From an uncultured Kordia sp. (lineage in GTDB: Bacteria > Bacteroidota > Bacteroidia > Flavobacteriales > Flavobacteriaceae), in NCBI RefSeq assembly GCF_947489565.1, contig NZ_CANLEA010000012.1:1-64000 (forward strand): a stretch of DNA of 64,000 bases, in the 5' to 3' direction. The translations under genes were made by a program, and so were the position numbers. Below the pieces are notes generated by a model. The model searched no databases. It was not told the origin of the DNA and worked only from the letters and a program-made list of their open reading frames with translations. Positions 1 to 64,000 of this stretch are shown piece after piece (the stretch's first letter is position 1; every line of letters begins with the position of its first letter).

Positions 1-73
1 AGGCATTGTTGAAGCTCCTCACTTCGGCTACGCTTAGTGACCTTGCTTTTACTTTACTTAGTAGATTGTATCA

Positions 74-100
74 CACTATATATCTATATACTATATAGTG
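74..100. repeat. AT-rich inverted repeat
   Basis: CACTATATA (74-82) is the perfect inverted complement of TATATAGTG (92-100), with a 9-base AT-rich loop. It lies in non-coding DNA downstream of the DUF4294 gene, which is read leftwards. There is no T-tract, so it is a weak terminator candidate. It may be a small interspersed palindrome. Confidence 0.45.
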
Positions 101-162
101 AGAGCGACTGGCGAAAGCGTGACCCTTTGTATTTTATTTAAAAAGACAAAGGGAAAACCCAT

Positions 163-235
163 TAGGTCTTTGGTCTTTGGTCTTTGGTGTTAGGTCTTTG
201 GTGTTGGGGGTTGGGGGTTGGGGGTTGGGGGTTGG
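163..235. repeat. G/T-rich simple tandem repeat
   Basis: Repeats of TCTTTGG(T) pass into four GGGGG tracts separated by TT (206-231), with a shorter G tract after them. The block sits just downstream of the DUF4294 gene. On the + strand the G tracts fit the usual G-quadruplex pattern. A related G/T block lies at 45135-45187, also next to a gene end, so this type of spacer may be scattered through the genome. Confidence 0.75.
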
Positions 236-266
236 AACTTTAATCTATTATAGAAAAGAACGAAGA

Positions 267-941
267 CTATTTCTTTTTTTGTGTTTTCCCAGACCATTTG
301 TCTGTTAATTCAATATAGGAAAATGGTAAGGCTGATGGTTGCCTTTTTAACTGATTGTTATTGAATGCCCTTTGAAGAATGTCTTCTATAAGGTAATCTT
401 CATGATTGGAATCTGGTTTGAATTCTTTTTTTAATGAGATGTCAAATAGATTTGCTGTAGCATTGTACCAGAAGGCTTTCCAGCCACTTCGTAATCGCTT
501 TACTAATTTGAATGCCGTTTCACCCGTTTGTCGATGAATTAGTTTTACCAGTATTTGCCCTTCCGTTTTGGTGAGCTTTTTTAGTTTAGCTGTTAGTTCA
601 TCTTCAATGAACTTTTGTACTCTTCTTGTGTATTTTCTACGTTTTGATTTGGAATCTATTTTGTTGAGTCGCTCATTTAGTTTCAGTAAACGCTCTGCCG
701 CTAATGTAGCATATGGATATACTTTGAGTGTTTTTCTTCGTAGAATTAGATAGCGAATGCGTTCTTCTTTTGAAGCGAATTTTAATTTGTTTAGCACAAG
801 TACCTCATCTAATTCTATAGCAGTGCGTGCAATGGTATCGCCTTCAATGAGATATTGCTCCACTTTTGTAGTGTCTTGCGTAAAAATTTGTGCTTGACTC
901 ACAAAAGAAATTAATAATATGATAAGACTTATCTTTTTCAT
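267..941 (-). CDS. DUF4294 domain-containing exported protein
   Basis: 224 residues. An N-terminal signal peptide (about 1-18, ending SFVSQAQ) is followed by a mostly helical, Lys/Arg-rich region. The segment from 'VLNKLKFASKEERIRYLILRR' to 'SGWKAFWYNATANLFD' (roughly 47-168) matches my recollection of DUF4294, a family of unknown function found mainly in Bacteroidota. No catalytic motif is visible. The gene is divergent from the M42 peptidase gene, a pairing I recall from other flavobacterial genomes. The 110-base gap between them should hold both promoters. The family call is fairly sure and the function is unknown. Confidence 0.75.
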   Translation of the reverse strand: MKKISLIILLISFVSQAQIFTQDTTKVEQYLIEGDTIARTAIELDEVLVLNKLKFASKEERIRYLILRRKTLKVYPYATLAAERLLKLNERLNKIDSKSKRRKYTRRVQKFIEDELTAKLKKLTKTEGQILVKLIHRQTGETAFKLVKRLRSGWKAFWYNATANLFDISLKKEFKPDSNHEDYLIEDILQRAFNNNQLKRQPSALPFSYIELTDKWSGKTQKKK

Positions 942-1051
942 GGGGCTATTAAAAATTCTTTCAATTTTATATCAAATGTAATAATTCGTTCTGTTATAAC
1001 TATAAAATCTGTTTTAATATTATTATTTTCGTTTGAATTAATTTAAAATTT

Positions 1052-2140
1052 ATGGCAAAAAAGAAAATTATTAATAAAAAGTCAATGACTTTTTTAGAAA
1101 AATATTTGAATAATGCAGCTCCAACAGGTTACGAATGGAATGGACAGAAGATTTGGATGGATTATTTGAAACCTTATGTAGACGAATTTATTACTGATTC
1201 TTATGGAACTGCTGTCGGAGTTATTAATCCGAAAGCAAAATATAAGGTTGTGATTGAAGGTCATGCTGATGAGATTTCGTGGTATGTAAATTATATTACT
1301 GATAACGGATTGCTATATGTGATTCGAAATGGAGGAAGTGATCATCAGATTGCGCCTTCTAAATGGGTAAATATTCATACTAAGAAAGGAATTGTTAAAG
1401 GAGTTTTTGGTTGGCCAGCTATTCATACAAGAAATAGAGCTAAAGAAGAACCTCCAAAAATGGACAATATTTTTATCGATGTTGGATGCACTAATAAGAA
1501 AGAAGTTGAAGCATTAGGTGTACATGTAGGTTGCGTGATTACGTATCCAGATGAATTCCATGTTTTGAATAAGGATAAGTTTGTTTGTAGAGCTATTGAT
1601 AATAGAGCGGGTGGATTTATGATTGCTGAAGTAGCTCGTTTGTTACATGAAAATAAGGTGAAGTTGCCTTTTGGATTGTATGTTACAAATTCTGTACAAG
1701 AAGAAATTGGTTTGCGTGGTGCTGAAATGATTACACAAACCATTCAGCCAGATGTTGCCATTGTGACGGATGTTTGCCACGATACTACAACTCCAATGAT
1801 TAATAAGAAGACGCAAGGTGAGACAAAAATGGGCGATGGACCTGTGATTTCGTATGCGCCTGCTGTACAGAATAAATTACGTGAACGAATCATAGAAACA
1901 GCCGAAAAGAAGAATATTCCTTTTCAACGTATGGCTTCTAGTCGTTCTACAGGAACCGATACAGATGCTTTTGCTTATAGTAATGGTGGTGTTCCTTCTG
2001 CGTTGATTTCGCTTCCGCTACGTTATATGCATACTACTGTAGAAACTGTACATAAAAATGATGTTGAGAATGTAATTCGTTTGATTTATGAAACATTGTT
2101 AACGATTAAAGACGGAGAAACGTTTAGTTATTTTGAATAG
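1052..2140 (+). CDS. M42 family metallopeptidase (glutamyl/leucyl aminopeptidase-like)
   Basis: 362-residue cytoplasmic peptidase with no signal peptide. All expected ligands of a two-metal M42 site are visible: H71 and D73 in 'IEGHADEIS', D183 in 'CRAIDNRAGG', E217/E218 in 'NSVQEEIGLRG', D240 in 'IVTDVCHD' and H327 in 'YMHTTVETVH'. M42 enzymes form large self-compartmentalised shells that remove N-terminal residues from peptides, and length is normal for the family. The ATG at 1052 is preferred. M12 (position 1085) is a possible alternative, since the first 11 residues are Lys-rich and not conserved in character. A strong terminator follows at 2249. Confidence 0.9.
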   Translation: MAKKKIINKKSMTFLEKYLNNAAPTGYEWNGQKIWMDYLKPYVDEFITDSYGTAVGVINPKAKYKVVIEGHADEISWYVNYITDNGLLYVIRNGGSDHQIAPSKWVNIHTKKGIVKGVFGWPAIHTRNRAKEEPPKMDNIFIDVGCTNKKEVEALGVHVGCVITYPDEFHVLNKDKFVCRAIDNRAGGFMIAEVARLLHENKVKLPFGLYVTNSVQEEIGLRGAEMITQTIQPDVAIVTDVCHDTTTPMINKKTQGETKMGDGPVISYAPAVQNKLRERIIETAEKKNIPFQRMASSRSTGTDTDAFAYSNGGVPSALISLPLRYMHTTVETVHKNDVENVIRLIYETLLTIKDGETFSYFE

Positions 2141-2248
2141 GTTGTAAATAAGTATTGAGAATTGAGTATTGAGAAGTCCTAGCGATATTATATAGAAGTA
2201 TCTCAATCTCTTTATTATATAGATTATAGAAACTATACATTATATATG

Positions 2249-2284
2249 AATAAGGCTTTCAAAATTTGAAAGCCTTATTTTTTA
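2249..2284. terminator. Bidirectional rho-independent terminator
   Basis: A 15-bp perfect stem, AATAAGGCTTTCAAA (2249-2263) pairing with TTTGAAAGCCTTATT (2265-2279), runs into a T tract on the + strand and a complementary tract on the - strand. It sits between the convergent M42 peptidase and susD-like genes and can end both transcripts. Confidence 0.85.
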
Positions 2285-2321
2285 AGAACGCCTCTTTATT
2301 ATTACCCCAGAAGAGACGTTC
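2284..2321. repeat. Second hairpin downstream of the susD-like gene
   Basis: AGAACGCCTCTT and AAGAGACGTTCT form a 12-bp stem with one mismatch and a C-rich loop, immediately after the 2249 terminator. It has no good T tract on either strand. It may stabilise the 3' end of the SusC/D transcript. The remaining 2322-2447 shows nothing recognisable. Confidence 0.5.
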
Positions 2322-2447
2322 TAACTAAAAAAACTAAATAATGTTTCTTTAACCTAAGTATGCATTAGCAGTTCTGCAGTAATCAATATTGTTGTCCTTT
2401 TATTAAACTTCATCATCTGTAAAGAACTACTAATACATCACGAAGGC

Positions 2448-3806
2448 TTAATATCCAGCATTTTGTTGTGTGTCTGGACACGCATTGATTTGATTTTGCG
2501 GAATCGGTAATACCAATTCATTCGCATCAAAAGAAAAGCCTTCAATGGTGAATTGTCTTCTTTTGAAATCATGCAAATATTGTCCTTCAAAAGCTAATTC
2601 AGAGATTCTTTCCGTCAATACACTATTAATGGTAGCAGCTATACTAGGCAATCCAACTCTGGTTCGCACAGCATCTAAATCTTGTTGTGGTGTTGCTCCA
2701 ACCGAAGTTCCCAGTTCTAAGTTTGCTTCTGCTCTTGTTAATAGTAGTTCTGGCAATCGTACCATTTGTACATTTCCAAATTGATTGTACCATTTGGTTG
2801 TATAGTTTCCTATAATCATAGCCACATTTGAATTTGCATTTAGTCCTCTGTTTTGAGAGGTTAAGAAATTGGTAAAAGGATCCGTGATTCGTACATCACC
2901 TCTTCCTCCTTGTACACTTGGTGCCCAAAAAGTATTCATTCCGTTTACTCCATCAATTTCTGATACTTGTATTGAAAAGATATCTTCGGACGTATTTGCA
3001 TCTTGTGCAAAAGCAAATCTGTAAGTAGGAACAAGACTTGCTCCTGAATCATTGATAGCATTGTTTGCAGCATCTCTGGCGCCTGCATAGTTGCCCGTTT
3101 GTAAATATACTCTTGCCAATACTGCATTTACAGTTGCTTTGTTTGCATATATTCCATTGTTGGATGGAACTAATGTGCTTGCTGCTGTTAAATCTGCTAA
3201 GACTCTATCGTATACTTGTTCTACCGTGCTTCTTGCATTACAATCGGAAGCAATATCGCCTCCATTAAAAGGACTTGCTTCTGTTTTGAGTACAATTCCT
3301 AAATTGGTACTTGCATTGCCATCACTGTATGGTTTTGCGAATAGTTTTACCAATTCGAAGTGAATGAGTGCTCTTGCAAAAAGTGCTTCGCCTTCTACTC
3401 TATCTCGATCTGCTTCATTAACAACATCAATAGCTTCTAGCACTAAATTTGCCCTGTTTATAGTACTGTAACCTACATTAAATATGTTATTGACTCTACT
3501 GTTTGTTGTTAGTATTTGTTTGTTTATAATTTGACGTGGATCATTGAAGGTTCCGCCAAATGTTATTCTTCCATCTGCAGCTAATAATTCAGGGACAAAA
3601 ATTAAATCGCCTCCAAGTAAAGCTGTACTTGACATTGTATTGTACACGCCGTTCAGCGCTCCAATTACTTTTTCGTTACTATTTAATGCACTGCTTGCGC
3701 TTAGTGTATTTAAAGGTTCTACCTCTACATAATCTTCACATGAAAATGATAGATATGCAATGATGACCATGAAATAGTTTATATATTTATTTTTTATCTG
3801 TTTCAT
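2448..3806 (-). CDS. SusD/RagB family nutrient-binding lipoprotein
   Basis: 452 residues with a lipoprotein signal ending in SFSC (Cys23), then the N-terminal 'EDYVEVEPLNTLS' motif usual for SusD-like proteins. The TPR-like helices seen in this family are represented by 'ARALIHFELVKLFAKPYS' and 'ATVNAVLARVYLQTGNYAGA', and the C-terminal part by 'RLPELLLTRAEANLELG' and 'ISELAFEGQYLHDFKR'. It should cap the SusC channel encoded 11 bases upstream and bind the ligand at the cell surface. There is no glycoside hydrolase or SusE/F gene nearby, so the substrate could be a peptide or a glycan. Confidence 0.93.
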   Translation of the reverse strand: MKQIKNKYINYFMVIIAYLSFSCEDYVEVEPLNTLSASSALNSNEKVIGALNGVYNTMSSTALLGGDLIFVPELLAADGRITFGGTFNDPRQIINKQILTTNSRVNNIFNVGYSTINRANLVLEAIDVVNEADRDRVEGEALFARALIHFELVKLFAKPYSDGNASTNLGIVLKTEASPFNGGDIASDCNARSTVEQVYDRVLADLTAASTLVPSNNGIYANKATVNAVLARVYLQTGNYAGARDAANNAINDSGASLVPTYRFAFAQDANTSEDIFSIQVSEIDGVNGMNTFWAPSVQGGRGDVRITDPFTNFLTSQNRGLNANSNVAMIIGNYTTKWYNQFGNVQMVRLPELLLTRAEANLELGTSVGATPQQDLDAVRTRVGLPSIAATINSVLTERISELAFEGQYLHDFKRRQFTIEGFSFDANELVLPIPQNQINACPDTQQNAGY

Positions 3807-3817
3807 CTTCTTATGTT

Positions 3818-6787
3818 TTAAAATCCAACTTTTACTCCTAGTGTTACTGTTTTTGCTTGCGGTGCTGAATAGAAGTCTACACCCTGAAATACATTACTTC
3901 CATTTGCTAAAAAGTCTGTACTTACTTCTGGATCCCATCCATCATATTTGGTGAATGTTAATAGGTTTTGTCCTGTTACATAGATTCGCAAGTCTGTCAA
4001 CTTTATTTTTTCTAATAGTTTTGGACTGAAATTGTAGCCTAAAGAGATAGTTTTTAATCGTATATACGAACCATCTTGTAAAAATCTACTTGATGATGCA
4101 GTTCCGTTTCCTCCTACTAGTCTTGGTTGCGGAATATCTGTGTTTGGATTTTCTGGTGTCCAGTAGTTTAATTCGCTAGCCAATTGATTGTCTATAAAAT
4201 CTCCTCCAACCATGAATCCGTCAGCAGCTCTGTGAATTTTGTTTCCTTGTACGATATTGAATAGAAAATTAAGATCGAAATTTTTATATTGAAATCGATT
4301 GCTGATTCCTGCAACCCAGTCTGGATTTGGACTTCCTAATACTTTAAAGTTTGCAGCATTTGGATCATTTGTTGTATCGCCAGAACCATCATTCAGAAAA
4401 TATAATGCATCTCCATTGTTGGGATCGACACCTGCATATTCTCTTCCATAAAATACACCGATAGGTTCTCCTTCAATAAGCGCATTCATGTAGCTATCGT
4501 TGGTACTTAAAATTGGTTGCCCGTTAATCAGTTTTGTGACTTTGTTTTCGTTTTTAGCAAAATTGACATTCGTTTCCCATTTAAAATCCTCACTATCTAC
4601 ATTTACAGTATTTAAGGTAATTTCAAATCCTTTGTTTTCTATGTTTCCAACATTTGCCGAAAACCCTGTAAAACCAGAAGTAGCATCAATAGGTCTTCTT
4701 TGAATTAAGTCTTTTGTTTGCTTGTTGTAATAGTTGAGTTCAAGATTGATTCTGTTGTCTAAAAACCCTAATTCTAAACCAACATCAAACGTAGAAGTCG
4801 TTTCCCAGGATAAATCATTGTTTGCCAATTGTGTTGGCGACAATCCTGCCAATTTATTATACGCTACTGGAGAGAATAAAGCCAAACTAGGGAATCCGTT
4901 AAAGTTATTTCCGCTGATTCCGTAGCTACTTCTCAATTTCATAAAACTAAGTGTTTTTGAACCTTTTAAGAATGATTCTTCAGAAATTTTCCAAGCTCCA
5001 GAAATTGCTGGAAAAAATACACCTTCATCAAAAGCTGAACTTTTATCATATCTTCCTGTAAATCCTACAATATATTTATTGTTCAATTTATACGTTAATC
5101 TTCCAAAATAAGAGTAAAATCCGTTATCTGCTTGAGAACCTAATACGGCTGTAGGCACTGCTCCAGTTCCAGTTTGATCCAATCCTGAGATGAATCCTGT
5201 GGCGCTTCCACCTGCGATTTCAGTTCTTGTTTTTTGCGCTTCAGTTCCTAAGACTACATTTATATCGTGAATATCATTGAATGTTTTATCAATAGTAGCA
5301 TAAATTTTTGGGGAGAATGTTTGAAACTTTGTGATCGTAGTTGATCCAAATCCTCCTGTAACTTCATTTCCTTGTGTGTTTGAATTTTGAAATGCAAATG
5401 CTTTTCGTGAACCTCGATCCAATCCGATTTCTCCACGAATGTTCAACCAATCGTTCAATTGATAATCTCCATATATATTTGCCAAAATTCTATCGGACGT
5501 ATTGTTTCTTGTAGAGTTGGCATCTTCAATCAAAGCACTGTAATACCCACTAATGATGCTTCCGACTTGATCATAGCGAATTAAATCTCCATTTTCATTT
5601 CTAATCGGGGAAATTGGTGCTTGTGCCACTAATTGTATTGGCGTTGCAAATGCATTATCGCCTGCAACTGTATTGGTTTCCAATCGACTCAGTGTTGCGC
5701 TAATTCCGATGCGCATACGATCACTTACGGTATGTTCATAATTTAGAATTCCGTTCAATTTTTTTAAATCGTTTCCAATCAAAATTCCTTCTTGATGATC
5801 GTAAGATAGATTCGTATAAAATCTGCTTTTTTCAGTTCCGCCCGAAGCGCCAATACTAAATTGTAATAATTTGGCATTTCTAAAGGCTAAATCTTGCCAG
5901 TCAGTATCTACGTCTTGTCCTTGTGATAAGTCGCCAAGAATGGTATCTGCAAAGAAGTTTCCTGTATTATCTCCAAATGAATTTACGGCGGCAACTCTGA
6001 AAAAGTCTCGGTATTGCGCTGCATTCATATAATCTCTTAGATTTGTAGGTTCGCTGGTACCATTTTGAAAATCAATATTGAATCTGGTTTCTCCTTGTTT
6101 TCCTTTTTTTGTCGTAATTAGAATCACTCCATTAGCGCCTCTTGATCCATAAATAGCAGTTGCTGCAGCATCTTTAAGTACTTCTAACGATTCTACATTA
6201 TTAAAATTGATGTCTCTAGTTCCGCCTGCAATCACCAAACCATCTACTACATATAAAGGTTCGTTATTTCCTCCAATAGAGTTGGTTCCACGAATTCTTA
6301 CCTTGACAGCGCCATCAATTTTACCACTTTGACTTTCTATAAAAACACCAGAAGCTTTCCCTGAAAGTGCTTCTTGTATAGAAGCTACAGGCACATTATC
6401 TAACTGTTCGGGTTTAATTTTTGTAATGGCTCCCGTATTATCAACTTTACTAGATTTACCATATCCAACAATTAATACTTCACTTAATGACGTAACATCT
6501 TCTTGTAAAGTGACATTGATCACAGATGCATCTGTTACGACTTCTTCTTTCGTTTTAAATCCTACATAAGAAAACACTAATATGTCTCCATTTTTACAAC
6601 TGATGCTGTAATTTCCATCAAAATCGGTTTGTGTTCCGGTAGTAGTTCCTTTCACAAGAACCGTAACTCCTAGTAATGGAGTTCCATTGTCATCTACAAT
6701 GTTACCTGTAACATTTTTTTCTTGCGCTAATACTATACTGACATTAAACAGCAATAGCAAAAGCATTGTGATGTAATTCTTTTTCAT
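3818..6787 (-). CDS. SusC/RagA family TonB-linked outer membrane transporter
   Basis: 989 residues. A signal peptide (1-21, ends VLAQ) is followed by a carboxypeptidase-like beta-sandwich (about 22-105, 'GNIVDDNGTPLLGVTVLVKG'), a TonB plug ('IQEALSGKASGVFI', 'VRIRGTNSIGG', 'AIYGSRGANGVILITTKKG') and a long beta-barrel ending in Phe. It forms an active transport pair with the SusD-like lipoprotein directly downstream. No ECF sigma/anti-sigma pair lies next to it, unlike many SusC genes. The ATG at 6787 is followed at once by the signal peptide. The 302-base gap 6788-7089 to the divergent gene holds nothing I recognise beyond presumed promoters. Confidence 0.95.
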   Translation of the reverse strand: MKKNYITMLLLLLFNVSIVLAQEKNVTGNIVDDNGTPLLGVTVLVKGTTTGTQTDFDGNYSISCKNGDILVFSYVGFKTKEEVVTDASVINVTLQEDVTSLSEVLIVGYGKSSKVDNTGAITKIKPEQLDNVPVASIQEALSGKASGVFIESQSGKIDGAVKVRIRGTNSIGGNNEPLYVVDGLVIAGGTRDINFNNVESLEVLKDAAATAIYGSRGANGVILITTKKGKQGETRFNIDFQNGTSEPTNLRDYMNAAQYRDFFRVAAVNSFGDNTGNFFADTILGDLSQGQDVDTDWQDLAFRNAKLLQFSIGASGGTEKSRFYTNLSYDHQEGILIGNDLKKLNGILNYEHTVSDRMRIGISATLSRLETNTVAGDNAFATPIQLVAQAPISPIRNENGDLIRYDQVGSIISGYYSALIEDANSTRNNTSDRILANIYGDYQLNDWLNIRGEIGLDRGSRKAFAFQNSNTQGNEVTGGFGSTTITKFQTFSPKIYATIDKTFNDIHDINVVLGTEAQKTRTEIAGGSATGFISGLDQTGTGAVPTAVLGSQADNGFYSYFGRLTYKLNNKYIVGFTGRYDKSSAFDEGVFFPAISGAWKISEESFLKGSKTLSFMKLRSSYGISGNNFNGFPSLALFSPVAYNKLAGLSPTQLANNDLSWETTSTFDVGLELGFLDNRINLELNYYNKQTKDLIQRRPIDATSGFTGFSANVGNIENKGFEITLNTVNVDSEDFKWETNVNFAKNENKVTKLINGQPILSTNDSYMNALIEGEPIGVFYGREYAGVDPNNGDALYFLNDGSGDTTNDPNAANFKVLGSPNPDWVAGISNRFQYKNFDLNFLFNIVQGNKIHRAADGFMVGGDFIDNQLASELNYWTPENPNTDIPQPRLVGGNGTASSSRFLQDGSYIRLKTISLGYNFSPKLLEKIKLTDLRIYVTGQNLLTFTKYDGWDPEVSTDFLANGSNVFQGVDFYSAPQAKTVTLGVKVGF

Positions 6788-7089
6788 TTAAATAACTTTT
6801 TTAGTTAGTATTCTTTTTAAAGGCTAAAAAAGTGATGTGAAGTTTATACGTACTCATTTGATTTTAATACGTGCGGGAATACAGTTTTAAAGATTGCATA
6901 AAGAATTCACGCTACTTTTTTCGCTTTCATAAAAGAACTACATCCTTTGTGTTTTTTGGGGAATCCCTATAGACGTTACCTTTACCGAAGAAAGTTTACC
7001 TCAATTTTACTTGTGAATGCTTCAGATGGTTTTGATATAAAGTAAGATTGCTGTAGTTTTAATACGATCGAAACCTAAAAGAGATAAAA

Positions 7090-7530
7090 ATGCCTTTTCA
7101 TGTTGAAGAAGAATATATACTACAAACTGAATCAGAGTTAAATGTGGTATTTCCTACCAAGTTTAAAAATAGAATGATGGAAGTAAATGGTGGAGAATTA
7201 ATTATACGCAAACATGAGTTTGAATTGTATCCTTTTTTTGATAAATCTGATCGAAAAAGAATCAGTCGAACTTGCAATCATATTGTACTCGAAACTCATA
7301 ATGCTCGTGAATGGAATGGTTTTCCTGAAAATGCCGTAGCTATTGGATCTGATGGATCTGGAAATCAAATCATATTAACTCATAATGGAGATGGAATTTT
7401 GACCGATGAAATTTATTTTTGGGATCACGAAGAAGGATTGATAAACAAAATTGCGGAGTCAATTCAGAAACTTTCTGTTGAAAATAATCATTCATTTTGG
7501 CAAAAAGTTAGATCGAAATTCAATTTATAA
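7090..7530 (+). CDS. SMI1/KNR4 (SUKH) family protein
   Basis: 146 residues, no signal peptide. 'TESELNVVFPTKFKNRMMEVNGGEL' near the N terminus, 'FELYPFF', 'GFPENAVAIGSDGSGNQI' and 'EIYFWDHEEG' are the typical landmarks of the SMI1/KNR4 (SUKH) fold. In bacteria this superfamily often supplies immunity proteins against polymorphic toxins. There is no toxin gene next to it here, so it is either an orphan immunity protein or a housekeeping relative. It is followed by the convergent AraC-type regulator gene 60 bases away. Confidence 0.85.
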   Translation: MPFHVEEEYILQTESELNVVFPTKFKNRMMEVNGGELIIRKHEFELYPFFDKSDRKRISRTCNHIVLETHNAREWNGFPENAVAIGSDGSGNQIILTHNGDGILTDEIYFWDHEEGLINKIAESIQKLSVENNHSFWQKVRSKFNL

Positions 7531-7590
7531 GCAAAAAAAGAACCTTCAACATACTATTGAAAGTCCTTATTTATTATATCTGAACAAAAT

Positions 7591-9084
7591 TTACGCTACA
7601 CGAAACATTTTTACATATTGTGAAGGTGTTTGCGAAAAATGCTTTTTAAACGATTTATTGAACGTCACTTTATTATTGAATCCAACTTCATAGGCAACAT
7701 CAATAATGTTTAAGTTATGATGCACATCATCTTTCAATATTTGAGATGCTTCCGTAATTCGATATTGATTAATGAGTTCGAAAAAGTTCAATTCAAAATG
7801 CTCATTGATCACTTGAGACGTATTGTGCCTTGTGGTATTTAGCATTTTAGAAAGTCTTTCTAAGTTGATATCATTTTGTTTATAAATCTTTTCTTCATTT
7901 AATAAATACAAAAGCTGTTCTTTTAGCTCATGAGATAAACTGACTGTCAAACCTGAGTTTCTATATTTACTATTAATTCTAATCACATAACTATTGGTGA
8001 TCACTTTTGGTTGAATATATGCCATATAACCTATATACAATACCATAGAAGTCATGACCCATATTTGAAAATGATATAAATATTCACTTTTAGGAATGAT
8101 ACGAATTACTGTTAAACAATAGAATGTAAAACTTACTATATATAATGTAATGAGTCCTACTAAATTTCGTTGCCATTTTTGTACACGTGCACTAATTTTA
8201 GGATTGTTTCGAATGTCTTTGTAGTACATTTTAAACACAAAATAGCCATATCCAAAAAGCAAAGTCAACTTCACAAATACCATTGGAGGCAAAAATGATT
8301 TATAGTCAATAGTGCTTGTGTCTAGCATTACTTTTAATTTTTCTTCTTCTGAAAGTACTATTATAGGAAGCAACACTAACATAATTACAATCGTAGGAAT
8401 AAGATGTAATAGATGCTGTTTTTTAAATATATATTTCTTGGTAATACTTTTAAAATAGAAATATAGCAAGGGTCCATCTACAAATACAAATAGCGTTGAC
8501 ATGAATAAGGCATGCGGAAATCTGTATTTCAAATTAGAATCGTATAGAAACAAGTGCAATATAAACAGTGAGCGTATCAATATAAAAACGCTTATAAATA
8601 TAATGGCGTTTCTATTTTTATTCCGCTTAAAGTTCATAACAATCGCAATAAAGAATCCTATCAATGCTGAAAATAAATAGAACAGATTGAATGCGGTAAA
8701 ATTCAAACTATACTTTTTAAATACTTCTTGAAAAGGTGCTTCATGTTTAAATGCTCTAAATTCACTCGCGTGAACAAAGTTTACATCATGGCTTTTCTTT
8801 ATATATGCATCTATACATACCGTCATTTGCTCCAGGTCACGATTTCGTGCATGTTGCAATGCTAGTTCTTTATAAATAGGAATACTATCTATAGAACTAG
8901 GTTTCAATTTTTGGCTGGCTACATCATAGAAATAGGGTGATTTCTTTGACGCAGTTTCCGTTAACTTTGTAAACTCCGTTTGATGGATAGGGGTATCTAG
9001 GTTGTGTCCAAAGACACATGTATTAGGGAATAAAAAAATAAGAACAAATACCATCAAACGTGTTATTTGATTTAATTCTTTCAT
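7591..9084 (-). CDS. Membrane-anchored AraC family transcriptional regulator
   Basis: 497 residues. A signal-like segment (about 10-26) and a roughly 100-residue extracytoplasmic stretch are followed by about seven hydrophobic helices (from 'FNLFYLFSALIGFFIAIVM' to 'MTSMVLYIGYMAYI', about 130-360). The C-terminal AraC domain (about 395-495) contains 'LERLSKMLNTTRHNTSQVI' and 'IIDVAYEVGFNNKVTFNKSF'. This layout implies a one-component sensor that receives an external or membrane signal and acts on DNA at the membrane. It is divergent from the GG-leader peptide gene at 9535. A 21-base-phased direct repeat lies in the 450-base gap and is a plausible binding site. Confidence 0.88.
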   Translation of the reverse strand: MKELNQITRLMVFVLIFLFPNTCVFGHNLDTPIHQTEFTKLTETASKKSPYFYDVASQKLKPSSIDSIPIYKELALQHARNRDLEQMTVCIDAYIKKSHDVNFVHASEFRAFKHEAPFQEVFKKYSLNFTAFNLFYLFSALIGFFIAIVMNFKRNKNRNAIIFISVFILIRSLFILHLFLYDSNLKYRFPHALFMSTLFVFVDGPLLYFYFKSITKKYIFKKQHLLHLIPTIVIMLVLLPIIVLSEEEKLKVMLDTSTIDYKSFLPPMVFVKLTLLFGYGYFVFKMYYKDIRNNPKISARVQKWQRNLVGLITLYIVSFTFYCLTVIRIIPKSEYLYHFQIWVMTSMVLYIGYMAYIQPKVITNSYVIRINSKYRNSGLTVSLSHELKEQLLYLLNEEKIYKQNDINLERLSKMLNTTRHNTSQVINEHFELNFFELINQYRITEASQILKDDVHHNLNIIDVAYEVGFNNKVTFNKSFKKHFSQTPSQYVKMFRVA

Positions 9085-9425
9085 AACAATACGATTTACT
9101 TAAATATACAACTTTATTCTTACAAAGCTTATCATTATAGTATCTCCCGATAAAACTTTACTCTTTTTTTACCAGTTATTTACTTCTTTAAAAGGAATTT
9201 CACAGAAATATACCTTACTACATAAAATTTTAAAACACACTTAATATCAAATATTTACATAAAAACATTGAAATAAATCTATCAGTTATTCGGAGGTTTT
9301 AATATAACAACAACTGAAAAGAGGAAAACTGATTGTATGCATTGCATGCAAAAATAAAAAAGTGCCTTTTACACATTGTTTATCAGTTAATTACAACTAC
9401 CTACCTCAGCTATTTTTTTTATTTA

Positions 9426-9463
9426 AAATTTATAAATCTTAAATCGAAATTCATAAATCTTAA
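9426..9463 (+). promoter_or_regulatory. Direct repeat with 21-base period, candidate AraC-type operator
   Basis: AAATTTATAAATCTTAA (9426-9442) and AAATTCATAAATCTTAA (9447-9463) differ at one base and start exactly 21 bases apart, so they face the same side of the helix. AraC-family proteins typically bind such phased direct repeats beside the -35 region. The pair ends just upstream of the -33 region of the promoter at 9497, between the regulator gene (9084) and the peptide gene (9535). The rest of 9085-9425 shows no gene or other clear element. Confidence 0.5.
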
Positions 9464-9496
9464 GAATCTGACTTTTTTTACGCTAATGACTTTGCA

Positions 9497-9504
9497 TAGT
9501 TTTG
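9497..9504 (+). promoter_or_regulatory. -7 element of the promoter for the peptide gene at 9535
   Basis: TAGTTTTG matches the Bacteroidota -7 consensus TAnnTTTG and ends 30 bases before the ATG at 9535. A T-rich stretch (9472-9479) lies where the -33 box should be. The peptide gene at 9972 has TAGTTTTA at the same distance. Confidence 0.5.
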
Positions 9505-9534
9505 ATTCAAGTATTAACCATTAAAACTATTATT

Positions 9535-9762
9535 ATGAAAAAAAAGAATTTAAAAGGATTGAAATTAAACAAGAAAAACATTTCTAGCGTAGGACAAGAA
9601 AAAGTAACTGGAGGATTTACTGCAGGACGTTGTACAATAGGATGTACCGATGGTTGCACACCAATTCAAACAGCATGGAATTGTACAAGAGGAAATTGTA
9701 CAGGAAATTGTGGTGGTGGAAATTCTCTATTCATAGGATGTCCATTAGATCATGAAGATTAA
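9535..9762 (+). CDS. GG-leader peptide precursor, Cys/Thr-rich core
   Basis: 75 residues from the ATG at 9535; an earlier in-frame start at 9502 overlaps the promoter and spoils the leader. The leader 'MKKKNLKGLKLNKKNIS' ending in 'VTGG' is the Bacteroidota natural-product precursor type (often labelled class I lanthipeptide), with the double glycine as cleavage site. The core carries Cys in a Thr/Gly-rich context ('RCTIGCTDGC', 'WNCTRGNCTGNCGGG', then 'GCPLDHED'), suitable for thioether or disulfide rings. It is paralogous to the next gene (9972). No modification enzyme is adjacent. It stands divergent from the membrane AraC regulator, which may control it. Confidence 0.8.
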   Translation: MKKKNLKGLKLNKKNISSVGQEKVTGGFTAGRCTIGCTDGCTPIQTAWNCTRGNCTGNCGGGNSLFIGCPLDHED

Positions 9763-9796
9763 TTGATCGATATTGTTTAATTACAATGCTAAAAAA

Positions 9797-9836
9797 ATAA
9801 AAGCGGCACCTTTACCAAGTGTCGCTTTTTGTTTTT
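9797..9836 (+). terminator. Rho-independent terminator after the first peptide gene
   Basis: AAAGCGGCAC and GTGTCGCTTT form a 10-bp stem with one mismatch, followed by TTGTTTTT. It separates the peptide genes at 9535 and 9972 into two transcription units. Confidence 0.7.
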
Positions 9837-9883
9837 GAAGACTAGCGTACTTTATTTTCTTCTTGTGTTTTTATTGAAGTATC

Positions 9884-9940
9884 AATTTATAAATTGCAAT
9901 TACAACCTCTTTATTTATGCATATTTTTTGTCTAGTTTTA
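9884..9940 (+). promoter_or_regulatory. Palindromic motif and promoter of the second peptide gene
   Basis: AATTTATAAATTGCA (9884-9898), with a 12-base palindromic core, recurs exactly at 53431-53445 and 53982-53996 beside other peptide genes. Downstream, TAGTTTTA (9933-9940) resembles the -7 element TAnnTTTG and lies 31 bases before the ATG at 9972, matching the arrangement at 9497. The remaining part of the 9763-9971 gap holds only the terminator. Confidence 0.45.
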
Positions 9941-9971
9941 GATTATTATTAATCATTTAAAATGTATCAAA

Positions 9972-10214
9972 ATGAAAAAAAAGAATCTACGTGGATTGCG
10001 TTTACAAAAGAAAAATATTTCTAATTTAAATCAAGAAAGTGTTACTGGTGGTTTTACCCGAGGAGGCTGTACAACGGGCTGTTCTGATGGCTGCACTCCT
10101 TTTCAAAGTAATTGGAATTGCACAGAAGGAAATTGTACGGGAGATTGCGGTAATGGATTATCTTTAAATATTAACCTTTGTAATTCCTTAGTTACAAACT
10201 GTGACAAACAATAG
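9972..10214 (+). CDS. GG-leader peptide precursor, Cys/Thr-rich core
   Basis: 80 residues. The leader 'MKKKNLRGLRLQKKNIS' ending 'VTGG' is nearly the same as in the gene at 9535. The core follows the same plan ('GGCTTGCSDGCTPFQSNWNC', then 'GNCTGDCG'), but the tail differs ('LCNSLVTNCDKQ'). Cys spacing is conserved in the first two thirds, so the two are recent paralogs with diverged C termini. It has its own promoter-like element and terminator, which argues for separate control rather than an operon. The mature activity is unknown; a modified peptide or a signal peptide are both possible. Confidence 0.8.
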   Translation: MKKKNLRGLRLQKKNISNLNQESVTGGFTRGGCTTGCSDGCTPFQSNWNCTEGNCTGDCGNGLSLNINLCNSLVTNCDKQ

Positions 10215-10243
10215 CATTTATATATTGTTTCCAAAGATAAAAA

Positions 10244-10277
10244 CCGTCTCAAAACAAATTGAAACGGCTCTTTTAGT
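10244..10277. terminator. Bidirectional terminator
   Basis: AACCGTCTC and GAAACGGCTC form an imperfect stem flanked by A-rich and T-rich tracts, between the peptide gene (+) and the M28 peptidase gene (-), which converge here. Confidence 0.55.
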
Positions 10278-10292
10278 ATATATATAAGAAAA

Positions 10293-11684
10293 CTATCCTT
10301 TAATCTTCTTCTCTTTTACAGTTCCGTATTTATCAAATAAATAGACTAATGAAGTCATGGTGGCTGCACCCAATTCCAATTCACGTTTGTTAACTGCGTC
10401 AAAGGTATCGTTCGCTGCGTGATGGTGATCAAAATAACGCTGTGAATCTGGTCGTAAACCAGCCAATACAATTTGATTGTCTTTTAATGGGCCAATATCA
10501 GCACCACTTCCACCTTTTTCAAAATAGTGAATTAGATAAGGTTTGAAAAGTTTTCGCCAGCTTTCTACTTGTGCAAAATTTCCATCCGAACAATCAAAAG
10601 AAAATCCTCTTGGCGTAAATCCGCCTGCATCACTTTCGAGTGCAAATATGTGCTTCTCACCTTTTTCTTTGGCAACTTCGGCATATTTGCGTCCGCCGCG
10701 CAATCCGTTTTCTTCATTCATAAATAAAACGACTCTAATTGTTCTTTTTGGTTTGTATCCTGTTTCTTTCATCAAACGCAATACTTCCATACTTTGTACA
10801 ACACCAGCACCATCATCATGCGAACCATCTCCTAAATCCCAAGAATCTAAATGTCCTCCAACAATGATAATTTCATTCGGAAACTCACTTCCTGTAATTT
10901 CACCAATGACATTGTGTGATACTGCATCATTAAATTGCTTGCAATGCATGGTAAATGAAAACGTCAGTTTTGGATTCTTCTTAAGTTTCGCACTCAACAA
11001 TTCTGCACCATTCGTACTAATCGCTGCCGCAGGAATTCGATCTTCCACAGCAACATCTCCATAACTCATACTTCCTGTGTGTGGATAATCATCCAAACGC
11101 AAACTCATAGAACGTACTACAACTCCAACAGCTCCGTATTTTAAGGCTTCTTTTGCGCCACCATAACGCTGATCAACACAACCGCCATACGCTTGAAACG
11201 TACTGATGACGTCTGCTTGCATTGGACGATTGTAGAATACAATTTTTCCTTTGATTTTTTCTTCACCAAGTGCTGCTAAATCTTCCAAACCTTGTACTTC
11301 TATAATCTCGGCTTCTTCTCCACCAAATCGCGTTGCCACAGAACCCCCTAAAGCACAAATGGGTACTTTTATTCTTTCCGAACCATTCATAATATAGGCT
11401 TCTTCTGCTTGACCGCGTTCCCAATGTGGCACCATTACTTCTTGCAACCACACTTTATCTAAGCCTAATTTTTCCAATTCTGCTTTCGTGTATTGTACTG
11501 CTTTTGCGGCATTGGTGGAGCCCGAAAGTCGTCCGCCAATTTCATTTGATAAATGATCTAGCCACGCATAACTCTGTCCATTAAGTAATGAAGTTGAGTA
11601 TACTTTTTTAAGTTGCTTTTCATCATTGCTTTGCGCAAAACTAATGGCGCTTGCTAGAAATATTAATACTAAAAATTTCTTCAT
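10293..11684 (-). CDS. M28 family zinc aminopeptidase/carboxypeptidase, exported
   Basis: 463 residues with a signal peptide (1-18, 'LASAISFAQ'). A PA (protease-associated) insert lies at about 120-250. The M28 catalytic half contains the complete ligand set: 'GGHLDSWD' (His), 'SHDDGAGV' (Asp), 'MNEENGLRGG' (catalytic and ligand Glu), 'ESDAGG' (Asp) and 'DHHHAANDTFD' (His). It should remove residues from peptides outside the cytoplasm, probably in the periplasm or on the surface, since no type IX sorting domain is present. It is followed (upstream on this strand) by the PPK2 gene, 18 bases away, so the two may be cotranscribed. Confidence 0.9.
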   Translation of the reverse strand: MKKFLVLIFLASAISFAQSNDEKQLKKVYSTSLLNGQSYAWLDHLSNEIGGRLSGSTNAAKAVQYTKAELEKLGLDKVWLQEVMVPHWERGQAEEAYIMNGSERIKVPICALGGSVATRFGGEEAEIIEVQGLEDLAALGEEKIKGKIVFYNRPMQADVISTFQAYGGCVDQRYGGAKEALKYGAVGVVVRSMSLRLDDYPHTGSMSYGDVAVEDRIPAAAISTNGAELLSAKLKKNPKLTFSFTMHCKQFNDAVSHNVIGEITGSEFPNEIIIVGGHLDSWDLGDGSHDDGAGVVQSMEVLRLMKETGYKPKRTIRVVLFMNEENGLRGGRKYAEVAKEKGEKHIFALESDAGGFTPRGFSFDCSDGNFAQVESWRKLFKPYLIHYFEKGGSGADIGPLKDNQIVLAGLRPDSQRYFDHHHAANDTFDAVNKRELELGAATMTSLVYLFDKYGTVKEKKIKG

Positions 11685-11702
11685 ATTAAATACTATTAAC
11701 TT

Positions 11703-12581
11703 TTATTCAGATTCTAATTGTTTTTTATATTCTTCCAGATTTGCTTTGATATCATCGTCCAATTCAGGTTCATCAATATCAGTATATTCTTGTAAAGTAT
11801 CATAGATAATTTTTGCTACGATATAACGTGCTGTAGGTTTGTCATCTGCTGGAATTGCAAACCAAGGTGCATGTGGTTTACTTGTTCTATTTAAAGCGTC
11901 TTCGTAACATTCTTGGTATTTATCCCAAAGCTTTCGCTCTTTTAAATCACCTGGTGAAAACTTCCAATTCTTTTCTTTGAGCTCTAAACGGCGAAGCAAT
12001 CTGTTTTTTTGTTCATCTTTTGAAAGGTTCAAGAAAAACTTAAAGATAATCGTTCCATTTTCAGCAATGTGCTTTTCAAAATTGTTGATTTGCTCAAAAC
12101 GTTTTGCCCAAAATTCATCATTTATATCTTCAACGGATTCTACACCGGGAATATTTTCTCCCATAATATAATACGGATGCACACGTGTTACTAATACATT
12201 TTCATAATGTGTTCTATTAAAAATAGAAAATTTTCCTCTTGCTGGCAATGCGATATAATGTCTCCACAAATAATCGTGCTTTAATTCCAATTCTGTGGGC
12301 ACTTTAAAACTATGCACCACAATTCCACGTGTATTAAAATCTTTAAAGACCTCACGAATCATGCTATCTTTTCCTGCGGTATCCATACCTTGTATACAAA
12401 TCAATACACCATATTTTCCATGTGCGTATAACGTATCTTGCAGCTTCCCTAAATCTTCTCGAAGATCTTCCAGCTCTTTTTTGATTTCTTTTTTAGATTC
12501 TCCTAAATCAAATTCAGTAGATAAATCACTTATTCTTACTGGATCAGTGATTTTAAAAGTATTGGTATCAAAATGCTTCAT
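11703..12581 (-). CDS. PPK2 family polyphosphate:nucleotide phosphotransferase
   Basis: 292 residues, cytoplasmic. Walker A-like 'GMDTAGKDSMIREV', lid and binding motifs 'FNRTHYENVLVTRVHP' and 'DLKERKLWDKY', and 'APWFAIPADDK' near the end are characteristic of PPK2. The overall sequence resembles what I recall of Cytophaga class III enzymes, which phosphorylate AMP and ADP with polyphosphate. It would convert polyP stores to nucleoside di- or triphosphates. The subclass is an inference. No ppk1 or ppx gene is nearby. Confidence 0.9.
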   Translation of the reverse strand: MKHFDTNTFKITDPVRISDLSTEFDLGESKKEIKKELEDLREDLGKLQDTLYAHGKYGVLICIQGMDTAGKDSMIREVFKDFNTRGIVVHSFKVPTELELKHDYLWRHYIALPARGKFSIFNRTHYENVLVTRVHPYYIMGENIPGVESVEDINDEFWAKRFEQINNFEKHIAENGTIIFKFFLNLSKDEQKNRLLRRLELKEKNWKFSPGDLKERKLWDKYQECYEDALNRTSKPHAPWFAIPADDKPTARYIVAKIIYDTLQEYTDIDEPELDDDIKANLEEYKKQLESE

Positions 12582-12670
12582 CTATTACTATTTTTCTTTG
12601 AAGGATAAATATACGGATTGTACTTCACTTTTTTTGTAGTTTAGCTGCTTCAAATTATTAGTATTGCATC

Positions 12671-13882
12671 ATGAATAAGCAAAATTTAGCATTTATTTTC
12701 TTTTTGAGCCTGAGTTTATCTTTGTTTGCGCAAAGCGATCAAGATTCAATTCCTGCGTATGGCAAAAACGGAATTTCTAAACCTAGTATTCTCTCTACCA
12801 ATCCGTTTGGTGTTTTTATTTCACGATTGAATCATAATTTTAAGTTGAAAGCTTCTCGCCGAATGGAAATCGATGTAGCGCTTGAAAGCGGAAATGTTTG
12901 GGGACCAAATGTGAAAACATATATTCCAAACGATCCTGCCATCCGAAGAGAAATGAGCAATATTGAATGGTTTAGCAGACAGTATTTTGTAGATGAAGAA
13001 ACACTAGATGCTGGCTATTTTGAGATTGAAACGGATGGAGTTATCAAAGGATTACGAGCTAATTTGACCATTCCGACTACAAAAAATCAAGAATTAATTG
13101 TTGGATTAAGAGCGTTTGTATTAACCAATGGAAAGTTTCCCTTTTCGGCATTGACAACCGATCGTTTTATTGAGTTTTTTCATGATAATGTAGCTGGTGG
13201 CGATGATCCTTTTGACAGACGTGTTTTTGGATTGGACAAAGCGAAATTTTTATATACCGATCGTAATGGCAGAACGTTTGATCTTGGGAATGGCGATTTT
13301 TTAACTGCTGGAATTGAAACACATTATTACTACTATCCTACTTTTTTGAACGATAAAAAAATCTATTTCAATCTAGGAGCGCATATGGGAACCAATCTTT
13401 CTAAATACAATATGTCTATGGATTTTGGCGCTTCTGCAGCTGGTGTAAAACAGTTTGACATCAACGATCGTAATTTTGTGTTAGTCGGTTTGGGTGCTAA
13501 TTTGCTTCGAAAAAATGCCGTCGATTTACAAAGTGATAATTTCGATTTTGGAACGAATGACTTTATCGGAAGCTTTGGAGTAAATGCAGAATACACCTTT
13601 GTTTCTAAAGGAAAAACCTATCATTCTTTTGGTTTAGATTATTATTTACAGACTAGTTTACATCAAAAAGACGAAGACGATTATAATATTTATGTACGTG
13701 ATGAAGATTCTTTTAATTCATGGGGACACGGAACACGTCATTTATATCGCGATACTAATTACTGGACATTTGTATATACGTTTACACGAAAAATTTCAAC
13801 TTCTTTTTATATCCAACAAGATTTTACTGTAAACAACAACCCTGATTTACAAACTGGAATTAGTGTAAAATTTGGAATTTAA
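12671..13882 (+). CDS. Exported protein, probable outer-membrane beta-barrel (DUF3187-like)
   Basis: 403 residues with a signal peptide (about 1-20, 'SLSLSLFAQ'). Many alternating aromatic/hydrophobic strands ('ETHYYYYPTFL', 'YHSFGLDYYLQTSL', 'YWTFVYTFTRKISTSFYIQ') and the closing 'LQTGISVKFGI' suggest a beta-barrel. 'NPFGVFISRLNHNFKLKA' and the general layout recall DUF3187, but I am not certain. It is divergent from the PPK2 gene with a 90-base gap. The 276 bases after it hold only degenerate repeats. Confidence 0.6.
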   Translation: MNKQNLAFIFFLSLSLSLFAQSDQDSIPAYGKNGISKPSILSTNPFGVFISRLNHNFKLKASRRMEIDVALESGNVWGPNVKTYIPNDPAIRREMSNIEWFSRQYFVDEETLDAGYFEIETDGVIKGLRANLTIPTTKNQELIVGLRAFVLTNGKFPFSALTTDRFIEFFHDNVAGGDDPFDRRVFGLDKAKFLYTDRNGRTFDLGNGDFLTAGIETHYYYYPTFLNDKKIYFNLGAHMGTNLSKYNMSMDFGASAAGVKQFDINDRNFVLVGLGANLLRKNAVDLQSDNFDFGTNDFIGSFGVNAEYTFVSKGKTYHSFGLDYYLQTSLHQKDEDDYNIYVRDEDSFNSWGHGTRHLYRDTNYWTFVYTFTRKISTSFYIQQDFTVNNNPDLQTGISVKFGI

Positions 13883-13894
13883 TTGTAGACGTGC

Positions 13895-13980
13895 TTTGCT
13901 GTTAGATTGTTAGACTTGCATACGCTCTTAGACGCGCGTTGCTTTTGGATTGTTAGATTTGCTTCGCATTAGATCGTTTT
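13895..13980. repeat. Degenerate interspersed repeats
   Basis: Units of the type TTGTTAGA(C/T)TTGC and GACG(C)G(T)GCTTTGC recur three times here ('gctgttagattgttagac', 'gcttttggattgttagat'). Similar 'attctaacaatctaa' text occurs near 30570. These look like scattered intergenic repeats without coding potential. Confidence 0.4.
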
Positions 13981-14158
13981 GTTCTTGGAAACGGTTTGCT
14001 TTTAGTATTTTGGAATCACTTTTCATACAAACTAATACGCTAACAAAACGTCACTACGAGGAGTTTACGACGTGGTAGCCTGTTTCTTAGTAAACCTTGA
14101 GTTTTGTTTGAAACAATTAATGATTTGTCAAATCAACAAAAAAACAAATTAACAATCG

Positions 14159-14539
14159 TTAATCATCAACTCTCCAAGGCGGATTTTTTCGATCTTCACC
14201 AGCTTTGAATAAGATCAAGCGATGTCCATCCAAATCTTTAAGATGTGCTTCACGCCAGTTCCATGATTTGTCTTCTGGTAAACTTGTAAATTCAATTCCT
14301 TTTCCTTGTAATGATGTTACTGTTTCATCTAGATTTTCATCTTCAAAATACAAGGTAATATTACTATTTTCAGCAACTTCTTCCACATGATGAATGGAAA
14401 ACGTAGCATCACCATCGGGACATTCAAAACGCACATATCTAGGAAGTGCGTCTACAATGAGACGCAATCCTAGTTTTTTATAAAATTCAGTTGCTTTGGC
14501 AACATCGGTTGACGAAATCGTCACTTGATTTAAATTCAT
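14159..14539 (-). CDS. VOC (glyoxalase/bleomycin resistance) family protein
   Basis: 126 residues, one VOC module: 'TISSTDVAKATEFYKKLGL' starts the first beta-alpha-beta unit and 'AHLKDLDGHRLILFKAG' ends the second. The acid in 'LDGHRLIL' and the His in 'FSIHHV' are candidate metal ligands. The substrate is not predictable. It converges on the DUF3187-like gene and follows the MFS gene (31-base gap, same strand), so it may be cotranscribed with that carrier. Confidence 0.85.
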   Translation of the reverse strand: MNLNQVTISSTDVAKATEFYKKLGLRLIVDALPRYVRFECPDGDATFSIHHVEEVAENSNITLYFEDENLDETVTSLQGKGIEFTSLPEDKSWNWREAHLKDLDGHRLILFKAGEDRKNPPWRVDD

Positions 14540-14570
14540 ACTATTTCTTTATTGGTAAAATATGACCTCA

Positions 14571-15782
14571 TTATAATCCTTTTTGGGTTCTTTTATGCAG
14601 CCAAATGGCTAATAATATTGCAATAACTCCATACATTCCTGCAACTAGCCAATTGATTTGGTATCCAAATTTATTCACTATTTCTAACCCTATTTTTGGA
14701 CTAAAAATATGTGCAATTGAAAACGCCATCGCATACATAGCCATATAACTACCTTCAACGCCTTCTTTTGCTCTATCAAGAGCAAATCTGTTCGTATAAG
14801 GAAAACCTAACATTTCACTTAAGGTCATAAGAACGATACTTACAATTAAAATTCCAATCCAAAAGTTTTGATACAATACCAAAAAACTCAACGCAAGCAA
14901 AACACAAGACATTGTGATGTACTTAGTAAATGGAATTTTTTGTTTTTCTAAATAATTAAGAAGTGGCATTTCAAAAACTACAATTATTGCTACATTAAGA
15001 AATAAAATAATTCCGATTTTAAATTCATCTAAATAGAATATTTCATCATAATATAGTGGTATCGTTGTAAATAACTGAAAAAAGGCCATTCCAAAAAGAA
15101 AACAAATAAAAGAGTGAATCCAGAAAGAAAAATCTTTGTATGCAGCATTTTTATCTAAGTTTTCTTGCTTACTACGTACTTCTGATGGTTTTACTTTTGG
15201 ATCTTTTACTAAATAACTGAATAGTAATATGGCTGTAATACAAGTTATACCATCAATCCAAAATAATAATCCATAGCCATTAATTACAATAATGAGTCCC
15301 GCTAAAGTTGGGCCAATTCCCATTCCTGCGTTTATAGCTAATCGAATTAAACCCACAGATCTTGTTTGATTATCAGGTTTGCTATAAGCTTTTATAGCTA
15401 CAAAAATTGCAGGTCTAAATGTATCTGCAATCGACATGGTCACCAAAATACCTATACAGAATCCCCAAAATGAATGGATATATTGTAATGAGATAAAACA
15501 CAATCCTGTTAAGAAAAGGCTTATTATCATCACTTTATAAAATCCGAAGATATCTGTTAATTTTCCTCCTAGCCACGATCCAATAACGGAACCAAGACCA
15601 AAAAAGGCAAAAATTGAGCCTATATCGGTTTCAGAAAGTCCCATATCCTTTTTAAGATATAAAGACAAAAACGGAATGACCATTGTTCCTGCTCTGTTCA
15701 CCAATGAAATGAACGATAGAAACCATATTTCTTTTGATAATCCTTTGAATGAATCAATGTAGTTGGTGTACATTTTTTTCAT
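14571..15782 (-). CDS. MFS transporter
   Basis: 403 residues from the ATG at 15782. A longer in-frame start at 15950 would add 56 non-conserved polar residues and would run through a perfect terminator hairpin (15842-15872), so it is rejected. About 12 hydrophobic helices are visible. The conserved MFS loop 2-3 motif appears as 'GSWLGGKLTDIFGFYK' and 'SRTV'-like motifs are absent. 'LIRLAINAGMGIGPTLAGLI' is typical of drug/sugar-type carriers. The substrate is unknown. The hairpin between promoter and gene could act as an attenuator. Confidence 0.82.
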   Translation of the reverse strand: MKKMYTNYIDSFKGLSKEIWFLSFISLVNRAGTMVIPFLSLYLKKDMGLSETDIGSIFAFFGLGSVIGSWLGGKLTDIFGFYKVMIISLFLTGLCFISLQYIHSFWGFCIGILVTMSIADTFRPAIFVAIKAYSKPDNQTRSVGLIRLAINAGMGIGPTLAGLIIVINGYGLLFWIDGITCITAILLFSYLVKDPKVKPSEVRSKQENLDKNAAYKDFSFWIHSFICFLFGMAFFQLFTTIPLYYDEIFYLDEFKIGIILFLNVAIIVVFEMPLLNYLEKQKIPFTKYITMSCVLLALSFLVLYQNFWIGILIVSIVLMTLSEMLGFPYTNRFALDRAKEGVEGSYMAMYAMAFSIAHIFSPKIGLEIVNKFGYQINWLVAGMYGVIAILLAIWLHKRTQKGL

Positions 15783-15841
15783 AATTGATAATATTTGATT
15801 GATTAATATTGGTTGTTTTTGATTTGGGATTTGATTAAAAA

Positions 15842-15872
15842 TAAAAAGTCCGACTGTGAAGTCGGACTTTTT
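15842..15872. terminator. Perfect terminator-like hairpin in the MFS leader region
   Basis: AAAAAGTCCGACT, a 4-base loop and AGTCGGACTTTTT form a 13-bp perfect stem with U tracts on either strand. It lies 60 bases upstream of the MFS start, in a divergent gap where no gene end is expected. It could end a short leader RNA (attenuation) or an unseen small RNA. The rest of the divergent gap up to 16108 holds no gene I can support. Confidence 0.75.
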
Positions 15873-16108
15873 ATAATTGTTATATATGATATCTATATCA
15901 GCACAATATATAAGTGTCCAGACTCCTTTCACAAGAAGATCTTTGTACATACTTATTTACTGTGGTAATTGTCATTATTTCTATTATTTGATTCAAAACT
16001 ACATAAAAAATGGATACAAAAAATAAAAATCTTCTATTTTTGAAGACAAATTGTATTTTTGGTACAAATAGACTATTCTATACTTTTAACTAAATCTGAT
16101 CCATACCG

Positions 16109-16714
16109 ATGAAAAATATGTTCCTGTTTTTGTGTGTTTTATTATTGAATGTAAGTTGTTCTGAAAAGAAAAAAGCAGTAATTGGAGAAACTGAGTTTCA
16201 ACAAAAACTAAATGCGGATTATAAAGATGCTTCTTCTTCTCCTTTAAAAGAAAAAGATTTAAAAACATTTGAAGGTTTGGATTTTTTCCCTGTGGATGAT
16301 ACGTATAGAGTGAACGCAACTTTTACAACAACACCAAATTCGCCTGTTTTCAAAATGCCAACGACCAAAGAAAGAACGCCAGAATACAGACGTTTCGGAA
16401 TTGCTACGTTTACACTGAAAGGAAAAGAGTTTTCATTAGAAGTATACAGAAACCAAGAGTCAATGAAACAAGATGAATATAAAGATTATCTTTTTCTTCC
16501 TTTTACTGATGAAACAAACGGTTTTGCTAGCTATGGTGGCGGACGCTATATTGATCTAGAGATTCCGATTGGCAATACCATTGAAATTGATTTTAATAAA
16601 GCGTACAATCCGTACTGTGCTTATAATGATAAGTATTCATGTCCAATCCCGCCAAGGGTAAACTTTCTAAAAACAGAAATTAAAGCTGGTGTAAAGGCTT
16701 TTGACAAACATTAA
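16109..16714 (+). CDS. DUF1684 domain lipoprotein
   Basis: 201 residues. The signal peptide ends with a lipobox, NVSC (Cys17). The DUF1684 core is clear: 'LKTFEGLDFFPVDDTYRV', 'YRRFGIATFTLKGKEFSLEV', 'YLFLPFTDETNG', 'YGGGRYIDLEIP', 'FNKAYNPYCAYND' and 'CPIPPRVNFL'. The family is widespread and of unknown biochemical function. The conserved 'NPYCAY...CPIPP' segment suggests a metal or ligand site. The gene ends one base before the convergent crcB gene. Confidence 0.88.
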   Translation: MKNMFLFLCVLLLNVSCSEKKKAVIGETEFQQKLNADYKDASSSPLKEKDLKTFEGLDFFPVDDTYRVNATFTTTPNSPVFKMPTTKERTPEYRRFGIATFTLKGKEFSLEVYRNQESMKQDEYKDYLFLPFTDETNGFASYGGGRYIDLEIPIGNTIEIDFNKAYNPYCAYNDKYSCPIPPRVNFLKTEIKAGVKAFDKH

Positions 16715-16715
16715 T

Positions 16716-17087
16716 TTAAAGATGTTTTACCAAGTATATTCCTAAAAATACTGCTGCAAATCCAATAACAAAACTTGCAATGGTATACAAAGCAAATGTC
16801 ATAAAGTCTCCGGTTTTTAAAAAGACATGGTTTTCGTAGGCAAACGTAGAAAATGTGGTAAAACCACCGCAAAATCCTGTGGCTAACAATAAGGTATACT
16901 CTTCGCTGATGCTTTGGTTTTTTGCTGCCATTCCCAAAATAATTCCGATCAACAAACTTCCTAAAATATTGGCTGCAAAGGTTCCATACGGAATTCCTGT
17001 AGAAGCATTATTAAGGAATTTCCCCAATAGAAATCGCAATGTACTTCCAAATCCGCCACCAAGGAAAACTAAAAAGAGTTGTTTCAT
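16716..17087 (-). CDS. crcB: CrcB/Fluc fluoride channel
   Basis: 123 residues with four hydrophobic helices. Fluc landmarks are all present: 'GGGFGSTLRFLLG' at the N terminus, 'GSLLIGIILG', and 'GFCGGFTTFSTFAYE' carrying the Phe-box and the central sodium/pore residues. Fluc proteins are dual-topology dimers that export fluoride passively. A single gene implies a homodimer. I looked for a fluoride riboswitch in the 80-base leader and did not see one. The gene follows an SRPBCC gene on the same strand but a hairpin separates them. Confidence 0.92.
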   Translation of the reverse strand: MKQLFLVFLGGGFGSTLRFLLGKFLNNASTGIPYGTFAANILGSLLIGIILGMAAKNQSISEEYTLLLATGFCGGFTTFSTFAYENHVFLKTGDFMTFALYTIASFVIGFAAVFLGIYLVKHL

Positions 17088-17103
17088 GTTTGTTTAAAGA
17101 TAA

Positions 17104-17149
17104 AAAGATTGTCTAAAAGTAGGCATTGCATACTGTTTAGACAATCTTT
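17104..17149. terminator. Hairpin between the SRPBCC gene and crcB
   Basis: AAAGATTGTCTAAA (17104-17117) pairs perfectly with TTTAGACAATCTTT (17136-17149), with a further inner AGTA/TACT pairing. U tracts on both strands make it a likely terminator that separates transcription of the two genes. Confidence 0.7.
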
Positions 17150-17168
17150 AAAATAGGTTTATAGTTAT

Positions 17169-18215
17169 TTACTCCGCTGGTTTTACTGGATAATAAATAT
17201 CTGTTTGTACATTTTCAGGTTTAACTTTGTCAGGATCATTTACATATAATTCCCAAGATGGTCCAGCTTGCACTAATTTGTTTTCAGACATATATGCAGC
17301 TATCTTTAGATGCGCTTCCATATCTCCAATTCCATACGGTCCAAATTTTGAAATCTTGATAACTTTCCCAGCATCAATTTTTTTAATTGTCATATCAGAC
17401 TTAGGCAATACATCTTGATTTCCAACTAAAAGACCTATATAAAATTCAGCTTCTTTGGTTTCTTCATCCCATTTTAAGTGTAAAGAACCAGGTGTATAAT
17501 TCTCTAATTGATGAGTTGCAGCATACATTCCTGCTTTTGGCATGTAGGTCATAAATAATTTTGTCATTTCTTCGATAGCAGCATCTGTCGTTGTTTTTTG
17601 ATGATATCCAATGAATTGTTGCGCTTCACTATCTTCTTGACTCACATCGCTCAATCGAAATGATGGTTGCGGAGGATTATTTTTCATATGTTCTGCAATT
17701 ACTTTATCGAGGTTTTCTAATCCTTTTTCATAATCTCCTCCAACCATATTGTCCATTCCTCCATTAAGAGCTAAAATTCCTTTGAAAAAGAAACCTAAGT
17801 TTTCTCCTTTCATAGCCCAAGTTACTTTGGTGCCATCTTCAACTTCTTCCAGTTGCCATGTAACTTTACTTGCGTCAAAATCATCAAACTTTAATTCTTG
17901 TTCTAACGATTTATTTGCCACCATGGCAATATTTTTCATACTTCCTCCACCTTCTTTTCCTGTCCAACTGTAAGCGCCTCCAATACCAGCAGTTTGCTCA
18001 GGATAAGTAGCCTTAATCGTTGTGTCCTTTTCCATCCAAGGATTCCAAGCTTCCCAATTTCTAAAATCGCTAACGTTATTAAAAATTACCGCAGCTGGAG
18101 CTTTTATCACTTTGCTTCTTGTCACTTCAAAACTATCAGGTCTTGTAGCTACAAAAATTGCGCCTGCCACAAGGACTACAAGCAGCAATAGCAGTACATA
18201 CTTTAAAATTTTCAT
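17169..18215 (-). CDS. SRPBCC domain plus GyrI-like effector-binding domain protein
   Basis: 348 residues. An N-terminal hydrophobic anchor (about 5-25) is followed by an SRPBCC/polyketide-cyclase-like domain ('TRSKVIKAPAAVIFNNVSDF', 'WEAWNPWMEKD', 'WAMKGENLGF', about 30-180) and a C-terminal GyrI-like/AraC effector-binding domain ('VGNQDVLPKSDMTIKKIDAG', 'GIGDMEAHLKIAAYMSEN', 'WELYVNDPDKV', about 195-345). Both domains bind small hydrophobic ligands, so the protein probably binds or senses one at the membrane. No catalytic motif is seen. Fusions of these two domains are known in Bacteroidota. Confidence 0.82.
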   Translation of the reverse strand: MKILKYVLLLLLVVLVAGAIFVATRPDSFEVTRSKVIKAPAAVIFNNVSDFRNWEAWNPWMEKDTTIKATYPEQTAGIGGAYSWTGKEGGGSMKNIAMVANKSLEQELKFDDFDASKVTWQLEEVEDGTKVTWAMKGENLGFFFKGILALNGGMDNMVGGDYEKGLENLDKVIAEHMKNNPPQPSFRLSDVSQEDSEAQQFIGYHQKTTTDAAIEEMTKLFMTYMPKAGMYAATHQLENYTPGSLHLKWDEETKEAEFYIGLLVGNQDVLPKSDMTIKKIDAGKVIKISKFGPYGIGDMEAHLKIAAYMSENKLVQAGPSWELYVNDPDKVKPENVQTDIYYPVKPAE

Positions 18216-18446
18216 ATTGTTTCGGTGTATTAGTTAGTATTGCTAATGTACAAATTTTTAATGTTTTATTGAATTGATTACATTTGTGGGAATTGGAAAG
18301 TTGCACTGTAAAGTGATCGCTTTCGTTTAAAAGAAATTCTAAAACCCAAAAAACAGTTGTAGAATTCAACATGAAATCATAATCACATGATATTGAGAAG
18401 TTTGAATTTTATAGTTGACCAATACTAAAACACTAAAAACGAACAA

Positions 18447-20504
18447 ATGAAATTAAAATCAATTGCAGGATTGGCCTTAGCGGCAGGAATGCTATTTTCT
18501 TGTGCAGAAGAAGCCAAAGAAAAAGTAAAGGTAGATCCTTATGAACCAAAATTTATTGAAGTAGCCGAAAACGGAAAAATGGAATTTGGTGTAGATGAAT
18601 TTGAAGATGTAGCCGTTATACGATATGAAATCCCTGGATTTAACGAATTGACATTGAAAGAAAAGAAACTTGTATATTATTTAACACAAGCAGGACTTTC
18701 TGGAAGAGATATTATGTGGGATCAAAACTATCGCCATAATTTAACTATCCGTAAAGCATTGGAAAATGTATATGTGAATTATAGTGGTGACAAAACTACT
18801 GATGATTGGAAAGCTTTTGAAACATATTTGAAACGTGTTTGGTTTTCGAACGGAATTCACCATCACTACTCAAATGATAAATTACCAGCAGGTTTTTCAA
18901 AAGAATACTTAAACAGTTTATTAGCGGATACAAAAACTGAACTTAAAGGAGAAGCTTTTGATGTAATCTTCAACGATAAAGACACTAAGAAGGTAAATAA
19001 AAAAGCTGATGTAGATAACGTATTGGTTTCTGCAATCAACTTTTACGGGCCAGATATTACGAGTGCAGATGTAGAAGAGTTTTACAAAACTGCCTACAAA
19101 GGTTCTGATGAAGAGCCAATTGAAGCTGGATTGAACTCTAAGTTAGTTCGTGAAAACGGAAAATTAGTAGAGAAAGTATGGAAATCTGGCGGAATGTACG
19201 GAGCTGCCATTGATAAAATTATTTATTGGTTAGAAAAAGCTAAAGGAGTTGCTGAGAATGAAAAACAAGCAGAAACTTTAGGATTATTAATTGAATATTA
19301 CAAAACAGGAAGTTTAGATACTTGGGATAAATACTGTATTTCTTGGGCAACCTCAACAGAAGGAAATATTGACTGGATTAACGGATTTATCGAAGTATAT
19401 AACGATCCAAAAGGATATAGAGGTTCATACGAAACTATCGTGGAAATCAAAGATTTTGACATGTCAAAGAAAATGGCTGTATTGTCTGAAAATGCACAAT
19501 GGTTTGAAGATAATTCACCTTTAATTGAAAGTCACAAAAAGAAAAATGTAGTTGGAGTTTCGTATAAAACTGTAAATGTTGCTGGAGAAGCTGGAGATGC
19601 TTCGCCAAGTACGCCAATTGGTGTCAACTTACCAAACAACAACTGGATTCGTCAAAAGCACGGTTCTAAATCTGTTTCTTTAGGAAATATCATCAACGCG
19701 TATGCGCAAATGGGCGGATCAGGAAGATTGAAAGAATTTGTTCATGATGATGAAGAATTTCAATTAGAAGAAAAATATGGAAAATTAGCTGACAAGTTAC
19801 ATACTGCTTTACACGAAGTAATTGGACATGCTTCTGGTCAAATAAACAAAGGAATTGGGCAACCAAAAGAAACCTTAAAGAACTACGCTTCTACGATGGA
19901 AGAAGGAAGAGCTGATTTAGTTGGATTGTACTATTTAATGGATCCAAAACTAAAAGAACTTGGTTTAGTTCCAGATACAGAAGGAGTTGGAAAAGCTGCT
20001 TATGATGGTTATATCAGAAACGGTTTAATGACACAGTTAATTCGTTTGAATCTTGGTGATGATGTAGAAGAAGATCACATGGTTAACAGACAATGGGTTT
20101 CTGCATGGGTTTTTGAAAAAGGTGCAAAAGATAACGTAATTGAAAAAGTAACACGTGATGGAAAGACATACTTTAACATTAACGATTATACAAAATTACG
20201 TGACTTATTTGGTCAATTATTACGTGAAACACAACGTATCAAATCAGAAGGAGATTTTGAAGCTGCAAAAGCTTTGGTAGAAGGATATGGAGTAAAAGTA
20301 GATCAAACAATACATGCAGAAGTATTGAAACGTAATGAAGCGTTTAAATCGAAGCCGTACAAAGGTTTTGCGAATCCTGTATTAACTCCAGAAGCAAATG
20401 ACAAAGGAGAAATTACAAATATTAAAATCATGCAACCAGCAGCATTTGACAACCAAATGTTATACTATGCTAAGAATTATAGTTTCTTAACTGACAAGAA
20501 CTAA
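18447..20504 (+). CDS. Dipeptidyl peptidase III (peptidase family M49), lipoprotein
   Basis: 685 residues, close to the usual bacterial length. The signal ends with LFSC (Cys19), so it is probably lipid-anchored. The M49 signature HExxGH is present as 'HEVIGH' (H456, E457, H461), with the second zinc motif 'EEGRAD' (485-490). M49 enzymes remove dipeptides from the N terminus of short peptides. A lipoprotein form implies peptide processing in the periplasm or at the cell surface. It is followed by a UUCG-loop terminator and the adenine deaminase gene on the same strand. Confidence 0.93.
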   Translation: MKLKSIAGLALAAGMLFSCAEEAKEKVKVDPYEPKFIEVAENGKMEFGVDEFEDVAVIRYEIPGFNELTLKEKKLVYYLTQAGLSGRDIMWDQNYRHNLTIRKALENVYVNYSGDKTTDDWKAFETYLKRVWFSNGIHHHYSNDKLPAGFSKEYLNSLLADTKTELKGEAFDVIFNDKDTKKVNKKADVDNVLVSAINFYGPDITSADVEEFYKTAYKGSDEEPIEAGLNSKLVRENGKLVEKVWKSGGMYGAAIDKIIYWLEKAKGVAENEKQAETLGLLIEYYKTGSLDTWDKYCISWATSTEGNIDWINGFIEVYNDPKGYRGSYETIVEIKDFDMSKKMAVLSENAQWFEDNSPLIESHKKKNVVGVSYKTVNVAGEAGDASPSTPIGVNLPNNNWIRQKHGSKSVSLGNIINAYAQMGGSGRLKEFVHDDEEFQLEEKYGKLADKLHTALHEVIGHASGQINKGIGQPKETLKNYASTMEEGRADLVGLYYLMDPKLKELGLVPDTEGVGKAAYDGYIRNGLMTQLIRLNLGDDVEEDHMVNRQWVSAWVFEKGAKDNVIEKVTRDGKTYFNINDYTKLRDLFGQLLRETQRIKSEGDFEAAKALVEGYGVKVDQTIHAEVLKRNEAFKSKPYKGFANPVLTPEANDKGEITNIKIMQPAAFDNQMLYYAKNYSFLTDKN

Positions 20505-20532
20505 AATTTAAAACTATATTTACATAAAATTT

Positions 20533-20562
20533 AAAAAGGGTGCATTCGTGCATCCTTTTTTA
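20533..20562 (+). terminator. Rho-independent terminator with UUCG loop
   Basis: AAAAAGGGTGCA, the tetraloop TTCG and TGCATCCTTTTT form a 12-bp stem (one G-U pair) with a run of T. It ends the dipeptidyl peptidase transcript just before the adenine deaminase gene. Confidence 0.88.
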
Positions 20563-20576
20563 TACCATAAATACTC

Positions 20577-22196
20577 ATGATCACACAAGGAAACATCGTA
20601 GATATTGCGAATAGACGAATTTATAAAGGTGAAATTCACGTAACCAATGGAAAGATTACAAACATCATTGAAAAAGATCATGATGTGGAAACCTTTATTA
20701 TTCCTGGCTTTGTAGATGCGCATATTCATATTGAAAGTTCGATGTTGGTTCCTTCGGAGTTTGCGCGTTTGGCGGTTTTACATGGAACTGTTGCTACCGT
20801 TTCCGATCCGCATGAGATTGCCAATGTTTTGGGAAAAGCTGGTGTGGAGTTTATGATTGAGAATGGACAAAAAGTACCGTTTAAGTTCAATTTTGGAGCG
20901 CCTTCTTGTGTTCCTGCAACGAGCTTTGAATCGGCTGGTGCTGTGATTAATGCTAACGATATTAAAGAACTATTAGCAAAACCAGAGATTAAATATTTGG
21001 CGGAAATGATGAATTATCCGGGCGTTTTGTTTGATGATGAAGAAGTGATGAAAAAGATTGCTTGGGCAAAACATTTTGATAAACCTGTAGATGGACACGC
21101 TCCGGGATTACGTGGCGACGATATTTCAAAATATATTGCTGCTGGAATTTCTACCGATCACGAATGTTTTACGCATGACGAAGCTTTGGAAAAACTTCAA
21201 AAAGGAATGAAAGTGATTATTCGTGAAGGAAGCGCTGCCAAAAATTTTGAAGCCTTGATTCCGTTGTTGGATGCACATTATGAGCATATGATGTTTTGTT
21301 CTGATGACAAACATCCTGATGATTTACTAGTGAGTCATATTAACGAATTGTGCGCTCGCGCCGTAGCCAAAGGAAATGATGTTTTTAAAGTATTGCAAGT
21401 TGCCTGTGTGAATCCGGTGAAGCATTATAAATTGGATGTTGGACAATTACAAATAGATGATGTTGCCGATTTTGCCGTACTAGAAGATTTGACAACTTTC
21501 AAAGTTGTTGAAACCTACATTAATGGTATCCGAGTTGCATCCAACGGAACGTCGCACATAGACAGCGTGCCGTTTGAAATTCTGAATAATTTTAATACTT
21601 CTCCAAAAAATGTGGTTGATTTTCAAGTCAAAGCCACGAAAAGTAAAATTCGCGTTATTGAAGCTTTAGATGGTGAATTGGTCACAAACGAATTGATTTT
21701 GGATAGTTTGGCAAAAGATGGAAATTTAGTGTCGAATACTTCTGAAGATATTTTAAAAATGACCGTTGTCAATCGTTATCAAAACGATGCGCCTGCGATG
21801 GCGTTTATTAAAAATTTCGGATTGAAAGAAGGTGCCATTGCTTCTTCCGTAGGACATGATTCTCACAATATTATCGCTGTTGGTGTTTCGGACGAAGCTA
21901 TCTGCAAAGCCGTGAATCTTTTGATTGCTAATAAAGGTGGAATTTGCGCCGTTTCTGACACGACTGAAAAGGTAGTTTCCTTACCTGTTGCAGGAATTAT
22001 GAGTGCAAAAACTGGCTGGGAAATTGGTCAAGAATATGCTGAGTTAGACAAATTGGCCAAAGAAATGGGCAGTACATTGCGCGCTCCGTATATGACCTTG
22101 TCGTTTATGGCATTGTTAGTAATCCCGTCGTTAAAACTTAGTGATAAAGGATTGTTCAACGGGACTACTTTTGAGTTTACTTCTTTAGAAGTTTAG
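20577..22196 (+). CDS. ade: Adenine deaminase
   Basis: 539 residues. Amidohydrolase fold with the metal-binding '[13 protein letters not shown]' near residues 45-57, then '[12 protein letters not shown]', 'GHAPGL', 'STDHECFT' and '[10 protein letters not shown]' as further metal ligands. The C-terminal extension ('[14 protein letters not shown]', 'KGGICAVSD', '[20 protein letters not shown]') is specific for bacterial adenine deaminases (Ade/AdeC type). The enzyme converts adenine to hypoxanthine and ammonia in purine salvage. The ATG lies only 15 bases after the preceding terminator, so the promoter must overlap that region or transcription reads through. Confidence 0.94.
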
Positions 22197-22219
22197 TGTC
22201 AAATCAAAATATTTAGTTC

Positions 22220-22250
22220 GTAGCTATTCTCGACTGCGCTCGAATTGACA
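22220..22250. repeat. Interspersed 'CTCGACTGCGCTCGAATTGAC' type element
   Basis: The text 'TCTCGACTGCGCTCGAA' lies in the gap between the convergent adenine deaminase and VWA lipoprotein genes. It is an imperfect palindrome of a kind I recall as common in flavobacterial spacers. A related 'actaagtcgaagtgaaat' occurs near 30532. Confidence 0.35.
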
Positions 22251-22283
22251 AATGTCTAATGCTAATCGATTCATACTTTGAAA

Positions 22284-23309
22284 TTAATTAATCGTACAGT
22301 TATTTCCTGTAAAACCATTGGTATCGTAACTTCCTGTACCTCCACTTGTTGGTGTTCCTATCGATTCCAATCTAAAAGCTACATTCGTTCCACTTTTGGC
22401 AGTGCAAATTTCAAGTTCGTAGTTGCTATTCGCTTCTCTTCTGATAACATCTAGCACACTATTTAGTCCTGTGGTTAATTGTGAATAATTATCGATTAAA
22501 AATTGTCCGTTACGTCCAATATCTGCAATGACTCTAGCATCTACATTGTTTCCAGCTCCAATGACATAAAAACCTGTATTGCTTACAGTAGCGTTAATGC
22601 TCGCATTCATATCGTTTCTATTATTGAAGAAATCTTGATTTTGTCCATCAGAGAAAAATACCATTGAAGACGACCAAATATTTGTATTCGGATCGTTTTG
22701 AATTTCTAGTTTTTTAGCCTGCATTCGTTCGCAACTTTGTACTACAGCTCCATACAAATTGGTAGAAATATCTTGCTGTAAATTTTGGTTCATGCCTGCA
22801 ATAGCTGCAATTATGTTTTGACTTGACGTTGAGAAACCAATCAATTCTTGCAGTTGTTCTCTTCCATCAAAATAATAAATAGCGACTTCTAACGCGCCAC
22901 TATTTATTTCACTAAATAAGTTGGAAACATATAGCGTTGCGGCACTTTTTATGTTTTCAATTTCATCAATAACACTTCCGCTCAAATCCATTACAATCAT
23001 GGTTGCATACCGATAATTTTGAGGATTTGGCACAATGAGTCGCGGTGCTTCCGTTGGATCGATGAGTTGTTCGGTTTCTCCATCGCTGATGGCTCTTTCA
23101 TATAAATTAAAATCGCTGTCGGTTTGATTGGACACACCAATACCGTTTTCATCTGTGAGTTTAAAAGATACTTTGATTTTGCTTTCTGCGACTAAGGTTT
23201 CAATATTTTTAATTTCGATCGAATAACCTGGTTGCGTATCATTATCATCATTACTGCTGCAACTACATAGCAATCCCAACACACATACAAGAAGTGAGAG
23301 TTTTTTCAT
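22284..23309 (-). CDS. VWA domain lipoprotein
   Basis: 341 residues. Lipobox 'LLCSCSS' (Cys17). After a short beta-domain (about 25-100), the von Willebrand factor A fold starts at 'YATMIVMDLSGSVIDEI', which carries the MIDAS DxSxS motif (DLSGS). 'WSSSMVFFSDGQNQDFF' supplies the second part of the metal site, and 'GFYVIGAGNNVDARVIADIG' a later strand. The protein is probably a surface or periplasmic adhesion or scaffolding factor. It precedes the unknown 625-residue protein gene on the same strand (129-base gap) and may be functionally linked with it. Confidence 0.85.
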   Translation of the reverse strand: MKKLSLLVCVLGLLCSCSSNDDNDTQPGYSIEIKNIETLVAESKIKVSFKLTDENGIGVSNQTDSDFNLYERAISDGETEQLIDPTEAPRLIVPNPQNYRYATMIVMDLSGSVIDEIENIKSAATLYVSNLFSEINSGALEVAIYYFDGREQLQELIGFSTSSQNIIAAIAGMNQNLQQDISTNLYGAVVQSCERMQAKKLEIQNDPNTNIWSSSMVFFSDGQNQDFFNNRNDMNASINATVSNTGFYVIGAGNNVDARVIADIGRNGQFLIDNYSQLTTGLNSVLDVIRREANSNYELEICTAKSGTNVAFRLESIGTPTSGGTGSYDTNGFTGNNCTIN

Positions 23310-23438
23310 TATTTTTCTGTTTTAGATTGTGAATGTAGTTTTGCTTTTCCTTACGTAGTCTATTTAAAAAAGTCGTGATATGACCTAATAACGCAGCTAA
23401 TTCACAAAAATTGCCAGAAAAAATAATAAAATGATGTA

Positions 23439-25316
23439 TTACCTCGCTTTTATCGCACCAACTCCAAGTGTAAATCGATATCCAACTTGCAATTGAAAGA
23501 AGGAATCTCCATTGCCAGAACTGATGTCTCTAATGCTTCGCATGCGCAAGAATATAGAGTTCGATTTGTCAAGTCCTGGATAATAGAAAATTTCAGCTTT
23601 TACGGCTTGCGTTCGCATATAACCAGGTTCTGATAAATTGAATTCGGCATAATCTCCAATAAAGGAATAGCCTTTGAGTTCGTATCCAAAATTCAATCCG
23701 AAATTATTAAAACGACGTATTTCAAAATTGAGTCCCACACCAAGTCCTAAGGTTTTAAAATTGGCGTCATTATTATCAACACTAGCATCTGTTCGCACTT
23801 TTGTGACATTGTAACTGAAAGGAACATATAACGAAGTCCAAAATGGTGATTCTTTGAATAATCTGAAATTAATCACATTCATATCCACACCCATTTCTAG
23901 GTTTGATCGTTCGAGTAAATCTAACTTGCTATCATTAAAGAAAAAGTTATCTGGCTCTGCAGGATTTGGATTTGGATTGTCCATATCTGGCATCGTTGCT
24001 TGTAAAAAGTCATTGTCTTCATCAAGTCTAGAATAACGTACATACGGCGTTATTTTCTTCAGATAATAAAATGCTTCTCTGCGTACATTGAACGGATGAA
24101 TAAAAAATTCTGCTCTTCCTTCTATTTGAAACAATCCGTTAGCTTCATCGCCAAACAAACCAAGCAAATCTGTATACGTTCTTAAATCTAATACATGCTG
24201 TAAATGATTGTCATTGATAACTTGATATGAGCGCCTTCCTGTTTCTTTGGCTTCATCATCATCATTTTTAGATGGAAATGTATACGAAACATCATCTGGC
24301 ACATAATTGCTTCCCGCATTTGGGTGATAATCCAGTACATCTGTATATCTTACTAACAAATTCTTAAGTGCATTTTCATTATACACACCTTTACCATCCA
24401 AGCTCACATTATGAGAATATTGTAAAAAGCTTTTTTTGACTTTTCGCGTATAGTTTAAAATACTAACAGGAGTTACTCCTTCAAAATAAAATTCAAACTT
24501 TCCATCTACAGATTTTAATACTAAGCGTGTGTCTACAATTCCACCTTCCCGTAATTCTATTTGAATTGATTTGAATAAGGCACCTTCTGGTATTGCGTGA
24601 ACAAAATTAAGTCCTTGTTGTGATTCAATAGCTACTGTTTCTTCTTCTTTTTCTCCTTCTTTTCCTTTTTCGATTTTCTTTTGTCGTATACTTACAGCAT
24701 AAGGTTTCTCTGCAAACAATTCAGAAAAATCAGTATTTTCTTTTATATAAAATGTGATAAAAGAATTATCTCCAGGAATTTCAAAGGTTCCTAAATTCGT
24801 TTTACTGTCAATACTAAATACATTCGACAATACTTGTCTGGCGCTGGCATTACTAAATAGGCTATCGGCTTTTACAGGATCATTATCGCCAACGATGATA
24901 AATTTTTCTGGATCGAGTTCTTCTTTTTCTTCTTTGTATAATTCACAGACTCTAGCCTTATATTTATTTAGTATTTCTTCTGAAATATCTTCATACTCTT
25001 CTACATATTCGCGGTATTTAGTGTAGTCTTTGCAAGCATTTATAATATCGCTATTCTTTTCAGAAGAAGTCTCTTTACGATTTTTTATGTTCTCTTTTGC
25101 CTCTTCAATTTTTTCTTCATCAGTTAACTTAGCAAGCTCAACTTCTAATACTGCAGTTTCCCTGTCAAATTCTTCTTTATCATCTATTAATGTATAAACT
25201 AACTCTTGTTTTTCCTTTAATTTTTTCTCAAAAGGATTTTCAGTTACAGTAGTTTCTTGTGCTGAAACTGATAGCATACAAAAAAAACCTATAAAAGCGA
25301 GTAAAAATGGTTTCAT
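23439..25316 (-). CDS. Large exported protein of unknown function
   Basis: 625 residues with a signal peptide (1-20, 'FFCMLSVSAQ'). Residues about 25-135 are highly charged and probably coiled coil. The middle ('FITFYIKENTDFSELF', 'SIQIELREGGIVDTRLVLKS') is beta-rich. The C-terminal third ('LGLGVGLNFEIRRFNNFGLN', 'FFQLQVGYRFTLGVGAIKAR') alternates like an outer-membrane barrel. I do not recognise a family. The coiled-coil plus barrel layout would fit an outer-membrane protein with a periplasmic stalk, but this is only an inference. Confidence 0.6.
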   Translation of the reverse strand: MKPFLLAFIGFFCMLSVSAQETTVTENPFEKKLKEKQELVYTLIDDKEEFDRETAVLEVELAKLTDEEKIEEAKENIKNRKETSSEKNSDIINACKDYTKYREYVEEYEDISEEILNKYKARVCELYKEEKEELDPEKFIIVGDNDPVKADSLFSNASARQVLSNVFSIDSKTNLGTFEIPGDNSFITFYIKENTDFSELFAEKPYAVSIRQKKIEKGKEGEKEEETVAIESQQGLNFVHAIPEGALFKSIQIELREGGIVDTRLVLKSVDGKFEFYFEGVTPVSILNYTRKVKKSFLQYSHNVSLDGKGVYNENALKNLLVRYTDVLDYHPNAGSNYVPDDVSYTFPSKNDDDEAKETGRRSYQVINDNHLQHVLDLRTYTDLLGLFGDEANGLFQIEGRAEFFIHPFNVRREAFYYLKKITPYVRYSRLDEDNDFLQATMPDMDNPNPNPAEPDNFFFNDSKLDLLERSNLEMGVDMNVINFRLFKESPFWTSLYVPFSYNVTKVRTDASVDNNDANFKTLGLGVGLNFEIRRFNNFGLNFGYELKGYSFIGDYAEFNLSEPGYMRTQAVKAEIFYYPGLDKSNSIFLRMRSIRDISSGNGDSFFQLQVGYRFTLGVGAIKAR

Positions 25317-25410
25317 AATAAATAATGATTGTAGTTTAATATTTATAAATGTAGCGCTTTTATGTCATACAAAAAATACACATTTGTAGGTATTTTTGTG
25401 TTTGCAGTAA

Positions 25411-27210
25411 TTATGATTTTAATGGAATATCAATCACGATTGTCGTTCCTCGTTTGAGCGTGCTATCGATAGAAAGTGTTCCTTCCAAATGTGCAACACG
25501 CTTTTTAATATTGCTCAATCCAATTCCGTTTTCTTTGATCGTACTAGCGTCAAAACCTTTTCCATTGTCTTCCACGATAATGTTTAAGCTTTCATCAAAT
25601 TGCGTCAATTGAATCGTGGCTTTGGTGGCTTCTGCATGTTTGATAACATTGGCCAGTAATTCTTGAATGGTTCGGAATAATGATAATTCTAAGGAGTTTT
25701 CCAATCGGTTTTTCAGTTCGGGCGCTATGACTTCTACATCAATTGTATTGGCATTGTTAATCTTTGAAGCCATGTTTTTTACAGCAACTAACAATCCTTC
25801 ATTTGCAATGACGCCTGCATTTTTGGCATGTGAGATGTTTCGTATTTTGTCATACGCTTCTCCCAATAGTGTTTTTGTTTTATTCAATGCATTCGGACTG
25901 TTTTCTGAACCTACATTCTCCAAATGTAAATTGATGGTTGCCATCAAGGCTCCTAAATCGTCATGCAAGTCTTCTGCGATCCGTTTCCGTTCTTTTTCCT
26001 GACCTTCAATCATGGCATCAATACTTGCGAGTTCTTGCTCTTTGAGTAAGGTAGATACTTTTTGTGCTTCTAGGTCTTTGGCTTGTTCGGCAAGGAGTTG
26101 TTTTTTACGAGTATTTTTTTGGATGAGATATGCTGAGATGATTACTAGGGCTAGGATAAAAAGTGATACAATTAGTTGTGTATTCTTTTTAGATGCTCTT
26201 GCTTTTTCTTCAAGATTTTCTGCTTTTAATTCTACATTTTGATAACGTTCATTTAATTCTGAAATTACTTTATCTTGCTCTCTATCATTTATACTATCAG
26301 CTAATTTAAGAACTTCTTTTAGATAAAAAACTTCATTTTTATAATCTTTCAAACTGTCATAAGCTTCCACCATATTTTTATAAAAAATGAGTTTTGTTTT
26401 GCTGATATTATCAATTAAAGATATAGAGTCAGCTTTTTTATAATAAACGATTGCTTTATTAAATTCTTTTTTTCCAAAATATGTATATGCTATATTACTA
26501 AACGTAGTGGCAATATCATTACTCAATTTATATTTAAGAAAAATTGGCATAGCTTTCTTATAAAAATACAATGCTGAATCGTATTCTTTCTCTCCTCCAT
26601 TTTCTTTAGATACAGTTCTATATAAAGATCCGTAATTAAGTTTTATTTTTGCATCACTTACTTCTCTAATAGTATCTTTTTTGATTTTTTTGATTTGATC
26701 AAATGTTTTTAGATAGTATTCTTGTGATTTTTGAAAGCTATCTACTTTCATATAATTAACCGCAATTCTAGAATAAGCTCTGGCAAGAATCAATGGATTA
26801 TCTTGAGATTGAGCAAACGCTATATATTTATCTAAGAAAGGGGTCGTATCTACTTTATTTTTTCCTTGATGTGATATCAGCACAATTATTTCATAATTAG
26901 TATCTGCTGCGTCTTTTATGCTGTCTATTGAAGTAAATTGTTTTTCAGCCGTTAGTAAATCTTTAAATCCCAAATCGTGCTGATCATTTTTACGATAATT
27001 TAATCCCGAATAGAAATACCAAAGCGCTTTATCGTAAGATTTTATTTGCAAAGTATCTATTTGAGTTAATAATTCACGAACATCAGTAATTGACAGTTTT
27101 CCAAAATTGTTTGATAATGAATCTAACAAGCTGTTCTGAGAAACACAAAAACCAGCAATTAGTAAAAATGCTGGTAAAATCGTTTTTTTTATATGTAAAA
27201 GTAATTTCAT
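25411..27210 (-). CDS. TPR-containing sensor histidine kinase (HisKA_3/NarL-partner type)
   Basis: 599 residues. A signal peptide (1-25) precedes tetratricopeptide-type helices (about 45-320, e.g. 'ATTFSNIAYTYFGKKEFNKA'), one membrane helix (about 340-360, 'LIVSLFILALVIISAYLI'), a coiled coil, the HisKA_3 box 'RKRIAEDLHDDLGAL' with phospho-acceptor H416, and an HATPase domain ('ELLANVIKHAEATKA', 'DNGKGFDAS', 'GIGLSNIKKRV'). It should sense through the periplasmic TPRs and phosphorylate the LuxR-type regulator encoded at 28879. Its ATG is one base after the stop of the preceding small gene, so translation is likely coupled. Confidence 0.93.
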   Translation of the reverse strand: MKLLLHIKKTILPAFLLIAGFCVSQNSLLDSLSNNFGKLSITDVRELLTQIDTLQIKSYDKALWYFYSGLNYRKNDQHDLGFKDLLTAEKQFTSIDSIKDAADTNYEIIVLISHQGKNKVDTTPFLDKYIAFAQSQDNPLILARAYSRIAVNYMKVDSFQKSQEYYLKTFDQIKKIKKDTIREVSDAKIKLNYGSLYRTVSKENGGEKEYDSALYFYKKAMPIFLKYKLSNDIATTFSNIAYTYFGKKEFNKAIVYYKKADSISLIDNISKTKLIFYKNMVEAYDSLKDYKNEVFYLKEVLKLADSINDREQDKVISELNERYQNVELKAENLEEKARASKKNTQLIVSLFILALVIISAYLIQKNTRKKQLLAEQAKDLEAQKVSTLLKEQELASIDAMIEGQEKERKRIAEDLHDDLGALMATINLHLENVGSENSPNALNKTKTLLGEAYDKIRNISHAKNAGVIANEGLLVAVKNMASKINNANTIDVEVIAPELKNRLENSLELSLFRTIQELLANVIKHAEATKATIQLTQFDESLNIIVEDNGKGFDASTIKENGIGLSNIKKRVAHLEGTLSIDSTLKRGTTIVIDIPLKS

Positions 27211-27211
27211 T

Positions 27212-27661
27212 TCATATGCTAACTATGATTGCTCCGTCTTTGGTTTCTGGTTGCTCTTCTGAAATTGAACAGGGATCATCATAATTTGGATTTGTATGGA
27301 AACTAAACCTAAATATTGCTAAACCTCTTTTATCATCAGAAGTAAGATTTATATCTGGTATATGTGTAGGGTTTTTAGCTGTAAAACTATTTTCAATATT
27401 AGGGTTATCATCTTCTACTAAAAAATGAATAACATAATAAATAACATTAACTTTGAATTGATCATAACAAGGGTTAACATTTATAATACTATAAGTTCTC
27501 TGATTTTTACTTTTAAGAGAAAACTCTATACTATCAATATTATCACTTGCATCAAAATCATATTCTATCATTATTAATAAATCTTCATCTTCAAAAAATA
27601 ATTCTTTTCTTGATTGTTCTTTAAAAAGACCTAGATGAAATTTTGGAAATACTACACTCAT
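27212..27661 (-). CDS. Unknown protein between protease and histidine kinase
   Basis: 149 residues, no signal peptide or membrane helix, acidic overall. The sequence is beta-rich ('FFEDEDLLIMIEYDFDAS', 'GLAIFRFSFHTNPNYDDP') and contains two Cys. I do not recognise a family. It lies 26 bases downstream of the protease gene and one base upstream of the kinase gene, so all three are almost certainly cotranscribed. That position suggests a role with the protease, for example as inhibitor, substrate or adaptor, but nothing in the sequence proves it. Confidence 0.7.
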   Translation of the reverse strand: MSVVFPKFHLGLFKEQSRKELFFEDEDLLIMIEYDFDASDNIDSIEFSLKSKNQRTYSIINVNPCYDQFKVNVIYYVIHFLVEDDNPNIENSFTAKNPTHIPDINLTSDDKRGLAIFRFSFHTNPNYDDPCSISEEQPETKDGAIIVSI

Positions 27662-27687
27662 AAGTTTATTTATTTTTAGTTAATAAT

Positions 27688-28794
27688 TTATGCTAATTCA
27701 AAAGACTCTACAAAAAAAGACTCTTTATTATCTAAAAAGACTTTTTGTGGTTTTTCAAAAGAATGATTAAATATTTTGTTAATATTATTTGCAATAGAAA
27801 ATTTCTTATGGCCTATACTGCTACCTATAAGTAAACCAATGATTTTTCCTGAATTATCAATGATGACTGATCCTGAATCTCCATTAGTAGTAAAATGATC
27901 AATCATTATTTGATTTTTATAAATCTTTTCTCCTGATGAATTATGGATTTTAACATATGCATTTGTAGAATAAATGTGTTTTTTATTTCTTGTTACATCA
28001 TAAGAAATTTGTGTATCTGCGCCACATATTCCAATTTGTTTACCAAAAACTGGCTCTCCAATTTCTATATCAATATTAAAGTTACACTTATTATTAAGTT
28101 CTAATCTTTCATGAGCATCATTGTGAAAAATTACAATTGCAGCATCTAAATAATCTGAATACTCACTCCAAAATAGAGAACCAACTTTATTCCTTCCTTC
28201 TCTACTAAAAAAAGGATAATGTGTTTTTATTTTAAATAATTTCTTTTTCTTATTCGTTGAATTTAATACATGTGAATTTGATAACCCAAAATATCTATTC
28301 TCAAACTTTTTAAGTTTAAAAACTAAACCTAAAGTACCTCCAAGCGAAAGATTATCTGCAATTGTATTTCCTGGTTGTATTTTGAGTTCGAAATCATCAT
28401 AGTCTTCATAAGAGACTCTTTTTTCTACACTCACTTCTTTTAAGGCTTTAACCTCGTTGAGATAATTATATTCAAAATGAACTCTTATTTTTTTATCTAG
28501 AAAATGCCTTTCTTCAAAAAAACAAATATTCCTTTTAGGCACATATGATTTTGGAACTGGTATGTAATCTGAAAGTAAAACCCCTTTATATAGACTCCTA
28601 ACATACTTATTATTAGGAATGATTGGGCGTGACATAGGTCTCAACCCTCTTCTTTTCATACCTATTTCAAATACATAACCACTAGTCTGATCTTCTTTTA
28701 TTGCAATGTATTCATATACATCATTCTTTTCTAATAAATTCAAAGCGTATTCATCTAAGGCGTCTTCAGCTTCTGATAATTCAATTTTGCTCAT
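27688..28794 (-). CDS. Cytoplasmic trypsin-like serine protease
   Basis: 368 residues without a signal peptide or membrane helix. The chymotrypsin-fold triad is visible: H175 in 'GLSNSHVLN', D217 in 'YLDAAIVIF' and S307 in 'TTNGDSGSVII', followed by 'GKIIGLLIGSS'. An N-terminal domain of about 145 residues ('SEAEDALDEYALNLLEKNDV') has no family I recognise. Family members are usually exported. A cytosolic form between a response regulator and its kinase is unusual and suggests regulated proteolysis linked to signalling. Cleavage specificity cannot be read from the sequence. Confidence 0.85.
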   Translation of the reverse strand: MSKIELSEAEDALDEYALNLLEKNDVYEYIAIKEDQTSGYVFEIGMKRRGLRPMSRPIIPNNKYVRSLYKGVLLSDYIPVPKSYVPKRNICFFEERHFLDKKIRVHFEYNYLNEVKALKEVSVEKRVSYEDYDDFELKIQPGNTIADNLSLGGTLGLVFKLKKFENRYFGLSNSHVLNSTNKKKKLFKIKTHYPFFSREGRNKVGSLFWSEYSDYLDAAIVIFHNDAHERLELNNKCNFNIDIEIGEPVFGKQIGICGADTQISYDVTRNKKHIYSTNAYVKIHNSSGEKIYKNQIMIDHFTTNGDSGSVIIDNSGKIIGLLIGSSIGHKKFSIANNINKIFNHSFEKPQKVFLDNKESFFVESFELA

Positions 28795-28878
28795 AATTGT
28801 TATTTTACACTACAAATCTCCCAAAATTCCACCCACTCCACCATACCCAAACATAGGTATTCTCACAAAACGACCACC

Positions 28879-29493
28879 CTAAAAAGCATATTTCTGCTCT
28901 ATCGCATAGCCCAATAACTCATTGGCGCCTTTTAAGTTGAGCTTCTGAATCATGTTTTTACGATGTGTATCTATCGTTGATTTCGAAATGAAAAGTAAGT
29001 CTGCAATTTCTTGTGAAGTTTTTCGCTGCGCAATGAGTGCCAAAATTTCCTTTTCGCGTCTCGATAAAATAGATTTCGAACTGTTCTTAGAAATTTGATC
29101 AATGTTTAACTTGGCATCATAGTACGTCTTATTATCCGCAAGTGTGTGAATAGCTTCCAAGACCACTTTTAAAGGTGAGTTCTTCAAAATATAACCTGTC
29201 GCTCCAGCCGCTAACATTTGTTCTACAGCTTTATCCTGATCGTACATCGTAAAGGTCAATACATTGATATGCGGGAATTCTTTTTTTATATGACGCGTGG
29301 CAACAATACCATCCATTTTTGGCATTCGAATGTCACAAATCACAACTTTGGGTTGTTTATGCCTAACAATCTTGAGTAAAGCTTCTCCATCGTTAGCATG
29401 TCCAACAATTGTAATATCTTCCTCGTATTCCAAATACGAAATAATACCATCAATAAGTGCTTGATGATCTTCTGCAATAGCGACTGTAATCAT
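28879..29493 (-). CDS. LuxR/NarL-type response regulator
   Basis: 204 residues from the ATG at 29493. The 18 residues before it in frame ('MKFIFGAYSLFVILRPLH') are hydrophobic and unlike this family, so the longer start is rejected. The receiver (1-120) begins 'MITVAIAEDHQALIDGI', has the phospho-acceptor Asp in 'KVVICDIRMPKMDG' and the Lys in 'GYILKNSPLKV'. The LuxR-type HTH (about 140-200) reads 'LSRREKEILALIAQRKTSQE' and 'ISKSTIDTHRKNMIQKL'. The partner is very likely the TPR histidine kinase at 25411. The protease gene follows after 84 bases. Confidence 0.93.
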   Translation of the reverse strand: MITVAIAEDHQALIDGIISYLEYEEDITIVGHANDGEALLKIVRHKQPKVVICDIRMPKMDGIVATRHIKKEFPHINVLTFTMYDQDKAVEQMLAAGATGYILKNSPLKVVLEAIHTLADNKTYYDAKLNIDQISKNSSKSILSRREKEILALIAQRKTSQEIADLLFISKSTIDTHRKNMIQKLNLKGANELLGYAIEQKYAF

Positions 29494-29660
29494 ATGTAAG
29501 GGTCTTAAAATTACAAACAAACTATATGCGCCGAATATAAATTTCAACGATTTGGGAATCCTATTACTGAAAAAACGGTAATAAACGTATTTATATTATG
29601 GTGGTTTTTAGTTAGTTTTCTTACAATTTAAAAAAATGCAGGGTAGAATACAAACTAAAA

Positions 29661-29852
29661 TTAAGAAACAATGAATTTTTTAATCACTACAATCGTGATA
29701 ATGAAGAGAATAAAAACAGCTAAAACCTTTAAACTTCCTTTGTAATAACGCTTGTGAAGCTTGATATCTTTTCGATATGCATAAATCATAACTGCGGCAA
29801 AAACAATTACAAAAAAAGCGGCAAAAATAAGTTGACCAGTAGAAAAAGGCAT
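29661..29852 (-). CDS. Small two-helix membrane protein
   Basis: 63 residues with two hydrophobic helices, 'LIFAAFFVIVFAAVMIYAY' (about 8-26) and 'LAVFILFIITIVVIKKFIV' (about 44-62), joined by a basic loop ('RKDIKLHKRYYKG'). The basic loop predicts both ends outside and the loop in the cytoplasm. It resembles small conserved flavobacterial membrane proteins of unknown function. It stands alone, divergent from the MazG-like gene. Confidence 0.65.
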   Translation of the reverse strand: MPFSTGQLIFAAFFVIVFAAVMIYAYRKDIKLHKRYYKGSLKVLAVFILFIITIVVIKKFIVS

Positions 29853-30006
29853 AAAGCGTATTATTTTTTGGCAAAATTACGAATTAAACCGGAAAGGTTG
29901 TTAATAAAAGTTTCAAAATAAAATCCAATTCCCTAAAAAATGCGCTAAATAATCAAGTATATTTCGAATCATAATTATGAACTCGTTCTAACTAAAATAA
30001 TACGAT

Positions 30007-30393
30007 TTGAAAAGAAGAATAGAAGCCGTTACAGAATTTCATGAAGCATTTGGTTTGGGAATTAAACATACACCAACTGCCGATATCGGAGAAGCTAGAA
30101 ACATGCTGCGTTTTAACCTCATGAAAGAAGAAAATGAAGAATATTTAGAAGCTGCACAAAACAATGATTTAGTAGAAGTTGCAGATGCATTAGGCGACAT
30201 GTTATATATTCTTTGTGGAACCATCATAGAACATGGAATGCAAGAAAAGATTACCGAAGTTTTCGAAGAAATTCAACGCAGTAATATGAGCAAACTTGGA
30301 GAAGACGGAAAACCTATTTATCGAGAAGATGGAAAAGTTCTCAAAGGTCCTAATTATTTTAAACCAGACATCGCTAAGATTTTACAAAAGTAG
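30007..30393 (+). CDS. MazG-like nucleotide pyrophosphohydrolase
   Basis: 128 residues. The start is a TTG at 30007, because there is no earlier in-frame ATG and the next Met (residue 33) lies inside the fold. The all-alpha NTP pyrophosphatase motif is visible as 'FNLMKEENEEYLEAAQ' (ExxE) and 'EVADALGDMLYILCG' (ExxxD). Family members hydrolyse dNTPs or related nucleotides to monophosphate and pyrophosphate with magnesium. The C-terminal 'SNMSKLGEDGKPIYREDGKV' segment is common in the phage/bacterial subgroup with this type of sequence. It stands as a single gene. Confidence 0.85.
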   Translation: MKRRIEAVTEFHEAFGLGIKHTPTADIGEARNMLRFNLMKEENEEYLEAAQNNDLVEVADALGDMLYILCGTIIEHGMQEKITEVFEEIQRSNMSKLGEDGKPIYREDGKVLKGPNYFKPDIAKILQK

Positions 30394-30470
30394 TATTGAC
30401 TTATTATAGTAGTGAGCTATTAGTATTGAGAATTGAGATATTTCAAAGAATATATGTACTCTTATAAAAC

Positions 30471-30504
30471 AAAAAAGTGACTTCGATGGAAGTCACTTTT
30501 TTTA
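30471..30504. terminator. Bidirectional terminator
   Basis: AAAAAAGTGACTTC, the loop GATG and GAAGTCACTTTTTT form a 14-bp perfect stem between the convergent MazG-like and ilvE genes. Upstream of it a TATTGAGAATTGAG element also occurs at 2155. Confidence 0.88.
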
Positions 30505-30591
30505 TATCTGATTATCTACGTTTCACACGAAACTAAGTCGAAGTGAAATCTAATTTTCTAAATAGTCTAATATTCTAACAATCTAAGTAGT

Positions 30592-31659
30592 CTACACTTC
30601 AAATCTCCAACCATGCGGATCTTCAGAAACATTGTATTGAATATTCATTAATTTTTCTTTGAAAAATGTTGCATACGAATCGTCTAATTTTGGCAACTCA
30701 AACTCGTCACCTGCATGCTCAAATCCTGCAATCGGATTGATCACTGCCGCTGTTCCTGCTCCAAAAATCTCTTTCAATGATCCGTTACGAGCTGCCTCTT
30801 TAATCTCTGCAACAGTCACACGACGTACCTCAACCTTAATTCCATTGTCTTCTGCCAATTGAATCACACTCTTACGCGTAATTCCATCCAAAATACGATC
30901 ATTATTTGGCGCTGTCAACAAAGTATCTCCTACTCTAAAGAAAATATTCATCGTACCAGCTTCTTCCAAATATTCATGCGTACTAGCGTCTGTCCAAATA
31001 ATTTGCTGATATCCTTTTGCATGCGCTAAACTTGTTGGATAAAACTGCGCACCATAGTTTCCTGCGGCTTTTGCATATCCAACACCACCATCAGCAGCTC
31101 TACTAAACTTCTCTGCAAACAATACTTTTACTTCACCTGCATAATACGATTGTGCTGGCGAACAAATAATCATAAACTTATAACTATTCGATGGTGAAGC
31201 AGAAATTGCCGGTTCTGTAGCAATCACAAATGGACGAATGTATAATGAGTTTCCTTTTCCTTTCTGAATCCAATCCTTTTCCATTTTTAACAACGTTGTC
31301 AATCCTTTAAAGAAAAACTCTTTTGGAAAATGCGGAATTGCCATACGATGTGATGACTTATTGATACGATCAAAATTATCTTCTGGACGAAACATCCAAA
31401 TCTTATCTTGTGCATCTTTAAAAGCTTTCATACCTTCAAAAACAGCTTGTCCATAATGAAACACACGAGCCGAAGGATCAATTGTAAGTGGCTGGTAAGG
31501 AAGAATTTCTGGCGTTTGCCATGCTCCGTCAATATAGTCACATACAAACATGTGATCTGTAAAAACTTTTCCAAATGCTAAATTGTCAAAATCAACATTT
31601 TGGATTTTACTCTCAGAAACTTTGGAAATTTTTATATCAATAGAAAGGTCACTCATCAT
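30592..31659 (-). CDS. ilvE: Branched-chain amino acid aminotransferase
   Basis: 355 residues from the first of two adjacent Met codons (31659; a start at 31680 adds seven residues and is possible). Fold-type IV PLP enzyme: the Schiff-base Lys is K197 in 'GGVGYAKAAGNYG', followed by 'YLEEAGTMNIFF' and 'LDGITRKSVIQLAEDNG', both diagnostic for this family. 'VFHYGQAVFEGMKAF' marks the N-terminal domain. It catalyses the last step of Val, Leu and Ile synthesis and the first of their breakdown. No T-box or leader peptide is visible in the 130-base upstream region. It is divergent from the DUF4920 gene. Confidence 0.95.
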   Translation of the reverse strand: MMSDLSIDIKISKVSESKIQNVDFDNLAFGKVFTDHMFVCDYIDGAWQTPEILPYQPLTIDPSARVFHYGQAVFEGMKAFKDAQDKIWMFRPEDNFDRINKSSHRMAIPHFPKEFFFKGLTTLLKMEKDWIQKGKGNSLYIRPFVIATEPAISASPSNSYKFMIICSPAQSYYAGEVKVLFAEKFSRAADGGVGYAKAAGNYGAQFYPTSLAHAKGYQQIIWTDASTHEYLEEAGTMNIFFRVGDTLLTAPNNDRILDGITRKSVIQLAEDNGIKVEVRRVTVAEIKEAARNGSLKEIFGAGTAAVINPIAGFEHAGDEFELPKLDDSYATFFKEKLMNIQYNVSEDPHGWRFEV

Positions 31660-31789
31660 ATAATTCTTAATTTTGTGCAAAGGTACAAATAATTAACTTT
31701 AAAAGAATCTTAGTTTTCAACAAAAATTGGTTCGTAAAATTAATTATTCATAACAAAACCTCGATAATTTTAAGAAATATTTAATAAAA

Positions 31790-32302
31790 ATGAAGAAAAT
31801 TGTATTTTTAATATTCGCAGCGGCTACCATAATTGCATGTAAAGACGCGAAAACAAACGAAAAGACAGCCGAAAAGCCACAAGAAACAAAAACTCCTCAA
31901 CTAGCATATGCTTCTTTTGGTGAAAAAATTGACGCAAAAGATGTGTTGACAACAGCACAAATCAATGAAAAATATAACAGTCTAAAAGTTGGTGATACAG
32001 TCAATGTAAAATTTACTTCAAATATCAATTCTGTATGTTCTAAGAAAGGATGTTGGATGCGTTTAGATTTAGGAGAGGAAAAAGAAGTAATGGTGAAATT
32101 TAAAGATTACGGATTCTTTATGCCACTTGATGCAAAAGGAGAAGTCATTGTAAATGGAAAAGCATTTGTTCAAGAAACTTCTGTAGACGAATTAAAGCAT
32201 TATGCAGAAGATGCTGGTAAATCTGCCGAAGAAATTGCTAAAATCACAGCACCTAAAAAGACACTTTCGTTTGTAGCGGATGGTGTATTGCTGAAAAAAT
32301 AA
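31790..32302 (+). CDS. DUF4920 domain lipoprotein
   Basis: 170 residues. The signal peptide ends with TIIAC (Cys17). The DUF4920 domain covers about 42-165 ('ASFGEKIDAKDVLTTAQI', 'VNVKFTSNINSVCSKKGCWM', 'FKDYGFFMPLDAKGEVIVNG'). The conserved 'CSKKGCWM' pair of Cys suggests a redox or metal site, and a similar arrangement is usual in the family. Function is unknown. The mnmD gene follows after two bases, and this order (ilvE, DUF4920, mnmD) is one I recall in other Flavobacteriia. Confidence 0.85.
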   Translation: MKKIVFLIFAAATIIACKDAKTNEKTAEKPQETKTPQLAYASFGEKIDAKDVLTTAQINEKYNSLKVGDTVNVKFTSNINSVCSKKGCWMRLDLGEEKEVMVKFKDYGFFMPLDAKGEVIVNGKAFVQETSVDELKHYAEDAGKSAEEIAKITAPKKTLSFVADGVLLKK

Positions 32303-32304
32303 GC

Positions 32305-32976
32305 TTGAAACGCAAAATTATCACCACAGGAGACGGATCTACCACAATTCATCTGGAAGATTGGAATGAACAATATCATTCTACACATGGTGCTATTCAA
32401 GAAGCGGAGCACGTTTTTATAAAAACAGGGCTTCATCACACAAAAAATACGTTCAATCCTGAACAAATTCATATTCTAGAAATTGGATTTGGCACAGGAT
32501 TGAATGCTTTTATGACCTATTTAGAAGCTAAAAAACATAACTTCTCCATTAACTATATTGGTGTGGAAGCCTATCCTGTCGCTTCCGCAGAAATTTCGCA
32601 GTTAAATTATATTTCAGAACTAAAAGCAGCTACTGAAGCTTCTATTTTTGATTCCATGCATGCTTGCGATTGGGAAACAAAAAAGGTACTCACAGAAGAC
32701 TTCAACCTAACCAAAAGGCAACAATTCTTTGATCAAATCAACGATCAAGAAGCTTTCAATCTTATCTATTTTGACGCTTTTGGTGCCCGTGTACAACCTG
32801 AATTGTGGACCGTTGACATCTTTCAAAAAATGTACAATGCATTACAAAACAACGGTGTTTTAGTCACGTACGCAGCCAAAGGAAGTGTACGTCGTGCCAT
32901 GCAAGAAGTAGGTTTTCAAGTAGAGCGACTTCCAGGTCCGCCAGGCAAACGAGAGATGCTTCGCGCTACAAAATGA
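32305..32976 (+). CDS. mnmD: tRNA U34 5-methylaminomethyl-2-thiouridine methyltransferase MnmD
   Basis: 223 residues with a TTG start at 32305, two bases after the DUF4920 stop. Rossmann-type methyltransferase with the SAM motif 'LEIGFGTGLNAF' and the MnmD signature 'LIYFDAFGARVQPELW', then 'VTYAAKGSVRRAMQEVGF' and 'GPPGKREMLRA'. It equals the methyltransferase half of MnmC and lacks the FAD oxidase half, as in many non-enterobacterial species. It completes the wobble uridine mnm5s2U modification. Its context suggests cotranscription with the lipoprotein, though no functional link is evident. Confidence 0.92.
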   Translation: MKRKIITTGDGSTTIHLEDWNEQYHSTHGAIQEAEHVFIKTGLHHTKNTFNPEQIHILEIGFGTGLNAFMTYLEAKKHNFSINYIGVEAYPVASAEISQLNYISELKAATEASIFDSMHACDWETKKVLTEDFNLTKRQQFFDQINDQEAFNLIYFDAFGARVQPELWTVDIFQKMYNALQNNGVLVTYAAKGSVRRAMQEVGFQVERLPGPPGKREMLRATK

Positions 32977-33062
32977 TATAATTTTTAATACCAAAATCGC
33001 AGCTAATTACCTTCATCTGTTCTTTTTACCGTATTTTTACAGTGAAAAGAAAAACAATTGCT

Positions 33063-33974
33063 ATGCGAATACTTATCTGTGGCGCAACAGGATTAATTGG
33101 TTCAGCACTTACAAACTTATGTTTGCAAGAAAATCATGAAGTGCATTACTTAACGACACGTAAAAGCAAAATTGAGCAATCTGAAAACTACAAAGGGTTT
33201 TATTGGAATCCAACTCAAGGTGAAATCGATGAAGCTTGTTTAGAAGGTGTTGATGCTATTGTGAATCTTTCAGGAGCTAATATTGCCAAACGCTGGACAG
33301 AAACCTACAAACAAGAAATTGTGAGCAGTCGTGTCGATACAGCAAACGTATTATTCAAATTGCTTCGCAACACAAAAAATCATACGATAAAACATTATAT
33401 TTCCGCTTCCGGAATTGCCATTTATCCAAGTTCACTTACTGAAAATTATAAAGAAGATACCGAAGCTGAATCTGATGATTTTTTGGGCAAAGTTGTCAAA
33501 CAATGGGAATTACATGCCAATCAATTCAAATCTTTAGAAATTCCTGTAACTATTCTCAGAACGGGCATCGTGCTTTCAAAAAAAGGCGGCGCTTTAGTCG
33601 AAATGATAAAACCTGTAAAATATGGAGTTGGTGCCGCTGTAGGTTCAGGAAAACAGTGGCAATCATGGATTCACATTGATGATATTGCTCGTATGTATTT
33701 GTATGTATTGACACAAAATATCACAGGAATTTACAATGGAGTTGGTCCAAATCCAACCACCAACAAACTCTTGACCAAAGAAATAGCAAGTGTCTTAAAA
33801 AAACCATTCTTTTTACCAAACATACCCAAATTTGTAATGAAATTGATGTTGGGTGAAATGAGTACACTACTCTTTTCGAGTCAGCAAGTAAATGCAGAAA
33901 GAATAGAAAAAACTGGTTTCCAATTCAACTTTCCAACTCTAAGACCTTCTTTGGAAGACTTGCTTAAAAAATAA
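33063..33974 (+). CDS. TIGR01777-family NAD(P)-dependent epimerase/oxidoreductase
   Basis: 303 residues from the ATG at 33063 (a GTG seven codons earlier at 33042 is also possible). Extended SDR fold: the nucleotide motif 'ILICGATGLIGSALT' is at the very start, 'VDAIVNLSGANIAKRW' and 'HYISASGIAIYPS' follow, and the C-terminal DUF1731 part is 'FFLPNIPKFVMKLMLGEM'. The Tyr of the usual YxxxK is replaced by the 'GIAIYP' arrangement typical of this family. The physiological substrate is not known. Homologs include the human SDR39U1. Confidence 0.88.
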   Translation: MRILICGATGLIGSALTNLCLQENHEVHYLTTRKSKIEQSENYKGFYWNPTQGEIDEACLEGVDAIVNLSGANIAKRWTETYKQEIVSSRVDTANVLFKLLRNTKNHTIKHYISASGIAIYPSSLTENYKEDTEAESDDFLGKVVKQWELHANQFKSLEIPVTILRTGIVLSKKGGALVEMIKPVKYGVGAAVGSGKQWQSWIHIDDIARMYLYVLTQNITGIYNGVGPNPTTNKLLTKEIASVLKKPFFLPNIPKFVMKLMLGEMSTLLFSSQQVNAERIEKTGFQFNFPTLRPSLEDLLKK

Positions 33975-33990
33975 AATTCATCTACTTTCA

Positions 33991-34599
33991 ATGAAATCTA
34001 AATTCCTTTTCATTTTTTATATCCTAATTGGACAACTAGCAATTGGACAAACTGACGATACATTTCTAACCATTAAACTAAAAGCAGAAAAAGGCGACGA
34101 TTTTAGTCAATATCAATTAGGCTTAATCTACTATAATGGATGGATAACTAAACAAAATAACAACAAATCACTGTATTGGTTAGAGAAAAGTGCACAACAA
34201 GGCAATCATCTTGCACAGTACAAATTGGGATTTATTTTTGACGATAAATTTCCTTCAAAGGTATATAAAAAATATGCGTATTGGTATGAAAAACGGTCAT
34301 TTGAATTTAATGAAATAGATAAATTACCAGGTAATAGAAATTCACGAAAAAACACCAACTCTGAAGCAATTTCAATCAATTTAAAAAAAGCCACAAATTG
34401 GTACAGAAAAAGTGCCGAACAAGGTAATGCACGAGCTCAATACCATTTAGGACTGAATTATTTTTATGGAGATGGTGTAAAAAAAGATCTAAAACTAGCA
34501 GCTTTTTGGATCGACAAAAGCTTTAAAAATGGATATGGAGTAGCAAATCAAGAAGTTTGGATTATTTGGCATGACAATAAATTATTTGAATTGTTATGA
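33991..34599 (+). CDS. Exported Sel1-like repeat protein
   Basis: 202 residues with a signal peptide (about 1-20). Three Sel1/TPR-like repeats are visible: 'GDDFSQYQLGLIYYNGW', 'GNHLAQYKLGFIFDDK' and 'GNARAQYHLGLNYFYGDGV', each followed by a second helix with 'WLEKSA', 'WYRKSA' or 'WIDKSF'. Sel1 repeats form superhelical protein-interaction scaffolds, often in the periplasm. It lies 16 bases after the TIGR01777 gene and is probably cotranscribed with it. The partner protein is unknown. Confidence 0.85.
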   Translation: MKSKFLFIFYILIGQLAIGQTDDTFLTIKLKAEKGDDFSQYQLGLIYYNGWITKQNNNKSLYWLEKSAQQGNHLAQYKLGFIFDDKFPSKVYKKYAYWYEKRSFEFNEIDKLPGNRNSRKNTNSEAISINLKKATNWYRKSAEQGNARAQYHLGLNYFYGDGVKKDLKLAAFWIDKSFKNGYGVANQEVWIIWHDNKLFELL

Positions 34600-34662
34600 C
34601 TAAATATTGCTAAATTTCACTCAGTAACTTTCTTTAATTAATATCTTAAAAAAGCATATTTC

Positions 34663-34929
34663 ATGAATCCCATCAAAGAAATCACAGAAGCAGAAGCATT
34701 CAACCTTGCTGGAGATGCAACAGAATTTCCTGTACTGATGAAGGAAGAAGATATTGCAACGGAATCGGCTGTAACATTAAAAAAATTCCCAACGGGTTAT
34801 GTTTTAGGCGTAAGTTGTGATACTGCAGCTATTTTTAAATTATTTTATGCTGAAAACTTAGAAGAAATCAATTCGCTTTGCGAACACTATTTGAACATAT
34901 TGCGTAAAAAAGGAAATCCGTTTCTATAA
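34663..34929 (+). CDS. Small conserved-type protein of unknown function
   Basis: 88 residues, no signal peptide or membrane helix. A mix of charged helix ('KEITEAEAFNLAG') and beta-strand ('VTLKKFPTGYVLGVSCDT') with one central Cys. I do not recognise a family. It is 63 bases after the Sel1 gene on the same strand, and may form the end of that transcription unit. Codon use looks like its neighbours, so it is likely real. Confidence 0.6.
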   Translation: MNPIKEITEAEAFNLAGDATEFPVLMKEEDIATESAVTLKKFPTGYVLGVSCDTAAIFKLFYAENLEEINSLCEHYLNILRKKGNPFL

Positions 34930-35024
34930 TGAAAAGCTGTATGAATGATTATAAATCAAAATTGATAAAACCTTTCTATTAGTTTCCCTTTGTAACTTTC
35001 CTTACTTAATTTATATACAAAAAA

Positions 35025-35049
35025 TAAACCGACACGAAGTCGGTTTACC
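35025..35049. terminator. Bidirectional terminator
   Basis: TAAACCGAC, loop ACGAA and GTCGGTTTA form a 9-bp perfect stem between the 88-residue protein gene and the convergent YceI gene. The flanks are A-rich on the left, which gives a U tract on the minus-strand transcript. Confidence 0.75.
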
Positions 35050-35071
35050 TTACACTATATTTAGTTACGTT

Positions 35072-35728
35072 TTATTTTGTAGCAACTACACTTACAGACA
35101 ACTCAACGTCATCACTAATTGCTTTATTTTTTAAAGTATCTGTAAACGAAGAAGAACCATATTTCATTCCAAAATCTGTACGATTGATGGTAAATACTTC
35201 ACTAACAATTGTCGCTGTATTTCCTTCTACACTTACTTTTGCTGGGAAAGAAATATTTTTCTTTACTCCTTTTAATGACAAATTCCCTTCAATCATTGTT
35301 TTTCCATCTTTTTCACTGATTCCTGTTACTGAAAAAGCGGCACTTCCATATACTTCCGATTCAAAGAAATCTTTAGATAACAAATGCTTTTTCAAACTAG
35401 CATTTCCGTTATCATCTGCCGGAATATCTAACACTGTCAAAGAATTAATATCAATAAGAAAATTTCCACTTTCTAGCTTTCCGTCTTTCACAGCAAAAGT
35501 ACCTTCCGATACTTTCATTGTTCCATTATGACTTCCGCCAATCACTTTTGAACCTTTCCAAGTCACTACTGTTTTTTCAGTATCTACTTTATACTTTACA
35601 GCTTCTGAAGTAATTTTCTTTTCTGTTTTTGCATCTTCCGCTTTTGTTTCATTCTTCTTTTCTCCACAAGAAACCGTCAAAACTGCTACGGCAACAAAAG
35701 CAATCAAACCTAAAAATTTTCTTTTCAT
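35072..35728 (-). CDS. YceI family lipoprotein
   Basis: 218 residues. Lipobox VSC (Cys21). The YceI beta-barrel is clear from 'YKVDTEKTVVTWKGSKV', 'HNGTMKVSEGTFAVKDGKL', 'LLSKDFFESEVYGSAAF' and 'INRTDFGMKYGSS'. YceI proteins bind polyisoprenoid-like lipids in a central pocket. The lipoprotein form with a charged linker (about 22-44) is usual in Bacteroidota. It is divergent from grpE and shares the 170-base gap that holds the grpE promoter. Confidence 0.9.
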   Translation of the reverse strand: MKRKFLGLIAFVAVAVLTVSCGEKKNETKAEDAKTEKKITSEAVKYKVDTEKTVVTWKGSKVIGGSHNGTMKVSEGTFAVKDGKLESGNFLIDINSLTVLDIPADDNGNASLKKHLLSKDFFESEVYGSAAFSVTGISEKDGKTMIEGNLSLKGVKKNISFPAKVSVEGNTATIVSEVFTINRTDFGMKYGSSSFTDTLKNKAISDDVELSVSVVATK

Positions 35729-35822
35729 CTATTGTTATTTATAATTTATAAAAGTCTAATTGTAAAATTACAAATACTATTACATTTTAAAGATGGAAAC
35801 TACAGAAAATATTTTTGTGACA

Positions 35823-35856
35823 TTTTGACATTTTATCATAAATGGCAGTACTTTTG
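35823..35856 (+). promoter_or_regulatory. Promoter of grpE-dnaJ
   Basis: TTTTG (35823-35827) and TACTTTTG (35849-35856) fit the Bacteroidota -33 (TTTG) and -7 (TAnnTTTG) boxes with a 21-base spacer. The -7 element ends 42 bases before the ATG at 35899. Because the promoter covers the upstream in-frame ATG at 35842, it also decides the start of grpE. No CIRCE element was seen. Confidence 0.65.
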
Positions 35857-35898
35857 CCATCTAAAAAGCAAATAATAAAAATTTTTTGGACATATACC

Positions 35899-36462
35899 AT
35901 GAGCAAAAAAAAGGATAATACAGTAGAAAATGAGCAGCCAGAAGTACAAGCGGAAGCTGTACAACAAGAGGCAAAAGCAGCTGAAACAACTGAAAACACA
36001 GTAGAAGAAGTTTCTGCAGAAGAAAAATTACAAGAAGAATTGGCAAAGGAAAAAGACAAGTTTTTACGTCTATTTGCCGAATTTGAAAACTATAAGAAAA
36101 GAACAAGCAAAGAACGTGTTGAACTGTTTAAAACAGCAGGAAAAGACGTTGTAGTTGCCATGTTGCCAGTTTTAGACGATTTTGACAGAGCATTGATTGA
36201 AATCAACAAAGCAGAAGCGGAAGAACTTAAAAAAGGTGTTGAATTGATTAGCAACAAGCTACGAGAAGCACTAAAATCAAAAGGTTTAGCGGAAGTAAAA
36301 GTAGAAGCTGGTGATACATTCGACGCAGAAGATCATGAAGCCGTGACACAAATTCCTGCTCCATCAGATGATATGAAAGGAAAAATCATTGATGTCCTTG
36401 AAAAAGGATATACGTTAGGTGACAAAGTCATCCGTTACCCAAAAGTAGTGGTAGGACAATAA
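35899..36462 (+). CDS. grpE: Nucleotide exchange factor GrpE
   Basis: 187 residues from the ATG at 35899. An acidic, Glu-rich N terminus (about 10-45) is followed by the long helix pair and the GrpE core ('KFLRLFAEFENYKKRT', 'LPVLDDFDRAL', 'DAEDHEAVTQIPAP', 'DVLEKGYTLGDKVIRYPKV'). GrpE releases ADP from DnaK. The upstream in-frame ATG at 35842 would overlap the promoter and add a non-conserved stretch, so it is rejected. dnaJ follows 54 bases later. dnaK is not in this window. Confidence 0.95.
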   Translation: MSKKKDNTVENEQPEVQAEAVQQEAKAAETTENTVEEVSAEEKLQEELAKEKDKFLRLFAEFENYKKRTSKERVELFKTAGKDVVVAMLPVLDDFDRALIEINKAEAEELKKGVELISNKLREALKSKGLAEVKVEAGDTFDAEDHEAVTQIPAPSDDMKGKIIDVLEKGYTLGDKVIRYPKVVVGQ

Positions 36463-36516
36463 ACGTTTAACGTTTTCCCAGCTACAAAACGATCTTTTAA
36501 CACAAGTTGAAACAAG

Positions 36517-37647
36517 ATGAAACAAGATTATTACGAAATATTAGGTATTAGCAAAGGTGCTTCGGCAGCTGAAATTAAAAAAGCATACCGCAAAAAAGCC
36601 ATTCAATATCATCCTGACAAAAATCCTGATGATAAGGAAGCGGAAGAAATGTTTAAGAAAGCAGCAGAAGCCTATGAAATATTAAGCGACGACAACAAAC
36701 GCGCACGTTATGATCAATATGGTCATGCAGCATTTGAAAATGGCGGCGGCTTTGGCGGCGGCGGTTTTGGCGGTGGCATGAACATGGACGATATTTTTAG
36801 TCAGTTTGGTGATATTTTCGGAGGCGGCTTTGGCGGCGGATTCGGTGGTGGATTCGGCGGCGGCGGTGGAAGACAACGTCGTGTAAAAGGAAGTAGCCTA
36901 AAAATTCGTTTGAAACTTACCTTAGAAGAAATTGCAAATGGCGTTGAGAAAAAGGTAAAAGTTCGCAGAAAAGTACAAGCACCTGGTGTAAGTTATAAAA
37001 CATGTAATACCTGTAATGGTTCAGGACAAATGACACGCATTACCAATACAATTTTGGGAAGAATGCAAACGTCTACTACATGTAGTACTTGTAGTGGTGC
37101 TGGACAAATAATTGACAAACGTCCTGCGGGAGCAGATGGACAAGGAATGAAGTCTGAGGAAGAAACGGTTTCTATCAAAATTCCTGCGGGAGTTGTAGAA
37201 GGAATGCAGTTAAAAGTTTCTGGAAAAGGAAATGAAGCACCTGGAAATGGAATTTCTGGAGACTTATTAGTCGTTATTGAAGAAAAAGAACACGAATTCT
37301 TAAAACGTGAAGGCGATAATTTACATTACGACCTGTACATCAGCTTTTCAGAAGCAGCTTTAGGAAGTTCTAAAGAAATTGACACGGTAACTGGAAAAGT
37401 TCGAATCAAAGTAGAATCGGGAGTTCAGTCTGGAAAAATATTACGCTTGCGCGGAAAAGGAATTCCGAGCATCAACGGATACGGAAAAGGTGATTTGCTA
37501 GTGCACATCAACGTTTGGACGCCAAAAACATTGACAAAAGAACAGAAAAACTTCTTCGAAAAAATGGCAAAAGAGGAAAATTTTGTACCAAATCCAGAGA
37601 AGAGCGATAAATCATTTTTTGAAAAAGTCAAAGACATGTTTTCGTAA
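36517..37647 (+). CDS. dnaJ: Chaperone DnaJ
   Basis: 376 residues. The J domain (1-70) carries HPD at 32-34. A Gly/Phe-rich linker (75-118) has many GGGFGG units. The zinc-finger region contains only two CxxCxGxG motifs, 'CNTCNGSG' (163-170) and 'CSTCSGAG' (189-196), not the usual four. So it probably holds one zinc instead of two. The two C-terminal beta-domains and '[19 protein letters not shown]' are normal. I recall the short zinc finger as common in Flavobacteriia. It acts with DnaK and GrpE in protein folding. Confidence 0.95.
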
Positions 37648-37686
37648 TTCTTTTGGTATTACGAAAAAAAAACTATCTTTGATAAG

Positions 37687-37764
37687 TTACTGGCTGAAAC
37701 CAGCTAGTAATTTTTTCTTTTTCATAGCAATTTTTTCCCATCCTTGATCATATTAAGGGTGGGT
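37687..37764 (+). terminator. Two tandem terminator hairpins after dnaJ
   Basis: TTACTGGCTG/CAGCTAGTAA (37687-37710) with a T-rich tail, followed by CCCATCCTT/AAGGGTGGG (37738-37764) and TTTTG. Both stems have good T tracts on the + strand. The gap 37765-37933 shows no further element I can name. Confidence 0.72.
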
Positions 37765-37933
37765 TTTGTTTTATATTTGGTATGATTTAATTGAAAGAAA
37801 CCTACCAAGGCATACTTCAAATCGTAAATCAAATTAACTCCGCTGAAAAGCAGAGTCCCAAAAAAGTATATCAATTTTTATATTCATTTTGTAACAAAAC
37901 GTACAAGATCGTTACTTATACAAAAAACTTTTC

Positions 37934-38863
37934 ATGAGTTCAATTCTTCAGGCGAAAGACGTCGTAAAAAAGTATGGTGAGTATACCGCATTAAATAAAG
38001 TTTCTATTGACGTACCTAAAGGAAGTATCTTCGGACTTCTAGGACCCAACGGAGCTGGAAAAACCTCACTCATCCGAATCATTAATCAAATTACTGCGCC
38101 AGATGCTGGGCAAGTACTGCTCGATGGCGAAGCACTGCAACAATTTCATATTAGAGACATTGGTTATATGCCAGAAGAACGTGGTTTGTATAAATCAATG
38201 AAAGTTGGCGAACAAGCACTGTATTTAGCGCAATTGAAAGGATTGAGCAAATCGGAAGCAAAAATGCGCTTGAAATATTGGTTCGAAAAATTTGAAATTT
38301 CAGATTGGTGGAACAAGAAGATTCAAGAATTATCAAAAGGGATGGCGCAGAAAATTCAGTTTGTAGTTACCGTGTTGCATCAACCGAAGTTATTAATTTT
38401 TGATGAACCGTTTAGCGGATTCGATCCAATTAATGCAAACCGAATTAAAGACGAAATTTTACAATTACGCGATGATGGCGCTACCGTAATCTTTTCTACG
38501 CACAGAATGGAATCTGTAGAAGAACTCTGCGATCATATTGCGTTGATTCACAAATCAAATAAAGTATTAGACGGAAAACTTACAGATGTAAAACGTCAAT
38601 ACAAAAGCAATACATATCAAGTTGGAATTGCTGGAGTAAACAATCAACAATTACGATCGGTACTGAACGAAAAGTTTGAATTGACTGATGCTGATTTTAA
38701 ATCTATCGATGACGATTTAAAACTCAATATCAAACTTAAAAACGGCGATACTTCTAACGATTTGCTTTCGTATTTAACTTCGCAAGGACAAGTCAATCAC
38801 TTTGTAGAAGTCATTCCAAGTGTCAACGATATATTTATTCAAACCGTAGAAAATAATAATTAG
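37934..38863 (+). CDS. ABC transporter ATP-binding protein (NatA-like)
   Basis: 309 residues. Walker A 'GPNGAGKTS' (37-45), Q-loop region 'IGYMPEERGLY', signature 'ELSKGMAQKIQF', Walker B 'LLIFDEPFSGFDP' and H-loop 'STHRME' are all complete. A C-terminal DUF4162-type extension (about 225-305) is usual in ATPases that pair with NatB-like permeases. Stop and next start are two bases apart, so it is cotranscribed with the permease gene. The complex probably exports ions or small molecules. Confidence 0.93.
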   Translation: MSSILQAKDVVKKYGEYTALNKVSIDVPKGSIFGLLGPNGAGKTSLIRIINQITAPDAGQVLLDGEALQQFHIRDIGYMPEERGLYKSMKVGEQALYLAQLKGLSKSEAKMRLKYWFEKFEISDWWNKKIQELSKGMAQKIQFVVTVLHQPKLLIFDEPFSGFDPINANRIKDEILQLRDDGATVIFSTHRMESVEELCDHIALIHKSNKVLDGKLTDVKRQYKSNTYQVGIAGVNNQQLRSVLNEKFELTDADFKSIDDDLKLNIKLKNGDTSNDLLSYLTSQGQVNHFVEVIPSVNDIFIQTVENNN

Positions 38864-38865
38864 AC

Positions 38866-40185
38866 ATGAACCATTTACCGCTAATTATCAAAAGAGAATA
38901 TCTAACGAAAGTTAGAAACAAGTCGTTTATTTTAATGACTTTTTTAAGTCCTTTAATTTTCATCGGACTTATTACGTTGATTGTGTATTTGACGCAATTG
39001 AACAACAATAAACAACGTACCATTTCTATTTTGGATGAAACTGGGAAAATTTCGCAAGTATTCCAAGCTGAAGCTAACGATAAAGATGCCAACACAAAAT
39101 ATATCTTCCTCAAAGGAATTTCTTTAGAAGAAGCTAAAAAGCAGGTACAAGAAGCTGAGCAATACGGATTGTTACATATTCGTCAAATGGCTTCCACAGA
39201 AGCAATTGCACAGCAAATAAAATTCTATTCGGAAGATTCACCTTCTCAAAATTTTATTTCAAAATTAGAACGTAGACTCTCTGAAAAACTCACCGAAGAA
39301 ACCTTATTACAAAACAATGTAAATATTGATTTGGTGAAAAAATCCAAAATGCAAGTCGCCATTGGGCAAGAAACATTTTCGGGAGAACGCACCTCAAAAC
39401 TCATCAACTATTCCAAACTCGGATTCGGTTTTGCGGCTGGATATCTACTATTCATGTTCATCATCATCTACGGAAATATGATTATGCGTAGTGTGATTGA
39501 AGAAAAGACAAATCGTATTATTGAAATTATCATTTCCTCTGTAAAACCCATTCAATTATTGATGGGGAAAATTATTGGAACTTCCTTAGCTGGAATTACC
39601 CAGTTTTTAATGTGGATTGTACTTGGAGGAACCATTGTTGTGATTCTGGGACTTGTATTCGGTTTTGACCTTATGAGTGCGCAAACGGCACAACAACAAG
39701 AATTAATAGCACAAGGAGCAAATATTGACATTCAAATACTTATCTCACATATTATTAGCAGTTTACCTATTGTAAACTTAATGGTCGCGTTCTTTATCTT
39801 TTTTATTGGAGGATATTTACTGTATAGTTCTTTATATGCTGCTATTGGTGCGGCTGTAGACAACGAAACGGATACACAGCAATTTATGATGCCAATACTA
39901 ATGCCGCTCATTTTAGCCGTATATGTTGGTGGATTTACGGTATTAGAAGATCCGCATGGAACTGTGGCTACTGTATTTTCATACCTTCCATTTACATCGC
40001 CTGTAGTGATGTTGATGCGAATTCCGTTTGGTGTTGGTATAGGAGAACAGTTAATTTCAATCGTAATTTTGTATATTACCTTTGCAGGAACTGTTTGGTT
40101 TGCATCAAAAATTTACCGTGTTGGTATTTTAATGTACGGAAAAAAGCCAAGCTACAAAGAAATATTCAAGTGGTTGAAATACTAG
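38866..40185 (+). CDS. ABC transporter permease (NatB/ABC-2 type)
   Basis: 439 residues. One N-terminal membrane helix ('SFILMTFLSPLIFIGLITLI', about 22-41), a periplasmic domain of about 130 residues and five or six C-terminal helices ('LGFGFAAGYLLFMFIIIYG', 'FLMWIVLGGTIVVILGLVFG', 'MVAFFIFFIGGYLLYSSLY'). 'MRSVIEEKTNRIIEIIISS' before the second helix is the conserved coupling segment of NatB-like permeases. It forms the exporter with the ATPase encoded just upstream. The mscS-like gene follows four bases later. Confidence 0.92.
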   Translation: MNHLPLIIKREYLTKVRNKSFILMTFLSPLIFIGLITLIVYLTQLNNNKQRTISILDETGKISQVFQAEANDKDANTKYIFLKGISLEEAKKQVQEAEQYGLLHIRQMASTEAIAQQIKFYSEDSPSQNFISKLERRLSEKLTEETLLQNNVNIDLVKKSKMQVAIGQETFSGERTSKLINYSKLGFGFAAGYLLFMFIIIYGNMIMRSVIEEKTNRIIEIIISSVKPIQLLMGKIIGTSLAGITQFLMWIVLGGTIVVILGLVFGFDLMSAQTAQQQELIAQGANIDIQILISHIISSLPIVNLMVAFFIFFIGGYLLYSSLYAAIGAAVDNETDTQQFMMPILMPLILAVYVGGFTVLEDPHGTVATVFSYLPFTSPVVMLMRIPFGVGIGEQLISIVILYITFAGTVWFASKIYRVGILMYGKKPSYKEIFKWLKY

Positions 40186-40189
40186 CGTT

Positions 40190-41023
40190 ATGAATGAAAA
40201 TGATGGGTTTTTAGAAATTTTAATTTACAAGCATGGAGAAATTACCATCACTGTGCAAGTTGTTTTAACACTTGTTATAGTATTAATTGCTACCCATTTT
40301 ATTCTTAAGTTTGCTCGAATTGCAGTATCTAAAAGATTGGAGGAAGATGGTAAAAACCGTTTTAAAACGGTCTTTACCTTTTTAAAGTATTTTATATTTT
40401 CCATTGCCATTATAACATCGCTGGATGCTTCTGGTATTCATATCACAGCATTATTGGCTGCCTCTACTGCTTTATTTGTAGGTATTGGACTTGGAATGCA
40501 AAAACTATTTCAGGATATTATTTCTGGAATTTTTATTCTAGTTGACAAAACTGTCATGGTGAATGATGTCATTGAGATTGATAAAAAGATTGGAAAGGTT
40601 ACACAAGTTGGACTCCGAACGACCAAAGCCGTTACGCATGATGAAAAAATTCTTGTCATTCCCAATCATAAGTTTTTAAACGAAATTTTATACAATTGGA
40701 CACAAAATGACGTACGAACTCGAGAATCAATTAATGTTGGAGTTGCGTATGGTACGGATGTTGATTTAGTAAAAGCGTTACTCTTTGGAATTGCAGTTCA
40801 AGATCCTGCTATTTTAAATGATCCTAAACCTCAAATCTTTTTTGAAGATTTTGGTGATAGTGCTTTGAAATTCAGGTTGTATTTTTATATTGGTGATAGC
40901 TTTCATTTGCCAGAAGTTCAGAGTAGATTGCGATACAAAGTGTACAAGACATTTAATGAAAATAATATAAGCATTCCATTTCCGCAACGAGAAGTACATG
41001 TTTATGATTCAAAAATAGAATAA
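40190..41023 (+). CDS. MscS-family mechanosensitive ion channel
   Basis: 277 residues. Three hydrophobic segments at about 20-38, 65-80 and 84-110, the last being the Gly/Ala-rich pore helix ('LLAASTALFVGIGLGMQKLF'), then 'DIISGIFILVDKTVMVNDVI' and the soluble beta-domain and cage ('VTQVGLRTTKAVTHDEKILV', 'IPNHKFLNEILYNW'). It opens under membrane tension and releases solutes. Length is close to E. coli MscS (286). It sits inside a four-gene operon with an ABC exporter and an NtrC-like regulator. Confidence 0.92.
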   Translation: MNENDGFLEILIYKHGEITITVQVVLTLVIVLIATHFILKFARIAVSKRLEEDGKNRFKTVFTFLKYFIFSIAIITSLDASGIHITALLAASTALFVGIGLGMQKLFQDIISGIFILVDKTVMVNDVIEIDKKIGKVTQVGLRTTKAVTHDEKILVIPNHKFLNEILYNWTQNDVRTRESINVGVAYGTDVDLVKALLFGIAVQDPAILNDPKPQIFFEDFGDSALKFRLYFYIGDSFHLPEVQSRLRYKVYKTFNENNISIPFPQREVHVYDSKIE

Positions 41024-41024
41024 T

Positions 41025-42188
41025 ATGCCTAAAATATTAGTAATAGAAGACGAATCAGCCATTCGTAGAGTATTAGTAAAAATCTTATCCGAAGAAAATG
41101 ACACCTATGAAGTGTCACAAGCCGAAGATGGTTTGGCAGGAATTGAAATGGTAAAGAAAGATGATTATGACTTGGTTCTTTGCGATATAAAAATGCCAAA
41201 AATGGATGGTGTTGAAGTATTGGAAGCAGCCAAAAAGATAAAGCCTGAAACTCCTTTTGTGATGATTTCTGGACATGGCGATTTGGACACAGCCGTAAAT
41301 ACCATGAGAATTGGAGCCTTTGACTATATTTCAAAGCCGCCAGATTTGAATCGACTATTGAATACCGTTCGCAATGCACTTGATAGAAAAGAATTGGTTG
41401 TTGAAAACAAACGATTGAAAAAGAAAGTCAGTAAGAATTACGAAATGATTGGTAATTCTGATGCTATTGAACAGATTAAAGATATTATAGAAAAAGTAGC
41501 ACCAACAGATGCGCGTGTTTTAATTACAGGACCTAATGGGACTGGAAAAGAATTAGTATCACATTGGTTGCACCAGAAGAGTGATCGTAGTAAAGGTCCG
41601 ATGATTGAAGTAAACTGTGCAGCGATTCCTAGTGAATTGATTGAAAGTGAATTATTCGGTCATGTAAAAGGAGCTTTTACGAGTGCTAATAAAGACAGAG
41701 CTGGAAAGTTTGAAGCTGCCAATGGCGGAACAATTTTCTTAGATGAGATTGGAGATATGAGCTTATCGGCACAAGCCAAAGTATTACGTGCATTGCAAGA
41801 AAGCAGAGTACAACGCGTTGGTAGCGATAAAGATATTAAAGTGAATGTTCGTGTGGTTGCGGCAACCAATAAGAATTTGAAGAAAGAAATTGAAGATGGA
41901 AAATTCCGTGAAGATTTATATCACAGATTGGCCGTAATTTTAATCAAAGTTCCTGCGTTAAATGATCGTAGAGAAGACATTCCGTTATTGATCAATCATT
42001 TTGCTGGTAAAATTGCCAGTGATCAAGGAAATGCTCCAAAAAAATTCTCTGACAAAGCCGTCAAATTATTACAAGAATACGATTGGACAGGAAATATTAG
42101 AGAACTACGAAATGTAATAGAACGTTTAATCATTCTTGGAGGAAAAGAAGTCTCCGAAGAAGATGTGAAGTTATTTGCTTCGAAATAG
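41025..42188 (+). CDS. NtrC-like sigma-54 response regulator without DNA-binding domain
   Basis: 387 residues. The receiver (1-120) has the phospho-acceptor D54 in 'LVLCDIKMPKMDG'. The AAA+ domain has Walker A 'GPNGTGKE' (169-176), the L1 loop 'GAFTSA' (216-221) instead of GAFTGA, and Walker B 'TIFLDE' (236-241). The protein ends at 'IRELRNVIERLIILGGK' plus about 15 residues, with no Fis-type HTH. It therefore cannot bind an enhancer in the usual way and may activate sigma-54 from solution. It is the last gene of the ABC-mscS operon. No histidine kinase gene is near. Confidence 0.9.
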   Translation: MPKILVIEDESAIRRVLVKILSEENDTYEVSQAEDGLAGIEMVKKDDYDLVLCDIKMPKMDGVEVLEAAKKIKPETPFVMISGHGDLDTAVNTMRIGAFDYISKPPDLNRLLNTVRNALDRKELVVENKRLKKKVSKNYEMIGNSDAIEQIKDIIEKVAPTDARVLITGPNGTGKELVSHWLHQKSDRSKGPMIEVNCAAIPSELIESELFGHVKGAFTSANKDRAGKFEAANGGTIFLDEIGDMSLSAQAKVLRALQESRVQRVGSDKDIKVNVRVVAATNKNLKKEIEDGKFREDLYHRLAVILIKVPALNDRREDIPLLINHFAGKIASDQGNAPKKFSDKAVKLLQEYDWTGNIRELRNVIERLIILGGKEVSEEDVKLFASK

Positions 42189-42193
42189 ATACA

Positions 42194-42225
42194 AAAAAAA
42201 TCAGCTTTTACAGCTGATTTTTTTG
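42194..42225. terminator. Bidirectional terminator
   Basis: AAAAAAATCAGCT, loop TTTAC and AGCTGATTTTTTT form a 13-bp perfect stem between the sigma-54 regulator and the convergent hydrolase gene. Confidence 0.88.
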
Positions 42226-42293
42226 TTTTGTATTGTTTGTTATGGCATGAGTTGGAAACCCGCGCCAGCGATTGTATCTAACAAATCTATAAA

Positions 42294-44219
42294 CTACTTC
42301 AAAACCGTAAACTCAATCTTAGAATCGTTGAAAATCGTATGTGTTTGATTTTTGAAATCTTCTTCTTTGGCTTTGTATATATTCGGCACAAATGTTTGCG
42401 GATTCAAATCAATAAGTGGAAACCACGTACTTTGCACTTGAATTTGCACTTTGTGTCCTTTTTTAAACGTATGATATACATCTTGTAACTTAATATTTAC
42501 AGCCGTTTTTTGATTTGGCACAAACGGTTCTGGATATTCAAAACTGTTACGGAAACGTCCACGCATTACTTCACTACGCACCATTAAATGATAGTTACTC
42601 ATAGCCAAATGGTCTTGCATGCCTTCTTCTTGCTCTTCTGCATCATGTGGATGTACATCTACAACTTTTACAATCCAATCAGCATCCGTTCCTGTTGTAG
42701 CCACTTGCAATTTTGCTAGAATGTCACCTGCCAAGGTATAATCTTCTTCCAACACTTCCGTTTCAAAGATCAATACATCAGGACGACGCGCTGCAAATCG
42801 TTGATCGTCTGTCATATACTTTCGTGGTGTAAACACTGTTTTAATATCTTCTGAATACGGAACAGGTCGCTTCAAATCACTTACAAATACTTCTTTTGTA
42901 TCTCCTTTTTTCGCCGTAGATAATTCTTGATCAGCATTCAAATACATGTCTTCTTTAGCAACATTTGCTGGTGGCCAACTATCATAACTACTCCACGATT
43001 TCTTTCCAGTATCAAACACATAAGCTTCTGGCAATCCTGAATTTTTACTTCCATCACCTTTTAAGAAATGGTTAAAGAATTTTGTCTCAACATCACGCTG
43101 AAAGTTTAGCGAAATTGAATCTCCAAAGTAATAATTCCCCACAAAATTTTTCACATTACTACTTGCCCATCTTCCATGATCCCAAGGTCCAAAAACCATT
43201 GTATTGTAGTTGTCTGGATTGTACTTTTCAATGGTTTTATAGGTTTCAAAAGGTCCGTATAAATCTTCTGCATCAAACAGTCCTCCAACAATCATCGTCG
43301 CTACAAACGGTTTGATATTTTTTAAATTCTGAATCAATCCTTTTGGTTTCCATACACTGTCGTAGTTTGGATGATCTATAATTTCTTTCCAAAAAACATC
43401 ATCTACTTGATCGGATTTGGAGACAATTACATTGTCTAACTTTTCATATTCAAAATAACTGTTCAAATTACTCAATGGTCCCGCATCTAAAAAGAACTGA
43501 TATTGATCTTTTGTTCCTAAGTCTGGTAGCTTGTACCAAGCAGAATCTTTCGGTACATCTTTGATCGTTCCAAATAAAGAAACCGCTCTAAAATAACTTA
43601 ATAAAAAGGCTCCGTTGTGATGAAAATCATCAAAAAAGAAATCACCAATACACGCTTGTGGTGAAGCTGCTTTTAAAGCTGGATGCGCATCAATCGTAGA
43701 ATAGGTTGAGTAATATCCTGGATATGAAATTCCCCACGTTCCTACTCTTCCATTATTATTTTCTACATTTTTCACCAACCAATCAATGGTATCAAACGTA
43801 TCTGACGACTCATCAACTTGCGTATTATCTGTTTTGTTTGGAATATACGCACGCATGTTATCATACACACCTTCACTCATCCAACGACCACGCACATCTT
43901 GATAGACAATAATATTTCCTTCTTTCATTAAATGCAGATTAGGTCCGATCTTTTTTCGAAACTTATCTTCACCATACGGCTTGCAGCTATAAGGTGTACG
44001 CATCATTAAAATAGGATATTTTTGACTGGTATCTTTTGGAGAATAAATCGTGGTATGCAATTTAATTCCATCACGCATTTCTATGGTAACTTCTTGCTTG
44101 TTATAATGCTCTTGCACATAGGTATCGTTCACTTTTGCAGCTGCATCTTTTTTGGAAGTTTTTGTACAGGAAGTACATAAAAAGGCAAGGACTAAAGTAA
44201 TTTTAAAAAAGGTTTTCAT
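42294..44219 (-). CDS. CocE/NonD family hydrolase (X-Pro dipeptidyl-peptidase S15-like), lipoprotein
   Basis: 641 residues. Lipobox 'FLCTSC' (Cys18). The alpha/beta-hydrolase core holds the nucleophile Ser in 'GTWGISYPGYYS', the likely Asp in 'IVGGLFDAEDLYG' and the His in 'FGPWDHGRW'. A C-terminal jelly-roll domain (about 400-640, 'RNSFEYPEPFVPNQ', 'HKVQIQVQSTWFPLID') completes the family architecture. Members hydrolyse peptides, esters or beta-lactam precursors, and the substrate here is open. The lipoprotein signal places it in the outer part of the envelope. Confidence 0.9.
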   Translation of the reverse strand: MKTFFKITLVLAFLCTSCTKTSKKDAAAKVNDTYVQEHYNKQEVTIEMRDGIKLHTTIYSPKDTSQKYPILMMRTPYSCKPYGEDKFRKKIGPNLHLMKEGNIIVYQDVRGRWMSEGVYDNMRAYIPNKTDNTQVDESSDTFDTIDWLVKNVENNNGRVGTWGISYPGYYSTYSTIDAHPALKAASPQACIGDFFFDDFHHNGAFLLSYFRAVSLFGTIKDVPKDSAWYKLPDLGTKDQYQFFLDAGPLSNLNSYFEYEKLDNVIVSKSDQVDDVFWKEIIDHPNYDSVWKPKGLIQNLKNIKPFVATMIVGGLFDAEDLYGPFETYKTIEKYNPDNYNTMVFGPWDHGRWASSNVKNFVGNYYFGDSISLNFQRDVETKFFNHFLKGDGSKNSGLPEAYVFDTGKKSWSSYDSWPPANVAKEDMYLNADQELSTAKKGDTKEVFVSDLKRPVPYSEDIKTVFTPRKYMTDDQRFAARRPDVLIFETEVLEEDYTLAGDILAKLQVATTGTDADWIVKVVDVHPHDAEEQEEGMQDHLAMSNYHLMVRSEVMRGRFRNSFEYPEPFVPNQKTAVNIKLQDVYHTFKKGHKVQIQVQSTWFPLIDLNPQTFVPNIYKAKEEDFKNQTHTIFNDSKIEFTVLK

Positions 44220-44372
44220 CTGTAATCTTTTTCTTTTTAAGTTTTTTTAGATGGAATTCACAAACAATACTTTGAGTTTTCATCAAAATATTAGCAAGTT
44301 CATTTCATTTGGTTGTAGTTCGTAATTTTTTAATGTCTAAATTTACAAATTATTAATCGCTATTAGATCACA

Positions 44373-45134
44373 ATGAGAAGAATCCTAACTATTTTAACGT
44401 TTGCACTTTGTATTGTTAGCTGTGAAACGAAAGAAACACAAGAAACGCCTGTTACAACTACAAAAACAGAAAAAGAAAGTACGGTTAAGAAGCAATTTCC
44501 TAAACTGGAACCGAATCGTTATAATGTAGGTTTTTTAATTATGGATGGTGTGTTCAATACTGAATTGACAGCGCCTTTTGATATTTTTCAACATACTATT
44601 TTCCGTGAGAATATTAAAGCGATGAATGTGTTTACAGTCGCTAATACAGATGCACCAATTACAACCTTTGAAGGCATGCGAATTTTGCCTGATTATAATT
44701 ATTTGAAAGATGAGTTGCCCAAGATTGATATTCTAGTTGTACCAAGTGCCGAACATCATTTAGATACTGATTTGGAAGATGAAAAAATGATTGCTTTTGT
44801 TCAGAAAGTGGATAAAGAAGCAACATTCATAACATCGCATTGTGATGGCGCGTTTGTCCTGGCAAAAGCTGGATTGTTAGATCATGTAGCTTCTACCACG
44901 TTTCCAAGTGATATTCCGAAGATGCGCGAAATGTTTCCAAAGTTAGATATTAGAGATAATACCTTGTTTGTGCATGACGGAAAGTATATTACTTCGGCTG
45001 GTGGCGCCAAATCTTTTGAAGCAGCTTTGTACTTGTGTGAACATTTGTATGGAAAAGAAATTGCCAAAAGTCTTGCCGGCGGTTTGGTGATCGACTGGAC
45101 TTTGGATGGTTATCCACATACGGTTATTAAATAG
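44373..45134 (+). CDS. DJ-1/PfpI family lipoprotein
   Basis: 253 residues. Lipobox 'CIVSC' (Cys17) followed by a Thr/Lys-rich linker (18-45). The DJ-1/PfpI domain covers about 50-250 ('YNVGFLIMDGVFNTELTAPF', 'IDILVVPSAEHHLD'), with the nucleophile-elbow Cys in 'FITSHCDGAFVLAKAGLLD'. 'YITSAGGAKSFEAALYLCE' is typical of the AraC-associated amidase-like subgroup. Export of such a domain by a lipoprotein signal is uncommon but seen in Bacteroidota. The substrate is unknown. It is divergent from the S15-like hydrolase gene. Confidence 0.86.
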   Translation: MRRILTILTFALCIVSCETKETQETPVTTTKTEKESTVKKQFPKLEPNRYNVGFLIMDGVFNTELTAPFDIFQHTIFRENIKAMNVFTVANTDAPITTFEGMRILPDYNYLKDELPKIDILVVPSAEHHLDTDLEDEKMIAFVQKVDKEATFITSHCDGAFVLAKAGLLDHVASTTFPSDIPKMREMFPKLDIRDNTLFVHDGKYITSAGGAKSFEAALYLCEHLYGKEIAKSLAGGLVIDWTLDGYPHTVIK

Positions 45135-45187
45135 GGTTTTGGGTCTTTGGTTTTGGGTTTTGGGTTTTAGGTTTTGGGTTTTAGGTT
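45135..45187. repeat. G/T-rich simple tandem repeat
   Basis: About seven units of GGGTTTT(A/G) and related GGGTCTTT occupy the whole spacer between the DJ-1 and HTTM genes, which converge here. It resembles the block at 163-235 and could fold as a G-quadruplex on the + strand. Confidence 0.75.
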
Positions 45188-45190
45188 TCT

Positions 45191-46558
45191 TTATTGATAT
45201 CCTTTAAATTCTGAAATCCATTGATTGTCAGAAAATTGATCTTCGTCCATTTTTGTCAAATCAATTCTCGGATCAAGCATGTGTTGTGTTGGCATTCCAT
45301 TAAACTCAACCTGCAAATCAGCTTTTATAATCGGATTTACCAAACCTTGTTCTAAGTATAGTTTTTTACTGATATATTTCGCTAAGTGCACAAAAGTATA
45401 CGGATCTTCTGGCATGTGCATGAATTGATTTCGCGTTACAAATGTGGTTCCATCTAAATTATATCTTTGAGAAGTAGCACGATCTACCAAAGACATCGTG
45501 AACTGTGTTACGTTTCTGGATTGCATTTTCATTCGCCAAGAAAACTTTTGCGCTATTCCTGTCCATTCAGGGTTTGTGGTTAAAAAGTGATGTCTCAAAG
45601 GAAATACTAGCTGAAATGCAACAAATAAGAAAATACAAATTAATGTTAGTTTTTTGAATTTAGGACTTTCATTCTGATCCAAAACAGCTTCCTGCTCTTC
45701 TGAATTTTCTGTTGATTTACTCATAAAAATACCATCAACATAGTTTCCGACTTTTTTACTGTCAAAAAATAGAATCGTCGCACAAATCATGAAGAACGGA
45801 AAGATTCCAATATCATCAAATAGAATAGAATTATTCGTATAACTAAATATAACCACGAGGATTACTCCAAAGAGTCGTGTTCTTTTGTTCAATAATATAA
45901 AAGCAATGCTTAAGTCAAATATGAGTCCGCCATATTTGATTAACATAATGAGCGTTTCCTTTGGGAAAAGATTTGTCAATACACTGCTTTGCGCTTGATC
46001 AATGGTATATCCTACAAGATTACTATCTAACCAATTTGGAGATAGTTTTGAAATTCCTCCATAAAAGTACACTACAGAAAGCAGAAAAATAAGGATGTTT
46101 TGTTGCCAAGCAGGAACGAGTTTTGACAATGGTTTTTTAGAAAATTTTACTCGAAGACTGTACTTTCTGTCCGCATTCATAAATATCATCACAAAAGCAA
46201 TTAAGGCAATCAGATAGATATGATTGTTGTACAAAGTTTTGTCTATAAACGAAAAGTATGAAAATCCTACAAAGAAAAATATCATCGCATATCGGTACAA
46301 AAACCCAAGTGTAATTAGGATTGCTGAAATCAAAAGCCCAGCATGAATTACCTTTAAAAAGCCTAGTGAGAATGGTTGTAAAAATTCTAATCCTTGATAT
46401 GGAAATAAGACTTCGGGACCAAATATAAACTGAAACGTATAGTCAATTTCATAATAGTAAATCATTTGATAGGTCATAAACATTCCGAAAAAAATTCGGA
46501 AAATAGCCACTATAGAAACATCAATTGATTTGAATACGAGTTTGTGAATATACTTCAT
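45191..46558 (-). CDS. HTTM domain membrane protein
   Basis: 455 residues from the ATG at 46558; a longer start at 46591 adds 11 residues rich in Arg/Thr and is unlikely. HTTM domains (horizontally transferred transmembrane, related to vitamin K-dependent gamma-carboxylase) are recognised from 'SIVAIFRIFFGMFMTYQMI', 'SYFSFIDKTLYNNHIYLIAL', 'NILIFLLSVVYFYGGISKLS' and 'SWRMKMQSRN'. About eight membrane helices come first, then a soluble C-terminal part. It may be an enzyme of the gamma-carboxylase superfamily, but its substrate is unknown. Confidence 0.85.
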   Translation of the reverse strand: MKYIHKLVFKSIDVSIVAIFRIFFGMFMTYQMIYYYEIDYTFQFIFGPEVLFPYQGLEFLQPFSLGFLKVIHAGLLISAILITLGFLYRYAMIFFFVGFSYFSFIDKTLYNNHIYLIALIAFVMIFMNADRKYSLRVKFSKKPLSKLVPAWQQNILIFLLSVVYFYGGISKLSPNWLDSNLVGYTIDQAQSSVLTNLFPKETLIMLIKYGGLIFDLSIAFILLNKRTRLFGVILVVIFSYTNNSILFDDIGIFPFFMICATILFFDSKKVGNYVDGIFMSKSTENSEEQEAVLDQNESPKFKKLTLICIFLFVAFQLVFPLRHHFLTTNPEWTGIAQKFSWRMKMQSRNVTQFTMSLVDRATSQRYNLDGTTFVTRNQFMHMPEDPYTFVHLAKYISKKLYLEQGLVNPIIKADLQVEFNGMPTQHMLDPRIDLTKMDEDQFSDNQWISEFKGYQ

Positions 46559-46710
46559 AATGAGTCGGGTTGTTGTCCGCCTAAAATACAATTTTCCCCT
46601 AAAGCTTTCTTAAAATTTGAAAATAATTTCTTGAAAATTTATGAGCACAACCTACGAATTATGTTTTTGAATTTGAGGATTTTGAAAAGATATTAAAGTC
46701 TAACATTGTA

Positions 46711-47250
46711 CTAACTACAGACTTTACACTGTGTTTTTTCTTTGACTTCTCCTACGAGAAAACCTTGATCGTTTAGTTTGTAATCGCAACAATCCATATA
46801 GCCTTGTACAATGAGTTTTCGACCGCGTTGAATTTGTGATTTTACAGTTGCCAATGGAAGTTTTAATTGTGCTGCAATTGCTGCTTGTTTGATGCCTTTG
46901 ATATCTGATAAGAATAATGGATCTCTGTATTTTTTAGGTAGATTTTTAATAATTCCAGGCAAGCAATCTTTTTCTGAATGTGCATATTCTTCTGTGGAAA
47001 TAATAGTTTCTTCTTTGTTTAAAGGAACTTCTTTATTTGATATACGAAAATAGTCTAATACAGTATTTCTACTAACACTTAACAACCATGATTTTACTTT
47101 ACTTTCCTCGGATACGGTTGCTAATTTAGCATGTACTTTTAAAAACACTTCTTGAACCAAATCATCTGTAATTTGAGCATCTTTCACTTTACTCATGATG
47201 AAGCGTTTTACATCATCTGCATAACATTCCCAAACTTCTGTAGTCGTCAT
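46711..47250 (-). CDS. SigZ-like RNA polymerase sigma factor
   Basis: 179 residues from the Met in 'MTTTEVWECYADDVKRF' (47250); a start eight codons earlier (47274) is also open. Sigma-70 region 2 is 'SKVKDAQITDDLVQEVFLKV' with 'SWLLSVSRNTVLDYFR', and region 4 is 'LFLSDIKGIKQAAIAAQLKL' plus 'LATVKSQIQRGRKLI'. The tail has four Cys ('YMDCCDYK', 'QCKVCS'), which could bind metal and sense redox or metal state. It follows a 34-residue Cys-rich gene after 50-74 bases. No anti-sigma gene is adjacent. Confidence 0.88.
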   Translation of the reverse strand: MTTTEVWECYADDVKRFIMSKVKDAQITDDLVQEVFLKVHAKLATVSEESKVKSWLLSVSRNTVLDYFRISNKEVPLNKEETIISTEEYAHSEKDCLPGIIKNLPKKYRDPLFLSDIKGIKQAAIAAQLKLPLATVKSQIQRGRKLIVQGYMDCCDYKLNDQGFLVGEVKEKTQCKVCS

Positions 47251-47324
47251 TTCTTCTTTTTTTCTAATCAGCAAGATTGTCTTAGAAAGATACGAAGTTT
47301 TCCCAAGACAATCTTATACATATT

Positions 47325-47429
47325 TTAGCAATTACAATTTACACAGGTACAGTTTTCACAAGTACATTGATTGCATTGTCCTTTTTTGCAACTTACACAG
47401 TTACACGTACAGTTTGTATGATTTTCCAT
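47325..47429 (-). CDS. 34-residue Cys-rich, metallothionein-like protein
   Basis: Very short gene, read leftwards from the ATG at 47429 to TAA at 47325. It begins 'MENHTNCTCNC' and ends 'CTCVNCNC'. There are 11 Cys in 34 residues, almost all as CxC or CxxC pairs and with few hydrophobic residues, which is the composition of metallothioneins. It probably binds Cu(I), Zn or Cd. It lies 50-74 bases upstream of the SigZ-like gene on the same strand, and that sigma factor also has a four-Cys tail, so both may belong to a metal or redox response. No family was recognised. Confidence 0.65.
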   Translation of the reverse strand: MENHTNCTCNCVSCKKGQCNQCTCENCTCVNCNC

Positions 47430-47539
47430 TGTATGTTTTTTAAATTCACACAGTAGACGGAAAATGCTTCAAAAAGATGCATTTTTTAAAAGAAAATTTT
47501 AATTCGGATGATTTTCATCTTTTGAATGCTTTATGAAGT

Positions 47540-47674
47540 CTAATTATCGCGCTGTTCAAATTCTTCAGTTTCTTTGATTCGAATTCGTCTTCTGATAAGA
47601 TATATAAAAATGCCGATAACGGTTCCCCAAATGAGTCCGTGAAGACTTAGTATAAATGTAACGAGTGTGTCCAT
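47540..47674 (-). CDS. Small single-helix membrane protein
   Basis: 44 residues from the ATG at 47674: one hydrophobic helix ('LVTFILSLHGLIWGTVIGIF', about 4-23) followed by a basic, then acidic tail ('IRRRIRIKETEEFEQRDN'), so the C terminus is probably cytoplasmic. It begins one base after the YbjQ stop codon, so it is coupled to that gene. A longer in-frame start at 47722 would lie inside the ybjQ coding region and is rejected. Family unknown. Confidence 0.55.
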   Translation of the reverse strand: MDTLVTFILSLHGLIWGTVIGIFIYLIRRRIRIKETEEFEQRDN

Positions 47675-47675
47675 A

Positions 47676-47990
47676 TTATTTAAATCTAACAGCAGTTCCA
47701 TACGCCAAAATTTCAGAAGCACCTTGCATTACCATCGATGTTGTCATTCTAACATTTACAATAGCATCCGCTCCAAGTCGTTGTGCATCTTGTTTCATTC
47801 TGTGTAAAGCTTGTTCTCTAGATTGCGCTTGTAGTTTTGAATATTCTTCAATTTCTCCTCCAATTATGTTTTTGAATCCTGCAAAAATATCTCTTCCAAT
47901 GCTTCTGGCTCTTACGGTGCTACCTCTAGCAACTCCTAATATTTCACTAATTTCTCTGTTGGGTACTTTTTCTGTTGTTGTAATGATCAT
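47676..47990 (-). CDS. YbjQ/UPF0145 family protein
   Basis: 104 residues. The family pattern is clear: 'MIITTTEKVPNREISEILG', 'GSTVRARSIGRDIFAGFKNI', 'SREQALHRMKQDAQRLGADA' and 'ILAYGTAVRFK'. YbjQ-type proteins form pentameric beta-alpha rings of unknown function, sometimes annotated as heavy-metal binding. The small membrane protein encoded next probably shares its transcript. Proximity to the Cys-rich gene and SigZ is suggestive but not proof of a shared metal role. Confidence 0.9.
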   Translation of the reverse strand: MIITTTEKVPNREISEILGVARGSTVRARSIGRDIFAGFKNIIGGEIEEYSKLQAQSREQALHRMKQDAQRLGADAIVNVRMTTSMVMQGASEILAYGTAVRFK

Positions 47991-48040
47991 TTTCAGTATG
48001 TTTTTATGATATGATGCTAAATATGAACATTTGTTACAAC

Positions 48041-49612
48041 TTATAGATCATTAATTTTAACTTTCTTGTCACAAATGGCTTTTCTATATCGTTGCAATTC
48101 TTCTTTGACTTTGGGCGTAAGTAAGTATAAACCAATCATATTAGAAACCATCATGGAGAAAACCATCGCATCTGCAAAGTCAACAACAGCTTGTAAACTC
48201 GCTGCCGCACCAATGATGACAAAAATACAGAAGATGGTTTTGTAGATGTATTCTGCTTTTTTACTTCTTCCAAATAAATACGACCACGCTTGATGTCCGT
48301 AATATGACCAAGAAATCATCGAAGAAAACGCAAATAGTATCACCGCAACAGTTAATACATACGGAAACCACGAAATTCCACTTTCTAGCGCATTTGAGGT
48401 TAAGATCGCTCCTTGTTCATAGGAAACTTCGGTTCCTACAGCAATTTGCCCTGTAATGATGAGCACCAATGCCGTCATGGTACAAACGACCACAGTATCA
48501 ATAAATGGTTCTAGCAATGCTACTAAACCTTCGCTAGCAGCGTAATTGGTTTTTACCGCAGCATGTGCAATGGACGACGAACCTATTCCTGCTTCGTTGG
48601 AAAAAGCAGCACGTTTGAAACCTTGAATCATCACACCAATAAATCCGCCAGCAACACCTTCATAACTAAATGCTCCATTAAAAATTTCGCTGAATGCCGC
48701 TGGAATGCTTTCATAGTTAATTCCCAAAATGATGACAATAGCAATGACATAGGTTGCGACCATTAAAGGGACGATTTTGTCCGTGACGTTTGCTATTTTT
48801 TTAATTCCACCAATGATCACAATTCCAACAAACGTTGCCATGATGATTCCGAAAAGCCAACCTTTTCCATAAAAAATGCTTTCCGTTCCGCCAGTTACGT
48901 ATTGAAATAATTGAAAAGCTTGATTGACTTGAAACATGTTTCCGCCTCCAAAAGATCCGCCAATACACATAATAGCAAATACAACGGCTAATATTTTCCC
49001 CAAACGTTTGAATCCTTTTTCGTGTAATCCTTTGCGTAAATAATACATTGGTCCGCCATACACGACTCCATTTTCGTCAACTTCACGGTATTTTACACCT
49101 AAGGTACATTCGACAAATTTGGAAGCCATTCCTAAGAATCCGACTAAAATCATCCAAAAAGTTGCTCCTGGACCGCCAATGGAAAGTGCAATGGCAACTC
49201 CGGCAATATTTCCGAGTCCGACAGTAGCCGATAAAGCTGCTGTGAGTGCTTGAAAGTGTGATACTTCTCCGGCTTGAGCTGCTGAAACGGAGGAAGAAAC
49301 CTCCACTTTTTGATCATTCTCTAATTCGTCATAATCACCTTTAACCACTTTTATTGCTGTGAAAAATCCGCGGACATTGATGAGTTTAAAGTAGATCGTA
49401 AAATAGCTCGCTCCTATCATCAATACAATAAGTACCCAAGGAATTCCGACTTCGCCTGTGATGGGAATTTCAGCAAAAATGGCATCTGTAAACCAACTTG
49501 TAGCATTTTTAAAATTTTCGTTGATTCGTTCGTCCAGTGAGGTTGGAGTGTCTTGCGCAAGTGTTACTAACGGCAACAACATGCTCAAAAATAATACGTG
49601 TACTGATTTCAT
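48041..49612 (-). CDS. AGCS family sodium:alanine symporter
   Basis: 523 residues. A signal-like N terminus ('LFLSMLLPLVTLAQ') and a short extracytoplasmic segment (20-50) come before about ten membrane helices. AGCS signatures are 'ALTAALSATVGLGNIAGVA', 'GGPGATFWMILVGFLGMASK', 'YGGPMYYLRKGL' and 'GFKRAAFSNEAGIGSSSIAH'. The carrier imports alanine or glycine with sodium. The extended N terminus is often seen in marine Bacteroidota. The gene stands alone between the YbjQ and DinB genes, all on the minus strand but widely spaced. Confidence 0.93.
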   Translation of the reverse strand: MKSVHVLFLSMLLPLVTLAQDTPTSLDERINENFKNATSWFTDAIFAEIPITGEVGIPWVLIVLMIGASYFTIYFKLINVRGFFTAIKVVKGDYDELENDQKVEVSSSVSAAQAGEVSHFQALTAALSATVGLGNIAGVAIALSIGGPGATFWMILVGFLGMASKFVECTLGVKYREVDENGVVYGGPMYYLRKGLHEKGFKRLGKILAVVFAIMCIGGSFGGGNMFQVNQAFQLFQYVTGGTESIFYGKGWLFGIIMATFVGIVIIGGIKKIANVTDKIVPLMVATYVIAIVIILGINYESIPAAFSEIFNGAFSYEGVAGGFIGVMIQGFKRAAFSNEAGIGSSSIAHAAVKTNYAASEGLVALLEPFIDTVVVCTMTALVLIITGQIAVGTEVSYEQGAILTSNALESGISWFPYVLTVAVILFAFSSMISWSYYGHQAWSYLFGRSKKAEYIYKTIFCIFVIIGAAASLQAVVDFADAMVFSMMVSNMIGLYLLTPKVKEELQRYRKAICDKKVKINDL

Positions 49613-49727
49613 CTGTTCGTTTTTTTGATTGGTACGAAGATGAAATTATGTACTGTATTACAAAAGGTTACGCAGTGCTGTTTTTAATTTGTGTAGTAGT
49701 TAAGTATTGGGTTAAGTATGCTTTTTA

Positions 49728-50210
49728 TTACTTTTTTAAATACTTGATAATGATTCCGAGTTGTCCTAAATGATATATGTCGTGATGCAACATTCCATTG
49801 ATTAAAAAACGGTAGGGATACTTTCCTTTAAAGTCCGTATCGTAATATTCTTCTTGAAGAAACGCATCTTCTTTTTCTTTTAATAAGTAGATCAATTCTG
49901 TGAGCGTATCATCATATTCGGATTTTATGGAAAGCCAACCTTTCAGTTTTAATTTTTCGTTGGGAAGCCAATTTTCTTCGCAATCATCTGTTTTACTTCC
50001 TGTTCCGGTTTTTATTTTTAGAATGGCTTCTTTTCTCCACAAGGTTAGATGGGAAATGATTTCTGCGATACTGTGAAGGTTTTCCATTGGTCTTGTAAAT
50101 ACTAAACTATCATCTATTGTAGAAAGTTTGCTTTGATACGAACTTCCAATCCAAATTTTACCTTGTTGAATTTCATTGAGTTGCGCAATGATTTCGTCAA
50201 TTATTTTCAT
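49728..50210 (-). CDS. DinB family protein
   Basis: 160 residues forming a four-helix DinB fold. The putative metal-binding His triad is His46 in 'LHSIAEIISHLTLWRKEA' and the two in 'LHHDIYHLGQLGIII'. The conserved 'HLTLWRKEA' and 'HHDIYHLGQ' motifs support the call. DinB-like proteins include thiol S-transferases (bacillithiol) and many of unknown function. It is 22 bases downstream of the membrane LuxR-type gene on the same strand, so the two may be cotranscribed. Confidence 0.88.
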   Translation of the reverse strand: MKIIDEIIAQLNEIQQGKIWIGSSYQSKLSTIDDSLVFTRPMENLHSIAEIISHLTLWRKEAILKIKTGTGSKTDDCEENWLPNEKLKLKGWLSIKSEYDDTLTELIYLLKEKEDAFLQEEYYDTDFKGKYPYRFLINGMLHHDIYHLGQLGIIIKYLKK

Positions 50211-50231
50211 CCGTTTTAAAGAGTATTTATA

Positions 50232-51365
50232 CTATTTACATGCAATGGTTGCGTATTCGAGGAGTTTATTTTCTGTAGCGTACGCGATGAGTTGTTCTTT
50301 TCCGTCCGAACCACTAATGTTCAATATTTTTTTGATTTGATAGATATGTGCCTGAAAACCGTCTACACTTATGTGCATGGCTTCCGCAATTTCTGTGTAT
50401 GATTTTTTTTCGCCACAAATGCCCAAGTTTGCTAAGACTTCTTTTTGTCGATCGGAGAGTATGATTTTAGACGCTTCTTGCATTTTAGAAACTTTCTGCT
50501 CTTGTTTTTTGAGTTTTTTTGTCAAGGATTGAATGGTATCAATATGACTTTCATTGGCGATTTGCAGTTTTTCATTTTCAAGCTGTAAAGTATTACGTTC
50601 TGCTTCCAACATGACAAATTCTGATTGCTGTTGTTCTTTTTCCGAAAGAAATTTCCAGCTATATAATAAAATTGAAAATAGTAAAATGAAGATAAATTTA
50701 AAGGAAATTGCCGTAATGATTCCGAACAAACTCCAATTGGATAAACTGATGAATTCTTGAACCAATTCATACGGAATGATTCTGTGAGAAACCGCAATGA
50801 TGATCAACACGAACAACGAAAAGCAGGGCAAATACATGAACCGCATGTTTCGATTTATGAAAGCACTATTCAATTCATATAATAAAGCCAATGCCACTAC
50901 TAATGAAATTGGAATGTCAATAAGCCAAATAAAACTGCTGCTGATATCTGGATTTGTATATGAAGTTGCGATAAATACAAAAGCAATCATGCTGAAAATA
51001 CCACTATACAGCATGACAAATTCCTTGATGGAAAAACGCTGTACAAGTTGTACAATCATATTTCGTTTGCTTTGGTGTTCTATAGATGGTAAGGATAGTA
51101 AGATGAATAGCGAATTGATCAACGAGATAAAAACGCCCCAATATACCAACCATTTGACTTGTGGAGAGATTTCAAAATATTTTGTAGCGACTAAGGTAAC
51201 GAGCGCGCCAATTCCCCATGCAAAAATTGCCAATCCAAACCATTTAATTCCGCTAATGGTCGTAGGATTTTGCTGTTTTCGCTCTTTGTCATAAATACGT
51301 TGAATGACAAACGCAGTGAGCAAGCAAACCAATGCGGTTACAAAAGAATCTATATGCGCGTACAT
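50232..51365 (-). CDS. Membrane-anchored LuxR-type transcriptional regulator
   Basis: 377 residues. About seven hydrophobic helices occupy 1-235 ('FVTALVCLLTAFVIQRIY', 'WFGLAIFAWGIGALVTLVA', 'ISFKFIFILLFSILLYSW'). A coiled coil follows (about 238-300, 'LQLENEKLQIANESHIDTIQ'), then a LuxR-type HTH (about 305-370, 'LSDRQKEVLANLGICGEK', 'AMHISVDGFQAHIYQIKKIL'). It is likely a one-component membrane sensor that dimerises via the coiled coil. It stands divergent from the Cys-rich peptide gene at 51568, with a 202-base gap between them. Confidence 0.85.
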   Translation of the reverse strand: MYAHIDSFVTALVCLLTAFVIQRIYDKERKQQNPTTISGIKWFGLAIFAWGIGALVTLVATKYFEISPQVKWLVYWGVFISLINSLFILLSLPSIEHQSKRNMIVQLVQRFSIKEFVMLYSGIFSMIAFVFIATSYTNPDISSSFIWLIDIPISLVVALALLYELNSAFINRNMRFMYLPCFSLFVLIIIAVSHRIIPYELVQEFISLSNWSLFGIITAISFKFIFILLFSILLYSWKFLSEKEQQQSEFVMLEAERNTLQLENEKLQIANESHIDTIQSLTKKLKKQEQKVSKMQEASKIILSDRQKEVLANLGICGEKKSYTEIAEAMHISVDGFQAHIYQIKKILNISGSDGKEQLIAYATENKLLEYATIACK

Positions 51366-51567
51366 ATTTTAGGAATTGATTGATGTTTTAAAGGTACTTA
51401 TTTTTTAAAGAATTGAAATGTACTTAGAAATAAGTACTGTGTTTGACAAAAATCTTCTCCTTAAAATTGATGTAGTAAAATTTAAAAAAGGAAAATATGG
51501 CATTCCCGTAATCAACTCATCTTAAATCTATTTAACTTATAAATTATTAACCAAAAATTATATAATC

Positions 51568-51759
51568 ATGTTGAAATCAATTTTAAATGTTGAAGGCGTA
51601 AAGCGATTGAACAAATCTGAACAATCTTCAGTAAAAGGAAGTTTTGGAGGATGTAACATTTTTACATGCACACCAAGTAGTGATGGATGTCCATGTTACG
51701 ATAATCCGAATTCGCCAGATGGCAGAGGTTGTTGTATGGATGGTCAATGTACAGACTAA
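51568..51759 (+). CDS. Cys-rich peptide precursor (GG-type leader)
   Basis: 63 residues. The leader 'MLKSILNVEGVKRLNKSEQ' ending 'VKGSFGG' matches another Bacteroidota precursor type (with 'LNKSEQ...IKGG'). The core of 37 residues has seven Cys ('CNIFTCTPSSDGCPCYDNP', 'GRGCCMDGQCTD'), so one Cys would remain unpaired if only disulfides form. The acidic 'DNPNSPDGRG' loop could bind calcium. The gene is divergent from the membrane LuxR-type regulator, with its own terminator at 51774. No processing gene is adjacent. Confidence 0.75.
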   Translation: MLKSILNVEGVKRLNKSEQSSVKGSFGGCNIFTCTPSSDGCPCYDNPNSPDGRGCCMDGQCTD

Positions 51760-51773
51760 TAATTCACGCAATG

Positions 51774-51800
51774 AAGCGATCGAGAGGTCGCTTTCTACTT
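51774..51800 (+). terminator. Terminator of the peptide gene at 51568
   Basis: AAGCGATC, loop GAGA and GGTCGCTT form an 8-bp stem (one G-U pair), with a T-rich tail. Confidence 0.7.
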
Positions 51801-51820
51801 TTTTGATTGTTTCTCTTCTC

Positions 51821-51923
51821 ATAAAAAAGGAACACCCATTGGTATTCCTTTTCAAATAATTTTTTAGTACATACTTCTTAGTTGAATGTATCTCCTGCTT
51901 CGCAATCACATTCAGTCATATTA
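51821..51923. repeat. Direct repeat copy 1 (peptide 3' end plus terminator)
   Basis: About 102 bases, from ATAAAAAAGGAACACCC through the stop codon and the last 14 codons of a peptide gene, recur at 52137-52238. I count one indel and two or three substitutions. The pair marks a tandem duplication of a peptide cassette. Confidence 0.85.
51825..51852 (-). terminator. Terminator of the peptide array, left end
   Basis: AAAAGGAA (51825-51832) and TTCCTTTT (51845-51852) with inner ACC/GGT form a hairpin that, on the minus strand, is followed by T residues. It ends transcription of the peptide gene at 51937, reading through the remnant. Similar hairpins lie at 52141, 52397, 53046 and 53482. Confidence 0.75.
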
Positions 51924-51930
51924 CCTAGCT
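51878..51930 (-). pseudogene. Truncated C-terminal remnant of a peptide precursor gene
   Basis: The minus strand encodes 'NMTECDCEAGDTFN' and a stop (51878-51922), differing by one residue from the C terminus of the intact gene at 52193 ('NMTECACEAGDTFN'). No leader or start codon remains. The intact sequence AGCTGCTGGTGTAAT is reduced to AGCTAGGTAAT at the break. It is therefore a leftover of a duplicated cassette, now in the 3' region of the gene at 51937. Confidence 0.7.
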
Positions 51931-51936
51931 TTTAAT

Positions 51937-52101
51937 TTAACAAACCATATTAGATGTAATTTCTGGCTTGCATTCACATACAGTTTCTTGACATAAACAA
52001 CTTGTTTCTGAGTTATTTCCTCCTCTTATCTGATCAAGAATCTCTAATTTAGAGACTGTACGTTTTTTAAAAATTAAACGTTTATTAATCTTTTTCTTCA
52101 T
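51937..52101 (-). CDS. GG-leader peptide precursor, CxC family
   Basis: 54 residues, below usual gene-finding limits. It begins 'MKKKINKRLIFKKRTVSKLE' and its leader ends 'QIRGG'. The core contains 'TSCLCQETVCECKPE' and a final Cys, giving five Cys. The arrangement TSCxCxxTxCxCE is shared with the genes at 52193 and 52846. A -7-like TATTTTG lies about 29 bases upstream of the ATG. Maturation and role are unknown; Cys pairs two residues apart would suit metal or thioether chemistry. Confidence 0.7.
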   Translation of the reverse strand: MKKKINKRLIFKKRTVSKLEILDQIRGGNNSETSCLCQETVCECKPEITSNMVC

Positions 52102-52140
52102 AATTTGAATATTTATTTATTTCAATTTACAAAATAATAA

Positions 52141-52168
52141 AAAAGGAACACCCATTGGTATTCCTTTT
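52141..52168 (-). terminator. Terminator of the peptide gene at 52193
   Basis: Same hairpin as at 51825 (AAAAGGAA/TTCCTTTT with ACC/GGT), inside the second copy of the direct repeat, 25 bases after the stop codon. Confidence 0.75.
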
Positions 52169-52192
52169 CAAATAATTTTTAGTACATACTTC

Positions 52193-52351
52193 TTAGTTGA
52201 ATGTATCTCCCGCTTCGCAAGCACATTCAGTCATATTACACCAGCAGCTCGTTTGAGATGTATCTTTACCTCCTTTTAATTGCTCTGTAACACTCAATGA
52301 AGAAATAATACGTTTCTTAAAAGCTAAATTTTTAATGGTTGGTTTTTTCAT
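52193..52351 (-). CDS. GG-leader peptide precursor, CxC family
   Basis: 52 residues, short of most gene-finding limits. It starts 'MKKPTIKNLAFKKRIISSLS' and the leader ends 'EQLKGG'. The core reads 'TSCWCNMTECACEAGDTFN' with four Cys in the TSCxCxxTxCxCE pattern. A nearly identical C-terminal tail survives as a remnant at 51878. A TATTTTAG element lies about 28 bases upstream of the ATG, and a terminator 25 bases downstream, so it appears to be its own transcription unit. Confidence 0.72.
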   Translation of the reverse strand: MKKPTIKNLAFKKRIISSLSVTEQLKGGKDTSQTSCWCNMTECACEAGDTFN

Positions 52352-52396
52352 GATTTAAGTTTTTGGTTATACTTATGTCTAAAATACTAAATTGAA

Positions 52397-52426
52397 AAAG
52401 GAATACCCTTCGATATTCCTTTCTTT
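52397..52426 (-). terminator. Terminator of the peptide gene at 52455
   Basis: AAAGGAATA (52397-52405) and TATTCCTTT (52414-52422) form a 9-bp stem 33 bases after the stop codon on the minus strand. The stem sequence is related to the hairpins at 53046 and 53482. Confidence 0.72.
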
Positions 52427-52454
52427 TCACGCTTTTACTATCAAAAACAAGAAA

Positions 52455-52691
52455 CTACCAACAATACTGTGGATCTGTATCTTTTGTATTTGGACATTGA
52501 CGCAAGAACGATGGACTACAACCTAATGTAAAGTCTTCCATACACAGAATAATGGCACTTACTTCGCTGTCACTAGCACAACCTGGAACTGTAGACATGG
52601 TTCCTGTTCCACCAACTACTTGGTTTAATTCATTGATTTTTGACACTGTTTTTTTACTTAATGATAGATTTTTAACTTTTTGCTTTTTCAT
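52455..52691 (-). CDS. GG-leader peptide precursor, paralog of 53537
   Basis: 78 residues. The leader 'MKKQKVKNLSLSKKTVSKIN' ending 'QVVGG' is the Bacteroidota precursor type. The core starts 'TGTMSTVPGCASDSEVSAII' and contains 'LCMEDFTLGCSPSFLRQC' and a terminal Cys-Trp, five Cys in all. It differs from the gene at 53537 at about 15 positions, so the two are a recent duplicate pair with most change in the core's second half. It is flanked by its own terminator. No family-specific enzyme is near. Confidence 0.78.
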   Translation of the reverse strand: MKKQKVKNLSLSKKTVSKINELNQVVGGTGTMSTVPGCASDSEVSAIILCMEDFTLGCSPSFLRQCPNTKDTDPQYCW

Positions 52692-52845
52692 AATTACATT
52701 TTTTTGATTGAAACTAAATTACGAACAGAAATATTAAATTTCTCACAAGTAAACTATAAAAAATAACCCAAATTCATGTTTTATTTTTATGATCATCATA
52801 AGAAGAATTTATATCAAAAAATAAATTCAGAATTGCAGATAAATT

Positions 52846-53001
52846 TTAACCAACTGTTTTTTCTAATTCACATTCGCATACGGTGTCTATACACAAACAG
52901 CTTGTATGCGAAGTATTTCCTCCTTTTAATTGTTCCATAATTTTGAATGAAGAAATCGTGTTTTTCTTGAATGTTAAATTTTTAATAGTTTGTTTTTTCA
53001 T
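52846..53001 (-). CDS. GG-leader peptide precursor, CxC family
   Basis: 51 residues, not likely to be called by standard tools. It begins 'MKKQTIKNLTFKKNTISSFK' and the leader ends 'EQLKGG'. The core holds 'TSCLCIDTVCECELEK' with four Cys in the same TSCxCxxTxCxCE pattern as at 51937 and 52193. A TATTTTAA element lies 29 bases upstream of the ATG. Unlike its neighbours I see no clear hairpin after the stop, so its transcript may run into the gene at 52455. Confidence 0.7.
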   Translation of the reverse strand: MKKQTIKNLTFKKNTISSFKIMEQLKGGNTSHTSCLCIDTVCECELEKTVG

Positions 53002-53045
53002 GATTTTAAATTTTTGGTTTTACATAGTTTTAAAATATTAAATTG

Positions 53046-53075
53046 AAAAAGGAATATCAAATGATATTCCTTTTT
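53046..53075 (-). terminator. Terminator of the peptide gene at 53104
   Basis: AAAAAGGAATATCA, two-base loop and TGATATTCCTTTTT form a 14-bp perfect palindromic stem with U tract. A near-identical stem follows the gene at 53537. Confidence 0.82.
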
Positions 53076-53103
53076 AATTATCAACGACTAAAAATAACAC
53101 ATG

Positions 53104-53316
53104 CTATTCTTCTCCTGCGATACAGTAATACGATGGACAACCTCCTAAACGAGAATCGCACATGTGATTTGAACATGCTTCTACCAAAGTAATTGTTGGG
53201 CAACCATTAGTAACACACATTGGATACCCACTTCCGCCTCCTTTGATGGCATTATTCGTAAGATTTGAAACTAGTTTTTTACTTAACCTAAGACTTTTAA
53301 CTTCTCTTTTTTTCAT
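53104..53316 (-). CDS. GG-leader peptide precursor, six-Cys core
   Basis: 70 residues. The leader 'MKKREVKSLRLSKKLVSNLT' ends 'AIKGGG'. The core has six Cys ('PMCVTNGCPTITLVEAC', 'HMCDSRLGGCPSYYC'), with spacing unlike its neighbours, so it is a separate precursor type within the cluster. TACATTG lies 30 bases upstream of the ATG as a -7-like element, and the motif AATTTATAAATTGCA is 115 bases upstream. Its terminator is the perfect hairpin at 53046. Function unknown. Confidence 0.76.
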   Translation of the reverse strand: MKKREVKSLRLSKKLVSNLTNNAIKGGGSGYPMCVTNGCPTITLVEACSNHMCDSRLGGCPSYYCIAGEE

Positions 53317-53430
53317 AATTAAAATGTTTTGATTTATAATAGAGACAATGTAAAAGAATACGCTTAGTTACGTCGTTTTTTTACGAGCGAATACGTGCGT
53401 TTGCATACATTTATGAGTAGTATCTAATGG

Positions 53431-53445
53431 AATTTATAAATTGCA
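53431..53445. promoter_or_regulatory. Shared palindromic motif AATTTATAAATTGCA, copy 2
   Basis: Exact 15-base match to 9884-9898 and 53982-53996, with palindromic core AATTTATAAATT. It lies upstream of the peptide gene at 53104 (minus strand). Nearby CGTTTGCATACAT (53397-53409) is also shared in similar form with 53853-53866. The rest of 53317-53480 shows no gene. Confidence 0.4.
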
Positions 53446-53481
53446 TCTAAGTTTGAACATATGCTATTCTAAAATAGAAAA

Positions 53482-53510
53482 AGGAATATCAAATGATATT
53501 CCTCTCTTTT
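53482..53510 (-). terminator. Terminator of the peptide gene at 53537
   Basis: AGGAATATCA and TGATATTCCT form a 10-bp perfect stem 34 bases after the stop codon on the minus strand, flanked by A-rich sequence that gives U residues. Confidence 0.75.
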
Positions 53511-53536
53511 CATGTTTTTACAATCAAAAACGAAAA

Positions 53537-53773
53537 CTACCAGCAATATCCTGGTGCTGTATTCACAGTTGTTGGACATTGATTTAAGAAAGATGGACTA
53601 CATCCTTGTGTAAATTCTTCCATACATCGAATAACGGCGCTTACTTCGCTCCCGCTAGCACAACCTGGAACTGTAGACATTGTTCCTGTTCCTCCTACTA
53701 ATTGATCTAATTCATTGATTTTAGATACTGTTTTTTTACTTAACGACAGGTTTTTAACTTTTTGCTTTTTCAT
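53537..53773 (-). CDS. GG-leader peptide precursor, paralog of 52455
   Basis: 78 residues. The leader is the same as at 52455 except for 'DQLVGG' at the end; the core is 'TGTMSTVPGCASGSEVSAV', then 'RCMEEFTQGCSPSFLNQC' and a terminal Cys-Trp. The untranslated leader text TTAAAACTATTATT before the ATG is identical to that of the gene at 9535, more than 40 kb away. A TAGTTTCG element lies 30 bases upstream of the ATG, again as at 9535. It is divergent from the membrane AraC regulator at 54136. Confidence 0.8.
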   Translation of the reverse strand: MKKQKVKNLSLSKKTVSKINELDQLVGGTGTMSTVPGCASGSEVSAVIRCMEEFTQGCSPSFLNQCPTTVNTAPGYCW

Positions 53774-53847
53774 AATAATAGTTTTAAAAAATTAATGTTT
53801 AAACGAAACTATGAAATGAACTACTCAAAATCGTCTCATAACTCACA

Positions 53848-53996
53848 CAAACGTTTGTTTGTATACATAGAGACATTGTTTTACAAACTCCTTCAAAAAA
53901 TAGCGATGGACTCTTGCTCAGTAATTGATAAATGGTCAAAACATGTGTATTTGTACACATATGTACTCGAGTAGTATTACAAATTTATAAATTGCA
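53848..53996. promoter_or_regulatory. Divergent regulatory region with palindromes
   Basis: Between the peptide gene (53773) and the AraC-type gene (54136). It holds CAAACGTTTG (53848-53857, perfect palindrome), a GTAC-rich dyad near 53951-53966 and the motif AATTTATAAATTGCA (53982-53996) that recurs at 9884 and 53431. These are candidate binding sites for the flanking regulator. Nothing else is recognised in the 362-base gap. Confidence 0.4.
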
Positions 53997-54135
53997 TGTA
54001 ACTTTTAAAGTTTGTCTTTTCTTTAATAAAAAGGGGTTGAAGAGCATCTGCCAATATTTTAATCGAAATTCCATCTGTTATCATTTTTTTAAGACTTTTC
54101 AGCGTGATTTCTAATTATATTTAGTTAAAAAAAAA

Positions 54136-55242
54136 ATGACATTTACTTTCTTAGATCTTATATTATTTTCTGGAATTGTTCAAGGTATATTCTTAATGGT
54201 TTCTTTGTATTTTATTTCACGAAAAAATAAAAAAGCAAATAGAATACTGATGATCGTTATAGGATTTTCAACAGCTATTTTTACTAGAGAAATGCTAAGC
54301 TATCAATTAAATTCTTTACTGTTTTGGCGAAGTTCCATTTTGACAGAATGTACCATGTATTTATTTGGTCCTTTTTTGTACATGTATTTTAAAGCGCTAG
54401 TTTTTAGAGAGCATTCAAAAAATAAGTTATCATTTAAACATTATATACCTTCACTCCTATTGTTTATTTATTTTTTATGGACATTTTCTATTACTACAGA
54501 AGAATATGTTGCATTGACCTATAAACCCATTATGTTTTATGCTTTTTTAGCGATGGAACTTACGGGTGTCATTTCAATTATTGTATACTGTTATTTATCC
54601 TATAAAATTATAAAACACATTAAAAGCATGGAAAATACAAGTTTGTATACACGTCAAATTTCTCGATATATCACCTTTGTTTTAATTGGAATTTTCCTAA
54701 TTGCTGTTTGCTGGTCTTACGGAATATTTAATACCTATGCGTTGGAAAATTATAATTCCATCATCAGTTATAAACTGATTTGGATTTGCATCACTATTTT
54801 CCTTTTTATAGTTGGTTATTTTAGCTTAACACAGCCTGAAATTGTACGATTACCTATAAAGAAAAAAGCGCCTACCAGAGATCGGTTGACCGAGAAGGAA
54901 ACTATAGAAATAAAAAAGAAATTACAGGTACTTATTGAAGAAGAACAAATTTTTATGAATTCCGATTTAAGTTTGAAAATGCTTGCCAAACGATTAGATA
55001 CTTCCGCGAATAATGTATCGTGGTTGTTGAATTCTGTGTATGAAAAAACGTTTTATGAATATATTAATGAATATAGAATAAAAACGTTCATTGAAAAAAT
55101 TGAAGCTGGAGAACATAAAAAACAAACCTTACTTTCTATTGCTATGGACGCTGGATTTAATTCAAAATCAACATTTAATAAAACCTTTAAGTCCTTAATG
55201 AATGATACACCTTCAAGTTATATTGAAAAGATGTATTCGTGA
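54136..55242 (+). CDS. Membrane-anchored AraC family transcriptional regulator
   Basis: 368 residues. Seven hydrophobic helices span about 1-235 ('LDLILFSGIVQGIFLMVSLY', 'YIPSLLLFIYFLWTFSI', 'LIWICITIFLFIVGYFSL'). The C-terminal AraC domain (about 265-365) contains 'SLKMLAKRLDTSANNVSWLL' and 'LLSIAMDAGFNSKSTFNKTF'. Compared with the regulator at 7591 it lacks the signal peptide and the external N-terminal domain but shares the membrane-plus-HTH plan. It is divergent from the GG-leader peptide gene at 53537, so it may control that gene or respond to its product. Confidence 0.87.
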   Translation: MTFTFLDLILFSGIVQGIFLMVSLYFISRKNKKANRILMIVIGFSTAIFTREMLSYQLNSLLFWRSSILTECTMYLFGPFLYMYFKALVFREHSKNKLSFKHYIPSLLLFIYFLWTFSITTEEYVALTYKPIMFYAFLAMELTGVISIIVYCYLSYKIIKHIKSMENTSLYTRQISRYITFVLIGIFLIAVCWSYGIFNTYALENYNSIISYKLIWICITIFLFIVGYFSLTQPEIVRLPIKKKAPTRDRLTEKETIEIKKKLQVLIEEEQIFMNSDLSLKMLAKRLDTSANNVSWLLNSVYEKTFYEYINEYRIKTFIEKIEAGEHKKQTLLSIAMDAGFNSKSTFNKTFKSLMNDTPSSYIEKMYS

Positions 55243-55305
55243 TTTAAGAGAGGTGGCTTCTACTGAAGACAGGTAAGGGCTTTTAACATGCTTAGGTTAG
55301 ATTAT

Positions 55306-55950
55306 TTATATTAAAATCAGCAGCTTATTTCCTTCTAGATTTAGCTCAATGTATTGAAGTACATTACTTCTTCTGATTACTATTTTGTTATTTCCTTTTT
55401 TAAATTTTGCTTCCATTATAAGTCTCGTGCAATTCTTTTTTAAAAATCCCGAAACATACATATCAATATTACTTTCAATTTCAGATTCAATTTTGAGTAT
55501 TATTTTTCCTTTTCTTCTTTTTACACGAATGTTTTTCAGTTGTTTAATCTCGTTAAGAATAAGTTTTTCAAATTTGTCAATGAATACATAACCTAAATCA
55601 CATATAGAAGGATCTATGTCAGATTTACATAGCGAATATCCAATCTTGTACGCATTAGCTGGAACTAACTTAAATATTACATTTCTTTCAATAGGAATTT
55701 CATGCGCATTGAAAAATCTATATCGATCAGTTAAAATTCTAAGCTGAAAGTCAATATCATTTTGCTCAGATTTCTGCTCACACTCAATTCGTTGAATTAT
55801 CTTAATTTTGCGGTCTTCTGGTTTCAACTCTCCGATTCCCTTTATCCAGTTTTGATAATCTTCATAACTTTTAAAATTTCCACAATTATTTTGTCCTATT
55901 ACAGTCTGAAAAGTAAAAAGAAGTATTATACATATTATGAATTTGCTCAT
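55306..55950 (-). CDS. Exported protein of unknown function
   Basis: 214 residues from the ATG at 55950; an in-frame TTG five codons upstream is less likely. A signal peptide (about 1-20, 'LLFTFQTVIGQ') precedes a mixed, Lys/Ile-rich region with five Cys ('NNCGNFKSYEDYQNWI', 'SLCKSDIDPSICDLG', 'LKKNCTRLIMEAKF'). The C-terminal part is beta-rich. I recognise no family. It converges on the AraC-type regulator gene and is not clearly in an operon. Confidence 0.6.
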   Translation of the reverse strand: MSKFIICIILLFTFQTVIGQNNCGNFKSYEDYQNWIKGIGELKPEDRKIKIIQRIECEQKSEQNDIDFQLRILTDRYRFFNAHEIPIERNVIFKLVPANAYKIGYSLCKSDIDPSICDLGYVFIDKFEKLILNEIKQLKNIRVKRRKGKIILKIESEIESNIDMYVSGFLKKNCTRLIMEAKFKKGNNKIVIRRSNVLQYIELNLEGNKLLILI

Positions 55951-56061
55951 CGTTTTTTTATTCAAATTTAACAGACAATCGCCTAATTCAAATACGCAAT
56001 ACGTGAATGATTCTTTTCGTTGAGTTAAAGTACTTTCCGTTACTTGCTATTCAATAAAAGG

Positions 56062-57444
56062 TTATTTAGATTCTTCTTCAAAAAGTTTTTTAAATTTTTT
56101 CTTTTGTTTGAATTTGGCAAATAATGGTGATTGCTGAATGGCTTGAAAACGTTGCAAACCAAGTTCTTTTGCCTTTTTAAGATTTCGAATGGTGTGTTTA
56201 AAATCGTCGTTACGTGCATAGCTTTGTGCTACTCTAAAATACCAATACGCTTGTTCGGGATTAAAATACACTAACAACTGATCACAGTACAACGCATGTT
56301 GATACTTTTCTGCATAGATGTATCCCATAGATGACTCATACGCGCCTGCAAAGATGGAATATTTTAAACGCTTGAGCATTTTTCCTCTTGGTGTCGCTTT
56401 GGCATTTTCAATGTCTATATTGAGTCGCCTCAATTCCTTACGCCACCATTGAAAATTATCGTCAGATTTTGCTGCTAAGATGTCATTTGAATAGACTTTT
56501 GAGAACTTTTCATACAATTCATTTTCTTCTTTGATGTATGTTGCTCGTTGTTCGACTTGACTTTTATATTCAGGAGATTTTTTAATGCCATCAAGTTTTT
56601 GTTGTGTTGCTTTGAGTTCAAAGTACGATGCAAAGTTTTTAATGATACTTTCGTATTCTTGAACCGATCTGAATTTGTTATGAATTACGAGCGAATCTGC
56701 AATGGCATACTGTGTTTCAAAGAACGATTGTACAAACTGAGAATCAACACTTTTAATATTCTTTTTATACGCTTGTATTTCCAACCAACCAAAAGCACGT
56801 TCTATTTGTTCACTTGGCGGCCATCGATGCGTATCATTATACACAAACAATTCGTTATCTACATTGAATTTATCTAGCAATGCTTTGGTGTTAAACATTT
56901 CTTGGTAATTCATATCTTCATCACCGACCAAACCTACAAAAGAGAACATTTCTTTTTTAGGTGTAAATGATTTATTGATGGCTAAACCTGCACCACAAGC
57001 CACAACACCTTGTATTTTTTCAGTCAAAGCAGCAATAGCAGTTGCCAAACGAGATCCGCCTGAAAAACCTGCTGCATAAATTTGTTTCTCGTCTATTTTG
57101 AATGTGGAAAATACCGTTGCAAACAAACGATTGGTAATCGCAAAATTGGTTTCATACGCCACTCCATTTTTTGTATTGTTGGAAGCGATTAAGATGTAAT
57201 TAAATTTTTCTGCGGAAGTGATAAAAGTTTTCATTCCATTAGCGCCATATGCACTCGGATCAAAGATAAAGACAACGGCAGAAAGTTTGGTTTCATCAAA
57301 CGATGTTGGAAGATACACTGCATAGGTTTCCGAGCTGTTTTGTACAGGAAGTGAATTTAAAATTTTCCCCTTTTCAAAATGATTCGTTTGCGCTAGTCCG
57401 ACAAGCACATAAAAATTCAATAGAAAGAAGAATATACCACGCAT
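56062..57444 (-). CDS. Exported alpha/beta hydrolase with helical C-terminal half
   Basis: 460 residues, signal peptide (about 1-18, 'LNFYVLVGLAQ'). The N-terminal half is an alpha/beta hydrolase of the dienelactone/esterase kind: 'SAVVFIFDPSAYGANGMKTF', nucleophile Ser in 'AAGFSGGSRLATAIAAL', acid in 'VGLVGDEDMNY' and His in 'YNDTHRWPP'. The rest (about 250-460) is helical with TPR-like character ('EQAYWYFRVAQSYARNDDFK'). It may act on esters or peptides in the periplasm. I do not know a named family with this fusion. Confidence 0.75.
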   Translation of the reverse strand: MRGIFFFLLNFYVLVGLAQTNHFEKGKILNSLPVQNSSETYAVYLPTSFDETKLSAVVFIFDPSAYGANGMKTFITSAEKFNYILIASNNTKNGVAYETNFAITNRLFATVFSTFKIDEKQIYAAGFSGGSRLATAIAALTEKIQGVVACGAGLAINKSFTPKKEMFSFVGLVGDEDMNYQEMFNTKALLDKFNVDNELFVYNDTHRWPPSEQIERAFGWLEIQAYKKNIKSVDSQFVQSFFETQYAIADSLVIHNKFRSVQEYESIIKNFASYFELKATQQKLDGIKKSPEYKSQVEQRATYIKEENELYEKFSKVYSNDILAAKSDDNFQWWRKELRRLNIDIENAKATPRGKMLKRLKYSIFAGAYESSMGYIYAEKYQHALYCDQLLVYFNPEQAYWYFRVAQSYARNDDFKHTIRNLKKAKELGLQRFQAIQQSPLFAKFKQKKKFKKLFEEESK

Positions 57445-57592
57445 ACATTATACTTTTTTTAAAGTTACAGAATTAATAGCAAGCATACTTGATTTTAACA
57501 TTTTGTGTTTTTCTTTTCTTTATTTACGATCATGTTGGGTAACGCTTTTCCTTTTCTTGAACTGCTTATCATAAACCAACAAAATTTATATC

Positions 57593-57739
57593 ATGAAAAG
57601 TAAAAAGTTAATCAAACTAACCAAAAAAACAATTTCTAATTTAAACAATGCTGTAGGAGGACTTGCTCATAAAACTTTGAGATACAGTGAATGTAACATT
57701 TGTTTTTCTATTGATGTTATTGATTGTCGAAAAGGTTAA
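57593..57739 (+). CDS. GG-leader peptide precursor, orphan
   Basis: 48 residues, shorter than standard limits. 'MKSKKLIKLTKKTISNLNN' and 'AVGG' form a leader of the KxxKLxKKTIxxL type. The core of 25 residues has three Cys ('SECNICFSIDVIDCRKG') and ends in Gly. A UUCG terminator follows after five bases, which supports a real, short transcript. It stands alone, divergent from the alpha/beta hydrolase gene and about 200 bases before the CpeT-like gene. Confidence 0.7.
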   Translation: MKSKKLIKLTKKTISNLNNAVGGLAHKTLRYSECNICFSIDVIDCRKG

Positions 57740-57744
57740 TTTTG

Positions 57745-57771
57745 AAAAGCGAACTTCGGTTCGCTTTTTTA
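57745..57771 (+). terminator. Terminator with UUCG loop after the orphan peptide
   Basis: AAAAGCGAAC, tetraloop TTCG and GTTCGCTTTT form a 10-bp perfect stem with a T tract, five bases after the stop codon. Confidence 0.9.
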
Positions 57772-57937
57772 CTCTTTGTATTCATGTGTTTCATTTCTAT
57801 GAGAAATCAACTCAAATAAGCATTTTATTTTTAACATTTTGCGTTTTCCAAACTATCTCCTATGTAAGTTTGAAAACTAGCCTATATTTTCTACATTTAC
57901 CACATATCGATCTTAAAACACCCTAATACACCGACAC

Positions 57938-58567
57938 ATGAAAAATTCGCTTATATACGCAATGATTACGCTATTTTGTTTAACTATTTCAAGTTGCGAT
58001 AGTTATAAATCTGTAAGTACTGCAGATGAATTGAATGCATTACAAACATTGATGACAGGTTCGTTTGATAGTAGCGAACAAGCTACTGCTGACGATAGTT
58101 ATTATAATATTTCCTTGCACATGTATCCTATTTGGACTTCTAAAGATGGACATTGGTTATATGTAGAACAAGCCTTGAATAGCAATCAAAATAAACCGTA
58201 TCGCCAACGTGTGTATCAACTAGAAAAGTTAGAAAATGGTAAATTTTCAAGTAAAGTTTACACCTTAGAAAACCCAAAAGAAGCTGTTGGTAAGTGGAAA
58301 ACTCCAACCTACTTTGATCAGTTTGATACTTCTATGTTGAAAGAACGTGAAGGCTGTGCTGTTATTTTAGAGAAAAAAGGTGATTTCTACACCGGAAGCA
58401 CAAACGAAAAAGATTGTAAAAGTACTATGCGTGGTGCTAGTTATGCAACTTCTGAAGTAACCGTTAAAGCAAATGTGATTGAAAGTTGGGACCGCGGATT
58501 TGACTCCAATGACGAACATGTTTGGGGCGCAGAAAAAGCAGGATATGTTTTTAAGCGTTTAAAATAA
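57938..58567 (+). CDS. CpcT/CpeT family lipoprotein
   Basis: 209 residues. Lipobox 'TISSC' (Cys20). The CpeT-type beta-barrel is recognised from 'LNALQTLMTGSFDSSEQA', 'ISLHMYPIWTSKDGHWLYVE', 'YRQRVYQLEKLENGKF', 'GCAVILEKKGDFYTGSTN', 'DCKSTMRGASYATSEV' and 'SWDRGFDSNDEHVWGAEK'. In cyanobacteria such proteins attach bilins to phycobiliproteins. No phycobiliprotein gene exists here, so the domain probably binds another tetrapyrrole or ligand. It lies upstream of the RebB operon on the same strand, 147 bases away. Confidence 0.88.
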   Translation: MKNSLIYAMITLFCLTISSCDSYKSVSTADELNALQTLMTGSFDSSEQATADDSYYNISLHMYPIWTSKDGHWLYVEQALNSNQNKPYRQRVYQLEKLENGKFSSKVYTLENPKEAVGKWKTPTYFDQFDTSMLKEREGCAVILEKKGDFYTGSTNEKDCKSTMRGASYATSEVTVKANVIESWDRGFDSNDEHVWGAEKAGYVFKRLK

Positions 58568-58714
58568 AAAGTACCGTTGTATTTACTTTAGTAATTCTTC
58601 TTAATACAATCAGGTAGTACTACGTGATTTTATTCTTCTCAGTAACGAAACTCTTTATATCGTTGCCTGAATGATGGGCTATTACATATATTTAAGTTCA
58701 TAATTTTAAATAAT

Positions 58715-58990
58715 ATGTATATGAAAGCACAAACTAATAGTGTGGATACCAAAATTTTAGATTCTGTGATAGAGGAAAATATGATCTTACAAGCATCTGC
58801 TCCTACAGTATCATCATCAATGTCTTTTCAAACTTTATCTCATGCACTTTCTATGGCAATGGAAAGCGCTGCCTTAAATCAGCAAAAAGTAAATATTTTA
58901 TCTACTACGGTAACTTCTACCTGCGTAAGACATTTGCTTGGAGACATTCATACAAAAGCTGATACTACAGCAAAGGATAAATTATCATAA
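58715..58990 (+). CDS. RebB-family R-body protein (first of three)
   Basis: 91 residues (a second ATG two codons on, at 58721, is possible). The RebB/'killing trait' domain covers about 10-75: 'DTKILDSVIEENMILQASAP' and then the Ala/Ser/Gln-rich 'SHALSMAMESAALNQQKVNI' ending 'VTSTCVRHLL'. RebB-type subunits polymerise into insoluble ribbon coils (R bodies) that can unroll and pierce membranes. It is the start of a three-gene operon; the next gene begins 26 bases on. No signal peptide is present, as expected for an intracellular polymer. Confidence 0.82.
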   Translation: MYMKAQTNSVDTKILDSVIEENMILQASAPTVSSSMSFQTLSHALSMAMESAALNQQKVNILSTTVTSTCVRHLLGDIHTKADTTAKDKLS

Positions 58991-59016
58991 CCCATCAAAT
59001 CAAAAAATAATTCATT

Positions 59017-59265
59017 ATGGCAACATCAAAAAAGACAACACCAGAAGAAAAGATAGTAACATCATCCCAAATAACAGATGCGGTTACACAAACAAATGTA
59101 AAAGTAGTTTCAGAAACACCTGCAATGGCAATTGGAAATGTTTACCAAACCGCAGCACATTCTTTGGGACTTCTTTATGAAAATTCAGTGAGTACTCAGG
59201 GACAAACAGAAATAGCATATAATGCTACAATATCAGTATGTGTACAATCTTTAATCCGAAATTAA
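59017..59265 (+). CDS. RebB-family R-body protein (second of three)
   Basis: 82 residues. This is the closest to the classic RebB pattern: 'SSQITDAVTQTNVKVVSETP', 'AMAIGNVYQTAAHSLGLLYE' and 'YNATISVCVQSLIR'. A short Lys/Thr-rich N terminus (1-18) precedes the domain. As in other R-body proteins the helices are amphipathic and small, suitable for polymer formation. The next gene starts one base after its stop codon, so translation is coupled. Family members need more than one RebB-like subunit for ribbon assembly. Confidence 0.88.
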   Translation: MATSKKTTPEEKIVTSSQITDAVTQTNVKVVSETPAMAIGNVYQTAAHSLGLLYENSVSTQGQTEIAYNATISVCVQSLIRN

Positions 59266-59266
59266 T

Positions 59267-59599
59267 ATGAGTTCAGTAAATATAAACAATCAAATAGAAG
59301 ATGCTATTAAATCTATTAATACACTTTTAAAAAGCGCAGACAACGATAATTTAGAGTTGATCGCAAACCAAGCACTTGTAGAAGCTGCATCTTTAGCAAT
59401 GCTAAACATGGTGAGTCAACAACAACAATTATACATGCTGCAAAACGCGGCGACAACTGTTGCTGTAAAAGCAATGTTAGAGACAAACCCAGAAGAAGCT
59501 TTAAAAATTATGAATCAGACGATAGAGAACAATAATATTACAGCAAGCTTGAGTGATTTTGAAAAAGTAATCAGACAAATCTCAGGTAAGAAAAAGTAA
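59267..59599 (+). CDS. RebB-family R-body protein (third of three)
   Basis: 110 residues. The RebB-like part (about 3-70) reads 'NINNQIEDAIKSINTLLKSA', 'NQALVEAASLAMLNMVSQQQ' and 'NAATTVAVKAMLE'. A C-terminal extension of about 40 residues ('PEEALKIMNQTIENNN', 'ISGKKK') is not found in the other two and might act in nucleation or regulation. The gene ends the operon, with a strong hairpin at 59626. No RebA-, RebC- or RebD-like gene and no dedicated activator is seen nearby. Confidence 0.8.
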   Translation: MSSVNINNQIEDAIKSINTLLKSADNDNLELIANQALVEAASLAMLNMVSQQQQLYMLQNAATTVAVKAMLETNPEEALKIMNQTIENNNITASLSDFEKVIRQISGKKK

Positions 59600-59625
59600 A
59601 TTATAGTTTTTTGTTTTATAAGATA

Positions 59626-59678
59626 AAAACAGTGTCACGCGGCGTAAAGACTAAAAAACGCTTAGTGACACTGCTTTT
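59626..59678. terminator. Bidirectional terminator after the RebB operon
   Basis: AAAACAGTGTCAC (59626-59638) and GTGACACTG plus CTTTT (59665-59678) form a 9-bp perfect stem, with an inner GCG/CGC pairing and flanking A/T tracts. It serves the RebB operon and the convergent repeat-protein gene. Confidence 0.82.
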
Positions 59679-59699
59679 GTAAAAGTATCATACTACTAA

Positions 59700-62600
59700 C
59701 TATTTTAATATGATTCTTTTTGTCAATTGTGCGTCTTGATGCGTAATTTTCATAAAATACACACCAGACGTATATCCGCCAAGATTCACAAATTGTTGTG
59801 TTTGATTGATGGTTTCAAAATTTCCTTGATAGATATTTCTTCCCGTAATATCAAACACATTTACAGTAACATCTGTAAGAGATGTATCTGCTTTTATATA
59901 TATGATTCCATCCGTAACAGTTGGCGCAATTGTGACACCTAATATGTTATTTTCTATGGATGGAACGCTTAAAGTTTCACTTAAGTTTGTTGATGTTGGA
60001 TAGAAAACCGAAAATGAATTGGTTGAAAATTGTACATAGTAATCGTTATCCAAATATGAAACGCCTGTTGCATTGATAAAATCTCCTCCAGAAACATAAC
60101 CCGCAGTACAGGTATTTCCTGCTACTTTCATGAGTTCTAACCCTGAAATATTTGAGAGATTACTATCTGCTAGAATTAAATCATCTACCTCATCACCAAG
60201 TGTGTACAAGCGTACATTTACATTGGTTGATGGCGCATTTGTGGTACTGATAGAGACTTCTCGCCGTGAATACGGTTGCCCAGAGAAGTCTCTTGTATCA
60301 GCATTTTCAATGAATAAAGTTGTACTTACGTTTCCTAAATCGTTTCCGTTGGCATCGATAGCAGCGACAATATCGCCAGATGCATCATAAATGGGAACCC
60401 ATTCGTCGGTATTTCCTTGTGTTGTTGAAATTTCAATCGTTGGTATGGTTTCACATATTCCTGGTGTTCCTGCTGCAATTGCTGGTGTTCCTTCCAAGCA
60501 AAATGTAACTTCATTTGCTAATATCTCTGACTTGGCAACTTGTATGTAATAGGTATTTCCGAATACGACAGGTATGACACCATCGTCTGTAAAACAAGCA
60601 ACTTCTGTTCCGCCGCAAGATTCGTATACGGCAAAGGTGTTACTAAAATTTGTGCTTGTAAGCGATATGTTTCCTGTAATTGGTGCTTCAAAAGAATACC
60701 AAGCATCTAACCAAGTTTGTAAACTATTAAAACAACTTCCGATGTCTGTTATAGTTGTTTCTGTAGCACCTCTGAGGTCGACTGTAACATTTTGTGTCCC
60801 ACACACACCAATACCTGCGATTGAAATCGTTTCTGCATTTGCACAATCATCGTTCGGTAATATTTCAAACGCTCTGATATTGAAACTCTCTGCGGAAGCG
60901 TATATGGATAAACTGTAGGCTCTTAACAAATAGGTTCCTGCGGTTAAATCATAAGTATAGGTATCATTATTGGAACATACAATTTCTGTTCCGCCACAAC
61001 TATCATATATTGTAAAACGATCTAAACTGCTAACACCTGTAATTCGAACGTTTCCATTGACTGGCATGGTAAATTCATACCAAACATCTAAATAGGCATT
61101 ACCAGCCGTATCACAGCTCGCTTCTAAACTTTCGGTAGCAGCACGGTTATCATAATTAATAGTTGTTTCTGTAGTAATATCATCCATTATGACTTCTGCA
61201 GTAGCACATTCGTCATTTGCAGCTGTCTCAAAAGCTTGTATATTGAAACTATCTGCGGAAGCATATATAGCTAGACTGTATGCTCTTAAGAAATAGGTTC
61301 CTGTAGTTAAGTTGTATACAAATGTATCATTATCGAAACATATAATTTCTGAACCTCCGCAACTGTCATATAGCGTAAAACGATCTAAACCATTGACGCC
61401 TGAGATGTATAAATTTCCATTGACTGGCATCGTAAATTCATACCAAACATCTAAATAGGTATTGCTTGCCGTATCGCAACTTGCTTCTAAACTTTCGGTA
61501 GCATTTCTATTGTCAAAATTGATGGTTCTTAGCGTGGTAATATCATCCATAATCACTTCTGCAGTAGCGCATTCATCATTCGCGACTGTTTCAAAAGCTT
61601 GAATTCGGAAGCTATCAGAAGAAGCGTAAATTGCTCTACTATACGCTCTTAAATAGTAAGTTCCTACAGTGAGATTGTAGACAAATGTATCGTCGGTAGT
61701 ACATATTATTTCTGAACCGCCACAACTATCATATAAGGTAAACGCATCTAAACTGTTTACACCTGTTATTTGAAAATTTCCATTGATTGGCATTGTAAAT
61801 TCATACCAAACATCTAAATACGTATTGTTTATATTATCGCAGCTTGCCTGTAGACTTTCGGTAGCGGCTCTATTGTCAAAAGCAATGATTCTTTCAGTGG
61901 TAATATCGTCTGTAATAACTTCTGCTGTAGCACATTCATCATTCGCTACCGTTTCAAAGGCTTGGATATTAAAATTATCTGCAGAAGCATGAATAGATCG
62001 ACTGTATGCTCTAAGCGTATACGTTCCTGTGGAAAGATTATAGAAAAAAGTATCGTCTGATGAACAGGCAATTTCATTACCTCCACAAGCGTCATATAAT
62101 GTAAACAAATCTAGACTATTTACTCCTGAGATGAGTAGATTGCCATTCACTGGCATGGTAAATTCATACCAAACATCTAAATAGATATTGCTTGCTGTAT
62201 CGCAACTTGCGTCCAAACTTTCGGTAGCGGCTCTGTTATCAAAACTGATAGATCGTAGTGTCGTAATATCATCGGTAATCACTTCTGCTGTAGCACATTC
62301 ATCATTAGCAATCGTTTCAAAAGCTTGAATGCTAAAACTATCTGCACCAGCTTGAGCTAAAGTACTTGTTGCACGGAGTTTATAGGTTCCTGTTGAAAGG
62401 TTAAAGAAAAATCCATCATCATAAAAACAGCCTATTTCAGCGCCACCACAGGTATTGTATAAGGAAAAACCATCTAAGCCATTCACACCCGTTATTCGAA
62501 TGTTTCCGTTAACAGGCATGGTAAATTCGTACCAAACATCTGGATAAGTGGTAGCAGCAGTATCGCAACTACTTAACAAACTTTGTGTTGCCATGCCATT

Positions 62601-62741
62601 ATTAAAACTTACTAATATGGCATTTGTAGTAGTTACAGAGATAATTTCTGCATTTGCACAGTCATTGTTTGCTGGAACTTGTCCATAAGTATACATAACA
62701 GTACTTAGGAATATTCCAAAGAAAAGTAATTTTGCCCTCAT
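59700..62741 (-). CDS. Secreted repeat protein with type IX secretion sorting domain
   Basis: 1013 residues from the ATG at 62741; a GTG four codons earlier is not needed. After a signal peptide ('LFFGIFLSTVMYTYGQ') there are six tandem repeats of about 117 residues, each starting 'ANDECATAEVI' (the first and last are variants: 'NNDCANAEI', 'NDDCANAETI') and containing 'WYEFTMPVNGN', 'SCGGSEI' and 'TGTYxLRAYS'. Then a linker domain (about 745-930) and a type A sorting domain ('VNVFDITGRNIYQGNFE', 'GYTSGVYFMKITHQDAQLTK') follow. It is exported by the type IX system and is likely an adhesin or matrix protein. Confidence 0.9.
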   Translation of the reverse strand: MRAKLLFFGIFLSTVMYTYGQVPANNDCANAEIISVTTTNAILVSFNNGMATQSLLSSCDTAATTYPDVWYEFTMPVNGNIRITGVNGLDGFSLYNTCGGAEIGCFYDDGFFFNLSTGTYKLRATSTLAQAGADSFSIQAFETIANDECATAEVITDDITTLRSISFDNRAATESLDASCDTASNIYLDVWYEFTMPVNGNLLISGVNSLDLFTLYDACGGNEIACSSDDTFFYNLSTGTYTLRAYSRSIHASADNFNIQAFETVANDECATAEVITDDITTERIIAFDNRAATESLQASCDNINNTYLDVWYEFTMPINGNFQITGVNSLDAFTLYDSCGGSEIICTTDDTFVYNLTVGTYYLRAYSRAIYASSDSFRIQAFETVANDECATAEVIMDDITTLRTINFDNRNATESLEASCDTASNTYLDVWYEFTMPVNGNLYISGVNGLDRFTLYDSCGGSEIICFDNDTFVYNLTTGTYFLRAYSLAIYASADSFNIQAFETAANDECATAEVIMDDITTETTINYDNRAATESLEASCDTAGNAYLDVWYEFTMPVNGNVRITGVSSLDRFTIYDSCGGTEIVCSNNDTYTYDLTAGTYLLRAYSLSIYASAESFNIRAFEILPNDDCANAETISIAGIGVCGTQNVTVDLRGATETTITDIGSCFNSLQTWLDAWYSFEAPITGNISLTSTNFSNTFAVYESCGGTEVACFTDDGVIPVVFGNTYYIQVAKSEILANEVTFCLEGTPAIAAGTPGICETIPTIEISTTQGNTDEWVPIYDASGDIVAAIDANGNDLGNVSTTLFIENADTRDFSGQPYSRREVSISTTNAPSTNVNVRLYTLGDEVDDLILADSNLSNISGLELMKVAGNTCTAGYVSGGDFINATGVSYLDNDYYVQFSTNSFSVFYPTSTNLSETLSVPSIENNILGVTIAPTVTDGIIYIKADTSLTDVTVNVFDITGRNIYQGNFETINQTQQFVNLGGYTSGVYFMKITHQDAQLTKRIILK

Positions 62742-62805
62742 GTAATTTGCCACTATTTTTAGTTTACGAGGATGAAAATACTTTGTTTACAGATAGATAT
62801 AAATA

Positions 62806-62843
62806 AAAAATGTATGAACCGACATGATTCATACATTTTTGGT
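62806..62843. terminator. Terminator downstream of the gene at 62969
   Basis: AAAAATGTATGAA (62806-62818) pairs perfectly with TTCATACATTTTT (62828-62840). It can end the minus-strand transcript of the gene at 62969 before the repeat-protein gene. Confidence 0.78.
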
Positions 62844-62968
62844 ATTATATATTTTGTTTGGAACGTATTGCCGTTTTTTATCTTTATCAAAAATGACAGA
62901 AAGTTCTTCTAGATTTACTACATATTTCTTTGATTTTTTCAAAAACTTCTAATCCAAAAAAGGATGTT

Positions 62969-63931
62969 TTAATCGGACACTTTTTCTAAAGTATTGATAC
63001 TTACATGTGGCCATCTAATGAGTCCCGGAACTCCGTCAGTTCTTTTAAAAAAGTCTAAAAATACAGTTTGTGTGTATTGTAGTCTTAATTTGGGTTTTCC
63101 ATTGTCATCTAATTCTCTTAATTCTTGAATCCAAAAAGTAGAAGTCATTTCCGTTGCATTAGCCTGTTTTGTTATGAAAGGAATATTGATGACGCCTCCT
63201 GTTTCAATTTTTGAGTCTACATCCAGTATGGTAGTTTTTCTTATGTTAACTCCTTTATTAGCCTCAACTAATAAATCATTAGGACTTACAGGATTAAATA
63301 CACCTTGAAATAAATTATCTTTGAAATGTTTATAAGGTTCTAAATACTTATTACTAAGTGTTGGATTCTTTAACCCAATAGGCAGACCACTAATTTTAGG
63401 AATGATAGGTTTACCTGTTTTGGAATCACTTCTCCCTAAAGCCAGTACAGAATCGCCGTGTGGAACTGTTGCTAGTCGAGCAATATCTAGTTTATTTGTG
63501 GTCTTATTCAACATATGTAACCATAAGCCTGGTTCATGATGTATTTTTAATTTGGGTTTTCCTGCCAATCCACTTTTTGGGAAATCATCAGCTATTATTT
63601 GCTCTATTGTTTGTGAATAATCTAAGGCTACTAAAAATTGATCACCATCTGTTCCATCTGTATTCGTAGGAATTCCTCGATTTGGAACTCCTTTATCTAC
63701 AGTTTTAAAAACCAATGTTTCATTGTACTGATTTAGTAATAATCGATACCCAAATTTTCCATCTGCAAATGGTACAGCAATCATATTCCAACCTCTACCA
63801 TTCAGTGCTTCTGTATTTTTCCACGTTCCTGGTAGATGTTTTAGAGGTCCTAAAGCTTCGTCACCTGACTTAGCAATTGCTAAGGTTCTTCCGCTATTTT
63901 TAATGTGTGTAAAAAGAGTTTTTTTGATCAT
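62969..63931 (-). CDS. Unknown protein with N-terminal GTW motif
   Basis: 320 residues without a signal peptide or membrane helix. The start, 'IKKTLFTHIKNSGRTLAIAK', is followed by 'LGPLKHLPGTWKNTEALNGR' (about 28-47) and 'GWNMIAVPFADGKFGYRLLL'. The GxW motif and the alternation of strands would suit a lipocalin or nitrobindin-like barrel with a ligand such as heme, and 'HHEPGLWLHMLN' with 'ARLATVPHGDSVLALG' supports a second conserved block. This is tentative. The C-terminal half ('STFWIQELRELDDNGKPKLR') may repeat the fold. The last 69 bases of the window hold no gene. Confidence 0.6.
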   Translation of the reverse strand: MIKKTLFTHIKNSGRTLAIAKSGDEALGPLKHLPGTWKNTEALNGRGWNMIAVPFADGKFGYRLLLNQYNETLVFKTVDKGVPNRGIPTNTDGTDGDQFLVALDYSQTIEQIIADDFPKSGLAGKPKLKIHHEPGLWLHMLNKTTNKLDIARLATVPHGDSVLALGRSDSKTGKPIIPKISGLPIGLKNPTLSNKYLEPYKHFKDNLFQGVFNPVSPNDLLVEANKGVNIRKTTILDVDSKIETGGVINIPFITKQANATEMTSTFWIQELRELDDNGKPKLRLQYTQTVFLDFFKRTDGVPGLIRWPHVSINTLEKVSD

Positions 63932-64000
63932 AAACCATCATTTTTAAATTAATAACTTATTTGATTTAATGCAATGAAATTTTATAGATAATGTATATAC

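Follow-up and report, generated by a model that had tools for sequence, protein, structure and literature searches.

The three-gene cassette and its RebB match

The window analysed here is a stretch of 64,000 nucleotides from an uncultured Kordia species (NCBI RefSeq assembly GCF_947489565.1, contig NZ_CANLEA010000012.1), towards the end of which three consecutive small genes, hereafter the trio, precede a hairpin and lie between two larger genes:

57938..58567, forward strand: left flank, CpeT/CpcT-family protein (PF06206, 154 bits), genus backbone, outside the system
58568..59622, forward strand: cassette DNA, from the CpeT stop to the hairpin, missing at the matching site of relatives
58715..58990, forward strand: gene 1 (R1 type), 91 aa, divergent short Reb, PF11747 45.6 bits
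59017..59265, forward strand: gene 2 (R2), 82 aa, short Reb, PF11747 76.9 bits, part of the conserved core
59267..59599, forward strand: gene 3 (R3), 110 aa, diverged Reb, PF11747 26.9 bits, part of the conserved core
59623..59680, no strand assigned: hairpin, fold of -24.3 kcal/mol, z -3.5
59700..62753, reverse strand: right flank, large protein with repeats and, by eye, a secretion-type C-terminus; genus backbone, outside the system

The open reading frames of the trio are intact and separated by 26 bases (genes 1 and 2) and 1 base (genes 2 and 3), in agreement with the layout given in the first-pass annotation, which had also assigned a RebB-type domain to all three proteins and proposed an HMM search. 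That search bears the assignment out, each protein scoring above the curated cut-off of PF11747 (RebB, Pfam; 24 bits, whole-protein score). With two custom Reb models, the real proteins reached 36-42 (gene 1), 70-77 (gene 2) and about 21 bits (gene 3), as compared to a maximum of 16.1 bits for shuffled versions (1000 of each). Gene 3 is the weakest RebB case of the trio, with a small margin over the shuffles, and because unrelated ORFs of around 590-600 aa also attain 17.5-20 bits with PF11747. Weak PF11747 matches (E ~0.001-0.03), mostly ORFs of this length, were discarded as chance; one of them, inspected in L007, resembles by eye a DXP synthase. Independent support for the relationship of R3 to Rebs comes from a three-protein R3 profile, which matches the adjacent R2 with E values of 4e-7 to 2e-6 in three of four genomes, and no family other than RebB exceeded its curated cut-off with R3. 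AlphaFold2 monomer models were poor (mean pLDDT 52.5 for gene 3 and 50.6 for gene 2) so that structure lends no support; the search of solved structures returned nothing for gene 3 and a single match for gene 2 (E 0.88), which was set aside.

A variable site in the genus

The trio is found in one of 11 genus genomes, the window's own. The CpeT/CpcT gene is present in seven of these 11 (the window's genome included), and the right-flank protein has matches in genus genomes, G002 holding fragments only. Both flanking genes are kept and the trio is absent in G001, G003 and G006, where the gap between the flanking stops measures about 89, 66 and 182 bp, respectively, versus 1132 bp in the window; G005 retains a CpeT fragment only, and its gap is about 75 bp. 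Four genomes offer no clean empty site, three having no CpeT match (G007, G008 and G010) and the fourth, G002, a largely missing right flank. A gain of the cassette here would be simpler than its loss in relatives. Since small ORFs with a GG leader-like motif occupy this position beside the same hairpin in G004 and G009, the site can be regarded as a variable slot.

The hairpin, previously described as a terminator shared by the three genes, is indeed strong and placed 3' of the trio. Lying between the trio and the convergent gene, it probably terminates transcription from both sides, though it was not among the results of a consensus terminator scan. Its association with the trio is not specific: visual inspection showed a similar hairpin in the gaps of G001, G003, G004, G005, G006 and G009, all devoid of the trio, and it is therefore most simply the older element.

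Searches for a carrier of the cassette covered plasmids, phages and viral contigs. R3 had no match in any of these; gene 2 had none in phages and the Reb profile none in viral contigs. Among plasmids, gene 2 matched 17 records with Rebs (from Azospirillum, Vibrio, Burkholderia and others), the best identities being mostly below 60%. Together, these searches give no pointer to a phage or a known plasmid.

Two further features of the neighbourhood were recorded. Small GG leader-like peptides, possible ribosomal peptide precursors by eye, are encoded at 57593-57739 of the window (forward strand) as well as in the G004 and G009 slots (L088, L093). An ECF sigma factor encoded at 46711-47250 (reverse strand) is 54-56% identical to one that sits immediately next to the cassette, in divergent orientation, in G987, G1147, G1150 and G1185; it also occurs near this slot in the cassette-free G001, G002, G003, G008 and G010, is absent from the G005 and G006 stretches, and is probably backbone, curious as the shared neighbourhood may be.

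The R2-R3 pair and its carriers

Gene 3 had been credited with a unique C-terminal extension; this tail is in fact conserved and defines the R3 subfamily, present in six genomes of three genera (the window's genome, G286, G987, G1147, G1150 and G1185, hereafter the carriers), with gene 3 being 44-48% identical to R3 from the two other genera. R2 is directly followed by R3 in all six, at spacings of 1, 4, -1, -1, -17 and -20 bases. G987 and G1185 have R2-R3 only, and the order R1-R2-R3 is found in the window's genome, G286, G1147 and G1150. G286 (90% complete), placed in another genus of the family, shares the gene order of the trio at identities of 36% over 67 aa for gene 1, 45% over 65 aa for gene 2 and 48% over 101 aa for gene 3.

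On genome contigs, gene 3 alone gave no match and the sole match of a two-row R3 profile, run as two short patterns of low sensitivity, was the MAG Kordia sp. NORP58, which is G286. Applied to 376 genomes of the order, the two-row profile identified R3 in two (the window's own and G987); nine of the 11 matching genomes (E 0.0008-0.008), some with RebD-like genes as in G494, were not counted as R3. A three-row profile found R3 in four of 166 genomes of the genus of G987, namely G987, G1147, G1150 and G1185. PF11747 matches above the cut-off occurred in 4 of 397 sampled genomes of the family and 6 of 395 of the phylum, two overlapping samples that both include the window's genome; the R3 proteins of some relatives themselves reach just 14.2-23.7 bits, below this cut-off. 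No further Reb above the PF11747 cut-off was detected in G1147, G1150 (a single contig), G1185, G987 or G286, lone sub-threshold matches of 13-14.5 bits being present in G1150 and G286. As these relatives carry no other Reb above the cut-off, the cassette can stand alone.

A genome survey for a conserved fourth component had been suggested; part of the carriers have a small fourth gene, R4, of 58-62 aa and located 3' of R3 in three genomes:

G1150, L127:7592-7768: R4
G1147, L126:8083-8265: R4
G286, L059:9126-9314: R4

R4 has a polar N-terminal part and a conserved KAQ..AE.AV segment, and the two R4 proteins searched had no Pfam match. The R4 profile returned nothing in the window, the C7 stretches (contig C7 belongs to the window's genome, see below) or the G987 and G1185 stretches.

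By NG86, with dS values of up to 2.0 and thus near saturation, the two species pairs gave a dN/dS of 0.08 and 0.11 for R2 and of 0.09 and 0.08 for R3, as against 0.42 in the one R1 pair and 0.51 in the one R4 pair; R1 and R4 are both weakly conserved. YN00, which yielded a value for the R1 pair only of the six pairs, gave 0.14, by which selection on R1 may be tighter than the NG86 value implies. In both species pairs compared, which come from the relatives, R2 and R3 show purifying selection, and the lasting core is the pair of gene 2 and gene 3, with R1 and R4 optional. These data bear on the possibility that the trio is a decaying remnant of a formerly complete reb cluster, an idea to which the strong divergence of gene 1, the missing R4 in the window and the patchy presence within the genus would lend themselves. 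Such decay appears highly improbable given that every one of the six genomes has an intact R2 and R3, that dN/dS is near 0.1 for the pairs compared, and that the R2-R3 order recurs across three genera.

Relation to other Rebs and possible function

Rebs are already known as a family, as are their spread and their occurrence in Flavobacteriales. Kordia algicida has long been listed as a Reb carrier (PMC3583457, PMC5525439), and reb groups 2 and 3 are reported to be favoured in Flavobacteriales (PMC13430693). In the window's genome, six Rebs exceed the PF11747 cut-off: the trio, two in a cluster on contig C7 and one further along the same contig at C7:232406. The cluster is the following:

C7:208555-210549 (L008:8502-10580), reverse strand: fuller, canonical-type reb cluster with RebP-, RebD- and RapA-like genes and two small genes

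The names RebP, RebD and RapA were given by size, order and sequence likeness to the descriptions in PMC8322103 and to Caedibacter RebD, rather than by comparison with the Pseudomonas proteins. NCBIfam was uninformative, giving no Reb match and also missing the C7 RebP- and RebD-like proteins. The RapA-like protein has 278 aa with the conserved segment GMMVQDLQSFLKGFEQ, and the cluster adjoins response regulator and histidine kinase genes (by eye). A RapA profile matched in five of 18 genomes, G286 not being among them; within the window's genome it matched solely at C7, with nothing beside the trio. G002, G204, G494 and, according to the RapA profile, G602 have a similar RebP/RebD/RapA-like set. 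The earlier statement that no RebA, RebC or RebD gene is recognisable thus holds for the immediate surroundings of the trio, which include no canonical partners, but not for the genome with its fuller cluster on C7; moreover, RebA, RebB and RebD are described as homologous to each other (PMC3583457).

The trio differs from structural Rebs in its C-terminal features. Residues were tallied on one model alignment of 42 structural, 13 RebD-type, 10 R1/R2 and 6 R3 proteins, leaving out one incomplete sequence as well as Reb-like proteins scoring under 95 bits (structural) or 110 bits (RebD); as score to the structural-Reb model decided which proteins entered the structural set, the tally is partly circular. 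At the Gly column of the TTQG motif, structural Rebs have Gly in 42/42, R1/R2 have Cys in nine of ten and Ser in one, R3 has Ala in 6/6, and the RebD-type shows a gap in ten, Ala in two, Gly in one and Cys in none of 13. The Cys is found in all six R2 proteins and corresponds to Cys75 in gene 2 and Cys70 in gene 1. The Tyr of the Y..DT module, present in 41/42 structural Rebs, is found in none of the 16 cassette proteins (R1, R2 and R3), nor is the Gly; gene 2 ends before Y..DT, and no protein of the trio combines the Gly with this module. QITD, Tyr, NAV and QQ motifs are named diagnostic for Rebs, in which cysteines are rare (PMC13430693). By eye, the front part of R2 retains QITD (5/6) or QVTD (1/6), the Tyr of domain 2 (6/6) and NAV/NSV (6/6), and QQ is found in five of the six R2 proteins, the exception being the window's copy. 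Gene 2 accordingly has QITD and NSV and no QQ, gene 1 has QQ only (its NSV match is N-terminal), and gene 3 has QQQQ and neither QITD nor NAV.

A first phylogenetic tree was set aside due to long-branch warnings and low support. In the second, R3 forms one clade (support 100/99), R1 and R2 of G286, G1147 and G1150 form another (95/91) and gene 2 groups with the R2 proteins of G987 and G1185 (93/71). Gene 1, which has a long branch, is positioned next to R3 (93/94) and was treated as unplaced; from this placement, it may not be an ortholog of R1 elsewhere. R1, R2 and R3 all lie outside the RebD group, which is itself weakly supported (57/90).

Comparison with described systems is consistent with a separate type. 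Like the group 2 reb clusters (RebP/RebD/RapA, Pseudomonas), of which the C7 cluster looks to be an example, the cassette consists of RebB-family proteins encoded by small tandem genes; it differs in having no adjacent RapA-like gene (nor is there one in G286) and no Reb with Gly and Y..DT, and in having the R3 subfamily, seen solely in the six carriers. The rebA-rebB-rebC-rebD locus of Caedibacter taeniospiralis (type 51 R-body) is likewise very small, whereas its RebA and RebB possess the Gly and a long C-terminal tail, unlike the trio. RebA, RebB and RebC are enough for R-bodies in E. coli and RebD is reported dispensable there (PMC3583457). RebC, described in the same source as having no homologs elsewhere and no homology to other Rebs, contrasts with R3, which is Reb-related. 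RebD and group 3 Rebs are short and end soon after domain 3, like R1 and R2, which are set apart by the Cys at the Gly column and by their position in the tree. Divergent Reb-like proteins in clusters also make up the secondary and 'unknown' Reb groups of a 2026 survey, in which, as described, clusters of fewer than three Reb genes are dropped and proteins with less than 40% identity to every seed are termed 'unknown' (PMC13430693). Two-gene cassettes would fail this filter, in contrast to the clusters reported there, so that part of the cassette type could have been missed; whole loci can escape surveys demanding at least three Reb genes. No description of the two- or three-gene cassette type or of R3 was found in the open-access papers searched.

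The locus had been proposed to be a minimal version in which three RebB paralogs build the ribbon. A compact RebB locus able to stand alone in relatives fits part of this proposal, but the core is the R2-R3 pair, and the C7 cluster is another R-body candidate in the genome. No trio protein has the structural-Reb C-terminal module, which makes the three-paralog reading unsafe. Our tentative preference, held at somewhat less than even confidence, is for a distinct minimal Reb cassette that probably makes an R-body-like polymer of small size, built chiefly from R2 and with R3 as an indispensable partner. From the sequences we infer such a polymer, a partner role for R3 and possibly toxicity along the following lines. 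R2, with its RebP-like front part, no C-terminal domain 4 and a Cys replacing the structural Gly, would polymerise through the Reb helix, together with R1 where present, to give an insoluble ribbon or filament in the cytoplasm; R3 would bind 1:1, or nucleate or cap it, supplying C-terminal contacts absent from R2; and the polymer, once released, would behave as a small R-body, stiffening or unrolling in an engulfing cell. Several observations argue against this: with the Gly and the Y..DT Tyr gone, ribbon-building contacts may be lost; R2 is RebD-like in shortness and score, and RebD is reported dispensable for R-bodies in E. coli (PMC3583457); the models are poor; R1 and R4 are weakly conserved; and G286 has no RapA-like gene.

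The loss of the structural-Reb Gly and C-terminal module, along with the conserved tail of R3, would also suit a polymer other than an R-body, R2 and R3 forming for example short filaments, pores or bundles active on membranes, with a role in, for instance, bacterial competition or stress. This reading is rather unlikely, R3 matching RebB alone above the curated cut-off and no solved structure. It is less likely still that the trio serves as a set of RebD-like helpers regulating or modifying the R-bodies of the C7 cluster. A canonical-type cluster for them to act on is present in the same genome, R1 and R2 are as short as RebD and score about equally with the RebD-type and structural models, and over 127 bp of its front part, gene 2 shares 76% identity with the C7 RebP-like gene. 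However, dependence on canonical Rebs cannot be a general property of the cassette, since five of the six carriers, one of them a single contig, have none above the cut-off.

Unrolling R-bodies do mechanical work on membranes, and to our knowledge the contribution of each individual Reb protein is poorly known. Under the preferred reading of a minimal Reb-type polymer, a reduced locus with no other detectable Rebs in five genomes would offer a two-gene system for what ribbon building and unrolling require, and the R2-R3 cassette lets one ask whether domain 4 and the invariant Gly are dispensable. A more specific version, very unlikely as it stands, is a two-protein R-body-type machine in which the Reb function would be divided between the tail-less, Cys-bearing R2 and the tailed R3, the two having to co-assemble, and oxidation of the Cys outside the cell would lock or trigger the polymer; if true, no R-body system would be smaller and no earlier one would have a redox handle.

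Other Reb-related genes were encountered outside the cassette. The C7 reb cluster also adjoins a divergent gene resembling a GH25 lysozyme by eye. An orphan structural Reb at C7:232406-232609 (L009:13364-13666, reverse strand) groups with Azospirillum Rebs (99/96), and G004 and G006 have one Reb each that is like this orphan by eye. G1031 (L118:5246-5701) and G498 (L060:2980-3459) encode single proteins of 151-159 aa with a Reb-like C-terminal half, that of G1031 lying off its reb-cluster contig and that of G498 being the sole PF11747 match found in its genome.
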